Shown piece after piece: positions 1 to 64,000 of a stretch of DNA of 64,000 bases (positions are counted from its first letter, which is position 1; each line of letters starts with the position of its first letter). The DNA comes from Lachnospiraceae bacterium (lineage in GTDB: Bacteria; Bacillota; Clostridia; Lachnospirales; Lachnospiraceae). The position numbers were made by a program, and so were the translations under genes. The stretch is from positions 1 to 64,000 of the forward strand of contig JAFYCS010000076.1 of NCBI GenBank assembly GCA_017539565.1. Reading direction: 5' to 3'. Under the pieces are notes generated by a model. It was not told the origin of the DNA, did no database searches, and saw only the letters and a list, made by a program, of their open reading frames with translations.

Positions 1-820
1 CATTTACTATCTTTTCCGCTATTGATGTAGTAACAAATATAACGAGCAGGAAAGATATAAGGAACAGAAGATAAAAAACATTATATATCTGCTGCATCTC
101 AGAATCTTCCATAGCATCATTGATATTCTCAATTTCAGCCCTGGGATCGTTATCTCGAAGCACATCTGCAACCGCATCTATCTTTGCATCATTCAGGACA
201 TCGATCATCCATATCGTATACTCATTATCCGCCATACAGTTGATACGCCGGACTGTCTCATTGGTTACGATGATCGTTTCCCCGGATATAATAGCATTCT
301 TAATATCTATTACCCCAACCACCTTCAGTTCGATCCTTACTTCATCCATTGTCTCGAGCTCAATGGTATCTCCAACTGAAACTCCATACGTGTCAGCATA
401 TGCTCTGTTTACCACAGCAGACTCATCATCCAGTTTAACACTTTCAGGGATAAACGCCATTTCAACTGCCATATCCATATCGGATAAGGATACAACATCG
501 ATGTCTTTTTCAAATGAATACTCATAGCTGGCAGCATCCCTCTCATACTCATACTGTCCGGTAGAACCTATACCGATCGCTTTTATCTCTGCTATATCAT
601 CAATTCCTTCCAGTATGTCGGAGGAGGTATTATAAACTACAATATCCACCTTGCCCAGCATGTCCATAGCATAGCCGCGCATGATCGACTGTATATTGTG
701 CTTCATGTCAAGCGCCAGTAAAGCTGCAAATGAGGCAAAGGCGATACAGAATACAAGAAGCAATAAGCGCAGGGGTTTTGCGAATATGTTTTTTATTGAA
801 TGTTTAATGATCAGATTCAT
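1..820 (-). CDS. FtsX-family ABC transporter permease, 3' part cut by window edge
   Basis: The frame is open from an ATG at 820 to the window edge (about 273 codons). It starts MNLIIKHSIKNIFAKP and has a first membrane segment (RLLLLVFCIAFASFAALLAL). A large extracytoplasmic MacB-like periplasmic core follows, and a second membrane segment (FYLLFLISFLLVIFVTT) ends at the edge. This is the usual N-terminal half of an FtsX/MacB-type permease, which couples an ATPase to export or lipoprotein release. An AGAAGGAG ribosome site lies 8-9 bases upstream of the ATG. The gene follows the M13 peptidase gene with 58 bases between them, and one copy of the dispersed hairpin repeat fills that gap. The partner ATPase is not in the window. 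Substrate unknown. Confidence 0.85.
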   Translation of the reverse strand, partial: MNLIIKHSIKNIFAKPLRLLLLVFCIAFASFAALLALDMKHNIQSIMRGYAMDMLGKVDIVVYNTSSDILEGIDDIAEIKAIGIGSTGQYEYERDAASYEYSFEKDIDVVSLSDMDMAVEMAFIPESVKLDDESAVVNRAYADTYGVSVGDTIELETMDEVRIELKVVGVIDIKNAIISGETIIVTNETVRRINCMADNEYTIWMIDVLNDAKIDAVADVLRDNDPRAEIENINDAMEDSEMQQIYNVFYLLFLISFLLVIFVTTSIAEKIVN

Positions 821-840
821 TGTTATAATCTCCTTCTATC

Positions 841-873
841 AGGATCCTTCGGGCATACGCCCTCAGGGTGACA
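841..873 (-). repeat. Dispersed leader hairpin repeat, copy 1 (divergent)
   Basis: On the minus strand this reads GTCACCCTGAGGGC, then GTATGCCCGAAGGATC. It is a diverged copy of the element at 2923, 13379, 50169 and 61421. It can fold with GGGC/GCCC and CCT/AGG arms. It lies 20 bases upstream of the permease start codon at 820, in the same orientation as that gene, leaving the ribosome site free. Confidence 0.75.
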
Positions 874-878
874 ATAAA

Positions 879-2906
879 TTACCAACGCGTTACACGGTCT
901 TCCGGCGCTATATACATTGCATCCCCTTCTTTTACATCATATATTTCATAGAAGGGATCAAAGAGCGCCACTACTGCATTGACACGGACCTTTGCCGGAC
1001 TGTGTTCGTCCATATAAAGCTGCCCAAGTACATCATCTTTAGGCATAACGCTTGCCCAGATCCTTGCATAGTTTTCTAACAGCTCTTTTCTCTGTTCGTT
1101 GTTTTTTGTAAGACGCAGTATACAGTCAACTCCGCTTATATCTGCCAGATTTTCACCAAGTGTGAGTTCACCGTCCACCGGATGTATATCCAGTACTCTC
1201 TGCTCCGAATAATACTCTTCAATATGTGACGCCATTTCCTCAAAAGCTTTTCTGTCCTCCTCCGGTATCCAGGACGGATCATAGTTTCCGTTCATGTCAT
1301 ACATCATTCCATGGTTATCAAATGCATGTGATATCTCGTGACCGACTACCGCTCCTATACCTCCAAGGTTTTCCCAATAGCTCTGGTCCGGACTGTAGAA
1401 GGGCGCATTCATGATGGCTGCGGTTATATTGATGGAATTCATATCCGGTGAATAGCAGGCGTTCACAGTCTGCGGAGCCATCATTTCAAATCCGTTCCTT
1501 TCTACGCCATCCTTAAGCACCTTCATGTTATCTTTGTAAGCTCTCATATTAAAATTATGCTTAGTCTCATATACGGAATGCCCAATCAGCTTTGCATCTT
1601 CGGCCTTGATCTTATGGGGCTCATCTGCGCCGATAAAATACAACATGTTATCAAGCTTTGCCGTTATCGCAATTTTACCTTCATCGCTCAGCCATTCGCA
1701 GTCATCTATCATCACGATATATTCATCCACTATCGCATCCGTGATCTGAACTACAGCCGCTACGGTATCTTCATCATAATAATTCCTTACGTATTCCTCC
1801 CCCAATTCCTTAGGCAGAAGCATTTTTATCATGTTTTTTGCTAACATGTCATTAGAGTATAAATAGGGATGGCCTCCGTATTCCTTAGGCAGCATGTCTT
1901 CTATACTTTTCATGTAACACATTACCGCTATATCCTGCCATTCATTCAGGTGTTCCTCAGTCAGCAGCGAATCAATACCTGAAAGCTGTCCCTCATCCCA
2001 CAGATACACTCCGTCTGCCATATCGGAACCGATACCCATCGTGCGCAGGATCCCGTCTGCTCCCACATTGGGACACAGCGCATCTATCTCTTTATCCGAT
2101 CTGTAAACAGCCGTCTGCATGGCTGCTCCCCAGTCCTTGGAGATCAACTCCAGCAGCTCCAGATCCGTATCCAGTGCTATATCCATGATAAGCTTTGTAT
2201 CTGCTACACTCTTTTGCCTGGCCTCATCTGCATCCATTCCCAGATCAACAAGTTTTGTTCTGAAATACATGGCTACAACCTGCGCCATCTGACCACCTAC
2301 ACTGATATCCTCAAGCTTTTGCCCTGTAGGGCACTGAAAAGGTCTTATCCATATGCTGCCCGATGCCGAATCATGCATATCGGTATCTATCGAAGTTCCG
2401 AATATGGGATTTACATTCCATTCCGAATAGATCCTGCCGCAGATATCCAGGAACTCATCTATGCTTGCTGTATTTCTTATATCCTCTACAGTCTTAAACA
2501 TGGAATTGATATCTTCCTCATCCATAAACGCTCCGCCGGTAGACGCTTCCAGGGCCTGGTAATATGCATCGTATATAAGCTGCTCATTACTTCCGGCTGC
2601 ATATGAGGATCTGTTACCCTTTACGATATTTTCGATTATCGTATCCAGTTCATCATCCACCATATCATCGATCTGTTCAAAGGATCCGGTGCTTCCGTGG
2701 TGTTCTGTGATATCAGCTTCCATTAATGCTTTAGCATTTACATACCCGTTAAAATCATCCTGTGGTCTGATGCTTTCCGGATCAAATTCTTCTGTTTCTT
2801 CTTCCTTCTGCGGCTCCTTTGGCGGATCAGGTTCCGTTACTGTCCCACAGCCCTGAAGCAGCAGGACTGAAGCAAGAATGATCGGTATTATTGATTTACA
2901 CTTCAT
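879..2906 (-). CDS. M13 family zinc metallopeptidase, lipoprotein (neprilysin/PepO-like)
   Basis: 675 residues. Zinc endopeptidase of the neprilysin family, probably anchored outside the membrane: the N-terminus is a lipoprotein signal (ASVLLLQGCG, lipobox LQGC), followed by a Pro/Glu-rich linker. The zinc site is intact: HEISH near residue 522 (VVGHEISHAFD) and the third-ligand motif GENLADISG near residue 583. The substrate-binding NAYY-type motif is present as NACY, and the C-terminus ends APEDRVTRW like other M13 enzymes. Length is typical of bacterial PepO. Such enzymes cut short peptides; the physiological substrate here is unknown. It is followed by a permease gene and preceded by a hairpin repeat in its leader (2923-2952). 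Confidence 0.93.
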   Translation of the reverse strand: MKCKSIIPIILASVLLLQGCGTVTEPDPPKEPQKEEETEEFDPESIRPQDDFNGYVNAKALMEADITEHHGSTGSFEQIDDMVDDELDTIIENIVKGNRSSYAAGSNEQLIYDAYYQALEASTGGAFMDEEDINSMFKTVEDIRNTASIDEFLDICGRIYSEWNVNPIFGTSIDTDMHDSASGSIWIRPFQCPTGQKLEDISVGGQMAQVVAMYFRTKLVDLGMDADEARQKSVADTKLIMDIALDTDLELLELISKDWGAAMQTAVYRSDKEIDALCPNVGADGILRTMGIGSDMADGVYLWDEGQLSGIDSLLTEEHLNEWQDIAVMCYMKSIEDMLPKEYGGHPYLYSNDMLAKNMIKMLLPKELGEEYVRNYYDEDTVAAVVQITDAIVDEYIVMIDDCEWLSDEGKIAITAKLDNMLYFIGADEPHKIKAEDAKLIGHSVYETKHNFNMRAYKDNMKVLKDGVERNGFEMMAPQTVNACYSPDMNSINITAAIMNAPFYSPDQSYWENLGGIGAVVGHEISHAFDNHGMMYDMNGNYDPSWIPEEDRKAFEEMASHIEEYYSEQRVLDIHPVDGELTLGENLADISGVDCILRLTKNNEQRKELLENYARIWASVMPKDDVLGQLYMDEHSPAKVRVNAVVALFDPFYEIYDVKEGDAMYIAPEDRVTRW

Positions 2907-2922
2907 AGTAATTTCCTTTCTT

Positions 2923-2952
2923 CAAGATCCTTCGCTCCGCTCAGGATGACAC
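2923..2952 (-). repeat. Dispersed leader hairpin repeat, copy 2
   Basis: Minus-strand GTCATCCTGAGCGGAGCGAA followed by GGATCTTG. ATCCT and AGGAT arms flank a GC/GC inner pair. It lies 16 bases upstream of the M13 peptidase ATG. A short open frame through it (peptide VILSGAKDL) is a by-product of the repeat and not a gene. Confidence 0.85.
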
Positions 2953-3062
2953 GGTAGCAGAGCTTAGGATAACATAGCAGTTTGTCGACAATGCCATTAT
3001 ATGCTGCTGTTGTAAAATATACGGAAAATGTTGTGAAATGATATTCTTTTGTGGTGAACTGC

Positions 3063-3083
3063 AAAAAACGGTGCCTGGCACCG
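3063..3083 (-). terminator. Rho-independent terminator after the MATE gene
   Basis: Minus strand CGGTG-CCAGG-CACCG followed by TTTTTT. It starts about 24 bases past the MATE stop codon, closing the ClpX-like/GGDEF/MATE operon before the M13 peptidase gene. Confidence 0.75.
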
Positions 3084-3106
3084 ATCAACACAACCTGTAT
3101 TCTTTT

Positions 3107-4516
3107 CTATTCGGGGATAGGTGCTATAACTTTCTTATATATCCTTATAAGGAAGAAAGATGTAACCGCCAGTGACATGAGCTCCGCGATAGGGAAGCTC
3201 CACCATATCATTTCCAGGCCGCCTATCTTAGAAAGTATATAAGCCACAGGCACAAGTACCACAAGCTGTCTGGCTACAGATACTATCAGACTGTAAAGCC
3301 CGTTTCCCAATGCCTGGAAGACAGTGCCTCCTATGATACAGAACCATGCCAGCAGATAATGCCATGCAATAGTGCGCAGCGCAGGAACTCCGAACACTAT
3401 CAGACTGTCGTCTCCCGTATCAAAGATCTTAAGCAGCTGTTCCGGAATGAACTGGAACAGCATAAATCCGATAGCCATAAATCCCAGTGCATACATCATG
3501 GAAAGCTTTATAACCTTCATCATACGGCCGCGCTTTCTTGCTCCGTAATTGAATGCAAGTATAGGCACCATACCGTTGTTAAGTCCGAATATAGGCATGA
3601 AGAAAAGGCTCTGCAGTTTGAAGTACACGGTAAATACCGCCACTGCCGCTTCGTTAAGTCCCCCAAGTATACGGTTCATAGAATAAGTCATTACCGAACC
3701 GATGGCCTGCATGACTATCGAAGGAAAGCCCACCGAATATATCCTCTTGATTATAGTAAGATCCGGCTTAAAGCCCTTTAAGTTCACCTGCACATCTTCG
3801 TTGTATTTGCGGTTAAGTATGAATGCTATGGTTCCCGCAATGAACTGTCCTATGATCGTTGCCAGTGCAGCACCAGCCACACGCAGCTGGGGAAAACCGA
3901 AGAGGCCGAATATCAGGATGGGATCGAGTATTATATTAATGAGCGCTCCGACACCCTGGGTCAGCAGGGTAAATACCGTCTTGCCGGTCGACTGCAGCAG
4001 GCGTTCAAAGATGAACTGCATGTATATACCCAATGATCCTATACATACTATACGCAGATACTGGGTACCGTATTCCAGCGTAAGGCCGGTTCCCTTCTGC
4101 GATGCGATAAGTGTAGGCGCAAGAAATACACCTATAAACAAAAAAAGCAGGTAATTACAGAAAGAAAGGAATACTCCGTTATTTGCGGCGTTCTGCGCAG
4201 TTTTCTTATCCTTCTCTCCAAGTGCCTTTGAAAGTATCGCGTTAACACCCACGCAGGTACCTGTAGCAAATGCTATCAGAAGTGTCTGAAATGGAAAGGC
4301 CATGCCCAGTGCCGATAATGCCGCCGTTCCCGCAGAAGATGCATCTCCTCCTTCATCAACTATCCTTGCCACAAAGATCGAATCAACTATATTATAGAAG
4401 GCCGTCAGCAGCATCGATATTATCATCGGTGTGGCCATTCCTATCAGAAGTTTGTTCATGGGCATATAGCCCATCTTGTTCTCTTTTTCGTTTTGTATTA
4501 CTTCCTGCTTACTCAT
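3107..4516 (-). CDS. MATE family efflux transporter (MepA-like)
   Basis: About 469 residues with twelve predicted membrane segments and two repeated MATE halves. The start (NKLLIGMATPMIISMLLTAF) and FQALGNG near the C-terminus are typical of the MepA/DinF branch. It would be an inner-membrane cation-coupled exporter of drugs or metabolites. The gene overlaps the end of the GGDEF gene; two adjacent ATGs (4519 and 4516) are possible, and the second is better spaced from the GAGGA site. It is the last gene of the four-gene operon that starts with two ClpX-like ATPases. Substrate cannot be read from sequence. Confidence 0.9.
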   Translation of the reverse strand: MSKQEVIQNEKENKMGYMPMNKLLIGMATPMIISMLLTAFYNIVDSIFVARIVDEGGDASSAGTAALSALGMAFPFQTLLIAFATGTCVGVNAILSKALGEKDKKTAQNAANNGVFLSFCNYLLFLFIGVFLAPTLIASQKGTGLTLEYGTQYLRIVCIGSLGIYMQFIFERLLQSTGKTVFTLLTQGVGALINIILDPILIFGLFGFPQLRVAGAALATIIGQFIAGTIAFILNRKYNEDVQVNLKGFKPDLTIIKRIYSVGFPSIVMQAIGSVMTYSMNRILGGLNEAAVAVFTVYFKLQSLFFMPIFGLNNGMVPILAFNYGARKRGRMMKVIKLSMMYALGFMAIGFMLFQFIPEQLLKIFDTGDDSLIVFGVPALRTIAWHYLLAWFCIIGGTVFQALGNGLYSLIVSVARQLVVLVPVAYILSKIGGLEMIWWSFPIAELMSLAVTSFFLIRIYKKVIAPIPE

Positions 4517-6005
4517 CATTTTCCTCTTCCCCGTTCTTTGTATTCTTCTCTACAAAGTCGGAACCGTTTTCTATATCTTTAAGGGCGTTATCGGAGAACA
4601 GCTCCATCAGATTCTGCGAATCCATAAGGTCATCGGAGAATGTTATCACAGTATCCGCCCTCTTTATCTCCATCTCTTCTACAAGAAGCAGACGGTATGA
4701 AGGTTCAGGCTCTCCGGGTGTAACCACCAGCTGGTTTCTTCCGTTCTGCTTACCGAAGTACAGCTTTTCATCAGCTTCTTTTACCATATCTTCCAGGGTC
4801 TTTTCGGGGCTTCCCTCTACAAGACCTATAGTCATTGTAACCCTTATATCCTGCGCGCCGTAATTAATATGTGCCGCCTTTATCTTATCCAGCAGTGTTT
4901 CCAGGGATGCTGCTGCCGGGATGAGGCGCATATCTTCAAAGATAAGTAAGAACTCTTCACCGCCCCAGCGTACCGCGTGTCCTCTTCCGGCCATAAGATC
5001 TTTCAGTTCGCCCGCCACATGCTTAAGCACAAGGTCGCCGGCATCATGTCCGTATGTATCATTTACTTTTTTAAAGAAGTCTATATCACCAATAGCTACG
5101 CAGAACGGCAATCCCGACTCCAGTGACTTTTTCTGTATAGCTTTCATCTTTGCATCACCGCAGCGTCTGTTATAGAGCGTTGTAAGAGGATCACATTCCA
5201 CCAGGATCCTTACTGCATTCTGCATACGCATTATGCTCTCTCCCATGGCGCCTATCTCATCATCACGCACCATAACTTCATGAGGCATATCGTTGCTGAG
5301 TTGACCGGATATCATCTTTGACAGGAAAGTGTGAATACTTTCAACTGCACTGACTATGGTATTTGTATATCGTATACTGATCACGCTCGCTGCCACCAGG
5401 CCCAATATCGCTATTATAACTATAGGCATCATAGCCGAATTCTGCGCGGCCCTGACATACTTTGCGGTATATGCCGTCCCTATCATACCTATCAGTGAAT
5501 CATCAGAATTGATCAGCGGCACATAACATGCATAATAATACTGTTTTGCTCCTATCTCGGTCTTAAAAAACACCGGCTCCCGCTTTCTTTCCATCTCGCC
5601 GATAATACTGGCATGAACACCGCTGCCCACATAACGGACACCCTCCGCATCCAACAGGGTGGTAAGTATCCTGGCATCCTTATAGAACAGGGTGATATCC
5701 ATACCGCTGTATGCTTTGATGGTATCCAGATACAGATGATCACCGGTCAGTTCCTTATCTCCTTTATAAAGAGAAACCACCTTATCTCCTACCAGAACAT
5801 AATCACCCGGGAACATTTCATTGTAAGCCAGTGATACCGACTCAGCCACAGCTTCCAATGAACGGTTCACCTCATTTTCGAGAGATTTTCGCACACGTAC
5901 CGTTACCGATATAAGGATAATGATACACATGATGAGTACCGGAAGAATGGTACGTATAAGCACTGCAATCTGTAATTTGCCGATCTTCTTTTTAGTCTTT
6001 GTCAT
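4509..6005 (-). CDS. Membrane diguanylate cyclase (Cache-HAMP-GGDEF)
   Basis: 498 residues. A first membrane helix (about 13-35) and a second (about 195-215) bracket an extracytoplasmic Cache-like sensor region. A HAMP linker and a GGDEF domain follow in the cytoplasm. The catalytic motif is intact as GGEEF (near residue 348), with the upstream DIDFFKKVNDTYGHDAGD metal/substrate segment, so it should make cyclic di-GMP from GTP. No RxxD inhibitory site precedes GGEEF, so product feedback is probably absent. A C-terminal tail of about 60 residues after the domain is unassigned. The start overlaps the preceding ClpX-like gene by 4 bases, implying translational coupling. The sensed ligand is unknown. 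Confidence 0.92.
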   Translation of the reverse strand: MTKTKKKIGKLQIAVLIRTILPVLIMCIIILISVTVRVRKSLENEVNRSLEAVAESVSLAYNEMFPGDYVLVGDKVVSLYKGDKELTGDHLYLDTIKAYSGMDITLFYKDARILTTLLDAEGVRYVGSGVHASIIGEMERKREPVFFKTEIGAKQYYYACYVPLINSDDSLIGMIGTAYTAKYVRAAQNSAMMPIVIIAILGLVAASVISIRYTNTIVSAVESIHTFLSKMISGQLSNDMPHEVMVRDDEIGAMGESIMRMQNAVRILVECDPLTTLYNRRCGDAKMKAIQKKSLESGLPFCVAIGDIDFFKKVNDTYGHDAGDLVLKHVAGELKDLMAGRGHAVRWGGEEFLLIFEDMRLIPAAASLETLLDKIKAAHINYGAQDIRVTMTIGLVEGSPEKTLEDMVKEADEKLYFGKQNGRNQLVVTPGEPEPSYRLLLVEEMEIKRADTVITFSDDLMDSQNLMELFSDNALKDIENGSDFVEKNTKNGEEENDE

Positions 6006-7549
6006 AAGTAAGTCGCCTTTTCTTCAAGTCTGGCAGCACCTTCGGTTATCAGCACTTCCTTTACACCGGTCATCGAAGGCACTTCAAAAAGCACATCAGC
6101 TAATATTTCCCTTACCACGGAGTTAAGTCCCCTGGCACCGATGCTCATATCCATGACCCTGTCGGTTATCACATCCAGCGCTCCGTCTGTAAGGGTAAGT
6201 CTTACTCCGTCATCTATCATCAGTTCTCTTTCGTAACGTGATAATATACTGTCTTCCGGTTCCGTCAATACACGCTTCATCATCTCACGGTCCAGCTTGC
6301 GCAGCACGGTCACAGTAGAAAGACGTCCCGCCAGCTCCGGCTTCATACCGTATTCCATAAGATGCTCTGTCTTAAGATGCATGCCTGTCATTTCAAAGCT
6401 CTCATCTTTTTCCACTTCGCTTCCGAAACCTATGCCGCCCTTAACATAATCCTTCTTAACTATACGTTCAAGACCTTCAAAAGCTCCCGCACAGACAAAC
6501 AGTATATTGGTGGTATCCATTATGATACTGTCTGCTCCGGATTTATCTGCCAGAGGAACATCCACATCCGTTCCTTCAAACATTCCAAGCAGCTGGCCCT
6601 GAAGCTCCTGGTTTATATCACCGCCTCTGGAATAAAGCTTGGCAGGGATTATCTTATCAAACTCATCGCAGAATACGATCCCGCACTCGGTAAGCTCCGG
6701 ATCTTTTCCCGCTTTGATATAGAGGTTAAGGAGGGATTCTTCTTTATTCCTGCCCTTCCAAGGTGTAGCAACTATCCCGCTGAAATCGGTGATAACAACA
6801 GGAACGGGCAGTATCTCCGACAGACGTCTTATTATCTCTGTCTTGCCGCAGCCCGAAGGTCCCACCATCAGTACGTTTGTTTTTAACAGCTTTTCTTCGG
6901 GATGCAGTATCCGAAGCATATGATTATATACCGCAGTGCTCAGTACTTCCTTAGACTCATCCTGTCCCAGAATAAAGCGGTCCAGATATGCCTTTATCTT
7001 CTCAGGGGTATACTGCTCTACGAATCTTTCGCAATCCTTCAGAAAAAGCGGGGCCTCCCTCTTTTCTTCAGCCCTCGGCCTTTCTTTCATATGTATGTTT
7101 CTTACTTTGCTCTGCTGATACTTGACCCTGCATACAGCCAGGGTTCCCAGATAGCTTTCGGTCATATCACCGCTGTCCTGTAAGAGTTCGTACTCCATAA
7201 AGGAAAAGATCTCATCCAGATCTTCATTGGTGATCTCGCGCTCCACATTCCTGGCTTTATAGAACAGCTCATCATTGGGATGTGCGTTGTAAGCATCACG
7301 GATTATAGCCCAGAAAGGCGTACGAAAACCTTTTTCCTTATAACTGGCTCCCATCAGCTTGAGTATGCTGTCCAGGTTATGCTCCGCAAAAGGACGCACA
7401 ACCGTTATATAATGGATCAATATCCGCAGATAATCATATACCAGCCCCGGGGAGGTGAAGTTTCCTCCGCAGTCCTGATACTCGGCCATCCTGCGTTCTA
7501 TATAAAACGCCGTTTCGGCATCGTTTTTACATATAAATACTTTGTTCAT
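6002..7549 (-). CDS. ClpX-like AAA+ ATPase without zinc finger (paralogue 2)
   Basis: 515 residues from the ATG at 7549 (MNKVFICKND). A longer frame to 7582 exists, but the ATG at 7549 has a GGAAGACGGAA site and a smaller overlap with the upstream gene. The AAA+ module is ClpX-like: Walker A GPSGCGKT near residue 228, Walker B VFCDEFDK, arginine-finger ELAGRLS and sensor-2 IGARGLNS, then the C-terminal small domain. An IGF tripeptide (GGIGFGS, near residue 371) sits where ClpX docks on ClpP. The N-terminal 190 residues are helical and lack the cysteine zinc-binding domain. The pore-1 loop reads TPWKG instead of ClpX GYVG, so Trp replaces Tyr. Probably an unfoldase with altered substrate choice; target unknown. 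Confidence 0.85.
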   Translation of the reverse strand: MNKVFICKNDAETAFYIERRMAEYQDCGGNFTSPGLVYDYLRILIHYITVVRPFAEHNLDSILKLMGASYKEKGFRTPFWAIIRDAYNAHPNDELFYKARNVEREITNEDLDEIFSFMEYELLQDSGDMTESYLGTLAVCRVKYQQSKVRNIHMKERPRAEEKREAPLFLKDCERFVEQYTPEKIKAYLDRFILGQDESKEVLSTAVYNHMLRILHPEEKLLKTNVLMVGPSGCGKTEIIRRLSEILPVPVVITDFSGIVATPWKGRNKEESLLNLYIKAGKDPELTECGIVFCDEFDKIIPAKLYSRGGDINQELQGQLLGMFEGTDVDVPLADKSGADSIIMDTTNILFVCAGAFEGLERIVKKDYVKGGIGFGSEVEKDESFEMTGMHLKTEHLMEYGMKPELAGRLSTVTVLRKLDREMMKRVLTEPEDSILSRYERELMIDDGVRLTLTDGALDVITDRVMDMSIGARGLNSVVREILADVLFEVPSMTGVKEVLITEGAARLEEKATYL

Positions 7550-9014
7550 TTCCGTCTTCCGTCTCGATGAGCGGTTCCGCACCCTCGTTGACTACAGCAC
7601 TGTTTATCACCACACGCTTAAGCCCCTTTATACCGGGCGCCTTATACATTACTCCGCGCAGCACTTTGCTCATAATGCTCTGTAATGCCCTGGCGCCTAC
7701 TGGTGTCTTCAGCGCAGCTTCTGCCACGGCATTAAGCGCTCCGTCAGTGAAAATGAGTTCCGCCCCGGAAGAGAGCTGTAACTCCCTCTCATATCTCCTG
7801 ACCAGGCTGTCTTCAGGTTCGGTAAGTATACGGATCAGGTCATCAAGCTGAAGCTTTTCCAGCACGGCTATACTTGATACACGGCCTGCCAGCTCCCTCT
7901 TCATGCCATATTTCATAAGTACTTCATGATTGATGTTATCCCTTATGAACTCCAGGTTCATATCCTTTTCAAGCACCGCTTTAAAACCTATGCTGCCCGG
8001 GATATTGCTCTTTTCGCGCTTATCAGCCCTTATATACTCATCGATCCCCTGGAATGCACCTGCAAGAACAAAGAGCATCCTGGAAGTATCCAGCAGCAGC
8101 TGCTGCCCGTCACACTTAAGCTCGACTTCACTTCCTTCGAGCATGGTAAGCATCTGGGACTGTACATCATCATGCACATTCACTCCTCTTTCACTGACAG
8201 CCGGAAGAAGAAGTTTATCAAATTCATCCATAAAGATTATGCCCTTTTCGGCCATATTCTTTTTCCTGCCGGACTCCTCATAGAGCTCTAACAGTATGTC
8301 CTCCTTATGCCTGCCCCTGTACTGGCTTGCCCCTAAAGAAGAGACATCCGTAAATATCATCGGATAATCCGTTATCTCCCTTATCCTTCGCATTATCTCT
8401 GTCTTGCCGCAGCCGGATGGTCCGATAAGCAGTACCACATCCGGAGCAAAACGTTCTCCGGGATGGCGGACTCTCTTTCCGTGTCCGTATACCGCCGTAC
8501 TGATGGCGGTCTTTGCATCATCCTGTCCGATAACAAACCTGTCGAGATAATCTTTTATATCCCTGGGCCGGAGCAGCTCTTTTACGCTTTCTTTGACTTC
8601 AGCCAGATATGTATTCCTGAGCCTTAATATCCTGCCCAGTACTATGCGCTCACGTTCATTCGATGTCTTTTCGACGGCAGCCTTAAGTGTATCCGCCTCA
8701 AGAAAATCCAGTATATAGGAAGCCCTTGCTCCGAATATCTCTACCGAAAACTCAAGATCCTCCTCCAGCTTATCAAGGATATTAAGAAGCGACCTGGTCT
8801 CTGCAGGGATACGCTTATCATCTTTTACACGGAAAAAAAGCATCTCAAGATAACCCAGAGCATCAACATCCGCATTCTTTATATCATCGGATACGAGCAT
8901 GAGCTTCGAAAGTATGTATTCCGATACGCCGGCAGTCTCCTGTTCAGCCTGTTTGGCACGTGACATCTGCAGGACCGGTTTCCTTTTATCCATTTCCTTG
9001 AAAATATTGATCAT
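7527..9014 (-). CDS. ClpX-like AAA+ ATPase without zinc finger (paralogue 1)
   Basis: 495 residues. ClpX-type AAA+ core: Walker A GPSGCGKT near residue 196, Walker B IFMDEFDK near 258, ELAGRVSS arginine finger, sensor-2 VGARALQS and a ClpX small domain. The pore-1 loop is SQYRG, keeping an aromatic residue, and an IGF loop (GSIGFKA, near 340) is kept, so ClpP docking is possible. The first 150 residues form a helical domain without cysteines in place of the zinc finger. First gene of the operon; a TTGAAA-17-TAAAAT promoter puts the transcript start next to the ATG at 9014, suggesting a leaderless mRNA. An internal ATG at 8993 (MDKRK) is an alternative start. Confidence 0.85.
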   Translation of the reverse strand: MINIFKEMDKRKPVLQMSRAKQAEQETAGVSEYILSKLMLVSDDIKNADVDALGYLEMLFFRVKDDKRIPAETRSLLNILDKLEEDLEFSVEIFGARASYILDFLEADTLKAAVEKTSNERERIVLGRILRLRNTYLAEVKESVKELLRPRDIKDYLDRFVIGQDDAKTAISTAVYGHGKRVRHPGERFAPDVVLLIGPSGCGKTEIMRRIREITDYPMIFTDVSSLGASQYRGRHKEDILLELYEESGRKKNMAEKGIIFMDEFDKLLLPAVSERGVNVHDDVQSQMLTMLEGSEVELKCDGQQLLLDTSRMLFVLAGAFQGIDEYIRADKREKSNIPGSIGFKAVLEKDMNLEFIRDNINHEVLMKYGMKRELAGRVSSIAVLEKLQLDDLIRILTEPEDSLVRRYERELQLSSGAELIFTDGALNAVAEAALKTPVGARALQSIMSKVLRGVMYKAPGIKGLKRVVINSAVVNEGAEPLIETEDGNEQSIYM

Positions 9015-9023
9015 AGTGCATAT

Positions 9024-9052
9024 ATTTTACTCTGTTTAAGCCCTTTTTTCAA
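9024..9052 (-). promoter_or_regulatory. Promoter of the ClpX-like/GGDEF/MATE operon
   Basis: Minus strand -35 TTGAAA (9047-9052), 17-base spacer, -10 TAAAAT (9024-9029). The ATG at 9014 begins 9 bases after the -10 box, so the expected transcript has almost no leader. Confidence 0.7.
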
Positions 9053-9067
9053 GTATCGCCCCCGTTT

Positions 9068-9090
9068 AAAAGGGGGCCTGAACAGCCCCC
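9068..9090 (-). terminator. Rho-independent terminator after the acidic surface protein gene
   Basis: Minus strand GGGGGC-TGTTCAG-GCCCCC followed by TTTT. It starts 8 bases past the stop codon at 9099 and lies just upstream of the next promoter. Confidence 0.85.
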
Positions 9091-9098
9091 TTTATTGA

Positions 9099-10916
9099 TC
9101 ATATACTTACGAATATCTCTCTGCCTATACGCTTCTCCTGAAGCCTGCCCCTGCTCTGCACCAGTATGGTGTGATCCTTATACCTCATCGCAAATAACAG
9201 CGGCAGCTTAAGACACAGCCTGTCAGTCTCACATCGTTCCTGCAGCCGCGAATTCAGGCGTATCATAAATGCTTTGCCCTTTTCGGAATGAATGCTCAGC
9301 TTGCACAGCCGCTTCCGGCTGCCGTCGGGCCTGATGGTATCAACCTCCGCCATAGCCAGCAGATATACCATTCCGGCATATATCGCCAGAACACTGCCTA
9401 TACCTCCTACCGTCATAGCTCCCGCTTTTGCCACTTTCTTAAGTGCCGGTACCGTTGCCTCAGGTTCCGTACCGCCTTTGACACCTGCGCCTGTGTTCCC
9501 TGTCGGCTCCGGAGCTGTTTCCTGCGTTTCAAAGCCTGCGGTTTCCTGCTCCGGCTCTTCTTCCGGTATCAGTGGCTGGTCCGGGCTCTGTTCAACCGGT
9601 TCTTCTGCCCCGGACTGCCATGCATTATCTCCGGTCATCTCCTCCGTGACACGGGCTTCCTCCTGACCGGCGTTCTTATTCACCGTTTTCTTTCTTCCGC
9701 TTCCGTTACCGCCGGATGCTCTGTTTCCGCCGGCCGCATTTTCGCTGGCAGAATTCCCGCTCACACTGTTCCCGCTGATGCTTCCGTTACCTGACGCGGC
9801 ATTTTCACTTACCGCACCGTCACCGCCTTCATCTCCACTTCCCGAACCTTCCTCATCGCCGGCCGGAGTTTCATCCTCCTGCTCTTCATCCGACGGCCTC
9901 TCTTCTTCCACTTCCGGTACCGGTCCACCCCCGTCTCCCGGTTTATTTTCTTTTTTCTTTACTTTTTCCCCAGGTCCTTCTGCCGGTTCCTCTTCAGATT
10001 CCCCTTCCTGTTCTTCTCCGGGCTCTTCCTCAGGCTTCTCCTCCTGCTCTTCCCCGGGCTCTTCTTCAGGCTTCTCTTCCTGTTCTTCCCCGAGTTCTTC
10101 CTCAGGCTTCTCTTCCCGTTCTTCCCCGGGCTCTTCCTCAGGTTTTTCTTCCTGTTCTTCTCCGGGTTCTTCTTCAGGCTTTTCTTCCTGTTCTTCTCCG
10201 GGCTCTTCTTCAGGCTTCTCCTCCTGCTCTTCCCCGGGCTCTTCTTCTCCGGGTTCTTCTTCGGGTCCCTCTTCAGGTTCCTCTTCGTATTTTTCTTCTG
10301 TTACGGTGTATGACAGAGATTCCTGAAACCATTCATCCAGGATCTTATCATGATAATTGAGAACGGCACTGTATGTCCCGCTGCGGACAGCCAGGATCTC
10401 ATTCACACCATAAGCGGATGCCGCCGCTGTGTCCAAGTTGAGGTCATCCCCCGCTTCATCCCATCCGGTGTCATTCCCCGCTACATTCCATCTGATGTCG
10501 AAATCATCAATAACATCCGAAATATCACTCAGGCCTGCTATCAGCACCGGAGCATCCCCGGAAGTGGTACTTCTTATGAAAAATGTACCTATGCTGCGGA
10601 CGCTACAGGTCAGTTCGCTGACATTTTCACCGAAATGGATCTCTGCAGGCATACCTTTCCATGTAAACCCGCATTTCGTGCATACATTGTATTGATTGTT
10701 TTGGTCATCCCGTGAGGAAACCACCTCCCCTCCACAGGGATGGTACACTTCCTCATAACAGACAGAACCATGCTCATGATAGAGCGTACGACTTATCGTT
10801 TCCCCTGTCCGTTCCGGGTCGGCGGCCCCGGCAGGCAGCGGATAACACATGCCCTGCATCAGCACGCATACGATAAGCGCAAGACTGCAGATTTTGTTGA
10901 TCTTGATTTTCTTCAC
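9099..10916 (-). CDS. Repeat-rich acidic exported membrane protein, GTG start
   Basis: 605 residues from a GTG at 10916, chosen because AAAGGAGG lies 7 bases upstream and it opens a clear signal peptide (SLALIVCVLMQGMCYPLPAGA). An extracellular part of about 190 residues has two CxxC/CGG-type cysteine sites (HPCGGE, CTKCGFTW). It is followed by about seven near-identical 12-residue repeats of the type PEEEPGEEQEEK (roughly 10000-10260). Then come a Gly/Ser/Asn-rich segment, a more Glu/Pro-rich part, one membrane helix (GGIGSVLAIYAGMVYLLAM) and a basic cytoplasmic tail of about 85 residues. No LPxTG motif was seen, so anchoring is by the helix. It looks like a surface stalk. Function not recognised. 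Monocistronic, with its own terminator. Confidence 0.75.
   Translation of the reverse strand: MKKIKINKICSLALIVCVLMQGMCYPLPAGAADPERTGETISRTLYHEHGSVCYEEVYHPCGGEVVSSRDDQNNQYNVCTKCGFTWKGMPAEIHFGENVSELTCSVRSIGTFFIRSTTSGDAPVLIAGLSDISDVIDDFDIRWNVAGNDTGWDEAGDDLNLDTAAASAYGVNEILAVRSGTYSAVLNYHDKILDEWFQESLSYTVTEEKYEEEPEEGPEEEPGEEEPGEEQEEKPEEEPGEEQEEKPEEEPGEEQEEKPEEEPGEEREEKPEEELGEEQEEKPEEEPGEEQEEKPEEEPGEEQEGESEEEPAEGPGEKVKKKENKPGDGGGPVPEVEEERPSDEEQEDETPAGDEEGSGSGDEGGDGAVSENAASGNGSISGNSVSGNSASENAAGGNRASGGNGSGRKKTVNKNAGQEEARVTEEMTGDNAWQSGAEEPVEQSPDQPLIPEEEPEQETAGFETQETAPEPTGNTGAGVKGGTEPEATVPALKKVAKAGAMTVGGIGSVLAIYAGMVYLLAMAEVDTIRPDGSRKRLCKLSIHSEKGKAFMIRLNSRLQERCETDRLCLKLPLLFAMRYKDHTILVQSRGRLQEKRIGREIFVSI
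10000..10260 (-). repeat. In-frame 36-bp tandem repeats coding Glu/Pro-rich 12-mers
   Basis: About seven copies of a 36-base unit inside the surface protein gene, each coding PEEEPGEEQEEK or a one-to-two residue variant (GEEREEK, EEELGEE). Synonymous differences between copies show they are not all recent. Such tracts change copy number by slippage. Boundaries are approximate. Confidence 0.85.
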
Positions 10917-11046
10917 AACATATCCTCCTTTTACGTTGATGATGGAGGATAGTCGGTCAGGCATTCCACCGATATGTATATGGTGCCTATTTGTGTGAAA
11001 CGGAGTATACCTCAAATTCCGTTCCCTGTCCATACCCGCAGGACAG

Positions 11047-11076
11047 ATTTTAGCAGTTTCCTAAAATCCCTGTAAA
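11047..11076 (-). promoter_or_regulatory. Candidate promoter for the acidic surface protein gene
   Basis: Minus strand -35 TTTACA (11071-11076), 18-base spacer, -10 TAAAAT (11047-11052). It would give a leader of about 125 bases before the GTG start. Confidence 0.45.
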
Positions 11077-11327
11077 TACTGCATTTTACTCTTACGTAAA
11101 CCTGACCGTTATTATACAGCAAGTGGACAATACGGTTTCTTTCATGCCTCCTGACGTCTTGAAACCGGCATACGGCCAGGTCTTATTGCCACGGGTTTAT
11201 CGCCTGTTTTTCTTTCCTTTACATCCGGATTGACCTTAAAAGATTGTATTTGACTAAAGGCTTATCCGGCAATTTATATTTTGTTAATAATCTGTCATAT
11301 CAGTTTATCTTATCAGTAATAATTACA

Positions 11328-11758
11328 TTACATAAATTAATTATCTTGATACGGTCCGGTATCCATACAGCAGGAGCCTCAGAATTATTCTCTCCTAAAT
11401 ACGGGATCATTCTGCCGTTTCCGTATACATAAAATATAATCCATGAACTTATGTTATCTTCTTTCCCGCTTATTGTATTTACATAAATCAGTATCCATCA
11501 TTTATATATCGTTTACATAAAACTCAGCATTTTTCACAGGTCTACATAAGTTACAGAAATTGTATTTTTCATACTTACGTCAACCTTCCTGCGTTGCTGC
11601 TATCCCCTATAAATATTGCATATGAATCTTTGTCTAACCTTGATTATATTATAATTGGTTAACATTTTCCGTTTAGTCTCTCTTTCTGTTTTAATATACT
11701 GTAAACACCTCATAGGATCAAGTCTACATAACACATTTCAGCTCTATGATTTACATAA
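11328..11758 (+). repeat. Cluster of TTTACATAA-like sites
   Basis: Nine-base sites close to TTTACATAA, all in the same orientation: 11327-11335 (ATTACATAA), 11424-11433 (TATACATAAA), 11478-11486, 11512-11520, 11541-11549 (TCTACATAA), 11723-11731 (TCTACATAA) and 11750-11758. Related TTACGT cores occur at 11092 and 11575. Four sites between 11478 and 11583 are 29-34 bases apart, about three helical turns. Candidate repeated binding sites; no protein can be assigned. Confidence 0.5.
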
Positions 11759-11798
11759 TCATCATTTTTACACCGGTAAAACCGGCTCAAAAATCACT

Positions 11799-11821
11799 AA
11801 AAAAGAGGCCCGCAGGCCTCT
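11799..11821 (-). terminator. Rho-independent terminator after clpX
   Basis: Minus strand AGAGGCC-TGCG-GGCCTCT followed by TTTTTT, starting 24 bases past the clpX stop codon. Confidence 0.9.
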
Positions 11822-11844
11822 AAAAAAATCATACCGGTTCTGGA

Positions 11845-13356
11845 TCACAGGGTCCTGAGTTCTATCTTGGGACCGCCGGTCTTCTCAAGATACTCCCGGG
11901 TGATGGTAACAGTACCGATATTTTTATCCTTGGGGATCTCATACATGATATCGACCATATATTCATCCAGGATGGAACGCAGCGCTCTGGCCCCCGTCTC
12001 CTTTTTCAAGGCTTTCTCTGCGATCAGCTCCAGCGCGTCATCGGAAAACTCCAGCTTCACTTCATCCAGTTCCAGCAGCTTCTGGTACTGCTTAAGTATT
12101 GCATTCTTGGGCTCCTTTAAGATCCTCAGCATCATATCCTTATCCAGGCCTTCCAGAGCGAATACCATCGGCAGTCTTCCTACGAATTCGGGGATCATGC
12201 CAAACTTCCTTATATCCTCTGTCTCTACCTCTTTAAGGATTGTAAGGTCCTTCTCTTCGGGATTCTTTACCTCCCCATGGAAACCTATCATGCTGGTCCT
12301 GTTAAGTCTTCTCTTGATGATCTCTTCAAGTCCCGGGAACGCACCTCCGCAGATAAACAGTATATTTCGTGTGTTCATCGTGGTGGTAGGCACCATAGCA
12401 TTCTTCGATGACGCTCCTACCGGAACTTCTATATCTGCACCTTCAAGCAGCTTGAGCAGCCCCTGCTGTACAGATTCTCCGCTTACATCCCTGGAATTCG
12501 TATTCTGCTTCTTGGCTATCTTGTCGATCTCATCGATATAGACTATACCCTGCTCTGCCTTATCCACATCATTGTCCGCAGCTGCCAGCAGTTTGCTCAG
12601 TACGCTTTCTATATCATCGCCTATATATCCGGCCTCTGTCAGGGTGGTCGCATCGGTAACCGCCAGCGGTACCTTAAGTATACGTGCCAGGGTCCTTACC
12701 AGATAAGTTTTACCGCATCCCGTAGGTCCCAGCATCAGCATATTGGATTTTTCGATCTCTATCTCATCCATGGTATGTGTAGCCACTCTTTTATAATGGT
12801 TATACACAGACACGCTCATGACCTTTTTGGCACGCTCCTGTCCCACCACATATTCGTCCAGCATTTCTTTGATCTTGTGAGGTGCAGGAATATCTTTCAG
12901 TTCCAACAGGGGTTTATACTCCCCTTTGTTTCTCTTTTTAACCTTAGGCTTTCCACCAAATCCGAGGTCAAACGGGAGTCCCGTCAGATCGATAAAATTC
13001 ACCTTAGGCCCCTGCTGTGATGTTTTTTTATTCTCGTCTTTTTCATCTTCCGACGGTTTTAAATCTTCATTTAACTTCTTGGGCGTTCCATCTTCACTCT
13101 GGCTATTTGCATTTGCTAAATCAACATTTGTTTTTTCGCCCTGATTTCCCGGTGTACCATACATCCCCATCACTTTGCTCCAGTCTATGGCCCCGGCTCC
13201 GTTCATATTTCCCATCTGGGACTCAATCATATCCGCCGTCCTGTCCATACAGTCGGCACAAAGATACATATTCATAGGCAGCCTCATAAGCTTGCCGGCA
13301 ACACTCTCCGGCCTGTGGCAGACGCTGCACACTTTTTCATAAGCATCCTGGTCCAT
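11845..13356 (-). CDS. clpX: ClpX ATP-dependent unfoldase with zinc-binding domain
   Basis: 503 residues. N-terminal zinc-binding domain with Cys10, Cys13, Cys33 and Cys36. A long, polar, low-complexity linker (about 80 residues more than usual) leads to the AAA+ core: Walker A GPTGCGKT near residue 210, Walker B IVYIDEIDK, pore-1 GYIG, IGF loop (SMIGFHG), EFVGRLP arginine finger and sensor-2 TGARALRS. ClpX unfolds substrates and feeds ClpP. Family members are usually about 420 residues and sit beside clpP; this one has no clpP in the window and lies downstream of htrA, so it may be an extra copy. AAGGAGG precedes the ATG, and a dispersed hairpin repeat sits in its leader. Confidence 0.93.
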   Translation of the reverse strand: MDQDAYEKVCSVCHRPESVAGKLMRLPMNMYLCADCMDRTADMIESQMGNMNGAGAIDWSKVMGMYGTPGNQGEKTNVDLANANSQSEDGTPKKLNEDLKPSEDEKDENKKTSQQGPKVNFIDLTGLPFDLGFGGKPKVKKRNKGEYKPLLELKDIPAPHKIKEMLDEYVVGQERAKKVMSVSVYNHYKRVATHTMDEIEIEKSNMLMLGPTGCGKTYLVRTLARILKVPLAVTDATTLTEAGYIGDDIESVLSKLLAAADNDVDKAEQGIVYIDEIDKIAKKQNTNSRDVSGESVQQGLLKLLEGADIEVPVGASSKNAMVPTTTMNTRNILFICGGAFPGLEEIIKRRLNRTSMIGFHGEVKNPEEKDLTILKEVETEDIRKFGMIPEFVGRLPMVFALEGLDKDMMLRILKEPKNAILKQYQKLLELDEVKLEFSDDALELIAEKALKKETGARALRSILDEYMVDIMYEIPKDKNIGTVTITREYLEKTGGPKIELRTL

Positions 13357-13378
13357 ATAATACCTCCTTGATAAATAA

Positions 13379-13403
13379 CTTCTTCGCTCCGCTCAGAATG
13401 ACA
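13379..13403 (-). repeat. Dispersed leader hairpin repeat, copy 3
   Basis: Minus strand GTCATTCTGAGCGGAGCGAA then GAAG, the same element as at 2923 with an ATTCT/AGAAG outer arm, so a base change in one arm is roughly matched in the other. It lies 22 bases upstream of the clpX ATG, same orientation. Confidence 0.8.
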
Positions 13404-13415
13404 CTACTATATCAC

Positions 13416-13453
13416 AAAAGTGCCTGTCTGTATATCCCTATACAGGCAGGCAC
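13416..13453 (-). terminator. Rho-independent terminator after htrA
   Basis: Minus strand GTGCCTG.CTGTATA pairs with TATACAG.CAGGCAC (one mismatch, loop GGGA) and is followed by TTTT. It begins 38 bases past the htrA stop codon. Confidence 0.85.
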
Positions 13454-13491
13454 CCGTTACCCTATCGAAAAGTTTGCTATGCTTCGTTTTA

Positions 13492-14949
13492 TCAGTTTGT
13501 TCTTCCCAGTACGCTCTTATCGCCAAGAGTTATGGTCAGTGTCATCTCCTTGTAACTGTTGCCTGAAGGCCTCATGATCTCTACTTCGATCTCATCACCG
13601 GCACTGTAGTACATAAGCATTCTCTGCAGGCCTTCCATAGACGTTACACTCTCACCGTCAAATGCTGTTATAAAATCCCCCTTCTGTAATCCGCCCTGAT
13701 CAGCTGCAGAACCATCGTTTACATTGGCTACATACACGCCTTCGGGATATCCGTATAACATCATCTCCTGCTGTGTCAGGGTTGCTCCTGTTATTCCAAG
13801 GAATCCTCTATCATCCTCATCTACCAGGGTGCGGGTAGTCTTCTGCATAAGTTCCTCGATTATAGGCTTTGCTGCCGAAATGGGGATCGCATAACCCATA
13901 CCTTCTACCGAAGTACCGCCGATCTTGTTGGAGTTGATACCTATTACCTCTCCGTTGATATTAAGGAGGGCACCGCCTGAATTACCCGGGTTGATAGCCG
14001 CATCTGTCTGGATAAAGGTACCTTTAGTATTCTCCATTTCCATTTCACGGTTTACTGCGCTTATAACACCGGTTGTAACCGACTGGCCATATCCAAGAGC
14101 ATTACCTATAGCTATGGCAGGCTCACCAACCTTCAGTGACTCAGAATCGCCCATAGCTGCTATCTTAATATTACCGATGGTAGAATCACTTATATCCTCA
14201 AGTCTTACTGCTATGACTGCCAGGTCTCTTGAAGAATCGCTTCCTTTTATCAGTGCCTCTGCCTCACTGCCGTCTGCAAATGCTACCGAAAGACTGTCAT
14301 TGTCTGCCACAACGTGGTAATTGGTCACTATCAGCAGCTCTTCGTCATTCGATCCCATTATGATACCTGAACCGCTGGATTCACTGGGAACTGTGTAATA
14401 ATAATAATTATATGAACCCTTGTTGGTTATCGATACTATCGAAGGCATTACCTTTTCAACAACCTTGGTAACATCTGTTACCACAGTAGAAGCAACCGTT
14501 GTAGATGAAGGTATGCTGGCAACCTGCTCAAGCTCGCTGCTCTTCTTCTCATTGCTCTCTTTAACGGCCGTATAGCTGTTTCTTCCGGTCTGTGTGGCTG
14601 CTACCGTGCTGCTCTGGCTCTGGGTAGTGATCCCAAGCAGCCTGCTGCCCTGCTGAACCGCCAGGAAACCGCCTCCCGCGCATATTCCGAAGATGATACC
14701 TATCACTGCCCCGAGGCAGATCTTTCCGAAGGTGCTCATCGGCTTTTTCTTTTTAGCTGTCGTATCAACGCTTACATTACCGTATGTCATGCCGCTCCCG
14801 TATACCCCGTTGTAATACTCCGGATGGGACTGTGCATATGTCCCCTGGCTGCGGTAGTTAACTCTGTAAGTGCCGTCATTTCCCACTACATTATTGTTGT
14901 CAGTACCTTCTGTTGCATTTCCTGTTGTGTTTGTGTACTCATCATACAT
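13492..14949 (-). CDS. htrA: HtrA/DegP-type trypsin-like serine protease (S1C) with PDZ domain
   Basis: 485 residues from the ATG at 14949 (MYDEYTNTTGN), which has AGGA close upstream; a longer in-frame start at 14979 is less likely. A Tyr/Asn/Gly-rich cytoplasmic stretch is followed by one membrane helix (ICLGAVIGIIFGICAGGGFL) and an extracytoplasmic protease domain. The catalytic triad is visible: His in TNYHVV, Asp in SSRDLAVIAV and Ser in NPGNSGGALL. One PDZ domain closes the protein. It degrades or refolds damaged exported proteins. Monocistronic, with its own terminator; divergent from the SulP gene. Confidence 0.95.
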   Translation of the reverse strand: MYDEYTNTTGNATEGTDNNNVVGNDGTYRVNYRSQGTYAQSHPEYYNGVYGSGMTYGNVSVDTTAKKKKPMSTFGKICLGAVIGIIFGICAGGGFLAVQQGSRLLGITTQSQSSTVAATQTGRNSYTAVKESNEKKSSELEQVASIPSSTTVASTVVTDVTKVVEKVMPSIVSITNKGSYNYYYYTVPSESSGSGIIMGSNDEELLIVTNYHVVADNDSLSVAFADGSEAEALIKGSDSSRDLAVIAVRLEDISDSTIGNIKIAAMGDSESLKVGEPAIAIGNALGYGQSVTTGVISAVNREMEMENTKGTFIQTDAAINPGNSGGALLNINGEVIGINSNKIGGTSVEGMGYAIPISAAKPIIEELMQKTTRTLVDEDDRGFLGITGATLTQQEMMLYGYPEGVYVANVNDGSAADQGGLQKGDFITAFDGESVTSMEGLQRMLMYYSAGDEIEVEIMRPSGNSYKEMTLTITLGDKSVLGRTN

Positions 14950-15075
14950 GATCCTGCACTTCCTTTCTGTTTTTATCATCTCAAAGCTTTGATCTTTTTT
15001 CTTCCTTTTATGGTCCTAATTCTAGAACCGTTTTGTGATAAAAATGTGTTCATTCTGTTCAAAAAATGTTAATTC

Positions 15076-15104
15076 TTGACATTTCATCCATAAAGGTATA
15101 TAAA
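15076..15104 (+). promoter_or_regulatory. Promoter of the SulP transporter gene
   Basis: -35 TTGACA (15076-15081), 17-base spacer, -10 TATAAA (15099-15104). A near-consensus sigma-A promoter 61 bases upstream of the ATG at 15166. Confidence 0.8.
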
Positions 15105-15165
15105 CCTGTATGTTGTGTCAAAAACAGGTAAATCTGCGATCATATAAATATGAAAGGAAACCGAC

Positions 15166-16821
15166 ATGCATAAAGACAAGATCAAACCGATGCTTTTCAG
15201 CACCATGAAGCACTATAACGGAAAGCAGTTCTTAACCGATGTTATAAGCGGTATAATCGTGGCCATTATCGCCCTGCCGCTCTCCATAGCCCTGGCTCTG
15301 GCCTCGGGAGTACGCCCCGAAGAAGGTCTTTATACAGCGATAGTTGCCGGATTCATCATATCCTTCCTGGGCGGCAGCCGTGTACAGATAGCCGGCCCCA
15401 CAGCAGCATTCGCCACCATCGTAGCAGGCATTGTCGCAAAGAACGGCATGGACGGCCTTATGCTGGCCACTATCATCGCAGGTGTTCTTCTTATATTAAT
15501 GGGTATCCTTCGTCTGGGCGGACTTATCAAGTTCATCCCTTATACCATAACCACAGGCTTTACTTCCGGTATAGCAGTAACGATACTTATAGGCCAGCTC
15601 AAAGACTTCTTCGGCCTCACCTATCCCGAGGGTACAGTGACCATAGAGACCATGGATAAAGTAAAAGCAGTCGGCTTTAATATAAACACCCTTAATCCCT
15701 ATGCCCTGCTCGTAGGCGGTGTCTGCCTGCTGATACTCATCATATGGCCTAAGATCAGCGAAAAGATCCCCGGCTCACTCATAGCCGTTATCGCAGGTAT
15801 CCTGATGGTCAAATTCTTAAATCTTCCCGTGAACACTATAGGCGACCTTTATACCATAAGCAATAAGCTGCCTTCGTTCCACCTTCCCGTATTCAGTTTT
15901 GCCGCTCTCAAAGAAGTTGCTTCCGACGGCTTTACCATTGCGATACTCGCAGCCATCGAATCACTCTTATCCTGCGTGGTGGCAGACAGTATGATAAACT
16001 CCCACCACCGTTCAAATATGGAGCTCATAGCCCAGGGCTTCGGCAATATAGGTTCTGCATTCTTCGGCGGCATCCCCGCAACCGGCGCTATCGCCCGTAC
16101 CGCTGCCAATATCAAGAACGGCGGCCGCACACCTGTTGCCGGTATCGTACATTCTATCGTCCTTGTACTGGTCCTGGTGGTACTTATGCCTTATGCTGCT
16201 CTTATCCCCATGCCTACTATAGCGGCAATACTGTTCATGGTAGCTTATAATATGTGTCAGTGGCGTACCTTCGTACATCTTTGCAAAACCGCTCCGAAGA
16301 GTGATATCATCGTGCTGGTATCCACCTTTGTACTTACCGTGGTATTCGATCTGGTCATCGCCATAGAGATAGGTATGGGACTTGCCCTGATCCTGTTTAT
16401 GAAGCGCATGAGTGAAGAGACCCAGGTCAAAGGCTGGAAATCCTACGATCCTGAAGAGGACCCCGACGGAATGAACTTAAAGCCTATCCCGAAGCATGTA
16501 CGTGTATATGAAATATCAGGCCCCATGTTCTTCGGCGCCGTAGACAGGATAGTATCCATAGATTACAGTGAAAACACAAAAGTCATCATCCTTCGTATGC
16601 GTGGCGTTCCCGCACTGGACGCCACCGCAATGCATGCTATCGAAGAACTGCATGCCCGCTGCAAAGCTAACGGCATCACAATGGTATTCTCCCATGTTAA
16701 TACCCAGCCCATGCATACCATGGAAAAGAGCGGCTTCATAAAAAAAGCAGGAGCGGAAAACTTCCGCCCCCACATCGACGACGCAATAGCACGTGCCGCA
16801 GAACTGGCAGCCTCAAAGTAG
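15166..16821 (+). CDS. SulP family inorganic anion transporter with STAS domain
   Basis: 551 residues, the only long plus-strand gene in the left half. The first 420 residues carry the SulP membrane domain (AIIALPLSIALALASG, FLGGSRVQIAGPTAAF, GNIGSAFFGGIPATGAIARTAAN). The last 110 residues form a cytoplasmic STAS domain (RVYEISGPMFFGAVDRI, LDATAMHAIEELH). The family moves sulfate, bicarbonate or other anions by ion coupling; this member cannot be assigned more closely. AAAGGAA precedes the ATG. It converges on the DHH phosphoesterase gene with only 5 bases between the stop codons. Confidence 0.93.
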   Translation: MHKDKIKPMLFSTMKHYNGKQFLTDVISGIIVAIIALPLSIALALASGVRPEEGLYTAIVAGFIISFLGGSRVQIAGPTAAFATIVAGIVAKNGMDGLMLATIIAGVLLILMGILRLGGLIKFIPYTITTGFTSGIAVTILIGQLKDFFGLTYPEGTVTIETMDKVKAVGFNINTLNPYALLVGGVCLLILIIWPKISEKIPGSLIAVIAGILMVKFLNLPVNTIGDLYTISNKLPSFHLPVFSFAALKEVASDGFTIAILAAIESLLSCVVADSMINSHHRSNMELIAQGFGNIGSAFFGGIPATGAIARTAANIKNGGRTPVAGIVHSIVLVLVLVVLMPYAALIPMPTIAAILFMVAYNMCQWRTFVHLCKTAPKSDIIVLVSTFVLTVVFDLVIAIEIGMGLALILFMKRMSEETQVKGWKSYDPEEDPDGMNLKPIPKHVRVYEISGPMFFGAVDRIVSIDYSENTKVIILRMRGVPALDATAMHAIEELHARCKANGITMVFSHVNTQPMHTMEKSGFIKKAGAENFRPHIDDAIARAAELAASK

Positions 16822-16833
16822 GCTGCCTACTTT
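16815..16833. terminator. Shared palindrome at two convergent gene ends
   Basis: AAAGTAGGCTGCCTACTTT is a perfect inverted repeat (9-base arms). It contains the final Lys codon and TAG stop of both convergent genes, SulP (plus) and DHH (minus). A short T tract follows on each side. It probably works as a bidirectional terminator. Confidence 0.6.
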
Positions 16834-18335
16834 ATCTCTTCATAGGACTTTTCAAATATATCCTTCGCTATGATATAGAAGTCTTTACGATCATCCGTTC
16901 TTACCGCCAGATAATCACCTTTGACCCCCAGATAATAATTATCCGGATCCCAGGTGGTAAAAATCTTGATCCTGTGATCCAGCGGTTTGGCATATATACC
17001 GCCACCCCCGCCGCCAACACAGCTTTTTACGTGGGGCAGCAGTTCATAACGTTCCCCGTTTTTCGTATCTACCATTGCCGGAGGATATTCTCCCGGGAAA
17101 ACATAGGGTTCATCATCCAGCCTGTAGCTTCTTTCAAACTTTTCCCTGCTGATGGGATAGGTTTCTCCTACTACTCCCAGTATTATGATCACATCGTCAT
17201 CAACTTTAACGTCCACATCTCCTTCAAGTGTACGTATGGTCTGCTTATTACCCGATTTAACCACTTTTGCCGCTTCGACGTAACCTACATGCACCTCTTT
17301 TTTCACATAGCGTTTAAAGTCCGTAACATCGATCTCCTTATTACCGGCATACTTCACTTCGCTGTCCCGGTGATATTCGAGCATACGTTTATTCATAAGC
17401 TCCGCAATACTCTCACGGTCATAAGGCATGTCTCTTTCAAGCAGATCGCGCTTCAAAAAACCTCCGGCCTTTATCACATGTCCGCCGCCCCCGCCATAAC
17501 CTTCCGTAATGCAGGCTGCCAGTTCGCTGGCCTTGATCTCTTTGGTACAGCTTCTTACCGAAATCTTAACACCGAATTTCTGAACACTGTAAACCAGACA
17601 GGTATCCACACCGTCCACTTCCAGCAGCATGTCACTTATTATCCCCAGTATATTGGGATCACAGGGCCTGGTCTCGACTATACCGTATGTATATGTATCA
17701 CTGAATACCGCCTTCTTAAGGGCATCACCGGCTATCAGCAATTCCTCTTTTGAAAGATTCGAATTGCGCATTACGGTTATCTTGTTCTGTGTGAATACCG
17801 CATTATCCCGCAGATCCCTGTCAGCAGGATGTGATATCTCCTCAAAGCAGCCCGTATCGGTCATAAGACCGTAATACAATGCTGTGGCTATATTGGGATC
17901 CTCATTTATACTGATCTTTTCTTTCCTGAGCAGAACATAGAGTACCGTTGAACATGAGCCGTAGTTGCTCCGGACTTCCGACAGCGCAGGAAGCTCCCCC
18001 GATACCTGATGATGATCGATCACTGCAATGTTTTCTGCTTCAAAGCGGGTAACATTGCTCTCTCCGTACTGGCAGTCCACACATAACAGCAGCTCGGGCT
18101 TACTCTTGAGCTCCGTCACATATTCGATATCCATCTTCAGCTGTTCGATCATCTTTAAAAGATTGGTCTTCTGTATACGATGCTCCCCGCTGTAGATTAT
18201 CCTTGCGTCTATTCCCTGTTTCTTAAAATACCATTTCATGGTAAGTCCGCAGGCCAGGGCATCCGCATCCGGATTATCATGGCACTGTACGACTATATCC
18301 TTATATTTTGTCAGTGCTGAAAGTGATAAACTCAT
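16827..18335 (-). CDS. DHH/DHHA1 family phosphoesterase with extra C-terminal domain
   Basis: 502 residues. DHH domain motifs are CHDNPDADALACG (residues about 18-30), LCVDCQYGE, IAVIDHHQVSG and LMTDTGCF. The DHHA1 substrate domain has GYGGGGGHVIKAGG (near 285). These are the metal and substrate residues of NrnA/GdpP-type enzymes that hydrolyse short oligonucleotides, pAp or pApA. A further 140 residues follow, with CVGGGGGGIYAKP and a KDFYIIAKDIFEKSYE end, not part of the minimal family. There is no membrane helix, PAS or GGDEF part, so it is not GdpP itself. A cytosolic nano-RNase/pApA-type role is plausible. AGGAG precedes the ATG. Confidence 0.85.
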   Translation of the reverse strand: MSLSLSALTKYKDIVVQCHDNPDADALACGLTMKWYFKKQGIDARIIYSGEHRIQKTNLLKMIEQLKMDIEYVTELKSKPELLLCVDCQYGESNVTRFEAENIAVIDHHQVSGELPALSEVRSNYGSCSTVLYVLLRKEKISINEDPNIATALYYGLMTDTGCFEEISHPADRDLRDNAVFTQNKITVMRNSNLSKEELLIAGDALKKAVFSDTYTYGIVETRPCDPNILGIISDMLLEVDGVDTCLVYSVQKFGVKISVRSCTKEIKASELAACITEGYGGGGGHVIKAGGFLKRDLLERDMPYDRESIAELMNKRMLEYHRDSEVKYAGNKEIDVTDFKRYVKKEVHVGYVEAAKVVKSGNKQTIRTLEGDVDVKVDDDVIIILGVVGETYPISREKFERSYRLDDEPYVFPGEYPPAMVDTKNGERYELLPHVKSCVGGGGGGIYAKPLDHRIKIFTTWDPDNYYLGVKGDYLAVRTDDRKDFYIIAKDIFEKSYEEIK

Positions 18336-18401
18336 AAACTGTCACTCCTGATTTTTCGTCATTTTAGATTATCAGATACTTATGATGCAGTCAACCGCGC
18401 C

Positions 18402-20777
18402 TCATTGGTCCTTCCTTATCCTTATATCCGTAAGCGCGATCATATCACCGGTTATAGCCACATATACCTTCGAATAATCTCCAAGTATAACTGTAGTATT
18501 AAGTATACTTATTCCAAGGTTTTCAGATCTTATAACAGTCTGCTCACCTCTTTTTTCGATCAGTACGCTGTATTCCGATCCTTCTGCATTCTTTTTCTTC
18601 CATTCATCCCAGCTTTTAAAAGCATCTGTCCGCTTCATTTCAAAGCTGTTTACAGCCAGCTCGTTTGATCCTCCGTCCTCACCGTTCAATTTTATATATG
18701 CATATTCTTTATATCCCTCTCCGTTTACGATACCGTTATCGGAATAGAACAGCAGGATATAGGGACAATGCCATACAAAGTCCGCCCCCGGCAGTGTCAT
18801 GCTGTGAAAATCGATCCTGAGTGTATCTTCAAGCTCTATTCCTTCGGTATATGCAGATCTTGTATTATCTATCTGGATATTCTTTATATCTGCTTCCAGC
18901 CGGTCAGTGTATTTTAGGCTTTCCACTATCCTGGGGATATCATCCGCCCCCACTTTTTTACCGGTACTTTCTGTCTTTATATTCCTGATCTCGCAATGCT
19001 CACCGGTAATTGACAGATACGCCGACTGTGAACCGTTCGGCAACGCTACGATCACATCCTTTTTATATGCAGGGCCTTTCATTCTGAGCTTGAGATGGTC
19101 TTCATACCGTCCCATGCTTATCTCATATTTCTCAACAGCTTCATCTCCTGCCTTCTCTTTGATATCTTTTCCGCTCTCGTTTATCTTTCTGGCCGCAGTA
19201 GTGATACTGTGCGTATCAAACCACAATTCCCCGTACTCAAGATATTTATGTGCCTCTATTGATCTCTCATCAGAATGAACACGTTTATCGTATGAATCAT
19301 ATAATATGATCGAAGGTTTGCAGAACCTGCTTTCAAATCCGTCAGCGGGAATGCATTCAAAGCTCAGTTTTTTAATGCCGCGTTCGATCAGTATACCTGC
19401 CGTGATACTGTCCCTGTATTCCACGCAGATTATCCCCTCTTCCAATTCGGAGATATCCTTCCGCTCATTCTCTCTTCTGTCGCTATCTATTATCCTTACC
19501 ATGGCATTTGCAAAAACAGGATCAAACTCCACTCCTGCTCCTTTTACAAAAGCTTCTCTTGCAACAAAGTCAGGCTTGGAATCACGATACCTTTTCTTTG
19601 ATGTCATGATGACATATGCATCGGCCACTGCGATGATCCTTGCTATCTCAGGTATTTCTTCTCCCTTAAGCCCTTCCGGATAGCCGCTGCCGTTATACCT
19701 CTCATGACTGTAATATGCTCCCTGACTCAGATAAGGATATTCCGTGATACTTGATAATATCTCTTTACCTATGACCGGCTTACGTTTTATTATCTCGTAA
19801 TCCGTCTTTCCCGGTCCGTCCGCATTCTTTATCACACTGTCGGGAATACCTATCATTCCTACATCATGCAGCAGAGCCGCATAATAGGCCTTCTCACATT
19901 CTTCTTCATCTTTGCCGCACAGCTCTGCGATCCTCCGTGCATACTCCGCCACCCTCACGGCATTACCCTTGGTAAAATCATCCTTTTTCTCAACAGCCGA
20001 AACAAAAGACGTTGCTGTCTGTTCGAACAGCCTCTTCATTCGCCTCTGTTCCCCCTGCATATTCTCCATCTCTTTCCTGTGCGCCTCCTCAACAGCATGA
20101 TTGATATCAAGATATGTGAAGAAATATAAAGAAACGGAGACTGCAACCAGGGACATGTTAACTATGGATATCCCGTATGTAAAGATCTGCAATATACCGC
20201 ATGCGATGGGAACAAAAATATACAATCCTAGGGAGAAGTATATCAGTTTGCTGAAAATCTTTTTATACTGTCTGATAACGGTATACTGTATTAAAGGGCA
20301 TACCACCGGTATGATATATGCTAAAAGGAAGCCGTCACCCCTGTGATATTTATTACTCTCATCAAAATAGTAATACAGATCCGTAAATGATGCGATTATC
20401 GCAAGCGCCATACCTCCGGCAGAGATAAACTCCACGACCCTGAGTCTTTTAGGCAGTACATCTTTACCGCCCTCATTTCTCATATAGTCCATAAGATACA
20501 GATTAAACCCGAAGACCACCCCGGGGGTCAGGAAAAACACCAGGAAGTTACTCAGCCTTACCATTATATAAGCCTGCGGGCCGGGATCTCCCGCATATAT
20601 ATATGCCATCCTGTCAAACCACAGCAAAACAAACGCTATGATCTCCATAAGGATAAGTATCCCCTTACGGCGGGCCGAAAGGAACCGCGTGATAAACAGC
20701 ATAAATGCCATGATCCCGCAGGCTCCGCATAAAAGCAGCATTAGATTAAGTTGATGTGCTCTTATAAATTCTATCAT
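18402..20777 (-). CDS. Membrane HD-GYP-like protein with degenerate active site
   Basis: 791 residues. About seven membrane helices (1-225), a coiled linker, an HD-GYP-like domain (about 250-420) and a C-terminal region of about 370 beta-rich residues with no recognised domain. HD-GYP enzymes hydrolyse cyclic di-GMP, but conserved residues are altered here. The first metal His is Asn (GNAVRVAEYA), HDxGK is HDVGM, the downstream metal His (normally in MKTHTVxG) is missing in KRKPVIG, HHE is SHE, and the late Asp in AVADxxD is Val. It is probably not an active phosphodiesterase, perhaps a cyclic di-GMP sensor. Last gene of the signalling cluster, 27 bases after the hybrid kinase. Confidence 0.8.
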   Translation of the reverse strand: MIEFIRAHQLNLMLLLCGACGIMAFMLFITRFLSARRKGILILMEIIAFVLLWFDRMAYIYAGDPGPQAYIMVRLSNFLVFFLTPGVVFGFNLYLMDYMRNEGGKDVLPKRLRVVEFISAGGMALAIIASFTDLYYYFDESNKYHRGDGFLLAYIIPVVCPLIQYTVIRQYKKIFSKLIYFSLGLYIFVPIACGILQIFTYGISIVNMSLVAVSVSLYFFTYLDINHAVEEAHRKEMENMQGEQRRMKRLFEQTATSFVSAVEKKDDFTKGNAVRVAEYARRIAELCGKDEEECEKAYYAALLHDVGMIGIPDSVIKNADGPGKTDYEIIKRKPVIGKEILSSITEYPYLSQGAYYSHERYNGSGYPEGLKGEEIPEIARIIAVADAYVIMTSKKRYRDSKPDFVAREAFVKGAGVEFDPVFANAMVRIIDSDRRENERKDISELEEGIICVEYRDSITAGILIERGIKKLSFECIPADGFESRFCKPSIILYDSYDKRVHSDERSIEAHKYLEYGELWFDTHSITTAARKINESGKDIKEKAGDEAVEKYEISMGRYEDHLKLRMKGPAYKKDVIVALPNGSQSAYLSITGEHCEIRNIKTESTGKKVGADDIPRIVESLKYTDRLEADIKNIQIDNTRSAYTEGIELEDTLRIDFHSMTLPGADFVWHCPYILLFYSDNGIVNGEGYKEYAYIKLNGEDGGSNELAVNSFEMKRTDAFKSWDEWKKKNAEGSEYSVLIEKRGEQTVIRSENLGISILNTTVILGDYSKVYVAITGDMIALTDIRIRKDQ

Positions 20778-20804
20778 AAGAAACGTTCTCCCGAAGCCGA
20801 TCGC

Positions 20805-23800
20805 CTACTCTTTACTTTTCTCATCCTTTACACGCAGGCGGCCCAGCTTTTCTTTATATCCGGTAAACTCAGTCAAAAGCTTTTCCGTGTTTGCTTTAAT
20901 AAACGCAGTATCATTTTTATTCGCAGCTTCTTCGAGTTCAGCCGCATGCGCCGAAAGATCAAGTGCTCCCACGATCCCGGCAGATGTTTTTAATGTATGG
21001 ACTCTTATTGAATACGATCCCATATCAGCTTTATCAAAGGCTTCTTTTATATGCATATGATTTTCATCTATGGTGTCATAGAAAAGATTCAGGGCAAATA
21101 TATATGAAGATACACCGCCGGCATTCCTGATACCGTCAGTTACCGATATCCCGTCAGTATCATATATCCACTGAAGCTCATCCGGTATTATAGTCATATC
21201 GTCAACAACAGATTCCTGCTGCGTCTTATCCATCATCTCTTCAGGTATATGCTTCATAAGGATTCTTTCCAGAACGATACTGTCTATCGGTTTGGAAAGA
21301 TATCCGTTGAATCCCTTCGAAATATAAAATTCTTCATCAACTGTATTATTAGTTGTAAGTGCATAAACCGGAAGGGATTTGTCTATCTTCCGTATCTCAT
21401 TTACAGTCTCCGCGCCGTCCATTCCCGGCATCGTATAGTCAAGCAATACTACATTAAACTTTGTATCCCTTATCTTATCCAGACAGTCGGCACCGTTTGA
21501 TGCTGTAGACACAAAAACTCCTGTAGCTTTGAGCAGGCCTTTGATAACATTAAGATTGATCTGGCTGTCATCAACTATAAGAACATCTGCATCCGGCGCA
21601 ATGAACTGCGGTACATATGGTCCTCTTGCCATACCGTCGTCGTGTTCCCTGAATGTTCCTATCGGAGTTTTATCAACGATCTTCTGCTCCAATGTAAGTA
21701 TGAACTCCGATCCTTCCCCGTATACACTTTCACATTTCAGTTCTCCGCCCATTATCCCGGCAAATCTGTGAGATATATCAAGTCCCAATCCTATTCCCTG
21801 TATGCCGCTGTTCTTTTTCTGATCCAGATGTTCATAAACCGTAAAGAGATTTTCCAGATCTTCTTCTTTGATGCCTATTCCGGTATCCTTAACCGAAAAA
21901 CGCAGGCTGCATTCCTCATCTTTTCTTTCATCCATCGAAACATTGAGGCTAAAGCCGCCGGAATTAGTATATTTCACGGCATTGGTAAGAAGGTTTATCA
22001 GTATCTGTCGGATCTTTCCCTTATCACCGTATAGACGCCTGGGAAGCAGCTCATCAACACTCACGTCAAAGCCCAGCTTCTTTTCTTCATTCCTTATCCT
22101 TATCATCGAAATAACGGAACGCAGCAGCTCCACAGTATCATACTCCTGTTCCGACAGCTTCATATCTCCTGATTCGATCCTGGATATATCCAGCAGATCA
22201 TTGACGAGGGCAAGAAGGGATTCCGATGCATTACGTATATCCAGTGAATAATTCATCATCGACAGGTAATACCCTCTCGGGACTCCCGCCGGATCCTCTC
22301 TCAGCGCCATCTCATTCATTCCCATAATGGTATTGATAGGCGTGCGTATCTCTCCGGACATATTAGCAAGAAATCGCGATTTTGCGGAATTAGCTCTTTC
22401 AGCATCTTCCTTTGCCTGCTTTACCACATCATACTGCCTGCGGATAACGGTACTCTTCAACACACGCCATATGATATATCCGCTTACCGTGATCAAGGCA
22501 AGGAATATCAGCAGCCTGATCATGGGAAGCTCAGCAATACGTGCCTTCTTTACTATCTTAAAAGTCTCATCAAGGTATTCCCTTTCCCCACTCGTATCGG
22601 TAATGCGTATATGCAGTGTATAGTTTCCGTATGAAAGTCCCGTATACTCAAGTGAAGCCAGGCTGCTTCTTGATACCGCTATACCTTCTTCCTCTTTTCC
22701 CTCCAGATACATATAAACCATGGGATCCAGCAGACTGTAATCCATTATGGAGGGCGTGATTTTTATACGGCCGGCTTCTGCAGGTAATGTATATACTCCG
22801 TCAGTTCCGGGAAGGATCAGTTTATCACCGCAATAAACCGACTCAACAGCTGCCTTGATGAATATGTCATCGGATCCGGTTCTTCCGGTATTTATCTTAC
22901 ATACACCCTTTGTTTCCGGTATATACAGGTATCCGTCCTCACTCTGCGCGCAGTATGGATGTGCCACAGGCATTCCCGGCAGGCCGTTGTTCAGGGTATA
23001 AAGTCTGTACTCCGACACATCATCCCGGAGCAGGCTTTCCGCATCCGTTTCGTAAATACCGCGGGAAGATATGATCCATATATCATCCTTGTCCCCATAA
23101 TACAGATCAAAGTTATTGTTATAAGGGAAAGACGTAACCTCATAGATGATCCCGTCTTTCATGTATTCCAGGGAATTGGAAGTGATTATCCAGTATACTC
23201 CCCTCTCTTCATCCTTCTTTATCCTCATGATGACATCGCTTGTAAGTCCGTCATCCCTGCCTATCTTACTTACATTTTCCCCATTGATCACATATATTCC
23301 GTCACCGTCCGTACCAACGTATATATCACCGTTTTCTCCCTGCTCAACCGTCATGAAGACCGTATTTTTTACTACCTCACCTGCGCCTGTAACAGCACTC
23401 ACCCGGTTATCCTTTATCTGTACAAGTCCTCCGTTGGTACCGGCATACACACTCCCGTCAGGATCTACCAGTATGCACCTCACCTCGTTATCCGGCATTC
23501 CGTTATCTTTATTAAAAGAACTGACAGTCCCGTCACCCGATAAATGAACAAGACCTGTATCTTTTGTAAATGTTGCTATCCACAGATCATCATCCGCGCC
23601 TTCTTTTATGCAGCGTATCCTGGATTCACCTATAAAATCCGTAAGCTTATCTTCGATCAGCCTGCCGTTCTTATCTATTATCCTGAGCCCGTTGTTTGTT
23701 CCGATATACAATCTGTCTTTATATATACAGACCGCATTTGTTATTTCCTCTTCCAGACCGGCCTGATAAGTCACATTAACAAATCTGTTGGCAACTATCT

Positions 23801-24851
23801 TCATTATTCCCTGCGTGGAAGATGCCACCCAGATATTTCCCTGATAATCGGAAGTGATCATCTCGATACCACTGTTCAGCGGCAGATCATCAACAGGATG
23901 AAATCTTTTAGCCTCATCAAGATATCCGATCCCGGTAACGGAAGAGACCCATACCCTGTCACAGTCATAATTAAGCCAGTGAACCGCTGACTCACTGAAG
24001 CATTCTATACACTGTATTTCAACAGAAAGATTGGCATAACACCAGTAATATACAGCACCCTTATCTGTCCCCAGATACAGATATCCGTTATGCCCCGGAT
24101 CGGTCAATATCGTCGTTATCTTTTCTATCCCCAGATCCTCTCCGGTATATACTGAAGAGATCCCTCCGTCTTCTATCAAAAAGACCTTACCGCTTTTCGT
24201 CTGCCCATAGATCCTTCCCGATGCATCAGAATCAAGCCTCAATACCCGTTCGTTGTTTATCCTCTCATCATCTACAACGTGAACGTTCATTGTGCTGTCC
24301 ACATAACAGACCCCGGCTGTGGTACCCACGTACACATTACCGCTCTCATCTTCTGAAAATATCCTTATAGAAGAGGCGGGCAGACCTTCCCTGTATGTGA
24401 TATGTGTATGCTTATCACCATCGATAACTACCACGCCGTTATCGTTGGTACCGACCCAGATCCTGCCTTTACTGTCTTCAAACAATCCACGCCCGTTGCT
24501 AAGACCGTAAGACGTATCCATTCTTGTAAACACAGATCCGTTATATCTGAAGACACCACTGTATCCTCCGATCCATATATATCCGTCACCTGATCCCAGG
24601 ATATAATTAGCTTCCGAAGTCGGCAGACCGTTAGTTGCATCATAGATAAAAGCAGAGTATCCTGTGTTTTCCGTCTGGCCTGTGATAACATAGCCTCCTC
24701 CCGCATAGGCAGGATCATCTGCTGCAGTTTTGTTTTCACCGCTGCCTTCCTCTCCCGATGCCGCAGCTCTTAAAACGGTACCTGCAGCCATCGCTGCTGC
24801 AAGTATCAATAGTGCTGTCATATACAGAATTCTTAAAGACCTTCTATGCAC
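20805..24851 (-). CDS. Propeller-type hybrid histidine kinase, H-box His replaced by Gly
   Basis: 1348 residues from a GTG preceded by GGAGGGG. A signal/anchor helix is followed by about 14 two-component propeller repeats (GYIWIGGYSG, GRIWVGTNDNG) forming an extracytoplasmic sensor of about 650 residues. Then come a Y_Y_Y-like domain, a membrane helix (LLIFLALITVSGYIIW), HisKA, HATPase (NLLTNAVKYT, DTGIGI, GIGLGLDI), a receiver with Asp1138 (LLDYTMPGMDG) and an HPt domain with His1285 (HTLKTSAGIVGA). The H-box reads MSGEIRTPIN: residue 833, normally the phosphorylated His, is Gly (codon GGA). Autophosphorylation by the usual route should fail, although ATP site, receiver and HPt look intact. 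Confidence 0.9.
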   Translation of the reverse strand: MHRRSLRILYMTALLILAAAMAAGTVLRAAASGEEGSGENKTAADDPAYAGGGYVITGQTENTGYSAFIYDATNGLPTSEANYILGSGDGYIWIGGYSGVFRYNGSVFTRMDTSYGLSNGRGLFEDSKGRIWVGTNDNGVVVIDGDKHTHITYREGLPASSIRIFSEDESGNVYVGTTAGVCYVDSTMNVHVVDDERINNERVLRLDSDASGRIYGQTKSGKVFLIEDGGISSVYTGEDLGIEKITTILTDPGHNGYLYLGTDKGAVYYWCYANLSVEIQCIECFSESAVHWLNYDCDRVWVSSVTGIGYLDEAKRFHPVDDLPLNSGIEMITSDYQGNIWVASSTQGIMKIVANRFVNVTYQAGLEEEITNAVCIYKDRLYIGTNNGLRIIDKNGRLIEDKLTDFIGESRIRCIKEGADDDLWIATFTKDTGLVHLSGDGTVSSFNKDNGMPDNEVRCILVDPDGSVYAGTNGGLVQIKDNRVSAVTGAGEVVKNTVFMTVEQGENGDIYVGTDGDGIYVINGENVSKIGRDDGLTSDVIMRIKKDEERGVYWIITSNSLEYMKDGIIYEVTSFPYNNNFDLYYGDKDDIWIISSRGIYETDAESLLRDDVSEYRLYTLNNGLPGMPVAHPYCAQSEDGYLYIPETKGVCKINTGRTGSDDIFIKAAVESVYCGDKLILPGTDGVYTLPAEAGRIKITPSIMDYSLLDPMVYMYLEGKEEEGIAVSRSSLASLEYTGLSYGNYTLHIRITDTSGEREYLDETFKIVKKARIAELPMIRLLIFLALITVSGYIIWRVLKSTVIRRQYDVVKQAKEDAERANSAKSRFLANMSGEIRTPINTIMGMNEMALREDPAGVPRGYYLSMMNYSLDIRNASESLLALVNDLLDISRIESGDMKLSEQEYDTVELLRSVISMIRIRNEEKKLGFDVSVDELLPRRLYGDKGKIRQILINLLTNAVKYTNSGGFSLNVSMDERKDEECSLRFSVKDTGIGIKEEDLENLFTVYEHLDQKKNSGIQGIGLGLDISHRFAGIMGGELKCESVYGEGSEFILTLEQKIVDKTPIGTFREHDDGMARGPYVPQFIAPDADVLIVDDSQINLNVIKGLLKATGVFVSTASNGADCLDKIRDTKFNVVLLDYTMPGMDGAETVNEIRKIDKSLPVYALTTNNTVDEEFYISKGFNGYLSKPIDSIVLERILMKHIPEEMMDKTQQESVVDDMTIIPDELQWIYDTDGISVTDGIRNAGGVSSYIFALNLFYDTIDENHMHIKEAFDKADMGSYSIRVHTLKTSAGIVGALDLSAHAAELEEAANKNDTAFIKANTEKLLTEFTGYKEKLGRLRVKDEKSKE

Positions 24852-24865
24852 AGAACCCCTCCGTT

Positions 24866-26977
24866 TTATTCATCACGATTATACTTCTTAAGAATAAGCT
24901 TAACCTCTTCCAGCGAATCCATTAAAGCCTCTACACACTTCGGATCGAACTGTGTTCCCTTGCCCTCTTCTATGATAGCCAGTGCCTTTTCAAGCGGAAA
25001 TGCAGGCTTATATACGCGCCTGGACGTAAGCGCGTCAAACACATCCGCCACTGCCATTATACGTGCCGCCAGAGGTATCACCTCACCATGAAGCCCTTCC
25101 GGATATCCCTTACCGTCCCAGCGTTCGTGATGATACGCTGCCATGTTCCTTGCTTCTTTCAGATAGTTGTCGCCCTTTACAGTACTGATCGCATTCTCCA
25201 TGATCTTCTTTCCGGCCACTGTATGCGTCTTCATGATCTCAAACTCTTCGGGTGTCAGCTTGCCCGGCTTGTTCAATATCTCATCCGGAATATTGATCTT
25301 TCCCACATCATGCAACGGCGCGGATCTTACCACATCAGTGATAAACTTTGGCGTGATCTTTTCCGCATAATATCCTTTTTTCTTAAGACCCTCCACTATG
25401 ATATTAACATATGCCGCTGTTTTCTGAATATGGGCTCCGGTATCGGAATCACGGTTTTCCACAAGGTCTGCCATTGTGACGATCAATCCGTCCTGCATCT
25501 TTGCTGTAGACTCCGAAAGTCTCCTGATACTGCGCATCTGTTCAGCCTGATCCAGCATCATCCTGGCGATGGAGTTGTACATTTCCTCAACCTCATCACC
25601 CGTCTTAACATCCAGGCTTCTTATCATCTTTACATCTGCATCTATTCTTTCCTGTGCGCTTTCGGAATATACGAAGCTGTTAACACATTTAGTTACGGCT
25701 TTGATCGGGAAGATTATATGGTATTCAGCCAGCCAGATAACAAATGTACCCAGCAGGATGATAAAGCCCGAAAAGACGGTTATCATCTCCATGAGGAAAC
25801 TGCGTTCGTCCGCGGATATCTGCGCCATATCAACATCAGCCATCACATAACATGCACACTTTCCGCGTGAATCATATACAGGCTGGCATGCAGTAAGCAG
25901 ATGTCCGTATTTGTCATTCGTGATAACAGGAGTCACCTCTTTACCTGCTATCATTTCATCTTTATGCTCTCTGATACCCTGTTCAAAAGGCAGAACAGTT
26001 CCTACAGCTTCTGCAGCAACATCAGCTGTATCAATGTCAAAAACAACATGGCAGCCGTCCTCTTCAACTTTATATACATATAAAAACTCGATTTCCGAAG
26101 AGCTGTACAATATCTCCTGCAGCTGTCTCTTGGTATCCCTGTAATCTGTTCCGTTACCGCCGTTCTTAAGATATCTGTCAATATGATCGGCATCGATAAC
26201 ACTCGCAGCGATCCTTGCCGTTCCTATGGCAAGATTGGTCCTTTCCTTAACGATCGTTTTATGATATACACTCATACTTATGATAGTACCGATAGTTGCA
26301 ACGGTAGAAAGGGATACTATCAGAATAAACAGTGTTTTGGTTTGAAGTGAATGCTCTCTGATATCCGTCTTGTCCCTGGCAAAAGCACGATGTTCCGGAA
26401 CAGGCGCCTGTTTCCAGTTTTTAAAACTGAAACGGTCATAATACTTCACGGGCACCAAACGAAGGATCACAAACACCAGAAATACCGTGATCGCTTTATC
26501 CGGCAGATTCATAATGATGCTGGAAAGTATATGCGCGAGCTCAGCATTGAAATATCCCGTTTCGTAAAGCATGCTGCTTAAGGATTCGCTGTCATATGCA
26601 AGCTCCTGCATATACAGCGGTATCAGTGATCCTATACCACCGCCTATCAATGTAAATACAACTATGATAACCGGGATACATTCTTTTTTCTTAAAGAGAC
26701 CATGATCGGAAAAATACGTTGCAAAGACAGCAATGATAACATTGAGCACACCGTAATACATAGACGTCGGATCAGATATGCTCTTGATCAGATTGGTGAC
26801 AAAACCCACAAAAATACCGGGCAGATAGCCGCCCATAACAGCTACGGCTACTGTCCCGACCGTATCCAGATACAACGGGACGCCAATTGCCGTAACCACC
26901 GTATTCAATATAATATTTAACAAGATCCCTGCAGCGCAAAGGAGCAGCGCTGTCATATTATTGTTTTTACGGTCCAT
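24866..26977 (-). CDS. Membrane HD-GYP cyclic di-GMP phosphodiesterase with Cache-like sensor
   Basis: 703 residues. An N-terminal multi-helix membrane domain (about 1-175) is followed by a helix, an extracytoplasmic Cache-like domain (about 235-390), another helix (MITVFSGFIILLGTFVIWLA), a HAMP-like linker and a canonical HD-GYP domain. All signature residues are present: TGAHIQKTA, LHDVGKINIP (near 555), MKTHTVAGKKIM, YHHERWDGKGYPEGL and AVADVFDALTS. It should therefore hydrolyse cyclic di-GMP. It lies 27 bases after the LytTR gene and 14 bases before the hybrid kinase gene, inside one run of same-strand genes. The ligand is unknown. Confidence 0.92.
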   Translation of the reverse strand: MDRKNNNMTALLLCAAGILLNIILNTVVTAIGVPLYLDTVGTVAVAVMGGYLPGIFVGFVTNLIKSISDPTSMYYGVLNVIIAVFATYFSDHGLFKKKECIPVIIVVFTLIGGGIGSLIPLYMQELAYDSESLSSMLYETGYFNAELAHILSSIIMNLPDKAITVFLVFVILRLVPVKYYDRFSFKNWKQAPVPEHRAFARDKTDIREHSLQTKTLFILIVSLSTVATIGTIISMSVYHKTIVKERTNLAIGTARIAASVIDADHIDRYLKNGGNGTDYRDTKRQLQEILYSSSEIEFLYVYKVEEDGCHVVFDIDTADVAAEAVGTVLPFEQGIREHKDEMIAGKEVTPVITNDKYGHLLTACQPVYDSRGKCACYVMADVDMAQISADERSFLMEMITVFSGFIILLGTFVIWLAEYHIIFPIKAVTKCVNSFVYSESAQERIDADVKMIRSLDVKTGDEVEEMYNSIARMMLDQAEQMRSIRRLSESTAKMQDGLIVTMADLVENRDSDTGAHIQKTAAYVNIIVEGLKKKGYYAEKITPKFITDVVRSAPLHDVGKINIPDEILNKPGKLTPEEFEIMKTHTVAGKKIMENAISTVKGDNYLKEARNMAAYHHERWDGKGYPEGLHGEVIPLAARIMAVADVFDALTSRRVYKPAFPLEKALAIIEEGKGTQFDPKCVEALMDSLEEVKLILKKYNRDE

Positions 26978-27004
26978 AAGCAGAAACCTCTTGATACAGG
27001 ATCG

Positions 27005-27472
27005 TTACATACTCTTTTTGATCATATCTTTGATAGCTTTAACCCTGCTTCTTGCTACCCATGTTCTCTCACCGTTTTCAAAAACTATACCTATGGTACC
27101 CACGGTGTTTATATCAAAGCATTTAACCTTGTACAGATTTATTATCTCCGACTGTGAGATGCGCAGGAATCTGTCGGAATTCAGTACTTCTTCTATACCC
27201 GACAGAGTCCTGTTAACTGTATACACCTTCTCTTCAGTGCGTATAAGTATCTTCCGGCCTTCGGTAAAAACCCTTATGATATCACGCTGCGAAATAAGCT
27301 CCACATTATCACCGTCACTGCCGGGTATCATCGGGAAATCACTCTCCGCTGCCTTCTCTACCGCTTCTATGATGTTTTCCACGCGTGCACTTTTTGCATT
27401 GGTATGTATGGTAACTCTGGGATCCGTACAGGACTCATCAATGACCACTTCTATATCCACCATATGTTTCAT
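27005..27472 (-). CDS. LytTR-family DNA-binding regulator
   Basis: 155 residues. The N-terminal half is a small alpha/beta segment. The C-terminal half is a LytTR DNA-binding domain (KVYTVNRTLSGIEEVL, FLRISQSEIINLYKV, GERTWVARSRVKAIKDMI). No receiver domain is present. Its start overlaps the DUF3021 membrane gene by 4 bases (ATGA), the usual pairing in Firmicutes, where the membrane partner is thought to hold or control the regulator. It probably regulates its own operon and possibly the TIR and HD-GYP genes around it. Confidence 0.9.
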   Translation of the reverse strand: MKHMVDIEVVIDESCTDPRVTIHTNAKSARVENIIEAVEKAAESDFPMIPGSDGDNVELISQRDIIRVFTEGRKILIRTEEKVYTVNRTLSGIEEVLNSDRFLRISQSEIINLYKVKCFDINTVGTIGIVFENGERTWVARSRVKAIKDMIKKSM

Positions 27473-27918
27473 GAACGGTCACCATCCTGCTTTTTTTTCA
27501 TCATCAGCTCCAGATCCCTGTTCATGGTTCTCACCGAATACTTATTGAACAGATAATTTGCCAGCCAGATAATAACGTATATTACCGTACAGATAAGCAG
27601 CATGATCACAAGTGTCCCGGGTTCGAACCACTTAAGTATAAGGCTTGCAGACGTCAATGATGTCATACAAAGAATATAGTGGATCAAAGTCGGCTTCCAA
27701 AGCCCCAGGCTTTCTATTTCGTAAAGGATCGCACCGCCCATATTTACCGTTCCCAACAACATGGAACCAAACAGCTGGACCATAAGTGCGGGTCGATCGA
27801 GCACCGTCTCATCCGAATACGAACCGCACAAAAAGAGTATCACCCATATCATCAGGCCAAGCAAAGCCCCCACAAGAGCCCTTATTATAAATCTGTATTT
27901 AAGCTTTTCAGCGGTCAA
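27469..27918 (-). CDS. DUF3021 family four-helix membrane protein, TTG start
   Basis: 149 residues from a TTG with GGCAGG upstream. Four membrane helices (FIIRALVGALLGLMIWVILFL; MVQLFGSMLLGTVNMGGAILY; a third with MTSLTSASLIL; a fourth with LLICTVIYVIIWLANYLF) and a basic cytoplasmic tail. DUF3021 proteins are encoded next to LytTR regulators and are believed to modulate them, as seen here with the overlapping downstream gene. It follows the TIR-propeller gene by 17 bases. Confidence 0.85.
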   Translation of the reverse strand: MTAEKLKYRFIIRALVGALLGLMIWVILFLCGSYSDETVLDRPALMVQLFGSMLLGTVNMGGAILYEIESLGLWKPTLIHYILCMTSLTSASLILKWFEPGTLVIMLLICTVIYVIIWLANYLFNKYSVRTMNRDLELMMKKKQDGDRS

Positions 27919-27935
27919 ATAAAAGCCTGCCTTTC

Positions 27936-30900
27936 TTAATTGATATTATACATATACCTCTCTTCGTCTGTCAGACTGTCATAGGGGAACTGACGCTTAT
28001 ATTCTGCCTCAAGTTCCTCCAGGTTCATGCAATGCCCGCGATAAACCTGCCTGTAATTCCGCTGGATATAGCTGTTATCATCTGAGGTATATGTTATCCC
28101 AAAAGGCACATATGCCACCAGCCTATACCCGCCTGTCTCGATCAGATACATTCCACACGGGTCAAATAAAGCCATATATCCTCTATCAGCTGCAGTCATT
28201 GAATAATCGATAGAATAATCTGCGCTAAAGTATCCGAGCCATTTTCCCTCTGCCAGCCCCCATATCCTGACCATGTAATCATCCCCCTGGGTAATAAGAC
28301 GTTCGCCGTCTGCTGTAAACTCAATAAAAACTCGGCTTGCAATCCCAAGAGGTATTTCCGCTATGACTTTGTTTGACTGGTTCTCAATAACACGTACCAT
28401 ATTATCCACACAGCACATAGCGGTAAATCTGCCGTCAGGACTTAAGACCAGATAATTATACGAATAAAGATTCGCCACCTCCCTTAATCTGTCACCTGTG
28501 ATATCTGTCCTTTCACCGCTTGTTGTGTCGACATAATACAGATCCGTATTATCCTGTGATACATATAGCCTGCTTCCGTCATTTGTCACTATAGCTTTGC
28601 CTACTAACTCATCCGCTTCGTATGAAAACACCATATTTTTAGCAGCCACATCAACAACGTATAATTTTCTCCCGCTTTTGCAGACAATATAAGCTCCGTT
28701 ATCTGCTATCATCACCTCTGTTGCATATGAATCTACTCCCATATCTTCAAATTTATCTATCTCAGTATTCCCCGTAACAGGATCTATGATCATCATCTCA
28801 TCTTTAGAAGCGATAAGAAAACTGTTCCGGTAGAATTCTGTTTCCAGAACATACTTGCCGAGACCATCTGATGAATAGATCTGTTTTCCGTCCCCGTCAT
28901 AAAAGTAATACTCTGAATTTACCTTATTGCCCAGAACATAATATTCGCCTTCTGATGACCACCCGAAACACTTGCAGTCATCTTGCTCCGCATCCAGTAA
29001 CGGAAGTACTGCATTTTCGCTATTTGGAAATGAAAGGATGTACACATCCGGTGACAGGGCAGATCTGAACAGAATACTGTCGTGTATCACCAGGCCATCA
29101 ATGAGAGACTTATCTGTTTCCATCTTGCTTCCTTTAAATTCTTCTCCCGTCGCGGGATCAACCGGCAGGATATCTCCGTTATCGTAAACGATATAGATAT
29201 AACGGCTGTCATCGGATACCAGTACAAAGGAGACGCCCTTTTCATAGTCGGCCCTGTGCACCGTTGATCCGTCGTCCTCGTTTAAGTAAAATATCGTATT
29301 CTCTATACTGAATACTATTTCTTTGCTTACAACCCCTTCACCGTCATCATAATCCTGTGAACAGAGATCTGACCGGAATGTAACCCAGTCTTCCAATTCA
29401 AAATCCAGCTCATTGATCCATATCCTTTCTCCGCTCTGATCAAAAAGCTCAACGTATAAAGCTCCTATATCTCCGGCGCTGGTAAGCAGATCATTTTCAC
29501 TGCTCACAACAACGGTATTTCCCGATTTAGTCATACATACATCAAAAACATCATTACCTGAACACTTTACATCTGTCATGCTGTTTTCGTTCACATTGAT
29601 AAAAGAAATGACGCTCTCCCCACCGGCAACGGGCCCGGAATGGGCACATACGAACAGACCGCTCTCCGGATAGCATGCCGTAGAGTTTGAAAAACTCTCC
29701 TCCGTTTCCTTATCATAAGTGTAGTTCAGTATACCGTTTCTGGTATCATAAACCTCGATATAATTGTAGTGTACAACAAATACTTCATTTTTATCCGGAT
29801 GGAAATCTGCCTCTACTATCTGATCACTGAGATCTTCGCTCCAGATCACATTTCCCGTATTGTCATATCTGTATAAGGCTTCCGTAGTTGCTATGTATAC
29901 GCTGTCTTCATCTGCGTCCGCATTGACTATATCCGCAGTATAATTGTTTTCCTTTACCACATGAGACACAAACATTTCTTCTGTCCATGTATCTAAAGAC
30001 CACACATGCAGATTATCTCCCGTATCCTGCGTAAGCACCCTTTTCCCGTCGCTGCAAAACTTAAGATCACGTACAACCTGACTATGATGCAGGTTTCTGT
30101 CATAATCCATTTGGGACGGGAAATCGTATACTCTCAATGCGGAGCTTAACGCGTTTTCCGCCTCCGGTATGTAAGGTCTGTCATTTTCGACGGAAGGTAA
30201 TGCTTCCGCTGCCACTAAAACAGCAGCTCTTCTGTTCCCCTCCGCCATAAGCGCCTGTGATTTTTGCGCATAAAAGCGCGACTGATTCTGTAATTTTTCC
30301 TGATATTCAAGCATGATATCATCAGCAAGCTGCGTCTTTTCGGCTGCAAGTGAAGACATCTGTTCGGCAAGTGCCGCCTTATCATTCGCAAGAGTCTCCA
30401 TCTCTTTTGCTACTTTTGCATTATATAGACCGAACAGTGCTCCTGCCGCAGCTACCACGCCGGCCAGCGCAGATATCTCGATCACCATTCTGCGTATCAT
30501 TCTTTCACGATGCCTTTGTTTCAGATCATCATATGAACACCCCAGGATGGGCGCTGCCAGACGCAGGAGTTCCGTATTAAATTTCTTATTCTGTTCCGCT
30601 TTGGTAGCTCCGCGTACATCGGCCGCCAATGGCTCAACAGGATTGCCCTCATCATCGATGGTCAGCTGTTTAGGGAAACTGTCTTCAGGTTCACCCTCTA
30701 CAAGTATCGCCAGAACATGGCTGCGGTCATGCATCGATATAAAGGTCTCGATCTCTCTTTGTACCCAGATTGACTCAGGCGTATAGTGCGAGCAGACCAC
30801 TATAAGATATTCCGACTCCTCCAGAGCTGCTGATATCTCTTCAGTCAGATTACTTCCTATAGGTAATTCTTCCTGGTCACGGAATACCCTTTCAATTTTT

Positions 30901-31025
30901 TTCTTCCCCGTACTCTCACGTACTGATGCCGGTACGGGAAAGGTTTCCAGTCCTTTATGTAGTTTCTTTGCTATCTCCATATCCAGCGGCATATGGCGAT
31001 AACTTATAAATGCATCGTATTTCAC
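27936..31025 (-). CDS. TIR domain - membrane helix - beta-propeller protein, GTG start
   Basis: 1029 residues from a GTG preceded by GAGGAGG. Residues 1-150 form a bacterial TIR domain (KYDAFISYRHMPLD, RVFRDQEELPIGSN, EYLIVVCSHYTPES). The W87xxxE91 element corresponds to the segment that carries the catalytic Glu in NAD-cleaving TIR enzymes. One membrane helix (about 185-205, VIEISALAGVVAAAGALFGL) and a short coiled coil follow. About 700 residues of WD40/PQQ-like repeats would then lie outside the cell. It may link an external ligand or protein to a cytoplasmic TIR activity; whether it is an NADase is unproven. It lies 10 bases after a coiled-coil membrane gene and 17 before DUF3021-LytTR. 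Confidence 0.85.
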   Translation of the reverse strand: MKYDAFISYRHMPLDMEIAKKLHKGLETFPVPASVRESTGKKKIERVFRDQEELPIGSNLTEEISAALEESEYLIVVCSHYTPESIWVQREIETFISMHDRSHVLAILVEGEPEDSFPKQLTIDDEGNPVEPLAADVRGATKAEQNKKFNTELLRLAAPILGCSYDDLKQRHRERMIRRMVIEISALAGVVAAAGALFGLYNAKVAKEMETLANDKAALAEQMSSLAAEKTQLADDIMLEYQEKLQNQSRFYAQKSQALMAEGNRRAAVLVAAEALPSVENDRPYIPEAENALSSALRVYDFPSQMDYDRNLHHSQVVRDLKFCSDGKRVLTQDTGDNLHVWSLDTWTEEMFVSHVVKENNYTADIVNADADEDSVYIATTEALYRYDNTGNVIWSEDLSDQIVEADFHPDKNEVFVVHYNYIEVYDTRNGILNYTYDKETEESFSNSTACYPESGLFVCAHSGPVAGGESVISFINVNENSMTDVKCSGNDVFDVCMTKSGNTVVVSSENDLLTSAGDIGALYVELFDQSGERIWINELDFELEDWVTFRSDLCSQDYDDGEGVVSKEIVFSIENTIFYLNEDDGSTVHRADYEKGVSFVLVSDDSRYIYIVYDNGDILPVDPATGEEFKGSKMETDKSLIDGLVIHDSILFRSALSPDVYILSFPNSENAVLPLLDAEQDDCKCFGWSSEGEYYVLGNKVNSEYYFYDGDGKQIYSSDGLGKYVLETEFYRNSFLIASKDEMMIIDPVTGNTEIDKFEDMGVDSYATEVMIADNGAYIVCKSGRKLYVVDVAAKNMVFSYEADELVGKAIVTNDGSRLYVSQDNTDLYYVDTTSGERTDITGDRLREVANLYSYNYLVLSPDGRFTAMCCVDNMVRVIENQSNKVIAEIPLGIASRVFIEFTADGERLITQGDDYMVRIWGLAEGKWLGYFSADYSIDYSMTAADRGYMALFDPCGMYLIETGGYRLVAYVPFGITYTSDDNSYIQRNYRQVYRGHCMNLEELEAEYKRQFPYDSLTDEERYMYNIN

Positions 31026-31035
31026 CGGGACCTCC

Positions 31036-31641
31036 TCACTCTGCTTCTTCCAGTTTGCTTACCTGCTGCTCTCTAAGCCTTTGGATCTCGGAATTCAGTT
31101 CTCCTCTTTCCTTCTCAAGAAGTTCATGCTCCTCTTCGATCTCCTTAAGCTTACCTGAGAGCTCCTCCTGTTTCCTTTCCGTGGAACTTTTACCTCTCTT
31201 TTTCATTAACGTTAATCCCGCGATCCAGAAGACCAGCGCCGATATCAATAATGTCCAATACTCTCTTAAATATATCCAGATCACAAACAGCAGTATGGGA
31301 CAGATGATCACAAATACTATAAAGACGAATATCTGGAACATGTCGGTCTTTTTTTCCCATTGTCGTTTCCCGATCCCCGTCATTGCAGTGATGATCTCCA
31401 TCTGCCGTCTTTCCAGATAGATCATCCTGCTTACTACCCTTGACCGCCGTTCACACTTTTCGGAAAGCACCTTCACTCTTTCCATATTCTCCCTTGAGCC
31501 CCATTTATCTTCTGACTTTAACAAGGCATCAGGAATATCCCCCCCGTATGATATACGGAGTTCTTCTTCAGAAGCCTGCCCGTCTTCCGAAACGGGCTCT
31601 TCATTTTTACCCAGATAGAATATTGTATCTTCTTTTTCCAT
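31036..31641 (-). CDS. Two-helix membrane protein with C-terminal coiled coil
   Basis: 201 residues. A polar N-terminal 85 residues, two adjacent membrane helices (MFQIFVFIVFVIICPILLFVIW and LLISALVFWIAGLTLM) and a heptad-rich Glu/Lys/Leu coiled coil to the end. No enzyme motif. It starts the signalling cluster, 10 bases before the TIR-propeller gene, so a partner or scaffold role for the TIR protein is plausible. The promoter -10 box is 8 bases from the ATG, so the message should be leaderless; no ribosome site fits in that gap. Family not recognised. Confidence 0.75.
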   Translation of the reverse strand: MEKEDTIFYLGKNEEPVSEDGQASEEELRISYGGDIPDALLKSEDKWGSRENMERVKVLSEKCERRSRVVSRMIYLERRQMEIITAMTGIGKRQWEKKTDMFQIFVFIVFVIICPILLFVIWIYLREYWTLLISALVFWIAGLTLMKKRGKSSTERKQEELSGKLKEIEEEHELLEKERGELNSEIQRLREQQVSKLEEAE

Positions 31642-31649
31642 ATCTTAAT

Positions 31650-31678
31650 ATTTTACCATTTATTGCACTCCCGCGCAA
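31650..31678 (-). promoter_or_regulatory. Promoter of the TIR/HD-GYP signalling cluster
   Basis: Minus strand -35 TTGCGC (31673-31678), 17-base spacer, -10 TAAAAT (31650-31655). The ATG at 31641 starts 9 bases after the box. It lies directly after the glmS terminator. Confidence 0.65.
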
Positions 31679-31680
31679 CG

Positions 31681-31707
31681 AAAAAGACAGAGGCCGAAAC
31701 CTCTGTC
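31681..31707 (-). terminator. Rho-independent terminator after glmS
   Basis: Minus strand GACAGAGG-TTTCGG-CCTCTGTC followed by TTTTT, 24 bases past the glmS stop codon. Confidence 0.9.
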
Positions 31708-31731
31708 TTCTGTATCATTGCTGTCCTTAAG

Positions 31732-33573
31732 TTACTCCACCGTAACTGATTTAGCCAGGTTCCTGGGCTTGTCGATATCACAGCCCTTGCCCAGAGCAAC
31801 ATAATATGCAAAAAGCTGCATGGGCACTATCGCCAGGCTGTTAGCCATCCACTGGTTGGTGGTGGGTATGTGTATCACATAATCCGCAGCTTTTTCTATA
31901 TCCTTGTTGCCTTCATTTGTAACTGCCAGCACAAAGGCACCACGGCTCTTGACTTCCACCATATTACTTACGGTCTTCTGATACAATGCCTCCTGGGTAG
32001 CCAGCGCAGTTACCAGTGTTCCCTCTTCTATCAGGGAAATGGTACCATGCTTAAGCTCTCCTGCTGCATATGCCTCGGAATGAACATAGGATATCTCCTT
32101 AAGCTTAAGTGCACTTTCCAGCGCCGTGGCATAATCCGCGCCGCGTCCTATATAGAACACATCCTTTGCGCCTATATATCGGTTTGCAAAACGCTGTATC
32201 CGCTTTCTGCTCTCAAGCAGCATCTCGACCTGGTCGGGCAGCCGCTGTATGTCTTCAAGCAGTTCCTTAAAGTATTCATCAGTAACTGTTCCACGCACCC
32301 TTGCGAATTTCATGGCCAGCAGATAGAGCGCTATAAGCTGTGCACTGTATGCTTTTGTGGTGGCCACCGCTATCTCCGGTCCTGCCCAGGTATACATTAC
32401 CTTATCGGCTTCACGTGCTATGGCACTTCCTACCACATTTACTATACCCAGCACAGGAAATCCCTTGCTCTGCGAAAGATGCAGGGCTTCCTTGGTATCT
32501 GCAGTCTCACCCGACTGGCTTATAACTATTACCAGTGCTCCTTCTTCTATGATGGGATCACGGTAACGGAATTCGGAAGCCAGATCCACCTCAACAGGAA
32601 TACGCGCCAGGCCTTCTATCACATACTTTCCGCTCATACCAGCATGATAAGCAGAACCGCAGGCCACGATATGTATCTTCCTGATAGCCTTTATCTCTTC
32701 ATCGCTCATATTAAGTTCTTCGATAACAATATCGTTACTTCTGATACGGGGATTATTCTGCGGTATGAGTGTCTCCCTTATAGCCTTGGGCTGTTCATAC
32801 ATTTCCTTTAACATAAAATGCTCATAACCGCCCTTTTCGGCAGCATTGGCATCCCAGTCGATCTCAGTGGGCTGCTTTTCCAGTTCCTCTTCATCTATCG
32901 AATAAAAATGAAGCTCATCAGCCTTAAGGCATGCTATCTCCTGATTCTCAACATAATATACCGTACGTGTATGCTTAAGCATTGCCGGTACATCGGATGC
33001 GATAAAGCATCCCTCCTCATTGCGTCCCACAACCAGCGGAGAGTCCTTACGCACCGCATATATCTCATCCGGATGATCCGCAAATATGATGCCAAGTGCA
33101 TAAGATCCTTCTACTCTGTGCATTACTCTGGTTATCGTCTCCAGGGGATTCCCCTTATAGTAACGGTCCAGCATATGGGCCAAAACTTCCGTATCAGTCT
33201 CCGAGTGGAATTTATAACCCTTTTTTGTAAGCTTATCACGCAGCTGAATGTAGTTTTCTATTATACCGTTATGAACAACTGCAATGGTCTCGGCCTCATT
33301 GAAATGAGGATGCGCGTTCTCGTTACTGGGGACTCCATGCGTAGCCCAGCGTGTATGCCCTATTCCCGCATGCCCGGGAAGCAGGCTTCCCCCATGGGTC
33401 AACTCATCCAGCACCTTAAGTCTTCCTACGGATTTCTCGTAAGTGAGTTTTCCGTCCTCACTGATAATGGCCATACCTGCAGAGTCATAGCCTCTGTATT
33501 CCAGTTTCTCAAGCCCGCCCAGTATTATCGGTGCAGCCTGATTCTTTCCTATATATCCAACTATTCCGCACAT
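31732..33573 (-). CDS. glmS: Glutamine--fructose-6-phosphate aminotransferase (isomerizing)
   Basis: 613 residues, the normal length. Makes glucosamine-6-phosphate from fructose-6-phosphate and glutamine, the first step to UDP-GlcNAc. The N-terminal class II glutamine amidotransferase has catalytic Cys2 (MCGIVGYIG) and TRWATHG. Two SIS sugar-isomerase domains follow (VACGSAYHAGMSG, ISQSGETADT, IGRGADYATALESALKLKEISY). The C-terminus ends DKPRNLAKSVTVE as in GlmS. The start is 2 bases after a glycosyltransferase gene, so there is no room for its own ribozyme leader. The glmS-type ribozyme is instead four genes upstream, before nagB. A strong terminator follows. Confidence 0.97.
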   Translation of the reverse strand: MCGIVGYIGKNQAAPIILGGLEKLEYRGYDSAGMAIISEDGKLTYEKSVGRLKVLDELTHGGSLLPGHAGIGHTRWATHGVPSNENAHPHFNEAETIAVVHNGIIENYIQLRDKLTKKGYKFHSETDTEVLAHMLDRYYKGNPLETITRVMHRVEGSYALGIIFADHPDEIYAVRKDSPLVVGRNEEGCFIASDVPAMLKHTRTVYYVENQEIACLKADELHFYSIDEEELEKQPTEIDWDANAAEKGGYEHFMLKEMYEQPKAIRETLIPQNNPRIRSNDIVIEELNMSDEEIKAIRKIHIVACGSAYHAGMSGKYVIEGLARIPVEVDLASEFRYRDPIIEEGALVIVISQSGETADTKEALHLSQSKGFPVLGIVNVVGSAIAREADKVMYTWAGPEIAVATTKAYSAQLIALYLLAMKFARVRGTVTDEYFKELLEDIQRLPDQVEMLLESRKRIQRFANRYIGAKDVFYIGRGADYATALESALKLKEISYVHSEAYAAGELKHGTISLIEEGTLVTALATQEALYQKTVSNMVEVKSRGAFVLAVTNEGNKDIEKAADYVIHIPTTNQWMANSLAIVPMQLFAYYVALGKGCDIDKPRNLAKSVTVE

Positions 33574-33575
33574 AT

Positions 33576-34514
33576 TTACTCCTTATAACTCTTCCAATAT
33601 CTCTTATTCATGGTCAGTTTCATGATCAGCCACAGCGGCAGTTTCTTATATGCTTTTCCCAGTTTATAGCCTGCCAGTTTGCACGCTGAATTTATCACCA
33701 CACCGGGAATCATTGCATAGCTGCCTTTTTTACAGAGCATTCCCATCATGCCCCTTATCATGCGTATGCCTTCCGACTGCGATGATACCCTTTCAAACAG
33801 TTCCGGGAACTGTGCCTGCGATACACCCAGATCAAAATTCCGCTTAAGCTGCTGTATCGCAGTGTAATGATGCGTATGTAATACCCTGGCTTCCGCCACA
33901 TAAGCGACGGATCCGCCGGCATCAACCATTCTTCCCGCATAGACCATATCTTCATTAAAGATCATATGCTTCTCAAATCCGCCCAGACCGTTATAAACAT
34001 TTCTGTCATAAGCTGCACAGGCATTCGAACAGAAGAAGGTCTTTATCCCAAGCTCCTCCATATCCTCTTTACTCTTCAGTCTTGATACTGCAGGATAATT
34101 AAAGCGTCTGGAGAATTTTTCAACTATATCCGCTTCTTTTCCGGCCAGCTGTCGGGCATAAGCAGCAGATGCTTTTTTATCCGTAAGCGGTTTTATAAGA
34201 TTCTCCACAAGATACTTATCCAGCGGCAGAGCATCATCGGTCATACAGATAAAATAATCTGCTTTTGATATGGATACCGCCATCCGTCTTGTGGTTCCGT
34301 GATCAAACTGATCTTCACTTATATGTCTGAGCACTATGTCATCGGCTTCAAAAAATGACATATCACTCTTAAAGGCCTGCTCAAAATAGGCACGCCCCGT
34401 ATTGATCAGTATTATCCTGTTCACCGGATATGTCTGACGTCTTAAACGTGATATTATCTTCTTTAACCGTTCATCCGGTTTATATACCGGAATGATCACA
34501 TCCACTGTCTTCAT
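33576..34514 (-). CDS. Family 2 glycosyltransferase (rhamnosyltransferase-like)
   Basis: 312 residues. The GT-A fold start is VDVIIPVYKPDERL, with the acceptor/nucleotide part DYFICMTDDALPLD as the DxD-type metal motif. AYDRNVYNGLGGFEK and FNEDMVYAGRM are typical of WbbL/RfbN-type enzymes. The basic C-terminus suggests the membrane face of the cytoplasm. It would add a sugar from a nucleotide donor to a surface glycan. The start codon lies 11 bases after the U tract of a terminator that follows glmM, and glmS begins 2 bases after its stop. Confidence 0.88.
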   Translation of the reverse strand: MKTVDVIIPVYKPDERLKKIISRLRRQTYPVNRIILINTGRAYFEQAFKSDMSFFEADDIVLRHISEDQFDHGTTRRMAVSISKADYFICMTDDALPLDKYLVENLIKPLTDKKASAAYARQLAGKEADIVEKFSRRFNYPAVSRLKSKEDMEELGIKTFFCSNACAAYDRNVYNGLGGFEKHMIFNEDMVYAGRMVDAGGSVAYVAEARVLHTHHYTAIQQLKRNFDLGVSQAQFPELFERVSSQSEGIRMIRGMMGMLCKKGSYAMIPGVVINSACKLAGYKLGKAYKKLPLWLIMKLTMNKRYWKSYKE

Positions 34515-34525
34515 GAAACTATCCT

Positions 34526-34563
34526 AAAAAGACTGCCCACTCCTATCCAGGAATGCGGCAGTC
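34526..34563 (-). terminator. Terminator or attenuator between glmM and the glycosyltransferase gene
   Basis: Minus strand stem GACTGCC/GGCAGTC (34531-34563) with an inner CATTCCT/AGGAGTG helix and GGAT loop, then TTTTT (34526-34530). It separates nagB-acyltransferase-glmM from glycosyltransferase-glmS unless it is read through. Confidence 0.85.
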
Positions 34564-34576
34564 CTTTCTGCTTGCT

Positions 34577-35929
34577 TTATGCTTCTGCTAAATGTCCCTG
34601 TGCCCTGATGACATCGATCACGCTGTCCACGTACTTTTCACAGATCTCATCACTGCCTGCTTCAACCATTACGCGGATAACAGGTTCTGTTCCGCTCTCA
34701 CGCACCAGGATACGTCCCTCATCTCCAAGCGCCTTGGCCACTTCACTGACCGCCTCCTGAACCTTAGGATCATTCTGTGCATCAGGCTTGCTCTTAACGC
34801 GTACATTCTTGAGTACCTGGGGATAGAATACCACAGGCGCCGCAAGTTCGCTCATGGGCTTTTCCTTTGCCAGCATTACTTCCATCATCTTAAGTGATGT
34901 AAGGATACCATCACCGGTGGTAGCATATTTTGTAAATATGATATGACCGGACTGCTCTCCGCCGATACGGTGTCCGTTGGTCACCATATTCTCATATACA
35001 TATTTATCTCCCACCTTGGTCTTCTCATATTCGATACCCACTTTATCCAATGCCTTATAGAGACCGAAGTTACTCATAACTGTAGTGACCACCTTATTAT
35101 TGAGAAGCTTTCCGCGCTCCTTCATATACAATCCGTAGATATAAAGTATATGATCACCTGTGATCACATTGCCCTTCTCATCCACACAAAGGCAGCGGTC
35201 TGCATCTCCGTCATAAGCAAATCCCACATCCAGGCCCTTCTCCACAACAAACTTCTGAAGGTGCTCGATATGCGTAGAACCGCAGTCCGTATTGATATTA
35301 TATCCGTCCGGGCTGTCATTCATCACATAAGTCTTTGCTCCAAGGGCATCAAACACGCCCTTTGCTATCTGCCATGCAGCACCGTTTGCCACATCAAGCC
35401 CGACCTTAACGTCCTTGAAGCTGTACTTGGACATGGAGATCAGATATCCGATATAACGGTTACGTCCGGCAACATAATCCACCGTACGTCCGATATGATC
35501 ACGCTCCGCAACAGGTATTTCCAGCTTACCATCTATGTAATCTTCAACCTTTAAGATGGTCTCTTCATCCATCTTCTCGCCCTTACCGTTTAAAAGCTTT
35601 ATACCATTATCATAGTACGGATTGTGTGATGCGGAGATCATTATGCCGCAGTCAAAATCATCAACACGTGTAATATATGCCACGGAAGGAGTCGTTGTTA
35701 CATGCATTATGTAAGCATCTGCTCCGGATGCCATAAGCCCCGTGCACAGCGCATATTCAAACATATAGCTGGAACGTCTTGTATCCTTGCCGATAACTAT
35801 CTTGGCTTTCTTACCTTCCTTTTCACCATAATACCAGCCCAGGAAACGTCCGATCTTGATGGCATGTTCAAATGTCAGATTTTTGTTAGCCTCGCCACGA
35901 AATCCGTCTGTTCCGAAATATTTACCCAT
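34577..35929 (-). CDS. glmM: Phosphoglucosamine mutase
   Basis: 450 residues. Converts glucosamine-6-phosphate to glucosamine-1-phosphate. The catalytic phosphoserine is in MISASHNPYYD (near residue 102), the metal loop is DGDADRC, the sugar loop GGEQSGH and the phosphate loop RESGTEPVIRVM. It starts GKYFGTDGFRGEAN like other GlmM proteins. Its ATG overlaps the upstream acyltransferase gene by 8 bases, so the two are translationally coupled. A strong terminator follows. Confidence 0.96.
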   Translation of the reverse strand: MGKYFGTDGFRGEANKNLTFEHAIKIGRFLGWYYGEKEGKKAKIVIGKDTRRSSYMFEYALCTGLMASGADAYIMHVTTTPSVAYITRVDDFDCGIMISASHNPYYDNGIKLLNGKGEKMDEETILKVEDYIDGKLEIPVAERDHIGRTVDYVAGRNRYIGYLISMSKYSFKDVKVGLDVANGAAWQIAKGVFDALGAKTYVMNDSPDGYNINTDCGSTHIEHLQKFVVEKGLDVGFAYDGDADRCLCVDEKGNVITGDHILYIYGLYMKERGKLLNNKVVTTVMSNFGLYKALDKVGIEYEKTKVGDKYVYENMVTNGHRIGGEQSGHIIFTKYATTGDGILTSLKMMEVMLAKEKPMSELAAPVVFYPQVLKNVRVKSKPDAQNDPKVQEAVSEVAKALGDEGRILVRESGTEPVIRVMVEAGSDEICEKYVDSVIDVIRAQGHLAEA

Positions 35930-36587
35930 TATCTCTTTTCCTCACAATCTCTCCGTTATTTTTGTATATGGAATTCTCAGGTACCACTCCGCGCACGCAG
36001 GAAGTGGGATATACATTGGAATTCCTTCCTACTACAGTACCGGGATTACATACCGAATTACAGCCTACTTCTACATGATCTCCCAGCATGGCACCGAATT
36101 TCTTGATTCCTGTTTCCATTTCTTCCGTACCATTATGTACTACAACCAGTTTCTTGTCCGATTTGACATTGGAAGTGATGGAACCGGCACCCATATGTGA
36201 ATAGTATCCAAGTATAGAATCACCTACATAATTATAATGGGGCGTCTGAACATGATCGAAAAGGATCACATTCTTAAGCTCTACCGAATTTCCCACAACG
36301 CAGTCTGCGCCTACCAACGCTGAACCACGAATAAATGCGCAGTGGCGTACTTCGGTATTGGGTCCTATGATACAAGGTGCCCCAAGATAAGCAGTGGGGA
36401 ATACCTTTGCGGTCTTATGTACCCATACATGCTCTTCACGCTCCTCGTATTCGTCTCCAAGAGTAGGCCCAAGCTCAAGTATAAAGTCCTTTATACCTTT
36501 AAGCGCTTCCCAGGGATAGGTAAACTGAAGCAGATAATCTTTAGCCAATGTATGATCCAGGTCATACAGATCTTTGATCGTATACAT
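35922..36587 (-). CDS. GlmU-like left-handed beta-helix acyltransferase, single domain
   Basis: 221 residues from the ATG at 36587 (MYTIKDLYDLDH), one base after the nagB stop; a longer in-frame extension overlaps nagB and is rejected. After about 55 helical residues it is a hexapeptide-repeat beta-helix (AKVFPTAYLGAPCIIGPNTEV, ALVGADCVVGNSVEL) with a C-terminal part like the GlmU acetyltransferase (YVGDSILGYYSHMGAGSITS, KKFGAMLGDHVEVGCNS, NPGTVVGRNSNVYP). The GlmU uridylyltransferase domain is absent. Between nagB and glmM it most likely acetylates an amino-sugar phosphate, but the acceptor is inferred from context only. Confidence 0.85.
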   Translation of the reverse strand: MYTIKDLYDLDHTLAKDYLLQFTYPWEALKGIKDFILELGPTLGDEYEEREEHVWVHKTAKVFPTAYLGAPCIIGPNTEVRHCAFIRGSALVGADCVVGNSVELKNVILFDHVQTPHYNYVGDSILGYYSHMGAGSITSNVKSDKKLVVVHNGTEEMETGIKKFGAMLGDHVEVGCNSVCNPGTVVGRNSNVYPTSCVRGVVPENSIYKNNGEIVRKRDNG

Positions 36588-36588
36588 C

Positions 36589-37380
36589 TTATAACCTCTC
36601 TTTCTTCTCGATATCCAGGAAGTACTTATAAGTATCAACGGTAAGCTCACCGCATGCCTCTTCATCGCAGGCAATGATAGCACCGTTATGCATCTGCAGT
36701 GCAGAGCAGGTCCACTTCTGGCTGACGCCGCCTTCTACGGTGGCCGCAAGTGCACGCGCCTTATTATGCCCCGATATCAGTACCAGAACTTCTTTTGAGT
36801 CTGTAACCGTACCTATACCTACGGACAGTGCTTTTGCCGGCACCTTCTCCGGATCGTTGCCGAAAAATCTGCTGTTTACTATCCTTGTATCTGTGGTCAG
36901 ATCACGCACACCTGTACGTGAAGTCAGGCTGGTATAAGGCTCATTGAATGCCAGGTGGCCATCTACACCGATTCCGCCCATAAACAGGTCGATACCGCCG
37001 TAAGATGCTATCTTTTCTTCATATCTCCTGCACTCTCCCTCCGGATCGTCTGTCATACCGTTTAAGATATTGATATTCTCCGGCTTCATATCTACCAGAT
37101 GGTTGAACAGATTATCATGCATAAAATACCAATAGCTCTGGTCATGCTCACGGGGCAGGCCCAGATACTCGTCCATATTGAAGGTCACCACATTGGCAAA
37201 AGAGAGCTCTCCCGCTTTGTTCATGCGTACCAGCTCTTTATATACCCCTATGGGAGATGATCCCGTAGGAAGACCCAGCACAAAAGGCCGCGCCTCTTTA
37301 TGTCCGTTTATCTTAGCCGCAATGTAAGCAGCTGCCCACTTACACATTTTTTCGTAATCATCCTGAATAACTACTCTCAT
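36589..37380 (-). CDS. nagB: Glucosamine-6-phosphate deaminase/isomerase
   Basis: 263 residues from the ATG at 37380 (MRVVIQDDYEKM), with AAAGAGGAG 9-10 bases upstream. Interconverts glucosamine-6-phosphate with fructose-6-phosphate and ammonia. Motifs: LGLPTGSSPIGVYKEL, VTFNMDEYLGL with the catalytic Asp, and GGIGVDGHLAFNEP with the catalytic His. No nagA or amino-sugar transporter is nearby; instead a GlmU-like acyltransferase and glmM follow. The leader carries a glmS-type ribozyme, so the gene is predicted to be shut off by glucosamine-6-phosphate. That suits a NagB working in the synthetic direction better than a catabolic one (inference). Confidence 0.95.
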   Translation of the reverse strand: MRVVIQDDYEKMCKWAAAYIAAKINGHKEARPFVLGLPTGSSPIGVYKELVRMNKAGELSFANVVTFNMDEYLGLPREHDQSYWYFMHDNLFNHLVDMKPENINILNGMTDDPEGECRRYEEKIASYGGIDLFMGGIGVDGHLAFNEPYTSLTSRTGVRDLTTDTRIVNSRFFGNDPEKVPAKALSVGIGTVTDSKEVLVLISGHNKARALAATVEGGVSQKWTCSALQMHNGAIIACDEEACGELTVDTYKYFLDIEKKERL

Positions 37381-37399
37381 ATAATAAATTTCTCCTCTT

Positions 37400-37560
37400 T
37401 TTGTGTGATGTAGCGCAGTTGTGAAAAAGTCTCTGTTACAGTTTTGATTCTGCTTTTTGCCCTTTTTCTTTCGACCACTGCGATGGCCGCAGCAACACCC
37501 GCCGAGTCTTTCGATAGTTGCTGTCCTCGTCAACCTGTTACGGTCCTGGCGCTAACACAT
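37400..37560 (-). ncRNA. glmS-type self-cleaving ribozyme in the nagB leader
   Basis: The minus-strand leader contains the conserved core of the glmS ribozyme in order. The cleavage site A/GCGCCAGGACC has the scissile bond predicted between 37553 and 37552. It is followed by GGTTGACGAGG, TATCGAAAGA and CTCGGCGGGTG. A P3-like helix is AGCAAC/GTTGCT, a following hairpin is CGGCC/GGTCG, and the 3' part is A/G-rich. In this class glucosamine-6-phosphate acts as coenzyme for cleavage, and the downstream fragment is then degraded. The ribozyme normally sits before glmS. Here it lies between a strong promoter and nagB. The 3' limit is approximate. Confidence 0.92.
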
Positions 37561-37602
37561 TTCCGATGCCCTCCAAGCAGAAATTGTGTTTTAAATGGTA
37601 AA

Positions 37603-37631
37603 ATTATACACTAATATACTATATATTGCAA
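37603..37631 (-). promoter_or_regulatory. Promoter of the nagB-glmM operon
   Basis: Minus strand -35 TTGCAA (37626-37631), 17-base spacer, -10 TATAAT (37603-37608). The expected start near 37596 gives a leader of about 215 bases that contains the whole ribozyme plus about 43 bases before the cleavage site. Confidence 0.85.
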
Positions 37632-37633
37632 GT

Positions 37634-38752
37634 TCAGTCCACGTCGGTAAAATCTATGTCCATAGCGATCTGAACCGTGTAATCCGGATAGGCTTCCTGC
37701 ACCTTCCGGACCGCCTGACGGTATACACTGCCGCGGTCCTTTGCATCAAAGCTGACCACGATATCAAAACGCATCATCTTATCCTCCCTGTTGAGATAAA
37801 AGCCATGCATCTGCAGCACATACGGATCGGCTGTAACCATCTCCCGGATCTTATCACGCTCTGCTATGGCATCGGGATTACCGGCGTTATCCGAATAGAT
37901 ACTCACTGCCGTAAGTATCACCTTATGCTCCCGGTATACCTTAACCTCTATCCTTCTTATCAGCTTGTCCAGCTCATCTATAGACATGGTATCGGGCACT
38001 TCGATATGCACCGATCCGTTATATGAATCCGGTCCGTAATTATGCATGACCAGGTCATAGGCCCCGCTCACCTCAGGGAAGCTTTTGATGGTCTCCTTGA
38101 TATCCCTTACCAGCTGTCCGTCCACACGCTCTCCCAGCAGTTTGGATACCGTATCGGCTATCATCTCAAATCCTGACTTTATTATCACCAGGGCTATTAC
38201 CGCACCCAGCCAGGCTTCTAATGACACGTTGAATACAACAAATATCACAGCAGCTATCAGGGTTGAGGCAGATATGATGGAATCCATCAGGGCATCTGCA
38301 CCGGAATTGATGAGTGCATCGGAGTTTACCTTCTTACCCGTAGACTTTACGAAGCTGCCCAGGGCTATCTTGACTGCTACTGCTACCGCTACGATGATAA
38401 GTGAAACCGTGTGATATTCAGGAACATCCGGCTTGATTATCTTCTTTACCGATTCTATAAACGCGGTCACACCGGCATACATGACCAGCACGGATATCAC
38501 CATGGCTGTAAGATATTCTATCCTGCCGTATCCGAAAGGATGTTTTTTATCCGGCGCCTTTCCTGCCAGCTTGGTCCCTACTATAGTAATGATGGAGCTC
38601 GCGGCATCCGACATATTGTTTACCGCATCCATCACTATCGCTATGGAATTCGACAGCAGGCCTATTGCAGCTTTGAACCCCGCCAGGAACAGATTAGCCA
38701 GTATCCCTATTATACTGGTACGTATTATTATCTTATCGCGATCTGCTTCCAT
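37634..38752 (-). CDS. Cation diffusion facilitator family transporter
   Basis: About 372 residues. Six membrane helices, with the metal site pair DAVNNMSDAASS and NSGADALMDSIIS (HxxxD/DxxxD-type positions), and a C-terminal cytoplasmic domain of about 160 residues, longer than usual. Exports Zn, Fe, Mn or a similar divalent ion against protons; the usual HD pair is replaced by Asp/Asn-type residues, so the metal is uncertain. Two ATGs are possible (38758 overlapping the lacZ stop, and 38752); the second has GGAG at good spacing. It is the last gene of the ylmH-lacZ run and ends only a few bases before the nagB promoter. Confidence 0.88.
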   Translation of the reverse strand: MEADRDKIIIRTSIIGILANLFLAGFKAAIGLLSNSIAIVMDAVNNMSDAASSIITIVGTKLAGKAPDKKHPFGYGRIEYLTAMVISVLVMYAGVTAFIESVKKIIKPDVPEYHTVSLIIVAVAVAVKIALGSFVKSTGKKVNSDALINSGADALMDSIISASTLIAAVIFVVFNVSLEAWLGAVIALVIIKSGFEMIADTVSKLLGERVDGQLVRDIKETIKSFPEVSGAYDLVMHNYGPDSYNGSVHIEVPDTMSIDELDKLIRRIEVKVYREHKVILTAVSIYSDNAGNPDAIAERDKIREMVTADPYVLQMHGFYLNREDKMMRFDIVVSFDAKDRGSVYRQAVRKVQEAYPDYTVQIAMDIDFTDVD

Positions 38753-38754
38753 GA

Positions 38755-43028
<4,274 letters not shown>

Positions 43029-43058
43029 CTTGTCACTCCCTGTGAAAACTCTTTATGC

Positions 43059-43820
43059 TTAAACCGAATACCTGTCCACTTCCAAAACCAGGCTTCCCTT
43101 TTTGGTCGTGCGCAGTTCACCTTTATTATCAAACTTTCCGAAGCCGCGAACGGAAACGCTGTCACCTTCCTTAGGCGCATACTCTGCATTCCGGCAGACC
43201 CTGCCGTTTACAAAAACCTTTTCCCGGTCAAAGAGCTCTTTTGAATCCGTCCTGGACAGATGAAAAAGCTTCGCGATGACTGCATCCAGACGCAGGGATG
43301 CAACGCTTATCTCTTCACGTATGAGTTTCGGTCCCGCTTCCTCCGGTATCTCGTCGACATCAGTACATCTTACGGCCGTATGCTTTACGTTCTCAAGCAT
43401 ATCCCTTACATAATCGGCAATATCATCAAGAATAAAAACGTAAGCTGTATTTTCGTGGATAAGGATATCCCCTACCCTGTCCCTCTCTATTCCCAGATTG
43501 AGAATAGCTCCCAGAAAATCTCTGTGACTTAACTTATCGGCAAATTTACCGGACTTAGGCTCAATATGGATTATCCGTATTGGAAACTCCTCGTCATAGC
43601 CAAGATCATCTTCCCGGCCGAAGCGAATTACCACTCTCTCACAGCCTTCCGTACCGCCCCACATCCTGATCTCTCTCTCATCTGCCGCCCGGTACGCCAG
43701 TGCGGCTCCCGACGGAGAATGAAAGCCGGTGTAGGTATAACTGTATGTGCGTCGTGCTCTCTCAGCCAGTTCCGTGTATCTTTTTATCGTCTGCTCATCA
43801 TGAGCCCTTCCGTCACTCAT
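43059..43820 (-). CDS. ylmH: YlmH-like S4-domain RNA-binding protein
   Basis: 253 residues from the ATG at 43820 (MSDGRAHDEQTIKRY); a start at 43829 and longer frames are less likely, since the -10 box lies at 43828-43833. An N-terminal YlmH domain (FHSPSGAALAYRAADEREIRMWGG, ILNLGIERDRVGDI) is followed by an S4 domain (VASLRLDAVIAKLFHLSRTDSKELF). YlmH proteins bind the ribosome and are linked to ribosome rescue and division gene clusters. Here it stands alone, upstream of the zinc-ribbon/lacZ genes, and not in the usual ylmE-G/divIVA cluster. The message is predicted to start at or next to the ATG. Confidence 0.88.
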   Translation of the reverse strand: MSDGRAHDEQTIKRYTELAERARRTYSYTYTGFHSPSGAALAYRAADEREIRMWGGTEGCERVVIRFGREDDLGYDEEFPIRIIHIEPKSGKFADKLSHRDFLGAILNLGIERDRVGDILIHENTAYVFILDDIADYVRDMLENVKHTAVRCTDVDEIPEEAGPKLIREEISVASLRLDAVIAKLFHLSRTDSKELFDREKVFVNGRVCRNAEYAPKEGDSVSVRGFGKFDNKGELRTTKKGSLVLEVDRYSV

Positions 43821-43827
43821 AAATTTC

Positions 43828-43857
43828 ATTATACCATGTAAATCTAAGCGCTTACAA
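43828..43857 (-). promoter_or_regulatory. Promoter of ylmH
   Basis: Minus strand -35 TTGTAA (43852-43857), 18-base spacer, -10 TATAAT (43828-43833). The ATG at 43820 begins 8 bases after the -10 box, predicting a leaderless transcript. Confidence 0.65.
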
Positions 43858-43905
43858 GCAGAAAATCCTCCCTTCAGGCCGCCTGCCTTTGCCTGTAAAT
43901 ACATC

Positions 43906-43934
43906 TTGAACCGGATCAAAAAAGCCGCTAAAAT
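43906..43934 (+). promoter_or_regulatory. Promoter of the plus-strand gene at 43981
   Basis: -35 TTGAAC (43906-43911), 17-base spacer, -10 TAAAAT (43929-43934), 47 bases before the ATG. Divergent from the ylmH promoter. Confidence 0.7.
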
Positions 43935-43980
43935 GTGCTGAAGAAATATATGTATCACGGACGAAGGAAAAGCGATCATA

Positions 43981-44673
43981 ATGACATATTCAGATGATTT
44001 TAAGATCAATTCAATGCAGGAACTTATCGACCTGATCGATGCAGTCGGTTTTGTTCCTTTCTTTGAAAATGAGATCGAAGGATTCTCACTTGAAGAGCAC
44101 ATAGGCCCGGGATGCTGGTATAATGACAGTGATAACGGGTTCTGGGAAGCCTGGGAGTGGAAGGGCCCCGTGATCCGGAAGATGAAATGTGCCTACGGAA
44201 AATTCCTGCGGAATAAAGCGATGTATATCAGCCCTAAATGGTTTCCGGACTTTGCCAATTACCGTCGTGACGGCTATGACTTTGATGCAAGATATGATGA
44301 TGGACTGGCTTCATTCTATGATAAGCAGCTGTTTGACCTGCTGGATGAAAATGCACCTGTCATGTCTAAACAGCTTAAGCAGATCGGTGACTATGGCAAG
44401 AGCGGGCGTAAGGGTTTTGATACCATGGTTACGCGCCTGCAGAAACAATGTTATGTATTGATAAGTGATTTCCGATATGCGGTGGATAAGTCAGGGAACG
44501 AATACGGATGGGGTATTGCAGAATACTCCACTCCGGAAAAGTTTCTGGGATCAGGATTTTGCAAAGCAGTCTATAAGAGGACACCTGAAGAATCCTACCG
44601 AAGAATACTTGAGCATATGCAAAAGATACTGCCGGATACAGATCCGAAACAGATAGAAAAGATTTTGAAATAA
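43981..44673 (+). CDS. Conserved hypothetical protein, possibly AlkZ-related
   Basis: 230 residues, soluble, no signal peptide. The most conserved-looking part is GPGCWYNDSDNGFWEAWEWKGP followed by a basic AYGKFLRNKAMYISPKWFPDF stretch and LKQIGDYGKSGRKGFDTMVTRLQKQCYVLISDF. This pattern resembles small proteins described as AlkZ-related (winged-helix DNA glycosylase relatives), but I am not certain of that match. The zinc-ribbon gene follows 47 bases later in the same direction. Confidence 0.6.
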   Translation: MTYSDDFKINSMQELIDLIDAVGFVPFFENEIEGFSLEEHIGPGCWYNDSDNGFWEAWEWKGPVIRKMKCAYGKFLRNKAMYISPKWFPDFANYRRDGYDFDARYDDGLASFYDKQLFDLLDENAPVMSKQLKQIGDYGKSGRKGFDTMVTRLQKQCYVLISDFRYAVDKSGNEYGWGIAEYSTPEKFLGSGFCKAVYKRTPEESYRRILEHMQKILPDTDPKQIEKILK

Positions 44674-44720
44674 GGCAGAGCCCTTGGCTCAAAAGTGCTG
44701 TCAGAAAAAAGGGGGTAATC

Positions 44721-45029
44721 ATGATACTGGATTTTTTCAGCAAGCATAAACTTTCAAGGAACTATGACGGCCGCTGCGGCAATTGCCATACTCCTTTTGA
44801 TTCAACAGATGATGAGTTTTGCAGATATTGCGGAACAAAACGGGGAGAGGGCAAATTCCTTCCTTACGAGAATTTCCAGGGCTGCGTTTACGGACCGCCC
44901 CCGGTAAAAAGAACCCATACCTGCGATAATTGCGGTTATTCCTGGGATACCAGGCGCATGATAGACCGTTCCGGATATTGTCCGCGATGCGGAGGTACCA
45001 TAAGCACTGTCAAATCAGATCATGAATGA
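44721..45029 (+). CDS. Small double zinc-ribbon protein
   Basis: 102 residues with two four-cysteine zinc ribbons, CGNC...CRYCG (residues about 16-35) and CDNCG...CPRCGG (about 70-92). No other domain. GGGGG precedes the ATG. It follows the gene at 43981 on the same strand and probably shares its promoter. Such proteins may bind nucleic acid or another protein; the role is unknown. Confidence 0.7.
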   Translation: MILDFFSKHKLSRNYDGRCGNCHTPFDSTDDEFCRYCGTKRGEGKFLPYENFQGCVYGPPPVKRTHTCDNCGYSWDTRRMIDRSGYCPRCGGTISTVKSDHE

Positions 45030-45062
45030 GCTGAGACCGGGTGCAAATGACCGGACAGGATC

Positions 45063-45506
45063 TTACATCATTGATGATAGTTTGAATATCACTATTGCTG
45101 CCAGTATGAAACTTAATCCCATCAGCTTGAAGAACAGGCTGTTGAAAGGAGCTGTAAGTTCGTTGACAAAAGGTCTGCTCTTTTCGGTGAACATCACGCT
45201 TTTCCGTTTTTCGGGATCAGGATGGATATAGAGTTTTACCTCCGTGCCCGGCGGAAGCCTCAGTGCAGGCGCACCGATGGGCGGAAGTTCCAGCAGTGTC
45301 TCTGCTATACCGTTTACATTGGCTTCATACACTATCAGTGGTACATATAATACAGTACGTTTCTGTTCGATGACCTGTGCGGTTACCGCGACTGTGTATA
45401 TATCCTTATATCCCCCGGCGTAGAAATGCCAGCGTGCGATAAACAAAATGCCGGTCACTATCAGCAGAACAGGAAGGCCGTATATAATAATATCAATCAT
45501 TTGCAT
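45063..45506 (-). CDS. Small membrane protein, DUF3592-like topology
   Basis: 147 residues. One N-terminal helix (IIYGLPVLLIVTGILFIARW), an extracytoplasmic beta-rich segment of about 75 residues (VTAQVIEQKRTVLYVPLIVYEA, GTEVKLYIHPDPEK) and a C-terminal helix (LMGLSFILAAIVIFKL). This topology and the VKLYIHPDP part resemble DUF3592-type proteins, a weak assignment. GGGGGTGA lies upstream of the ATG. It lies 34 bases downstream of the small cysteine-protein gene and is probably cotranscribed. Confidence 0.65.
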   Translation of the reverse strand: MQMIDIIIYGLPVLLIVTGILFIARWHFYAGGYKDIYTVAVTAQVIEQKRTVLYVPLIVYEANVNGIAETLLELPPIGAPALRLPPGTEVKLYIHPDPEKRKSVMFTEKSRPFVNELTAPFNSLFFKLMGLSFILAAIVIFKLSSMM

Positions 45507-45540
45507 ATTGTATCACCCCCATCTCCTATATCCGGGAATA

Positions 45541-45789
45541 CTATTCCTTTTCAGTAAGTGCATCTGCAACACCTTTCATACATTTCCGGCATACATAAAA
45601 CGAAAGGGTATCAAACTCAAACAATTCCACTTCCTGCTTTCCGAATACCATACCGCCCTTTTTCTTTAAATTAAGATCAGGCAGATATTTCAACGGTTTC
45701 TTTCCATCCGGATACCAGGGAAAACCTACTGTCTGGGTTCCGTATATAAAGCCATGTTCCATTTCTGCGCCACAGAAAGGGCATTTCAT
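45541..45789 (-). CDS. Small cysteine-pair protein (PF20097-like)
   Basis: 82 residues from the ATG at 45789 (MKCPFCGAEMEHG), chosen because AAGGAG lies 8-9 bases upstream; a longer frame to 45972 has no such site. CPFC near the start and CRKC near the end could hold one zinc. The middle has GTQTVGFPWYPDGKKP and an aromatic segment. It resembles the short PF20097-type family of Clostridia; function unknown. A TTGTGC-17-TATTAT promoter lies upstream. Confidence 0.7.
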   Translation of the reverse strand: MKCPFCGAEMEHGFIYGTQTVGFPWYPDGKKPLKYLPDLNLKKKGGMVFGKQEVELFEFDTLSFYVCRKCMKGVADALTEKE

Positions 45790-45835
45790 TTCGTAAAACT
45801 CCTTTTGATCCTGACTAAAACTCTGATACCTCTTA

Positions 45836-45864
45836 ATAATATCATTCCTCTCATCCCTGCACAA
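45836..45864 (-). promoter_or_regulatory. Promoter of the small cysteine-pair protein gene
   Basis: Minus strand -35 TTGTGC (45859-45864), 17-base spacer, -10 TATTAT (45836-45841). Confidence 0.5.
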
Positions 45865-45941
45865 CATATCAGACATGGAACTTCCGCTACCCGGGGTTGC
45901 CTTATACTTAAGCTCTGCTTCCGGTTTTAGTATCTTATTCC

Positions 45942-45969
45942 TTGAACTGACACATCGATATGATATAAT
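45942..45969 (+). promoter_or_regulatory. Promoter of the gene at 46004
   Basis: -35 TTGAAC (45942-45947), 16-base spacer, -10 TATAAT (45964-45969), 34 bases before the ATG. Confidence 0.65.
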
Positions 45970-46003
45970 CATCCTATCAGACTTTAAACGGAGGCAGTAC
46001 GCT

Positions 46004-47026
46004 ATGGATCCTAACGATTATATGATGCAGAACAGCAACGGCAGCTATATGGATTCAGGGATGAACCGGTCAGCTGATACGGAAGAGATCAGCAGGCATT
46101 TAAAGACCGGCAACGTCTTAAAGGCCGTTACACTGGTCAGTGTGATAGCAGTGGGCGGCGTCCTGATCGCGATGCAGATAAAGAACAGCAAGGAGATTGC
46201 CGATATCGCAAAGGATGTTGACAAGCTCGGCTCCGAAGTGAGTGATATCAGCAATATGACCGACGAGATAACTGCTAATGTATACAGCATTATGGAACAG
46301 GGATGTACCGGCAGTGCCGGCGGAAGCTATGCTGCACCGACTCCGACACCTTATCCCTATTATATCGATCCGGGTCTGGAAGTGGACAAGCCTGCTATAT
46401 ACATCTATCCTGATGAGGATATGACAGCTGATACCGGGATGTTCAGTGATGACAATACACCCCTTTCCGAGGTGCATGTGAAGCTGAGCCTTTACCGTAC
46501 CGATATGATATCCATGTGGCCTGATGCCGATCAGGTGGATGCCTATATGTATTACTGGAACATGTATGCCGCACCTGACGGAACGCTCTATGACAGTAAC
46601 GGGAACGAATATACCTATATTTTCTGGGAGGCAGGGGACCACGGTGTGCACGATTTCAGTAAGGGCTTCTGTGTGGCCGGGGAAGATACGGCAGAATTCC
46701 TGCGTAATACACTTTCACAGATAGGCCTGACACCGGCAGAGTATAACGAGTTCATAGTATACTGGCTGCCCAGGATGCAGGGAAATGCATATAACCTGAT
46801 AACCTTCGAAGGCCTGGAAAAGAATGACGCATATAACAGCTATTACGGGCTGGAAGTAACGGATGCTCATGGCAATGAAGCAGAGTCCGTGCTTCGTGTG
46901 ATGATGGTATGGAAACCGGTTGATGAATATACAGAGATAGAACCCCAGGTATTCACGGGCTTTGAGCGTAACGGCTTTACGATAGTGGAGTGGGGCGGAT
47001 CTGAACTCCCCGAATACGTGCAATAA
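46004..47026 (+). CDS. Membrane-anchored KPxIYxYP-family protein of unknown function
   Basis: 340 residues from the ATG at 46004, with GGAGG upstream. A cytoplasmic tail of about 37 residues, one helix (VLKAVTLVSVIAVGGVLIAMQI), a short coiled segment and a Pro/Thr stretch (APTPTPYPYY). An outward domain follows, with the marker KPAIYIYPDED and the later blocks YTYIFWEAGD, DFSKGFCVAGEDTAEFL, LTPAEYNEFIVYWLPRMQGNAYNL and FTIVEWGG. These blocks recur in secreted proteins of Clostridia with no known function. The copy here uses a membrane helix and not a lipobox. Monocistronic; its 3' end overlaps a minus-strand membrane gene. Confidence 0.8.
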   Translation: MDPNDYMMQNSNGSYMDSGMNRSADTEEISRHLKTGNVLKAVTLVSVIAVGGVLIAMQIKNSKEIADIAKDVDKLGSEVSDISNMTDEITANVYSIMEQGCTGSAGGSYAAPTPTPYPYYIDPGLEVDKPAIYIYPDEDMTADTGMFSDDNTPLSEVHVKLSLYRTDMISMWPDADQVDAYMYYWNMYAAPDGTLYDSNGNEYTYIFWEAGDHGVHDFSKGFCVAGEDTAEFLRNTLSQIGLTPAEYNEFIVYWLPRMQGNAYNLITFEGLEKNDAYNSYYGLEVTDAHGNEAESVLRVMMVWKPVDEYTEIEPQVFTGFERNGFTIVEWGGSELPEYVQ

Positions 47027-47315
47027 GCCAAAACGCAAATATCAATATACTAATGATCATTACCCCAAAGCTATAAGGCATCCAAACAAACATGAACCTG
47101 TAGCTTATATGTGAGATCAGCGGAATCAGGATCAATACAATTATGACCACTATACCTCCGCACAGGCATAGCTTCTTTCTTCTGTATTTCAATAGCAACG
47201 CGATATACAGGATTAACAGTGTACCCATGGCAAAAAGAAAATCCTGAAGCTCGTGACTGGACACACAAAGCCAATTGCTTATCCTATTAACAGGTGTATA
47301 AAATCTATATAGCAA
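46977..47315 (-). CDS. Small multi-helix membrane protein, possible TTG start
   Basis: 112 residues, three membrane helices (FAMGTLLILYIALLL; LCGGIVVIIVLILIPLI; YSFGVMIISILIFAFWLIA). It begins directly after the stop codon of the next membrane gene upstream (47316), with TTG as the only start that fits; no clear ribosome site, so coupling to the upstream gene is assumed. Its last 50 bases overlap the plus-strand gene ending at 47026. Membrane-like composition supports it, but the start and reality are uncertain. Confidence 0.5.
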   Translation of the reverse strand: MLYRFYTPVNRISNWLCVSSHELQDFLFAMGTLLILYIALLLKYRRKKLCLCGGIVVIIVLILIPLISHISYRFMFVWMPYSFGVMIISILIFAFWLIARIRGVQIRPTPLS

Positions 47316-47663
47316 TTACATTAATGCCAGGGTTAATACCGTTATTATGATCGCAGCAGTTCCTGTTGCTATGCCCGCGATGGGCAGCGCTAATTCCTTT
47401 GTCCGCTGTTTCACCAGAAGGAATATCATTATTATAATGCCCATGACAATACCGATGATGCCGCCGATGAAGGCTCCCCCGATCAATATAAGGAGACCGG
47501 CTAAGGCTCCCACAACCTCCCAGTTGATATAATCGCCATTATCACTGCGGAACTTCAGCAAAAGAGGCATAAAGATCGCACACAAGAGGCCCGCTATTGA
47601 AAATCCAAGGCCTATCACTGACATGATCTTACATGCATTTGGGGTGTTTTCTTTCTGAGACAT
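47316..47663 (-). CDS. Small membrane protein with Gly-rich helices
   Basis: 115 residues with three or four hydrophobic segments (VIGLGFSIAGLLCAIFMPLL, ALAGLLILIGGAFIGGIIGIVM, IAGIATGTAAIIITVLTLALM) and few polar loops. TAGGAGATAACGATC precedes the ATG. Similar short DUF4190-type proteins exist in Firmicutes, but no specific family is claimed. It is followed directly by another small membrane protein. Confidence 0.65.
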   Translation of the reverse strand: MSQKENTPNACKIMSVIGLGFSIAGLLCAIFMPLLLKFRSDNGDYINWEVVGALAGLLILIGGAFIGGIIGIVMGIIIMIFLLVKQRTKELALPIAGIATGTAAIIITVLTLALM

Positions 47664-47729
47664 GATCGTTATCTCCTAAAATGGTATGACATTATTTTAG
47701 TGGACACGTATAGACAAAATTAACCGGTC

Positions 47730-49139
47730 TCAATAAGCGTTTTTGTTGATAAACCCTTTGAACACCGTAAGGAACAGTATCTTTATATCCATCATAAGGG
47801 TCCAGTTCTCTATGTAGTATAGATCACATTCTATCCTGCGGCGTATGGATGTATCACCACGGAAGCCCTTTATCTGTGCCCAGCCGGTCATTCCCGGACG
47901 CACCTGATGCTTGATCATATATCCGGGTATCTCTTCCTTAAACTTCTCAACAAACTGAGGTCTCTCGGGTCTGGGACCTACCAGGGACATCTGGCCTACC
48001 AGCACATTAAAAAGCTGGGGCAGTTCATCCAGACTGGTCTTTCGAAGGAACTTTCCTATACCGGTGATCCTGGGATCACCTTTCTTGGTCCAGCCTTCCT
48101 TCTCCTCTTCATCTTTCTGCTCACGCATACTGCGGAATTTATACATCATAAAAGTCTTATTATGCAGTCCCACTCTCTCCTGAGCGAAGATAACCTTTCC
48201 GCCATCGGTAAGCTTGATCAGCAGGGCAGAGATCAGCATAACCGGTGAGAAGATTATAATTGCTGCAGTTGCACCGATAAAATCCATGATACGCTTGATC
48301 AGCATATTTATCGTGTTGGTGAGAGGTACATAACGGATATTCACGACTGACAGCCCCGTCAGATCCTCGATATAAGGATTGGAAGAGATCACACTGTTAT
48401 AATCGGGTATGAACTTGGTATGTACTCCCGCCTTCTCACACTGGCGCACCAGTTCCTCAAGACGGTCATAATCCTGAAGTGATAGGGTTATGCCTATCTC
48501 ATCCAGTTTGTTTTCGGGTAATATAACATCCAGGTTCGCTATACGCCCCAGAACCTTAACTCCGCGGTATTCTGTCCCGGCAGGTATATGATCATCCAGC
48601 ACGCCGCATACCACATATCCCCACTGGGGATTTTCCAGTATCCTGTCGATATAGGATTCTGCCGCGCGCGAATAACCGACGAGCACAACATGTTTTAAGT
48701 TATATCCTCTTCTCCTGAGGGTCCTGAGGATCTTCCGGATCACCTGCCTCTCTATTACGGTACCAAAGGTAGACATCAGGAAGAAATAGAACATCATCGC
48801 ACGCGAGAAATCCTGCAGCTTGATGACGTACATGATGACGATCACTACGCCTATGCCAAATACATTGGCTTTTATTACATTGAATATTTCCCTCTCCACA
48901 CTTGAATAGCGTTTAGAGATGTACAGATCGCAGAGATAATATATTATAAGATATGCCGGTATTATATAATATAATAACGAGAAATAAGTCTCCATGGAAT
49001 GATGTCCGACCAGAACATCATCCACGGTCTTTAACAGCTTAAATTTGATGTACCAGGCAAGGATATATGATCCCGCCACCAGCATCGCATCAAGCAATAC
49101 ATGTATGCGGTTTAATACCTTCTGGTTATCTCTTATCAT
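47730..49139 (-). CDS. Undecaprenyl-phosphate sugar phosphotransferase (WcaJ/CpsE type)
   Basis: 469 residues. Four N-terminal membrane helices, a CoA-binding/NAD-like domain (VVLVGYSRAAESYIDRIL), a fifth helix and a C-terminal bacterial sugar transferase domain (KRIMDFIGATAAIIIFSPVM, MYKFRSMR, TSLDELPQLFNVLVGQMSLVGPRPERPQF, VRPGMTGWAQIKGFRG). It moves a sugar phosphate, usually glucose-1-phosphate, to undecaprenyl phosphate at the start of an exopolysaccharide or capsule unit. GGAG precedes the ATG. It follows two glycosyltransferases and pgm, which would supply glucose-1-phosphate. Confidence 0.93.
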   Translation of the reverse strand: MIRDNQKVLNRIHVLLDAMLVAGSYILAWYIKFKLLKTVDDVLVGHHSMETYFSLLYYIIPAYLIIYYLCDLYISKRYSSVEREIFNVIKANVFGIGVVIVIMYVIKLQDFSRAMMFYFFLMSTFGTVIERQVIRKILRTLRRRGYNLKHVVLVGYSRAAESYIDRILENPQWGYVVCGVLDDHIPAGTEYRGVKVLGRIANLDVILPENKLDEIGITLSLQDYDRLEELVRQCEKAGVHTKFIPDYNSVISSNPYIEDLTGLSVVNIRYVPLTNTINMLIKRIMDFIGATAAIIIFSPVMLISALLIKLTDGGKVIFAQERVGLHNKTFMMYKFRSMREQKDEEEKEGWTKKGDPRITGIGKFLRKTSLDELPQLFNVLVGQMSLVGPRPERPQFVEKFKEEIPGYMIKHQVRPGMTGWAQIKGFRGDTSIRRRIECDLYYIENWTLMMDIKILFLTVFKGFINKNAY

Positions 49140-49172
49140 ACAATATCCGGCTCCAAAATCTTATCTATTATA

Positions 49173-50150
49173 TCACAAAATCCGCCTGATGGTATTAATT
49201 ATCAGTTCACCCTCTGTTTTCAGCTGCCGCGATAAGGGTACGGAGGAATGATCAACGCGTTTATCCTTATTTGCCGCACAAAGTCTGATCCCTTCAGCGA
49301 AAGCCTTTATATATGCCCCGCCCATTCCCTTGCGGGCAAAAAATACAAGCTTTATGATCCAGCCTGCCATCAGCGGCAGAAAATTCACTATCCACTGCCA
49401 AAGCGGCATATTCTTGTACAACAGATAAACCTGGTTTCTGACTGTAAGCCTTAATTTAAACTCGTTATAACGGGATCCGCTGCTGCCGCTGCCTGCATGT
49501 AATACCACCGCCTCCGGTGAATAAATATTCCGGTAACCCTTAAGCTTAGCCCGGTAGCCCAGATCCACATCCTCAAGATAGGCGAAATGTGCTTCATCAA
49601 AACCGCCAAGATCAAGCAGCACATCCCTGCGGTAGATCGCCGCCCCGCCGCAGGCACTGAATACTTCACGGAGTCTGTTATATTCTGTCGCTTCCTTATC
49701 CCTGGCATCGGAAAAAGCCCAGCCCAGCGCACAGAAATAATCCCCGGCATCATCCATCTTCGATGGTTCGTGCATATTGAGCATCTTTGCCGATACGGAG
49801 AAAACACTGTCTGACCGGCGTATATCACGCCACATAGCTTCCACAAAACCGGGATCCGCTACGGTATCGTTGTTTAAAAGCAACACATATTCCGCTCTCG
49901 CCGCAGCTATGCCGTCGTTGACGGATGCCGCAAAGCCCTTGTTTTCTGCGTGTTTTAAGTATCTTACGCAGGGAAGGCCTGTATTTGCAGGATACTCCTG
50001 CATCAGCTCATCCACGGCATCATCGGAGGATGCGTCATCTACGATGATCACCTCAAAAGAGCGTACACTCTGCTTAAAAAGAGAGTCCACGCAGTTCTTA
50101 AGGTATTCTTTTCCGTTATAGTTCGGTATGATTATGCTTAAGCGTAACAT
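49173..50150 (-). CDS. Family 2 glycosyltransferase
   Basis: 325 residues from the ATG at 50150 (MLRLSIIIPNYNG); a start at 50171 would reach into the hairpin repeat. GT-A fold: LSIIIPNYNGKEYL, VIIVDDASSD, GFAASVNDGIAAA, VLLLNNDTV and the acceptor part GGFDEAHFAYLEDVDLGYRAK. A hydrophobic segment (WQWIVNFLPLMAGWIIKLVF) near the C-terminus suggests membrane contact. It would transfer a rhamnose-like sugar in surface glycan assembly. No clear ribosome site was found before the ATG. Confidence 0.88.
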   Translation of the reverse strand: MLRLSIIIPNYNGKEYLKNCVDSLFKQSVRSFEVIIVDDASSDDAVDELMQEYPANTGLPCVRYLKHAENKGFAASVNDGIAAARAEYVLLLNNDTVADPGFVEAMWRDIRRSDSVFSVSAKMLNMHEPSKMDDAGDYFCALGWAFSDARDKEATEYNRLREVFSACGGAAIYRRDVLLDLGGFDEAHFAYLEDVDLGYRAKLKGYRNIYSPEAVVLHAGSGSSGSRYNEFKLRLTVRNQVYLLYKNMPLWQWIVNFLPLMAGWIIKLVFFARKGMGGAYIKAFAEGIRLCAANKDKRVDHSSVPLSRQLKTEGELIINTIRRIL

Positions 50151-50168
50151 AATATTATAATAAACGTA

Positions 50169-50198
50169 CAAGATCCTTCGCTTCGCTCAGGATGACAC
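50169..50198 (-). repeat. Dispersed leader hairpin repeat, copy 4, carrying the stop of the upstream gene
   Basis: Minus strand GTCATCCTGAGCGAAGCGAA then GGATCTTG. The TGA inside CCTGAGCG (50187-50189) is the stop codon of the upstream glycosyltransferase. The repeat ends 18 bases before the next start codon at 50150. Confidence 0.85.
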
Positions 50199-51518
50199 AC
50201 GACATTCCGGATCGTATATAATTTCAATGCCTTTCTCGCGCAGTTTATTGCAGAATTTAAGACTTTTACCCTTTATACGCTCTGTATCATCATCCCCGGG
50301 AAAAGGGTATTCATATCCTGTTATCTCTTTATACAGAGGGATCAGCTCCTCTCTGATCACAGCATTGCGCAGGTCTACCGCGGGTACGCTCTGGCGCAGC
50401 GCCGCGATATGCATGGGTCCGGAAAAGCCCTGGTACAGGCCGTCATATATAAGCTTTCCGTCAGCTTCCATGGCGCCGCCGCACATCTTCTCATCCTTAA
50501 ACAGCGGTCCGCCCACTATCCCGACGTTTTCTCTCTGGGCAAATATCCCGCCTTCATATTCCACACGGAAAAAGCCCAGATGTTTCATTTCCTTAACTTC
50601 GCCGCTTATGCCTTCCGCCTTAAGCGCCTCCTCTATGGCATGCCTTCCGGCGTCAAAAGCATATTGCTTGGCATTGGGATCCCCCGCAGTGGAGGCATCA
50701 TGACAGCGCCAGTGATAGAGTACCCTCGGAACATGGCGTATCTTTTTCTTAAGTTCCTTATCCCCATACCGCTCGCGGCACCACTGCACGGTCCTCAGTA
50801 TCAGATCATGATCCTGGGCTCCGTCATATTCCTTTCGAAGCTTAAGTTCTTTTATCACATCAGCCCTGAATGCGCTCAGATGACATATGTAATTATTTGA
50901 AAGCAGTATCTCCCTGTCGAAATCCCGTTTTTTATGCTGTTCAAAATACTTTTCAACAAAACGGTTGGTCTTATCCTCGTCACTGTATACCAGCACCGGG
51001 GAATCAGCTTTGTCTATGGCTTCCCTTATATGATAAAGGGCATCGGGGGTTATGAAATCATCATGATCCAGCAATGTTATATAGTCCCCTGTCGCCAGCT
51101 CAAGCGCCGCATTGGTATTTCCCGATATGCCTTCGTTACTTTCAAGTTTGTGATATATGATCCCGCCGTACTGTTCCTTAAAGCTGTTTACAACCTTCGC
51201 TACGGCATTTGTTTTCGAAGCATCCGCAATTATCAGCTCCCGGTTATCATAGCTCTGCTCAACGACCGAAAGTATCAGATCCTGTAAAAATACCTCAGGA
51301 GTTTCATAGGCCGGGACCACTATCGAAAATTTCAGCGGTCTCTCATACTTCTTATCCTTCTGCGCCTTAAGCTCTTCCTCCGTCGGGGGTACATAATCAT
51401 ACTTGATATGCTTTTTCTCCCACAGCCTCTCCTGCACCGCATACCAGGTATCCGAAAACCCGTTCCGCTTATAATATTTTATGGTCTTTTTAATGCTTCC
51501 GAACATACACCTATCCAT
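50187..51518 (-). CDS. Family 2 glycosyltransferase
   Basis: 443 residues from the ATG at 51518 (MDRCMFGSIKK); an in-frame GTG at 51536 lies inside the terminator stem and is less likely. About 65 basic residues precede the GT-A domain: FSIVVPAYETPEVFLQDLI, GISGNTNAALELATGDYITLLDHDDF (DHDD metal motif), YSDEDKTN and YDGAQDHDLILR. This is the two-domain type seen in O-antigen/rhamnan clusters. The last residues (RVSS) and stop codon are encoded by a dispersed repeat, so the original C-terminus may have been changed by its arrival. The ATG touches the U tract of the pgm terminator. Confidence 0.88.
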   Translation of the reverse strand: MDRCMFGSIKKTIKYYKRNGFSDTWYAVQERLWEKKHIKYDYVPPTEEELKAQKDKKYERPLKFSIVVPAYETPEVFLQDLILSVVEQSYDNRELIIADASKTNAVAKVVNSFKEQYGGIIYHKLESNEGISGNTNAALELATGDYITLLDHDDFITPDALYHIREAIDKADSPVLVYSDEDKTNRFVEKYFEQHKKRDFDREILLSNNYICHLSAFRADVIKELKLRKEYDGAQDHDLILRTVQWCRERYGDKELKKKIRHVPRVLYHWRCHDASTAGDPNAKQYAFDAGRHAIEEALKAEGISGEVKEMKHLGFFRVEYEGGIFAQRENVGIVGGPLFKDEKMCGGAMEADGKLIYDGLYQGFSGPMHIAALRQSVPAVDLRNAVIREELIPLYKEITGYEYPFPGDDDTERIKGKSLKFCNKLREKGIEIIYDPECRVSS

Positions 51519-51579
51519 AAAAATGCCCTGCTGCACCGGTTGTCTGCTGCCTGATTGGCTGCAACCGGAACAGAAGGGC
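51519..51579 (-). terminator. Terminator or attenuator between pgm and the glycosyltransferase gene
   Basis: Minus strand 18-base arms (51562-51579 with 51525-51542: GCCCT.CTG..CCGGTTG against CAACCGG..CAG.AGGGC), a 19-base loop, then ATTTTT running directly into the ATG at 51518. It starts 22 bases past the pgm stop codon. Confidence 0.8.
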
Positions 51580-51601
51580 AGTTGATATCATCAGATATTT
51601 A

Positions 51602-53323
51602 TCAGATAAAAGACTTTACAGCCTCCGTCAGCGCATCCAGTCTCTTCTGTGCATCGTCGAGCCCTGTGCCCTTGATGCCCATGTAGAACTTGATCTTGGG
51701 CTCTGTACCCGAAGGACGTGCACAGCACCAGGAATCATTCTCAAGGTCGAAGTAAAGGACATTACTGGTAGGCAGATCTGTCTCGCCTTCCTTGCCGCTC
51801 TCCATATCTATGGTCTTGTGCGTCTTGTAATCCTTAAAGGTCTTGACCTTAAGGTCACCGAATGCCTTAGGCGGATCGTTACGCAGCTTATCCATCATGG
51901 CTGCTATCTCTTCAAGGCCTTCCTTGCCTTTCTTGGTAATAGCGTACTGGGATTCCTTATAATAGCCGTACTTATCGTACATCTCTATCATCATATCCCA
52001 GAGGGTGATGCCCTGCTTCTTGCAGTAGCTTGCCACCTCACACAGGCACATAACAGCCACAACGGCATCCTTGTCCCTTGCATGGGTTCCTGCCAGACAG
52101 CCGTAGCTCTCTTCCAGGCCGAATACATAATTGTTGCAGCCGGTCTCTTCAAACTTCTTGATCTGCTCACCGATATACTTAAAGCCTGTGAGCACATCTA
52201 TCTCCTTAACACCGTATGCCTTTGTAATGGCATGTGTCATGTTGGTCGTAACGATGGTGGTTACCAGCGCGGGATTCTTAGGCATGCTTCCGTTTGCAAG
52301 GCGCTCCCTTAAGATGTATTCTGCGATCAGCATACCGGACATGTTACCGGTAAAAGGTACATATTCGCCGCTCTTGGTATCCAGTGCATATATACCCAGA
52401 CGGTCTGCATCGGGATCGGTAGCCATGACGATGTCTGCTCCCTTTTCCTTTGCCAGCTTAAGTGCCAGGGTGAATGCCTTGGGATCCTCGGGATTGGGAT
52501 AATCAAGGGTTGTGAAATCCGGATCGGGCTCTTCCTGCTCGGGCACCACATATACATTCTTAAAGCCCAGCTCATCAAGTATACGGCGTACAGGTACATT
52601 ACCGGTACCGTGGAAAGGTGTATAAACGATCTTGATATCATTAGCTACGGCAGCGATAACCTCGGGATGGATTATCTGCTTCTTAAGCTCTGCCATATAC
52701 TTGTCATCTATATCCTTGCCTATCACCTGATACAGGCCCTTAGCCTCTGCCTCGGCCTTATCCATGGTCTTCATGGTATGGAAATCGCTGATAGCGTTAA
52801 CTTCCCCGATTATACCGGTATCGTGGGGAGGTGTAACCTGGGCACCGTCTTCCCAATATACCTTGTAACCGTTGTATTCCGGCGGGTTATGGCTGGCAGT
52901 CACCACTATACCTGCGGTGCAGCCAAGGGTACGCAGTGCAAATGAAAGCTCCGGTGTGGGACGGAGTGCGTCGAACACATAAGCCTTAATACCGTTTGCT
53001 GCCAGGCAAAGTGCAGCCTCATCGGCGAACTCGGGACTCATACGGCGGGAATCATATGCTATTGCCACGCCTTTTGCCCCTGTACCTGCTTTGTTTATAT
53101 AATTAGCCAGACCCTGGGATGCTTTACGTACCGTGTAGATGTTCATGCGGTTGGTTCCCGCACCTATAACACCACGCAGACCGCCGGTACCGAATTCCAG
53201 ATCCTTATAGAAACGGTCCTCTATCTCCTTGTCGTTTCCTTCGATAGCCTTAAGCTCTTCCTTGGTCTTCTGGTCAAAATAGTCATCATTCAGCCAGAAC
53301 TCATACGCCTCACGATAATCCAT
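51602..53323 (-). CDS. pgm: Phosphoglucomutase/phosphomannomutase
   Basis: 573 residues, the PgcA-type length. Interconverts glucose-6-phosphate and glucose-1-phosphate, perhaps also the mannose phosphates. The phosphoserine is in IVVTASHNPPEYNGY, the metal loop is ATDPDADRLG, the sugar loop GLEESYGC and the phosphate loop RPSGTEPKIKFY. GAAGGAG precedes the ATG and a TTGCGG-17-TATAAT promoter lies upstream. It supplies hexose-1-phosphate for the polysaccharide genes downstream, although a strong hairpin separates it from them. Confidence 0.95.
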   Translation of the reverse strand: MDYREAYEFWLNDDYFDQKTKEELKAIEGNDKEIEDRFYKDLEFGTGGLRGVIGAGTNRMNIYTVRKASQGLANYINKAGTGAKGVAIAYDSRRMSPEFADEAALCLAANGIKAYVFDALRPTPELSFALRTLGCTAGIVVTASHNPPEYNGYKVYWEDGAQVTPPHDTGIIGEVNAISDFHTMKTMDKAEAEAKGLYQVIGKDIDDKYMAELKKQIIHPEVIAAVANDIKIVYTPFHGTGNVPVRRILDELGFKNVYVVPEQEEPDPDFTTLDYPNPEDPKAFTLALKLAKEKGADIVMATDPDADRLGIYALDTKSGEYVPFTGNMSGMLIAEYILRERLANGSMPKNPALVTTIVTTNMTHAITKAYGVKEIDVLTGFKYIGEQIKKFEETGCNNYVFGLEESYGCLAGTHARDKDAVVAVMCLCEVASYCKKQGITLWDMMIEMYDKYGYYKESQYAITKKGKEGLEEIAAMMDKLRNDPPKAFGDLKVKTFKDYKTHKTIDMESGKEGETDLPTSNVLYFDLENDSWCCARPSGTEPKIKFYMGIKGTGLDDAQKRLDALTEAVKSFI

Positions 53324-53382
53324 ATCTTTGTCTCCTTCTCCGTAGTATTTAACCCCCGGTGCACTGGCACCATCCGGCTGAT

Positions 53383-53411
53383 ATTATACCAGAAAACCGC
53401 CTCTGCCGCAA
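53383..53411 (-). promoter_or_regulatory. Promoter of pgm
   Basis: Minus strand -35 TTGCGG (53406-53411), 17-base spacer, -10 TATAAT (53383-53388), about 55 bases before the pgm ATG. Confidence 0.65.
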
Positions 53412-53478
53412 TCACGAAAAATCCCGGCATCATTTTTTATACAGCCCAAAATACTGCATTGACTGTAAAATGACCGGT

Positions 53479-54135
53479 CTACTTCTTAAGATACGCCGCC
53501 GATACCGGAAACTCAAAAAAAGTATCCGGATATGGTTCATTTTCAAGGGTAAAGTGCCACCATTCACAGTCTATCGGCACAAAACCGTTACGTATCATAA
53601 CATCCTGCAGCAGCATACGGTTCTGATACTGTTCATCGGTAATATCCCTGCAATCGGGATGTGACTTTTCACTAAACAGGTCAAATGGGCTGCCCATATC
53701 CACTTCTTTTCCGGAGGCCATATCAAAAAGGGTAAGATCGATAGTACTGCCCCGGCTGTGGCTGGAGCGTGACGCAATATATCCCTTAATAAACAGATCC
53801 TGTTTATCAAGATCGGGATAAAAGTACGGTTTCATGCGGATATCGGTATCCTCTATGCCCCACATCACAAACTGCTTGACCGCGCATGCCGGACGGTATC
53901 CGTCAAAGACTTTGAGCCTGTATCCCTTTACAAACATCTCATTGCTTACGGCTTTTAACGCCCTTGCTGCCTCTATCGTGAGCAGAGCGCAGGGCTCTTC
54001 GTATCCGTCTATACGTTCCCCGATAAAATTATATGTGGAATAATATCTGATCTCCTGGATGATCCCCGGAACGTGATCTGCCAAAACAACAAATCCCGAA
54101 GGGTCCATAACATCTTTATGTATCACATTCTGCAT
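53479..54135 (-). CDS. D-alanyl-D-alanine dipeptidase (VanX/DdpX-like, M15D)
   Basis: 218 residues. Zinc peptidase that splits D-Ala-D-Ala or related dipeptides. Motifs of the M15D family: LKVFDGYRP, the zinc motif SSHSRGSTIDLTL with His and Asp ligands, and EWWHFTL with the catalytic Glu and third ligand His. No signal peptide, so cytoplasmic, as for VanX. No vanH or vanA is near; this is more likely housekeeping D-Ala-D-Ala recycling than resistance. AAGGAG precedes the ATG, and it lies 22 bases after the lipoprotein gene. Confidence 0.9.
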   Translation of the reverse strand: MQNVIHKDVMDPSGFVVLADHVPGIIQEIRYYSTYNFIGERIDGYEEPCALLTIEAARALKAVSNEMFVKGYRLKVFDGYRPACAVKQFVMWGIEDTDIRMKPYFYPDLDKQDLFIKGYIASRSSHSRGSTIDLTLFDMASGKEVDMGSPFDLFSEKSHPDCRDITDEQYQNRMLLQDVMIRNGFVPIDCEWWHFTLENEPYPDTFFEFPVSAAYLKK

Positions 54136-54157
54136 AACGTCTCTCCTTTTACGGGTT

Positions 54158-55234
54158 TCAGTTCACGGCTGCCCAGTTAGCCTTATACTCCCGGTCGCCC
54201 TTCTCTCCCAGACCTATGACCACATAGGTTTGCGGGATATCTCCGTTGGATCCGGTCCACCCGATGAACTGGTAACCGTTTTTTGTCGGATTGTTCAAAG
54301 TGAACGTTCCGGTCTCACGGTTGAAGCTTGTGGGATTTCCGTCAGCTGTCCCGCCGTCCAGATCATAAGTGATAGTGTATTCTACCAGGACATGCGAAAC
54401 ATACTGTGAAAGATCCAGATCAACGGTATCCTTTGAAGTTATCCCCAGTCTCTCACCGTAACCGGCATCCCCTTCTATATCGATATCGAATTTCTGTTTA
54501 TCGTAGGTATTGATATTCAGTATATAATGTTTCAGCGAAATATCACATCCCGTGCTGTCTATCATGATATCTGTTCCAACGCAGATATATTTATCATTTC
54601 CGAATACATCCTGAACCACGAGATTTGCTTTAACACTTTCATCTGACGAGACCTTAAGGGACGAAGAAGCGTTATTCTCGACCTTAACCGGTATGTCATC
54701 CTCCGTCTTGATACCGGCATAATCGTACCAGTTTCCAAAGCTGATGGTTCCTCCCTGAAAAATAACCTTATAATTCCCACCGGGTAAAAGAAGAGAACCG
54801 CCTGCCATCCCGGTATATTTATCATCAGAAACATTATCATCATAAATAGCAGCAGGTGATCCGGGTATTTTCTCATATAACAGATTGTCTTGAGAATCAT
54901 ATACGGAAAAATGTTCACTGTTGTAGCCGATCATTATATACTCCGATGCCGTATTATCAAATTCAGCATCGTCATATGTATTGTATTCGTTCTTTTCCGG
55001 TGCCGGATTTTCAGGAGTTTCCGTTGGTTCGGGAGTTTCTGCCGGTTCAGTTTTTTCGGGTTCCGGAGTTACATCAGCATCAGGCATTTCCTCTTTTTCA
55101 TCATCTTTATCATCATCTTCTGATGTATAGATACCCCTTTCCGGCCTCTCCGTATTGCTTTTATCCTCACCGCATGCAGCGGTCGACAAAACCAGGATCC
55201 CTGTCAGCAGTGATAATACTATTTTCTTTTTCAT
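54158..55234 (-). CDS. Secreted lipoprotein with InlB-like beta-repeat
   Basis: 358 residues. Lipoprotein signal (LSLLTGILVLSTAACG, lipobox TAAC) then a long Asp/Glu/Pro/Thr-rich linker (about 25-95). Two beta-rich segments follow, and the C-terminus is one InlB B-repeat (YDLDGGTADGNPTSFNRET, TKNGYQFIGWTGSNG, YKANW), a fold used in surface adhesins of Firmicutes. No enzyme motif. AGGGAGGAAGG precedes the ATG. Likely surface-exposed binding protein; the partner is unknown. Probably cotranscribed with the VanX-like gene. Confidence 0.82.
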   Translation of the reverse strand: MKKKIVLSLLTGILVLSTAACGEDKSNTERPERGIYTSEDDDKDDEKEEMPDADVTPEPEKTEPAETPEPTETPENPAPEKNEYNTYDDAEFDNTASEYIMIGYNSEHFSVYDSQDNLLYEKIPGSPAAIYDDNVSDDKYTGMAGGSLLLPGGNYKVIFQGGTISFGNWYDYAGIKTEDDIPVKVENNASSSLKVSSDESVKANLVVQDVFGNDKYICVGTDIMIDSTGCDISLKHYILNINTYDKQKFDIDIEGDAGYGERLGITSKDTVDLDLSQYVSHVLVEYTITYDLDGGTADGNPTSFNRETGTFTLNNPTKNGYQFIGWTGSNGDIPQTYVVIGLGEKGDREYKANWAAVN

Positions 55235-55276
55235 AAAGTCCTTCCTCCCTTTTACATATGGGATCAGCCTCCGCGA

Positions 55277-55590
55277 TCATATCATTTTGCTCTCGTAGTC
55301 CTGTAACTCATGAAAGATATTATCTACTACAGCTTTATCACCATCTATTCTGTATAACATAAAGTATCTGTGAGCCCGAAAATCAATCCTTCTATACCCC
55401 AACTGCTTCAATCCCGGATTATCACACAACTTTAAACTCCCGGCAGCTTTTCTTAAATCTTCTTTGTTTTTTCAAAATCTTCAAGTACATTCTTAGCCGC
55501 CTGCTTATTCTTCTTACCAAACAAGAGATAACTGATATATCTGTCAAGGTCAGCCTCTGCATCTTCTGTAACAACAATCTTATAATCCAT
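55277..55590 (-). pseudogene. RelE/ParE-family toxin gene, frameshifted
   Basis: An ATG at 55590 opens MDYKIVVTEDAEADLDRYIS... but hits TAA (55453-55455) after 45 codons. The next frame continues the same protein: DLRKAAGSLKLCDNPGLKQ, then HRYFMLYRIDGDKAVV, then FHELQDYESKMI and a stop at 55277. The pieces join at a run of six A (55467-55472 on this strand); one extra A would restore a RelE/ParE-like toxin of about 104 residues. It may be a real mutation or an assembly error in the homopolymer. The start overlaps the antitoxin end. Confidence 0.8.
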
Positions 55591-55748
55591 ATTTCTTCCT
55601 CATATCGGTTATCACATCATCTGCATCTCTGTACTTTCCTTCAGACGCATGTTTTCTCGACACTTCAAGTTTTTGAAGCATCACTTCCTCATCCATCGGA
55701 ACATATGGATTAACAACCGGCTTTTTTATTTCAAACGGAAACCGACAT
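55580..55748 (-). pseudogene. Antitoxin of the RelE/ParE module, start region disrupted
   Basis: The frame ending at 55580 codes a RelB-like antitoxin piece: FPFEIKKPVVNPYVPMDEEV, then MLQKLEVSRKHASEGKYRDA, ending RKKYGL. The stop overlaps the toxin start. The ATG with a good AGGAGG site (55748) is one base out of frame with this and stops after five codons, so either an indel lies near the start or translation begins at an internal ATG (55696, 38 residues) without a ribosome site. With the toxin also frameshifted, the module looks inactive. Confidence 0.7.
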
Positions 55749-55786
55749 AAATATCACCTCCTGAATCGCGCATGACAATTGTACTA

Positions 55787-55814
55787 CAATATTATTACAA
55801 TTCCAATAATATTG
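55787..55814. promoter_or_regulatory. Perfect inverted repeat upstream of the toxin-antitoxin pair
   Basis: CAATATTATT (55787-55796) and AATAATATTG (55805-55814) are exact inverted 10-base arms around ACAATTCC. It lies 38 bases upstream of the antitoxin ATG. A typical place for an operator bound by the antitoxin-toxin complex. Confidence 0.55.
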
Positions 55815-55831
55815 CATGCATTTCATTTAGT

Positions 55832-55879
55832 GGACAGGCCTCCGATGCTGAATAGGGCTGAATAGGACAGGCCTCCGAT
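55832..55879. repeat. Short direct repeats, GGACAGGCCTCCGAT
   Basis: GGACAGGCCTCCGAT occurs at 55832-55846 and 55865-55879 (period 33). Between them GCTGAATA is itself repeated (55847-55854 and 55857-55864). The block ends two bases before the -35 box of the next gene. Origin unknown; it looks like a small duplication scar. Confidence 0.7.
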
Positions 55880-55880
55880 A

Positions 55881-55909
55881 TTGACCGTGAAATAAAAACA
55901 ACATATAAT
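55881..55909 (+). promoter_or_regulatory. Promoter of the HAD nucleotidase gene
   Basis: -35 TTGACC (55881-55886), 17-base spacer, -10 TATAAT (55904-55909), 29 bases before the ATG. Confidence 0.8.
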
Positions 55910-55938
55910 AGCCGGAGACTTTAACAGGTGAGGTATTT

Positions 55939-56535
55939 ATGAATATATACGTTGATTTTGATGACTGTCTGTGCGAAACAGCACGGGCTTTCTGCGATCT
56001 GGTTAAAGAAATGTTCGGTAAGAACGTGCCTTATGAAGAGATGAGGTATTTCAACCTTCAGATGGCCTATGATCTGACTGAAGAACAATATGACGAACTT
56101 CTGGTCAGAGGTCATGAACCGGAGGAACTCCTCTCCTATAAAGAAACTCCCGGAGCTTCAGACACCATAAACGAATGGATAAACCGTGGCATAAATGTAT
56201 CGATCATTACCGGGCGTCCCTTAAGTACCTACGAAGTTTCACGCAGCTGGCTGGACACCCACGGTCTCAGGGACATCCCGCTTTACTGCTTTGATAAGTA
56301 TGGCAGGGAAAACTTTTTGAAAGGCAGCAGCTACGGCCTGAGCGTTGAAGATTACTATAAGATGAAATTCGATTACGCCGTAGAGGATTCGCCCTCTGCG
56401 TTCAAATTCTTCGATCATCTGCCGCAGCTTAAAGTAATGGTCTTTGACAGACCCTGGAACCGCAGCTGTGAACTCCCCGGCGAAAACTACCGGCGCTGCA
56501 GCGACTGGGAAACTATAAAGAAGCTGGTGGTGTAG
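55939..56535 (+). CDS. HAD-superfamily 5' nucleotidase-like phosphatase
   Basis: 198 residues. HAD motif I is VDFDDCLCET (nucleophile and acid Asp near residues 7 and 9), motif II ITGRP, motif III/IV YAVEDSPSA, followed by VFDRPWNRSC. This layout matches the 5'(3')-deoxyribonucleotidase group (NT5C type), which removes phosphate from nucleoside monophosphates. GGTGAGG precedes the ATG. Monocistronic; its stop is one base from the stop of the convergent MutS-like gene, and the two ends share an AGCTGGT/ACCAGCT inverted repeat (56523-56553). Confidence 0.85.
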   Translation: MNIYVDFDDCLCETARAFCDLVKEMFGKNVPYEEMRYFNLQMAYDLTEEQYDELLVRGHEPEELLSYKETPGASDTINEWINRGINVSIITGRPLSTYEVSRSWLDTHGLRDIPLYCFDKYGRENFLKGSSYGLSVEDYYKMKFDYAVEDSPSAFKFFDHLPQLKVMVFDRPWNRSCELPGENYRRCSDWETIKKLVV

Positions 56536-56536
56536 A

Positions 56537-58267
56537 TCAGCCTCCTACCAGCTGCTCGTAAGTCACCCCGTATCTTACGGCGATATCTTCCGCATAAGAC
56601 CGTCCTTCGGGAGAAGCTATCTTCATCTTAAAGGAACGGTTACCTTCAGTTGACACCGCTATCAGCGATGCCGCTTTAGCATCTTCCATATCTTTGTTCA
56701 GCTCGTCTATCTCTATCGCCAGCTTGTGCATATGGGTATTGTAGATAGTCCGGGCACACTTTTTCAGTATCGCACGTACTGCATCTTTTGCAATAAAATA
56801 GCCTTCTTCAAATGATGTGGTGGAAAAGGTCTCGTTCAGAAGCAGCAGGCTCTTATCCGTGCATACATCAAATATCTCCTTAAAACGCCGGCACTCTTCC
56901 CCCAGCCTTCCCAGGTCCATGGTCTTATCTTCATCTGCGGGGTAATGGGTATATATACAGTCGACAGGCATGAATTCAAAACGCTCGCAAGGTACGGATA
57001 TCCCGCCCTGCGCCAGGGCATACATCAGTCCCACTGCCTGTGTTATGGTAGTCTTGCCACCGCGGTTTGCACCGGTCAGCAGATACAGTGTGTGATCCTT
57101 TGTAAAGTCCAGGTTATTTCTGACTATATCGCTCATGGGCATCTCGCCTATGGCCGCCAGCTTAAGATTATACAGTCCCATAGCGCTCATGCGCTTTCCT
57201 TCCGTCTCCTCAATAACAACGGGAGTTGAGAATTCATAACCTTTCTCAACGAGTTTTTCGATATACTCCGCCCAGCGGATATAGTACATGAATTCAGGTA
57301 TCAGATCCGCTATATTGCCGATACTGAAGCTCACATATTTGCTGAGTATCTGTTCCAGCCTGCGCGTCAGGGTGGTCAGCATCCCGCTCACTTCCTTATC
57401 AAAAAAGCGTGTAACGGTCTGTGACGGATCACCGTCAGGTGCGGTTACCAGCGTTGAAGCCAGAAGCGGAGTCATGAGAGGTACGCGGGCCGCCGCATAC
57501 AGAGATCCCAGCTTGAGCATATTACCTTCGGTATAATCAGCAGAGCTGTTCTCCACAGGATGAAAACGCAGATGTCCGTCCCAGTCTGCATCTTCCTTCA
57601 GGCCGTTTCTGGTACTTAAGGCTTCGGAGAAATTGGAAAGAATACCCGAACTCTTAAACTCCTTTTTATTGACCGATATAAGGCCTATGCTGTCTACCTG
57701 GAAGTTCCTGTTTAGATTGATCCCGACGGTTATGCTGCGCAGACTGTTGGTATCTGCTTTAAGTGCTTCGATATCTTTCTTAAGTTCCGCAAAGAGCGAA
57801 TCCTGATAGATCAGATCTATATGGTCATGCAGAGTCTTAAGGCCCTCCGAGCTGATATCAAAGGTTTCCAGACATTCGCGTATCTGTTCAACTGTCTTTA
57901 TATAATCATCCAGCTCGCTCATACGGTGAAGCAGTTCCCATACGCTGGTGCGCATGTCATGATCCTTTTTAAAGTTGCCGTAATCATTTAAGAACTGCAC
58001 ATGTGAAAGCAGCTCCATCATACGCGTGCGCAGATCCGGAAATTTCATTATGTCCCTGAAAACACCTATCCTGTAATCTGCTACAAATGGATCATCTGTC
58101 ATAGCTCTCATGATCGATGATATGACGCTGCGTTCCGTCACCTTGGTAGTGAGCTTATCGCAGATGGAATCCAGTCCCAGATCGTGCCAGGATGCATCCG
58201 ACATATTACGGTATGTTATGTCTTCCCTGTCCGGAAAGAGTATGCTGATGGGATTTTTCTTAGACAT
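56537..58267 (-). CDS. MutS-family ATPase without mismatch-binding domain
   Basis: 576 residues. The N-terminal 370 residues form MutS-like helical core/lever regions; the C-terminal 200 carry the MutS ABC ATPase: Walker A TGANRGGKTT near residue 396, a KTMDLGRLGEECRRFKEI-like segment and a Walker B-like LLLLNETFSTTSFEEG. Usual MutS proteins have DE(L/P)GRGT there; here the metal Asp is Asn. There is no mismatch-recognition domain or Smr nuclease domain, so it is neither MutS nor MutS2. Its role is unknown. It lies 30 bases after the dehydrogenase gene, at the end of the cell-envelope operon. Confidence 0.85.
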   Translation of the reverse strand: MSKKNPISILFPDREDITYRNMSDASWHDLGLDSICDKLTTKVTERSVISSIMRAMTDDPFVADYRIGVFRDIMKFPDLRTRMMELLSHVQFLNDYGNFKKDHDMRTSVWELLHRMSELDDYIKTVEQIRECLETFDISSEGLKTLHDHIDLIYQDSLFAELKKDIEALKADTNSLRSITVGINLNRNFQVDSIGLISVNKKEFKSSGILSNFSEALSTRNGLKEDADWDGHLRFHPVENSSADYTEGNMLKLGSLYAAARVPLMTPLLASTLVTAPDGDPSQTVTRFFDKEVSGMLTTLTRRLEQILSKYVSFSIGNIADLIPEFMYYIRWAEYIEKLVEKGYEFSTPVVIEETEGKRMSAMGLYNLKLAAIGEMPMSDIVRNNLDFTKDHTLYLLTGANRGGKTTITQAVGLMYALAQGGISVPCERFEFMPVDCIYTHYPADEDKTMDLGRLGEECRRFKEIFDVCTDKSLLLLNETFSTTSFEEGYFIAKDAVRAILKKCARTIYNTHMHKLAIEIDELNKDMEDAKAASLIAVSTEGNRSFKMKIASPEGRSYAEDIAVRYGVTYEQLVGG

Positions 58268-58297
58268 ATCGCTCCACCTTTAAATACAGATAAAGTG

Positions 58298-59350
58298 TCA
58301 GTTATCCTGCAGGATCATTATCTTACAGTAATCTTCAGATCTGTCGCGCATAATATGAAGGCCTATTTCAAGATCCTTAAGGCCAAGACGGTGTGTTATC
58401 AGCTCCTGAGGGGAGATCTCCCCTTCTGATATCCTGCGGATAACATAGTGCCAGTCATCGTCATCATCCAGAGTAAAGGATGAATTCCAGGTCCCCTGCA
58501 CCCGCAGCTGTTTGCGCAGTATCTGCCAGTAATCATTACGCATAAGCTCTATATCGGAATGTGGATTTCCGATAAGCATCAGCTTTCCGCCTTTTGCTGC
58601 AGCGTTAAGTCCCAAGGCTATCGTATCGTTGCGGCCCACACATTCAAAGAACACGTCTGCGCCCTTTCCGCCGCTGCCCACCTTTATCCGTTTCAGGACA
58701 TCATCTTTTCTGCTGTCAATATAATGGGCATCATCTGCCCCAAGCATATAAGCCTGTTTCTTCTGGAAATCCTTATTACCTATCACGAATATGTCTTTGT
58801 ATCCCGCATCCCGGAGAAACATATACAACAGCATCCCTATGGTCCCCAGGCCGCAGACAGCTATGGTATCACCTGCAGCTGCTTCAATGGCGCGCATCGC
58901 ATGTACTGCCACCGCCATAGGTTCGAGCATGGCTGCCTGTTCAAAGCTCACATTATCCGGAAGCCTGATAAGGTTCGCGGCAGGTACACATACGTATCCG
59001 GCAAAAGCCCCGTCGCAGCGTGATCCCGTGTAATTATAATCATCACACATTTCATAACGTTTCTTCACACACTGGGGACATACACCACAGGGTATCAGTG
59101 GAAATACTCCCACCCTGCTGCCGATGAGTGCTTTATCCGCAGCACTTCCGGCTTCTTCAACTATGCCGGCAAACTCATGCCCCGGTATCAGCGGATGTTT
59201 ATGGGCTCCGGTATCATATATGCGAGGGATGTCGGATCCGCATATACCGCAGGCTTTTACCTTAAGCAATACCCATCCCTCCCGCGGTACCGGAACGGGA
59301 AGCTCTTCATACCTTATATCATTTACTCCATGCAGCACCCAGGCTTGCAT
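58298..59350 (-). CDS. Zinc-dependent sugar-phosphate dehydrogenase (GatD/TarJ-like MDR)
   Basis: 350 residues. Medium-chain dehydrogenase. Catalytic zinc site CGICGSD and GHEFAG; structural zinc site with cysteines in CGVCPQCVKKRYEMC; nucleotide-binding VCGLGTIGMLLYMF. The N-terminus (QAWVLHGVNDIRYEELPVP) is close to galactitol-1-phosphate 5-dehydrogenases. The gene 18 bases upstream codes a cytidylyltransferase, the arrangement of tarI-tarJ, where this enzyme reduces ribulose-5-phosphate to ribitol-5-phosphate. Either substrate is possible; context favours the pentose or polyol phosphate of a wall polymer. Confidence 0.82.
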   Translation of the reverse strand: MQAWVLHGVNDIRYEELPVPVPREGWVLLKVKACGICGSDIPRIYDTGAHKHPLIPGHEFAGIVEEAGSAADKALIGSRVGVFPLIPCGVCPQCVKKRYEMCDDYNYTGSRCDGAFAGYVCVPAANLIRLPDNVSFEQAAMLEPMAVAVHAMRAIEAAAGDTIAVCGLGTIGMLLYMFLRDAGYKDIFVIGNKDFQKKQAYMLGADDAHYIDSRKDDVLKRIKVGSGGKGADVFFECVGRNDTIALGLNAAAKGGKLMLIGNPHSDIELMRNDYWQILRKQLRVQGTWNSSFTLDDDDDWHYVIRRISEGEISPQELITHRLGLKDLEIGLHIMRDRSEDYCKIMILQDN

Positions 59351-59368
59351 AAGTATCCTCCTTTATTC

Positions 59369-60085
59369 TCAGATACCGTTTACAAGTTCCTCATAACGTT
59401 TAAGATCTGCAGCTGTTGTGACTTTAAAGTTAGCCTCATCCCCGGGGATCATGGCTATATCCATGCCGGCCAGAACGGCCGGTTCACTCGATCCTTTTAT
59501 CCCGTATATCTTATCCGGCAGCAAAGCTTCGCAGGCCTTCAGATACTTAGCATATATAAAAGCCTCCGGCGCCTGACCGGCAAATATCTTTTCACGCTCA
59601 AGCAGTTTACTTACGACAGCCCCGTTGTCACTCATATACACGGTATCCTTCATGGGAAGCACCGGCATGGCACCGTCATGCAGGACACATGCTTCAATGC
59701 ACTTTTCAATAAGTGCAGCAGAAGTAAAAGGTCTGGCGGCATCCTGTATGAGTACAATGTCCTCATTACCGCACAGATCTTTCATATCCCTTAATCCGTT
59801 TAAAACAGATAACTGCCGGGTATCACCGGGATCGGAAAAGCCCTTAAGAAATGCTCTGTCAGAAAATTCATTTTCAATGGATGCCCGCCATGCACCTTCG
59901 GCGACTATCCATACATCCGTAACCGCACCGCTTTCTGCCAAAGCATCTATAGTACGGCTTATCATCATCCTGCCGGATGTTTTTATATATTGCTTGGGCA
60001 CAGCAGCATTCAGCCTGCTGCCTTTCCCGCCGGAAAGAAGCAGTGCGTGAACGCAATGACGTTTGTCTGTTTTATCTGCCCCCAT
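59369..60085 (-). CDS. IspD/TarI-family cytidylyltransferase
   Basis: 238 residues. The nucleotide loop is LLSGGKGSRLNAAVPKQYI, with DPGDTRQLSVLNGL, VLIQDAARPFTS and a C-terminal IPGDEANFKVTTAADL. The family transfers CMP to methylerythritol-4-phosphate (IspD) or ribitol-5-phosphate (TarI). Sequence alone does not separate the two, but pairing with a TarJ-like dehydrogenase favours CDP-polyol synthesis. The conserved block normally reading TDDAS is here GSSEP, a departure from both types. It starts 5 bases after the S41 protease stop (TAATAATAATG). Confidence 0.82.
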   Translation of the reverse strand: MGADKTDKRHCVHALLLSGGKGSRLNAAVPKQYIKTSGRMMISRTIDALAESGAVTDVWIVAEGAWRASIENEFSDRAFLKGFSDPGDTRQLSVLNGLRDMKDLCGNEDIVLIQDAARPFTSAALIEKCIEACVLHDGAMPVLPMKDTVYMSDNGAVVSKLLEREKIFAGQAPEAFIYAKYLKACEALLPDKIYGIKGSSEPAVLAGMDIAMIPGDEANFKVTTAADLKRYEELVNGI

Positions 60086-60090
60086 TATTA

Positions 60091-61395
60091 TTATTTACTC
60101 AGATACTCTATTGCCGCTTCAAGCTGATTGTCCGTTTTATCGGCCTTATATGCTTCTGCGTCAAACTCCACCACCACATCGGGCTCTATGCCCTTTTTAT
60201 GTATATCGTTACCGTTAGGCGTATAATAATGGCTTACGGTAAGCTTTACCGCAGATCCGTCAGTCAGGGTAAAGAGCTGCTGCACTATACCTTTTCCGAA
60301 GGTCGTGGTCCCCATCAGTGTTCCCTTATTATAATCCTTGATGGCTCCGGCCAGTATCTCCGACGCGCTGGCACTGTTCTTGTTCACCAGTACTACCAGG
60401 GGTACATCCAGTTCATGTTTGCCATCACTCGTGTATTCGATCTGCTTGCCGTACTTATCTTCGGTATATACCACACGGCCTGCAGGAAGCAGCATGCCTG
60501 CTATGTCAACGACCGCTTTTAAGGAACCGCCGGGGTTACTGCGCAGGTCTATGATAAGACTTGTCATGTTATCGGCTCTGGCCTCTGCCAGTGCTTCCGC
60601 AAACTGATCGACGGTCACCGCATCAAACTCGCTGATAGCGATATATGCTATACCGTTTTCCTTCTTCTCATACTCAACCGTGGGGGTCTCCACTCTGCGG
60701 CGCTCAACTGTGAAATCCAGTTCCTCACGATCCGTTCCCTTTCCGCGGATTATGGTCAGGTCCACTGTGGTACCTTCTTCGCCCTTTATATTGGCCACCA
60801 CATCATCAAGCTCCCAGTTATATACATCTTCACCCGCAACTTCCACTATATAATCATCTTCCATAAGACCGGATTCTTCTGCGGGAGTATTCTTGATTAT
60901 ACCGGTTATGCGGGGATAAAGCGTTTCTGTGTCCTTGGTAAGATATGCACCTATTCCGTAATAAATGCCCTGGGTGGATTGCTGCATGGCTATCCATTCA
61001 TCGGGGGTATAGTAAGCGGCATAAGGATCATCCAGCGCTTCCATCATACCCGAATAGATACCGTTTTCAAGCGCCTCATTGTCTACGCTGTCAATAAACT
61101 GCTTATCGATCAGATCTTCAAGATACTCCATCTTAGAGACTACCTTGGGATCATCCAGTACATATCCGTCATCCGCGACAGGTGCCGTTGTGGGACTGGC
61201 AGCTGAACTGCCGCTGCCGCCGTCATCATCACCATCCTTTGTCTGACCCGTTTTGATGTTGCCGCGTTCATTGGGCGCTGCCGCAGGGCCGCCGGTTATA
61301 ACCTTTACTATCAAAACGATACACAGAATAAAGGCTGCTATAATGCAGCCTGTTAACAGTCCCAGAAAATATGATCGCTTGTTGCTGTTTTCCAT
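60091..61395 (-). CDS. S41 family C-terminal processing protease (CtpA-like)
   Basis: 434 residues. One N-terminal helix (LGLLTGCIIAAFILCIVLIV) anchors it; a Gly/Ser/Thr linker leads to the N-terminal helices, a PDZ domain (YYGIGAYLTKDTETLYP, AGEDVYNWELDDVV) and the protease core. The catalytic Ser is in NKNSASASEILAGAI and the Lys in TFGKGIVQQ. It cuts exported proteins near their C-termini outside the cell. It follows the M23 hydrolase gene, with copy 5 of the hairpin repeat in its leader; ftsEX-M23-S41 order is common in Firmicutes and ties it to wall remodelling at division. Confidence 0.94.
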   Translation of the reverse strand: MENSNKRSYFLGLLTGCIIAAFILCIVLIVKVITGGPAAAPNERGNIKTGQTKDGDDDGGSGSSAASPTTAPVADDGYVLDDPKVVSKMEYLEDLIDKQFIDSVDNEALENGIYSGMMEALDDPYAAYYTPDEWIAMQQSTQGIYYGIGAYLTKDTETLYPRITGIIKNTPAEESGLMEDDYIVEVAGEDVYNWELDDVVANIKGEEGTTVDLTIIRGKGTDREELDFTVERRRVETPTVEYEKKENGIAYIAISEFDAVTVDQFAEALAEARADNMTSLIIDLRSNPGGSLKAVVDIAGMLLPAGRVVYTEDKYGKQIEYTSDGKHELDVPLVVLVNKNSASASEILAGAIKDYNKGTLMGTTTFGKGIVQQLFTLTDGSAVKLTVSHYYTPNGNDIHKKGIEPDVVVEFDAEAYKADKTDNQLEAAIEYLSK

Positions 61396-61420
61396 AATGA
61401 TACTTCCTTTATTAAGTGAT

Positions 61421-61449
61421 AAGATCTTTCGTTCTGCTCAGGATGACAC
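61421..61449 (-). repeat. Dispersed leader hairpin repeat, copy 5
   Basis: Minus strand GTCATCCTGAGCAGAACGAA then AGATCTTA. It lies 25 bases upstream of the S41 protease ATG, between it and the M23 stop codon. Confidence 0.8.
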
Positions 61450-61464
61450 GCGGGATCTTTGCAG

Positions 61465-62706
61465 TTAACCCCTGAGGTACGGCATGGGATCCACATATGC
61501 ACCGTTCAAGCGGACTGCGAAATGCAGATGAGGTCCTGTGGAATTGCCGGTGGAACCGACTTTTGCGATCTGCTGTCCTCTCGTGACCTTCTGTCCGGTA
61601 GATACCAGCAGTGCAGAAGCATGCATATATACTGTTACCAGTCCGTCTCCGTGATCTATCATAACATAGTTACCCATACTGCCGTTATAGCCTGCAGCGA
61701 TAACCTTTCCGTCATACGCTGCCAGTATACGTGTGCCCATACCAGATGCCAGATCCACGCCGGCATGCAGTTTCTGCACTCCCGATATGGGGTGGATACG
61801 ATAGCCGTAAGGACTCGATATACGTACATAGTCAGGTGCCGGCCAGCAGAACTTTCCGCCGTTATAATGCATACGTTCAGCCTCTGCCAGGGCATTGCGC
61901 TCTGCAGCCAGCTGAGCTTCAACAGCTGCGATGACAGCTGCCTGGGCCGCTTCCTCCGCCTCATACTGTGCGATCAGCTGCTCCTGGTCTGCTATCTGCT
62001 GCTTATACTCTTCTATCTGCTTTTTCTTTTCATCTATCAGCGCATTGATATTATCTTCTTCTTCCTGCGCTGCCTGCTTGGTCTCATCAAGTACTGCTTC
62101 CTCTTCTTCCAGCACTTCCTTGGTAGCACGTACATTATCGACCACATACTGATACTCGTTGAGCTTGTTCCTGTCATACTCGTTGAGCATATTTACATAC
62201 TCTACCTTATTAAGCATGTCAGCATAGGACTCTGAGCCCAGGAGTATCTCCGCATAATAGTTTTCGCCGCGTTCATACATATAGCGGATGCGGATCTTCA
62301 TGGCATTATACTGTTCGATGGCCACTTCCTCCGCCGCTATAAGCTCCTTGCGGGTAGTCTCTATCTCCTTCTCCTTATCCTCTATCATATCATTGAGCAC
62401 GGCGATATTGGCCTCTATCTCGACCACCTCGTTATCAAGCTCACTGATAGCGCCATAAAGATCGTTTTTCTGGCTCTCAAGGGAATCTATGAATCCCTGG
62501 ACATTACGCTTTCCCTGCTGGATCTGCTGTTTCTCATTCTCCAGGTTCTTCTTCTCTTTTTCCTTTTCGCTTATACGCTTTTTGATATCGTCAATATTAG
62601 TACTGTCATCAGCACGGCTGGTACTGCCCGGCAGGAAAAAAGGCAGTCCAAGCAGCCAGACAAATACTATCATCAATATGTATTTTTTCCCTTTTAATCT
62701 GCTCAT
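61465..62706 (-). CDS. Coiled-coil M23 peptidoglycan hydrolase (EnvC/PcsB-like)
   Basis: 413 residues. Signal peptide (YILMIVFVWLLGLPFFLPGSTSRA), a long coiled coil (about 35-270) and an LytM/M23 endopeptidase domain. The zinc and catalytic residues are present: HAGVDLA (His and Asp) and GPHLHFAV (HxH). The domain cuts peptide cross-links of peptidoglycan. The coiled coil is the part by which such proteins are gripped by FtsX, and the gene lies 4 bases after ftsX, so this is the likely division hydrolase controlled by FtsEX. In streptococci the same place is held by PcsB, which has a CHAP domain in place of M23. Confidence 0.94.
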   Translation of the reverse strand: MSRLKGKKYILMIVFVWLLGLPFFLPGSTSRADDSTNIDDIKKRISEKEKEKKNLENEKQQIQQGKRNVQGFIDSLESQKNDLYGAISELDNEVVEIEANIAVLNDMIEDKEKEIETTRKELIAAEEVAIEQYNAMKIRIRYMYERGENYYAEILLGSESYADMLNKVEYVNMLNEYDRNKLNEYQYVVDNVRATKEVLEEEEAVLDETKQAAQEEEDNINALIDEKKKQIEEYKQQIADQEQLIAQYEAEEAAQAAVIAAVEAQLAAERNALAEAERMHYNGGKFCWPAPDYVRISSPYGYRIHPISGVQKLHAGVDLASGMGTRILAAYDGKVIAAGYNGSMGNYVMIDHGDGLVTVYMHASALLVSTGQKVTRGQQIAKVGSTGNSTGPHLHFAVRLNGAYVDPMPYLRG

Positions 62707-62710
62707 AACG

Positions 62711-63610
62711 TCACACCTTAAGATGTCTGCGTACAGTCACAAAGCTTCCCAGGAAGCCTATGCCCACACCCACCGCCATGGATACGGGGAAGAGTTTCTC
62801 AAATATCTGCTCCTTTCCCATAAAATTGAGTACACCCGTTAATATGGGAAAACGGCCCATCACATATGCGATGGTCTTGTCGTACAGATACCAGATTATA
62901 CCCAGCGGAAGCAGTGCTCCCACCGCACCTATAAGAAGGCCTTCTATAACGAAGGGGCTGCGGACGAAGAAATCCGTTGCACCTATGTACTTCATGATGG
63001 CTATCTCTTCTTTTCTCACGGAAATACCTATCATAACGGTATTGGAGATCAGGAAGATGGATACCGCCAGCAGTATGATGATGATACCCACAGACACATA
63101 AGCTATCAGTGAATTCATACCGCTCAGCATATTGGCTGTGATATCGGAACGGTTAACACGGCGTACACCCTGCAGACTGTCCAGATATGTGACCAGCTCT
63201 GCCTGACGCTCCACATCCTTTAAGTAGATCTCGTAGTTCATGGAATGCTCAAGCGGATTCTCCGTAAAGCCGTCCTTAAACTCATCTCCCAGGTATCTTT
63301 CCTTATAGCGTGCCCAGGCCTCATCGGCAGATACATATACCACCTTTGATACCGCAGGATGGTTTGTTACTATGTTTCCTATTTCTGCTATACGTTCATC
63401 TGTTATATCGTCGTCAAAGAATACTGTTATCGAAACGCCTTCCTCTGCAACCTTGACCATGTACTGCAGGTTCATTACTATCGAATACCCTATACCGAAG
63501 AGGAACAGGCAGGCTCCGATGGTTGCTATGGACGCCAGTGTGAACCACTTATTTTTAAAGGTACTTTTTATACCCTGCTTTATAACATAAAAGAAAGTTC
63601 TAATCCTCAT
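62711..63610 (-). CDS. ftsX: Cell division permease FtsX
   Basis: 299 residues. Four membrane helices (WFTLASIATIGACLFLFGIGY; IAYVSVGIIIILLAVSIFLI; IEGLLIGAVGALLPLGIIWYLY; a last one, PVSMAVGVGIGFLGSFVTV). A large outward loop between helices 1 and 2 is typical of FtsX (VSITVFFDDDITDERIAEIG). It passes the FtsE ATPase state across the membrane to activate the M23 hydrolase next door. The ATG overlaps the ftsE end by 11 bases. Confidence 0.96.
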   Translation of the reverse strand: MRIRTFFYVIKQGIKSTFKNKWFTLASIATIGACLFLFGIGYSIVMNLQYMVKVAEEGVSITVFFDDDITDERIAEIGNIVTNHPAVSKVVYVSADEAWARYKERYLGDEFKDGFTENPLEHSMNYEIYLKDVERQAELVTYLDSLQGVRRVNRSDITANMLSGMNSLIAYVSVGIIIILLAVSIFLISNTVMIGISVRKEEIAIMKYIGATDFFVRSPFVIEGLLIGAVGALLPLGIIWYLYDKTIAYVMGRFPILTGVLNFMGKEQIFEKLFPVSMAVGVGIGFLGSFVTVRRHLKV

Positions 63611-64000
63611 CTATATATCCACCCATCTCTTCATCACTCACCACCACGCCGTTCTTGATGGTGATGACGCGCTTCTGCATGTCATTTACTATCTTATCGT
63701 TGTGGGTAACCACAAGCACGGTAGTGCCGTTCTTGTTGATGGTATCCAGAAGGTTCATGATCTCTATGGTGTTCTTGGGATCCAGATTACCCGTAGGCTC
63801 GTCTGCCAGCAGGATCGGCGGCTTGTTGACCAGTGCCCTGGCCAGCGCTACTCTCTGCTGCTCACCACCCGAAAGCTCGTCGGGGCGTGCCTTATACTTT
63901 CCCGCAAGCCCTACGGTAGCAAGGATATTGGGAACGTTTCTCTTCATCTCCCTGATGGGAGTCTGTATTATCCTCTGTGCAAAAGCCACGTTCTCATAGA
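63600..64000 (-). CDS. ftsE: Cell division ATP-binding protein FtsE, N-terminus cut by window edge
   Basis: About 133 C-terminal residues are present; the frame runs through the window edge (YENVAFAQRIIQTP at the start). Visible ABC parts: LSGGEQQRVALARAL signature, Walker B ILLADEPTGNLDP and the H-loop VLVVTHNDKIV. The Walker A part lies beyond the window. With FtsX it forms the ABC-type regulator of wall hydrolysis at division. It overlaps ftsX by 11 bases. Confidence 0.95.
   Translation of the reverse strand, partial: YENVAFAQRIIQTPIREMKRNVPNILATVGLAGKYKARPDELSGGEQQRVALARALVNKPPILLADEPTGNLDPKNTIEIMNLLDTINKNGTTVLVVTHNDKIVNDMQKRVITIKNGVVVSDEEMGGYIDED

Follow-up and report, generated by a model that had tools for sequence, protein, structure and literature searches.

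The window considered here, the whole 64,000-nucleotide stretch of DNA that was analysed, carries on its minus strand an operon in the order nagB, AT, glmM, a glycosyltransferase gene and glmS, where AT denotes a stand-alone acetyltransferase resembling the C-terminal half of GlmU (Table 1). A single base separates the nagB stop codon from AT, AT and glmM overlap by 8 bases, and gaps of 62 and 2 bases precede the glycosyltransferase gene and glmS, respectively. A search of positions 31000-38000 for terminator-like sites on the minus strand gave none, hence none between nagB and glmS, and glmS is therefore probably co-transcribed with the nagB operon. Two genes downstream of glmS, the same strand encodes a protein of 1029 residues that combines a TIR domain at its N terminus with beta-propeller-like repeats.

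Table 1. Features of the nagB operon in the window and in comparison loci; positions are those of the stretch named in the second column.
Feature	Stretch	Position	Strand	Remarks
Promoter-like site TTGCAA-17-TATAAT	window	37603..37631	-	10 of 12, consensus match only
Hairpin P0 (name given here)	window	37554..37590	-	predicted fold, z -1.8; abuts cleavage site
GGAGG motif	window	37574-37570	-	near tip of P0 hairpin
glmS-class ribozyme	window	37413..37564	-	RF00234 76 bits; expected cleavage A37553/G37552
nagB ribosome-binding site AGAGGAGA	window	37391..37398	-	read from sequence
nagB, glucosamine-6-phosphate deaminase	window	36589..37380	-	263 aa; stop included (coding 37380-36592)
AT, left-handed beta-helix acetyltransferase	window	35922..36587	-	221 aa; resembles GlmU C-terminal half
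glmM, phosphoglucosamine mutase	window	34577..35929	-	TIGR01455 544.7 bits, over cut-off
Family 2 glycosyltransferase	window	33576..34514	-	
glmS, glutamine--fructose-6-phosphate transaminase	window	31732..33573	-	without own ribozyme
TIR-domain protein	window	27936..31025	-	
Two glmS-class ribozymes of genome G840	L234; L235	2066-2211; 2950-3097		differing subtypes
Ribozyme before glmS in genome G088 (L019)	L233	4075-4224		115.7 bits with the cassette model
yvcK/glmR	L123	5794-6738		starts 12 bases after nagB stop
yvcK/glmR	L127	4587-5528		locus without ribozyme
yvcK/glmR	L154	2059-3015		

The leader of nagB contains a ribozyme of the glmS class. When the whole window was searched with the Rfam covariance model RF00234, the match covered model positions 1-167 and scored 76 bits (gathering score 37, E = 1.1e-15), confirming the class that the initial annotation had placed at the head of the operon; it is the sole match in the genome of the window (G000, 99.75% complete). 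The invariant core motifs AGCGCC, GACGAGG and TCGGCGG are all present in the order previously claimed, and the bond proposed for self-cleavage agrees with that expected from the family. The ribozyme lies, as had been read, between the promoter-like site and the nagB ribosome-binding site, and glmS is indeed located about 3.8 kb downstream of the nagB start, 2 bases after the preceding gene. The wording that the ribozyme heads nagB instead of glmS is correct if only the first gene is meant; for the operon as a whole it fails, because the window glmS belongs to the operon and follows the ribozyme. The promoter-like site has the top score among the 11 such sites in 31000-38000, a number that does not exceed that in shuffled sequences (mean 13.3). 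The core motifs were also unchanged in 29 of 29 aligned ribozyme rows, an invariance that is circular outside the window because the rows were chosen by a pattern containing the core.

The ribozyme was found in 25 of 150 genomes of the family, in 22 of them immediately ahead of a glmS that shares about 43-48% identity with that of the window and in three before nagB or AT. These three are the window genome, G039 and G053; in the latter two the gene next to the ribozyme, AT or nagB, is 89-90% identical to its window counterpart, and glmS is on another contig. A genome of the same genus as that of the window (G004) gave neither a ribozyme nor a nagB match, so the cassette, as the ribozyme-headed set of nagB, AT and glmM is called here, is patchy even inside the genus. 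With an E-value limit of 1e-80, the NagB subfamily turned up in five of the 295 order-level genomes and in 16 of the 391 at class level, the window genome being counted in both. The ribozyme heads the genes in G000, G039, G053, G431, G258, G222, G267 and G683 (NagB identity 86-100%). Within the fetched stretches no ribozyme was found in G679 (88%) or G795 (81%), and no ribozyme, AT or glmM in 12 other class-level relatives (69-75%).

A wider set was formed by the best 80 of 579 confirmed NagB loci. A model built from 29 cassette ribozymes (R1) detects ribozymes in 38 of these 80, at 84-150 bits, comprising 37 of the 61 loci whose NagB is at least 80% identical to that of the window and one of the 19 below this value. 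The first gene after the ribozyme is nagB in 30 loci, AT in seven and glmM in one, and in none is it directly glmS. The initial annotation had offered two readings, that NagB serves synthesis or that the whole operon is the target; the relatives support the set nagB, AT and glmM as the target. Among the best 80 loci the commonest order is ribozyme-nagB-AT-glmM (19 loci), and AT-nagB-glmM, AT-glmM-nagB and nagB alone also occur. No ribozyme was found in 24 of the 61 loci with NagB of at least 80% identity (for example L133, L135, L137, L138 and L152); four of these 24 have the order nagB-glmM-AT. Adding eight further genomes to the 38 loci gave 46 cassette ribozymes, L088 and L155 being the same place.

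Most loci come from metagenome bins labelled Lachnospiraceae, Ruminococcaceae, Oscillospiraceae or Erysipelotrichaceae, and the eight further genomes span four family codes. This mixture of labels, together with the changing neighbours, suggests that the cassette spread laterally, with binning errors possible for single loci. The record titles of the 38 ribozyme loci name a gut section in nine cases, carry a RUG or RUI code, which we take to be a rumen genome code, in 21 and have neither in eight; for the 42 ribozyme-less loci among the best 80 the figures are 23, 11 and eight, so ribozyme loci are not separated from the others by source. A conserved wider neighbourhood was considered and rejected, since other frequent clusters, where inspected, overlay the cassette genes on the opposite strand; beyond nagB, AT, glmM, some glmS and yvcK, none of the 30 largest among the clusters listed occurred outside a handful of loci. 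Searching phages with the leader gave no match.

The cassette ribozymes form a recognizable sub-lineage. R1 gives them 84-152 bits and gives 21 of the 22 glmS leaders of the family 28-69 bits; the window ribozyme, part of the training set, scores 144.9 bits, and the 17 of 46 cassette ribozymes outside that set score 84-138 bits. Among 28 distinct cassette ribozymes, aligned with MAFFT and judged against the RNAalifold consensus of the same alignment, pseudoknots not counted, 95.9% of the cells are paired and 17 of 30 pairs have changed on both sides, values that shuffles equalled in none of 500 trials on four of five measures and in one of 500 on the fifth. In a tree of 64 ribozymes, whose alignment was fitted to a cassette-built model and is thus biased toward a split between cassette and glmS leaders, 41 cassette ribozymes form one branch (support 92) and the glmS leader L019 is its sister (support 98). 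L019, although it precedes a glmS, is of the cassette subtype and perhaps near the donor leader of the cassette branch. On a NagB tree of 87 rows, ribozyme presence requires 15 gains or losses, whereas every one of 500 shuffles needed more, a distribution compatible with a single origin of the association. The sub-lineage was probably taken once from a glmS leader and then travelled with nagB, AT and glmM.

A reading that keeps the usual target holds that the ribozyme still acts on glmS, a rearrangement having inserted nagB, AT and glmM as passengers, so that the whole operon is repressed. It draws on the position of glmS as the last gene of the chain in the window, L121, L154 and L189 and on the lack of terminator-like sites noted above. 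The content of the 45 genomes with a cassette ribozyme, searched with RF00234 under filters that could lose weak matches, argues otherwise. A single RF00234 match was obtained in 44 of the 45, and the score was over the cut-off in 44, that of G831 (36.4 bits) being just under it. In all 37 of these genomes that belong to the best 80 loci, the match, or one of the two in G840, is the cassette ribozyme, and in the eight further genomes the match positions agree with the cassette places. Of the 36 genomes with a glmS over the cut-off, 30 (G840 included) carry it and the cassette ribozyme on separate contigs, the glmS of 29 of these 30 having no ribozyme match; on the same contig it lies downstream in four (G000, G806, G829, G842) and upstream in two (G431, G811). 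In seven of the 61 loci with NagB of at least 80% identity the ribozyme precedes a nagB with no AT, glmM or glmS adjacent, the flanking genes varying or sitting on the opposite strand, and in L126 glmS is upstream of the ribozyme. G840 has two ribozymes, one before nagB and one of another subtype directly before glmS, which the cassette model separates at 135 and 65.8 bits. Because loci without glmS carry the ribozyme, retention for the sake of glmS appears quite unlikely; the placement at the head of a nagB cassette is well supported.

The same genomes bear on the role of the partner genes. A glmM over the cut-off is present in 37 of 45, in 31 of the 37 with one on the contig of the ribozyme, and only G222 has two. 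Bifunctional GlmU exceeds the cut-off in six of 45, including two of the seven genomes with a known completeness of at least 90%; in eight more a strong match (219-301 bits) is confined to the N-terminal part of GlmU. From these counts the cassette seems to hold, in many genomes, the housekeeping glmM and the best acetyltransferase candidate. Among the cassette genomes it seems common for the GlmU pathway to be split and for the acetyltransferase to stand alone. The presence of glmS in 36 of 45 means that NagB is not needed there as the only source of glucosamine-6-phosphate (GlcN6P). Missing glmS was dropped as a proof of synthesis by NagB: it is absent over the cut-off in nine of 45 cassette genomes, but also in 13 of 41 genomes comprising G820 and its relatives, in a comparison of bins without stated completeness.

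The window NagB matches TIGR00502 over its full length (378 bits, cut-off 236.9). The catalytic residues D72, D141, H143 and E148 (E. coli numbers) are kept in all of the best 80 of 579 loci. The GlcNAc6P pocket, judged from sequence with numbering via the alignment and the allosteric residues listed in PMC4281351, carries the changes S151T, R158G and K160R in 80 of these 80 loci and keeps Y254 in 80 and Y121 in 79. The altered pocket also occurs in all 42 of these NagBs without a ribozyme, so it is not tied to the ribozyme. AT matches the GlmU model TIGR01173 with 53.3 bits against a cut-off of 366.85, over the C-terminal half only, and thus does not qualify as a bifunctional GlmU; it is also under the Arch_glmU cut-off. 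By sequence and by fold its best matches are chains of Sulfolobus tokodaii ST0452, the best fold match (E 7.5e-5) having a modest TM-score of 0.44 with a model of mean pLDDT 70.4 whose C-terminal half is weak. Its H117, invariant in 29 of 29 rows, corresponds in an ungapped alignment to ST0452 chain residue 308, a histidine that we take to be catalytic in ST0452 and GlmU. AT is a candidate GlcN-1-P N-acetyltransferase. In three loci a yvcK/glmR gene (TIGR01826 over the cut-off) stands beside the nagB genes; the GlmR of Bacillus subtilis has a part in diverting carbon to the cell wall (PMC6171935).

Taken together, these observations make it probable that the cassette supplies UDP-GlcNAc, that feedback by GlcN6P switches it off and that at least part of the NagB activity within it is directed toward synthesis. 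Known glmS ribozymes switch their gene off at high GlcN6P. Plentiful GlcN6P would thus bind the leader ribozyme and lead to self-cleavage between A37553 and G37552; the cut mRNA, with a 5'-hydroxyl end and its 5' hairpin gone, would be degraded, and NagB, AT and GlmM, in the window also GlmS, would drop together. NagB working in reverse would form GlcN6P from fructose-6-phosphate and free ammonia, and nagB, AT and glmM would be a compact unit moving among gut Clostridia and their allies with its ribozyme sub-lineage. The direction of NagB is inferred from the logic of the switch, the biosynthetic partners, the altered allosteric pocket and the lack of a convincing nagA in two genomes that are essentially complete. 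An off-switch is counterproductive on a drain and constitutes feedback on a source, which argues for NagB as a source that feeds cell-wall synthesis; since the partner genes, moreover, encode the steps that follow in synthesis, the most likely direction of NagB is the reverse one, at least in part.

That NagB is instead catabolic or near equilibrium, balancing GlcN6P against fructose-6-phosphate in an operon whose genes are merely made together at low GlcN6P, is unlikely. Such a role would suit an enzyme described as reversible and usually catabolic (PMC4281351, PMC11593775) and the 18 of 45 cassette genomes, four of the seven with a known completeness of at least 90% among them, in which nagA is over the cut-off; in those 18, NagB could also serve GlcNAc breakdown. 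Three more genomes fall just below the nagA cut-off (204-220 bits against 225.65), and absence of nagA as a general rule was dropped in view of the 18. Against this reading, G431 (100% complete) gave no nagA match and G000 (99.75% complete) one partial match of 24.6 bits, the partner genes are biosynthetic, and switching off a drain would worsen an excess of GlcN6P. Thermodynamics counts against the synthetic direction. The equilibrium constant of NagB, 0.2 M, favours deamination (PMC11593775), and synthesis would therefore need a strong pull by GlmM and AT; with 10 mM ammonium and 1 mM fructose-6-phosphate, values chosen for the estimate, at most about 0.05 mM GlcN6P would be formed. The NagB of Akkermansia was reported as unable to make GlcN6P at physiological conditions (PMC5902328).

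The 5' end of the transcript deserves separate mention. The 46 bases before the cleavage site of the 46 cassette leaders tend to fold better than shuffles (mean z -2.0), with z below -1 in 38 and below -2 in 21, and GGAGG occurs in 35 of them, often close to the hairpin tip. For the comparison glmS leaders the mean z is -0.9, and GGAGG is present in three of the nine that a sequence pattern caught among 22. A hairpin of the P0 type may, as a guess, guard the 5' end until the ribozyme removes it. It could also be imagined that cleavage activates, the loss of the hairpin opening the mRNA and nagB acting as a drain for excess GlcN6P. A predicted hairpin, often GGAGG-tipped, does precede the cleavage site in most cassette leaders, so the cut alters the 5' end strongly, but glmM and AT on the same transcript would increase too. 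Moreover, mutation of the glmS ribozyme of B. subtilis raised glmS mRNA more than 50-fold (PMC6171935), showing that the ribozyme represses there. Activation by cleavage is accordingly very improbable, and repression of a synthetic cassette is retained as the favoured reading.

A broader proposal, made tentatively and with somewhat less than even confidence, is that in gut Clostridia, many of ruminant origin, the laterally spread cassette has made NagB an ammonia-dependent GlcN6P synthase under a GlcN6P ribozyme of its own, parallel to or replacing the glutamine-dependent GlmS. The cassette would then perhaps be the main UDP-GlcNAc supply unit, with the acetyltransferase of a split GlmU and, as a rule, the only glmM. 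The rumen is rich in ammonia, and it can now be tested whether bacteria of ammonia-rich habitats assemble amino sugars directly from free ammonia. The glmS ribozyme is a textbook RNA tied to one gene. Its recurring pairing with nagB in many gut bacteria may mean that NagB in these bacteria helps cell-wall synthesis to draw on free ammonia. With a ribozyme sub-lineage that moved to nagB and spread alongside it, regulation becomes a clue to the direction of a reversible enzyme, and the set of genes affected by drugs against the glmS ribozyme becomes wider. A 2011 survey by McCown reportedly placed all but two of 463 glmS ribozymes in glmS mRNAs; the two exceptions may be of the nagB-cassette kind. 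A literature search for the glmS ribozyme with nagB, deaminase, rumen or gene context, which covered titles and abstract openings, mostly of papers outside subscription journals, did not find the arrangement. The accessible parts of PMC2258182 and PMC11477304 place the ribozyme before glmS only, and those of PMC3766115 and PMC9481103 hold no nagB context for it.

Compared with known systems, the window ribozyme is like RF00234 of the B. subtilis type in fold, catalytic core motifs, leader position and predicted cofactor, GlcN6P. The usual place of RF00234 is the glmS leader, whereas here nagB, AT or glmM comes first and the ribozymes form a separate branch. With the hexameric NagB of the Escherichia coli and Haemophilus type the deaminase shares the full-length TIGR00502 match and the catalytic residues; it differs in that S151, R158 and K160 read T, G and R and in that its gene sits with glmM and AT. 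A precedent for NagB running backwards is the deaminase of Giardia lamblia, described as a GlcNAc6P-insensitive enzyme of the NagB family making GlcN6P from ammonia (PMC4281351), although Giardia is a eukaryote without GlcN6P synthase and the direction was measured there, while it is deduced here. AT resembles the C-terminal half of GlmU and ST0452 in its left-handed beta-helix, but stands alone without the nucleotidyltransferase half. In the cdaA-cdaR-glmM-glmS operon of B. subtilis, glmM likewise adjoins glmS and a glmS ribozyme is present (PMC6171935); that ribozyme is part of the 5' untranslated region of glmS, whereas in the cassettes it stands before nagB, AT and glmM.
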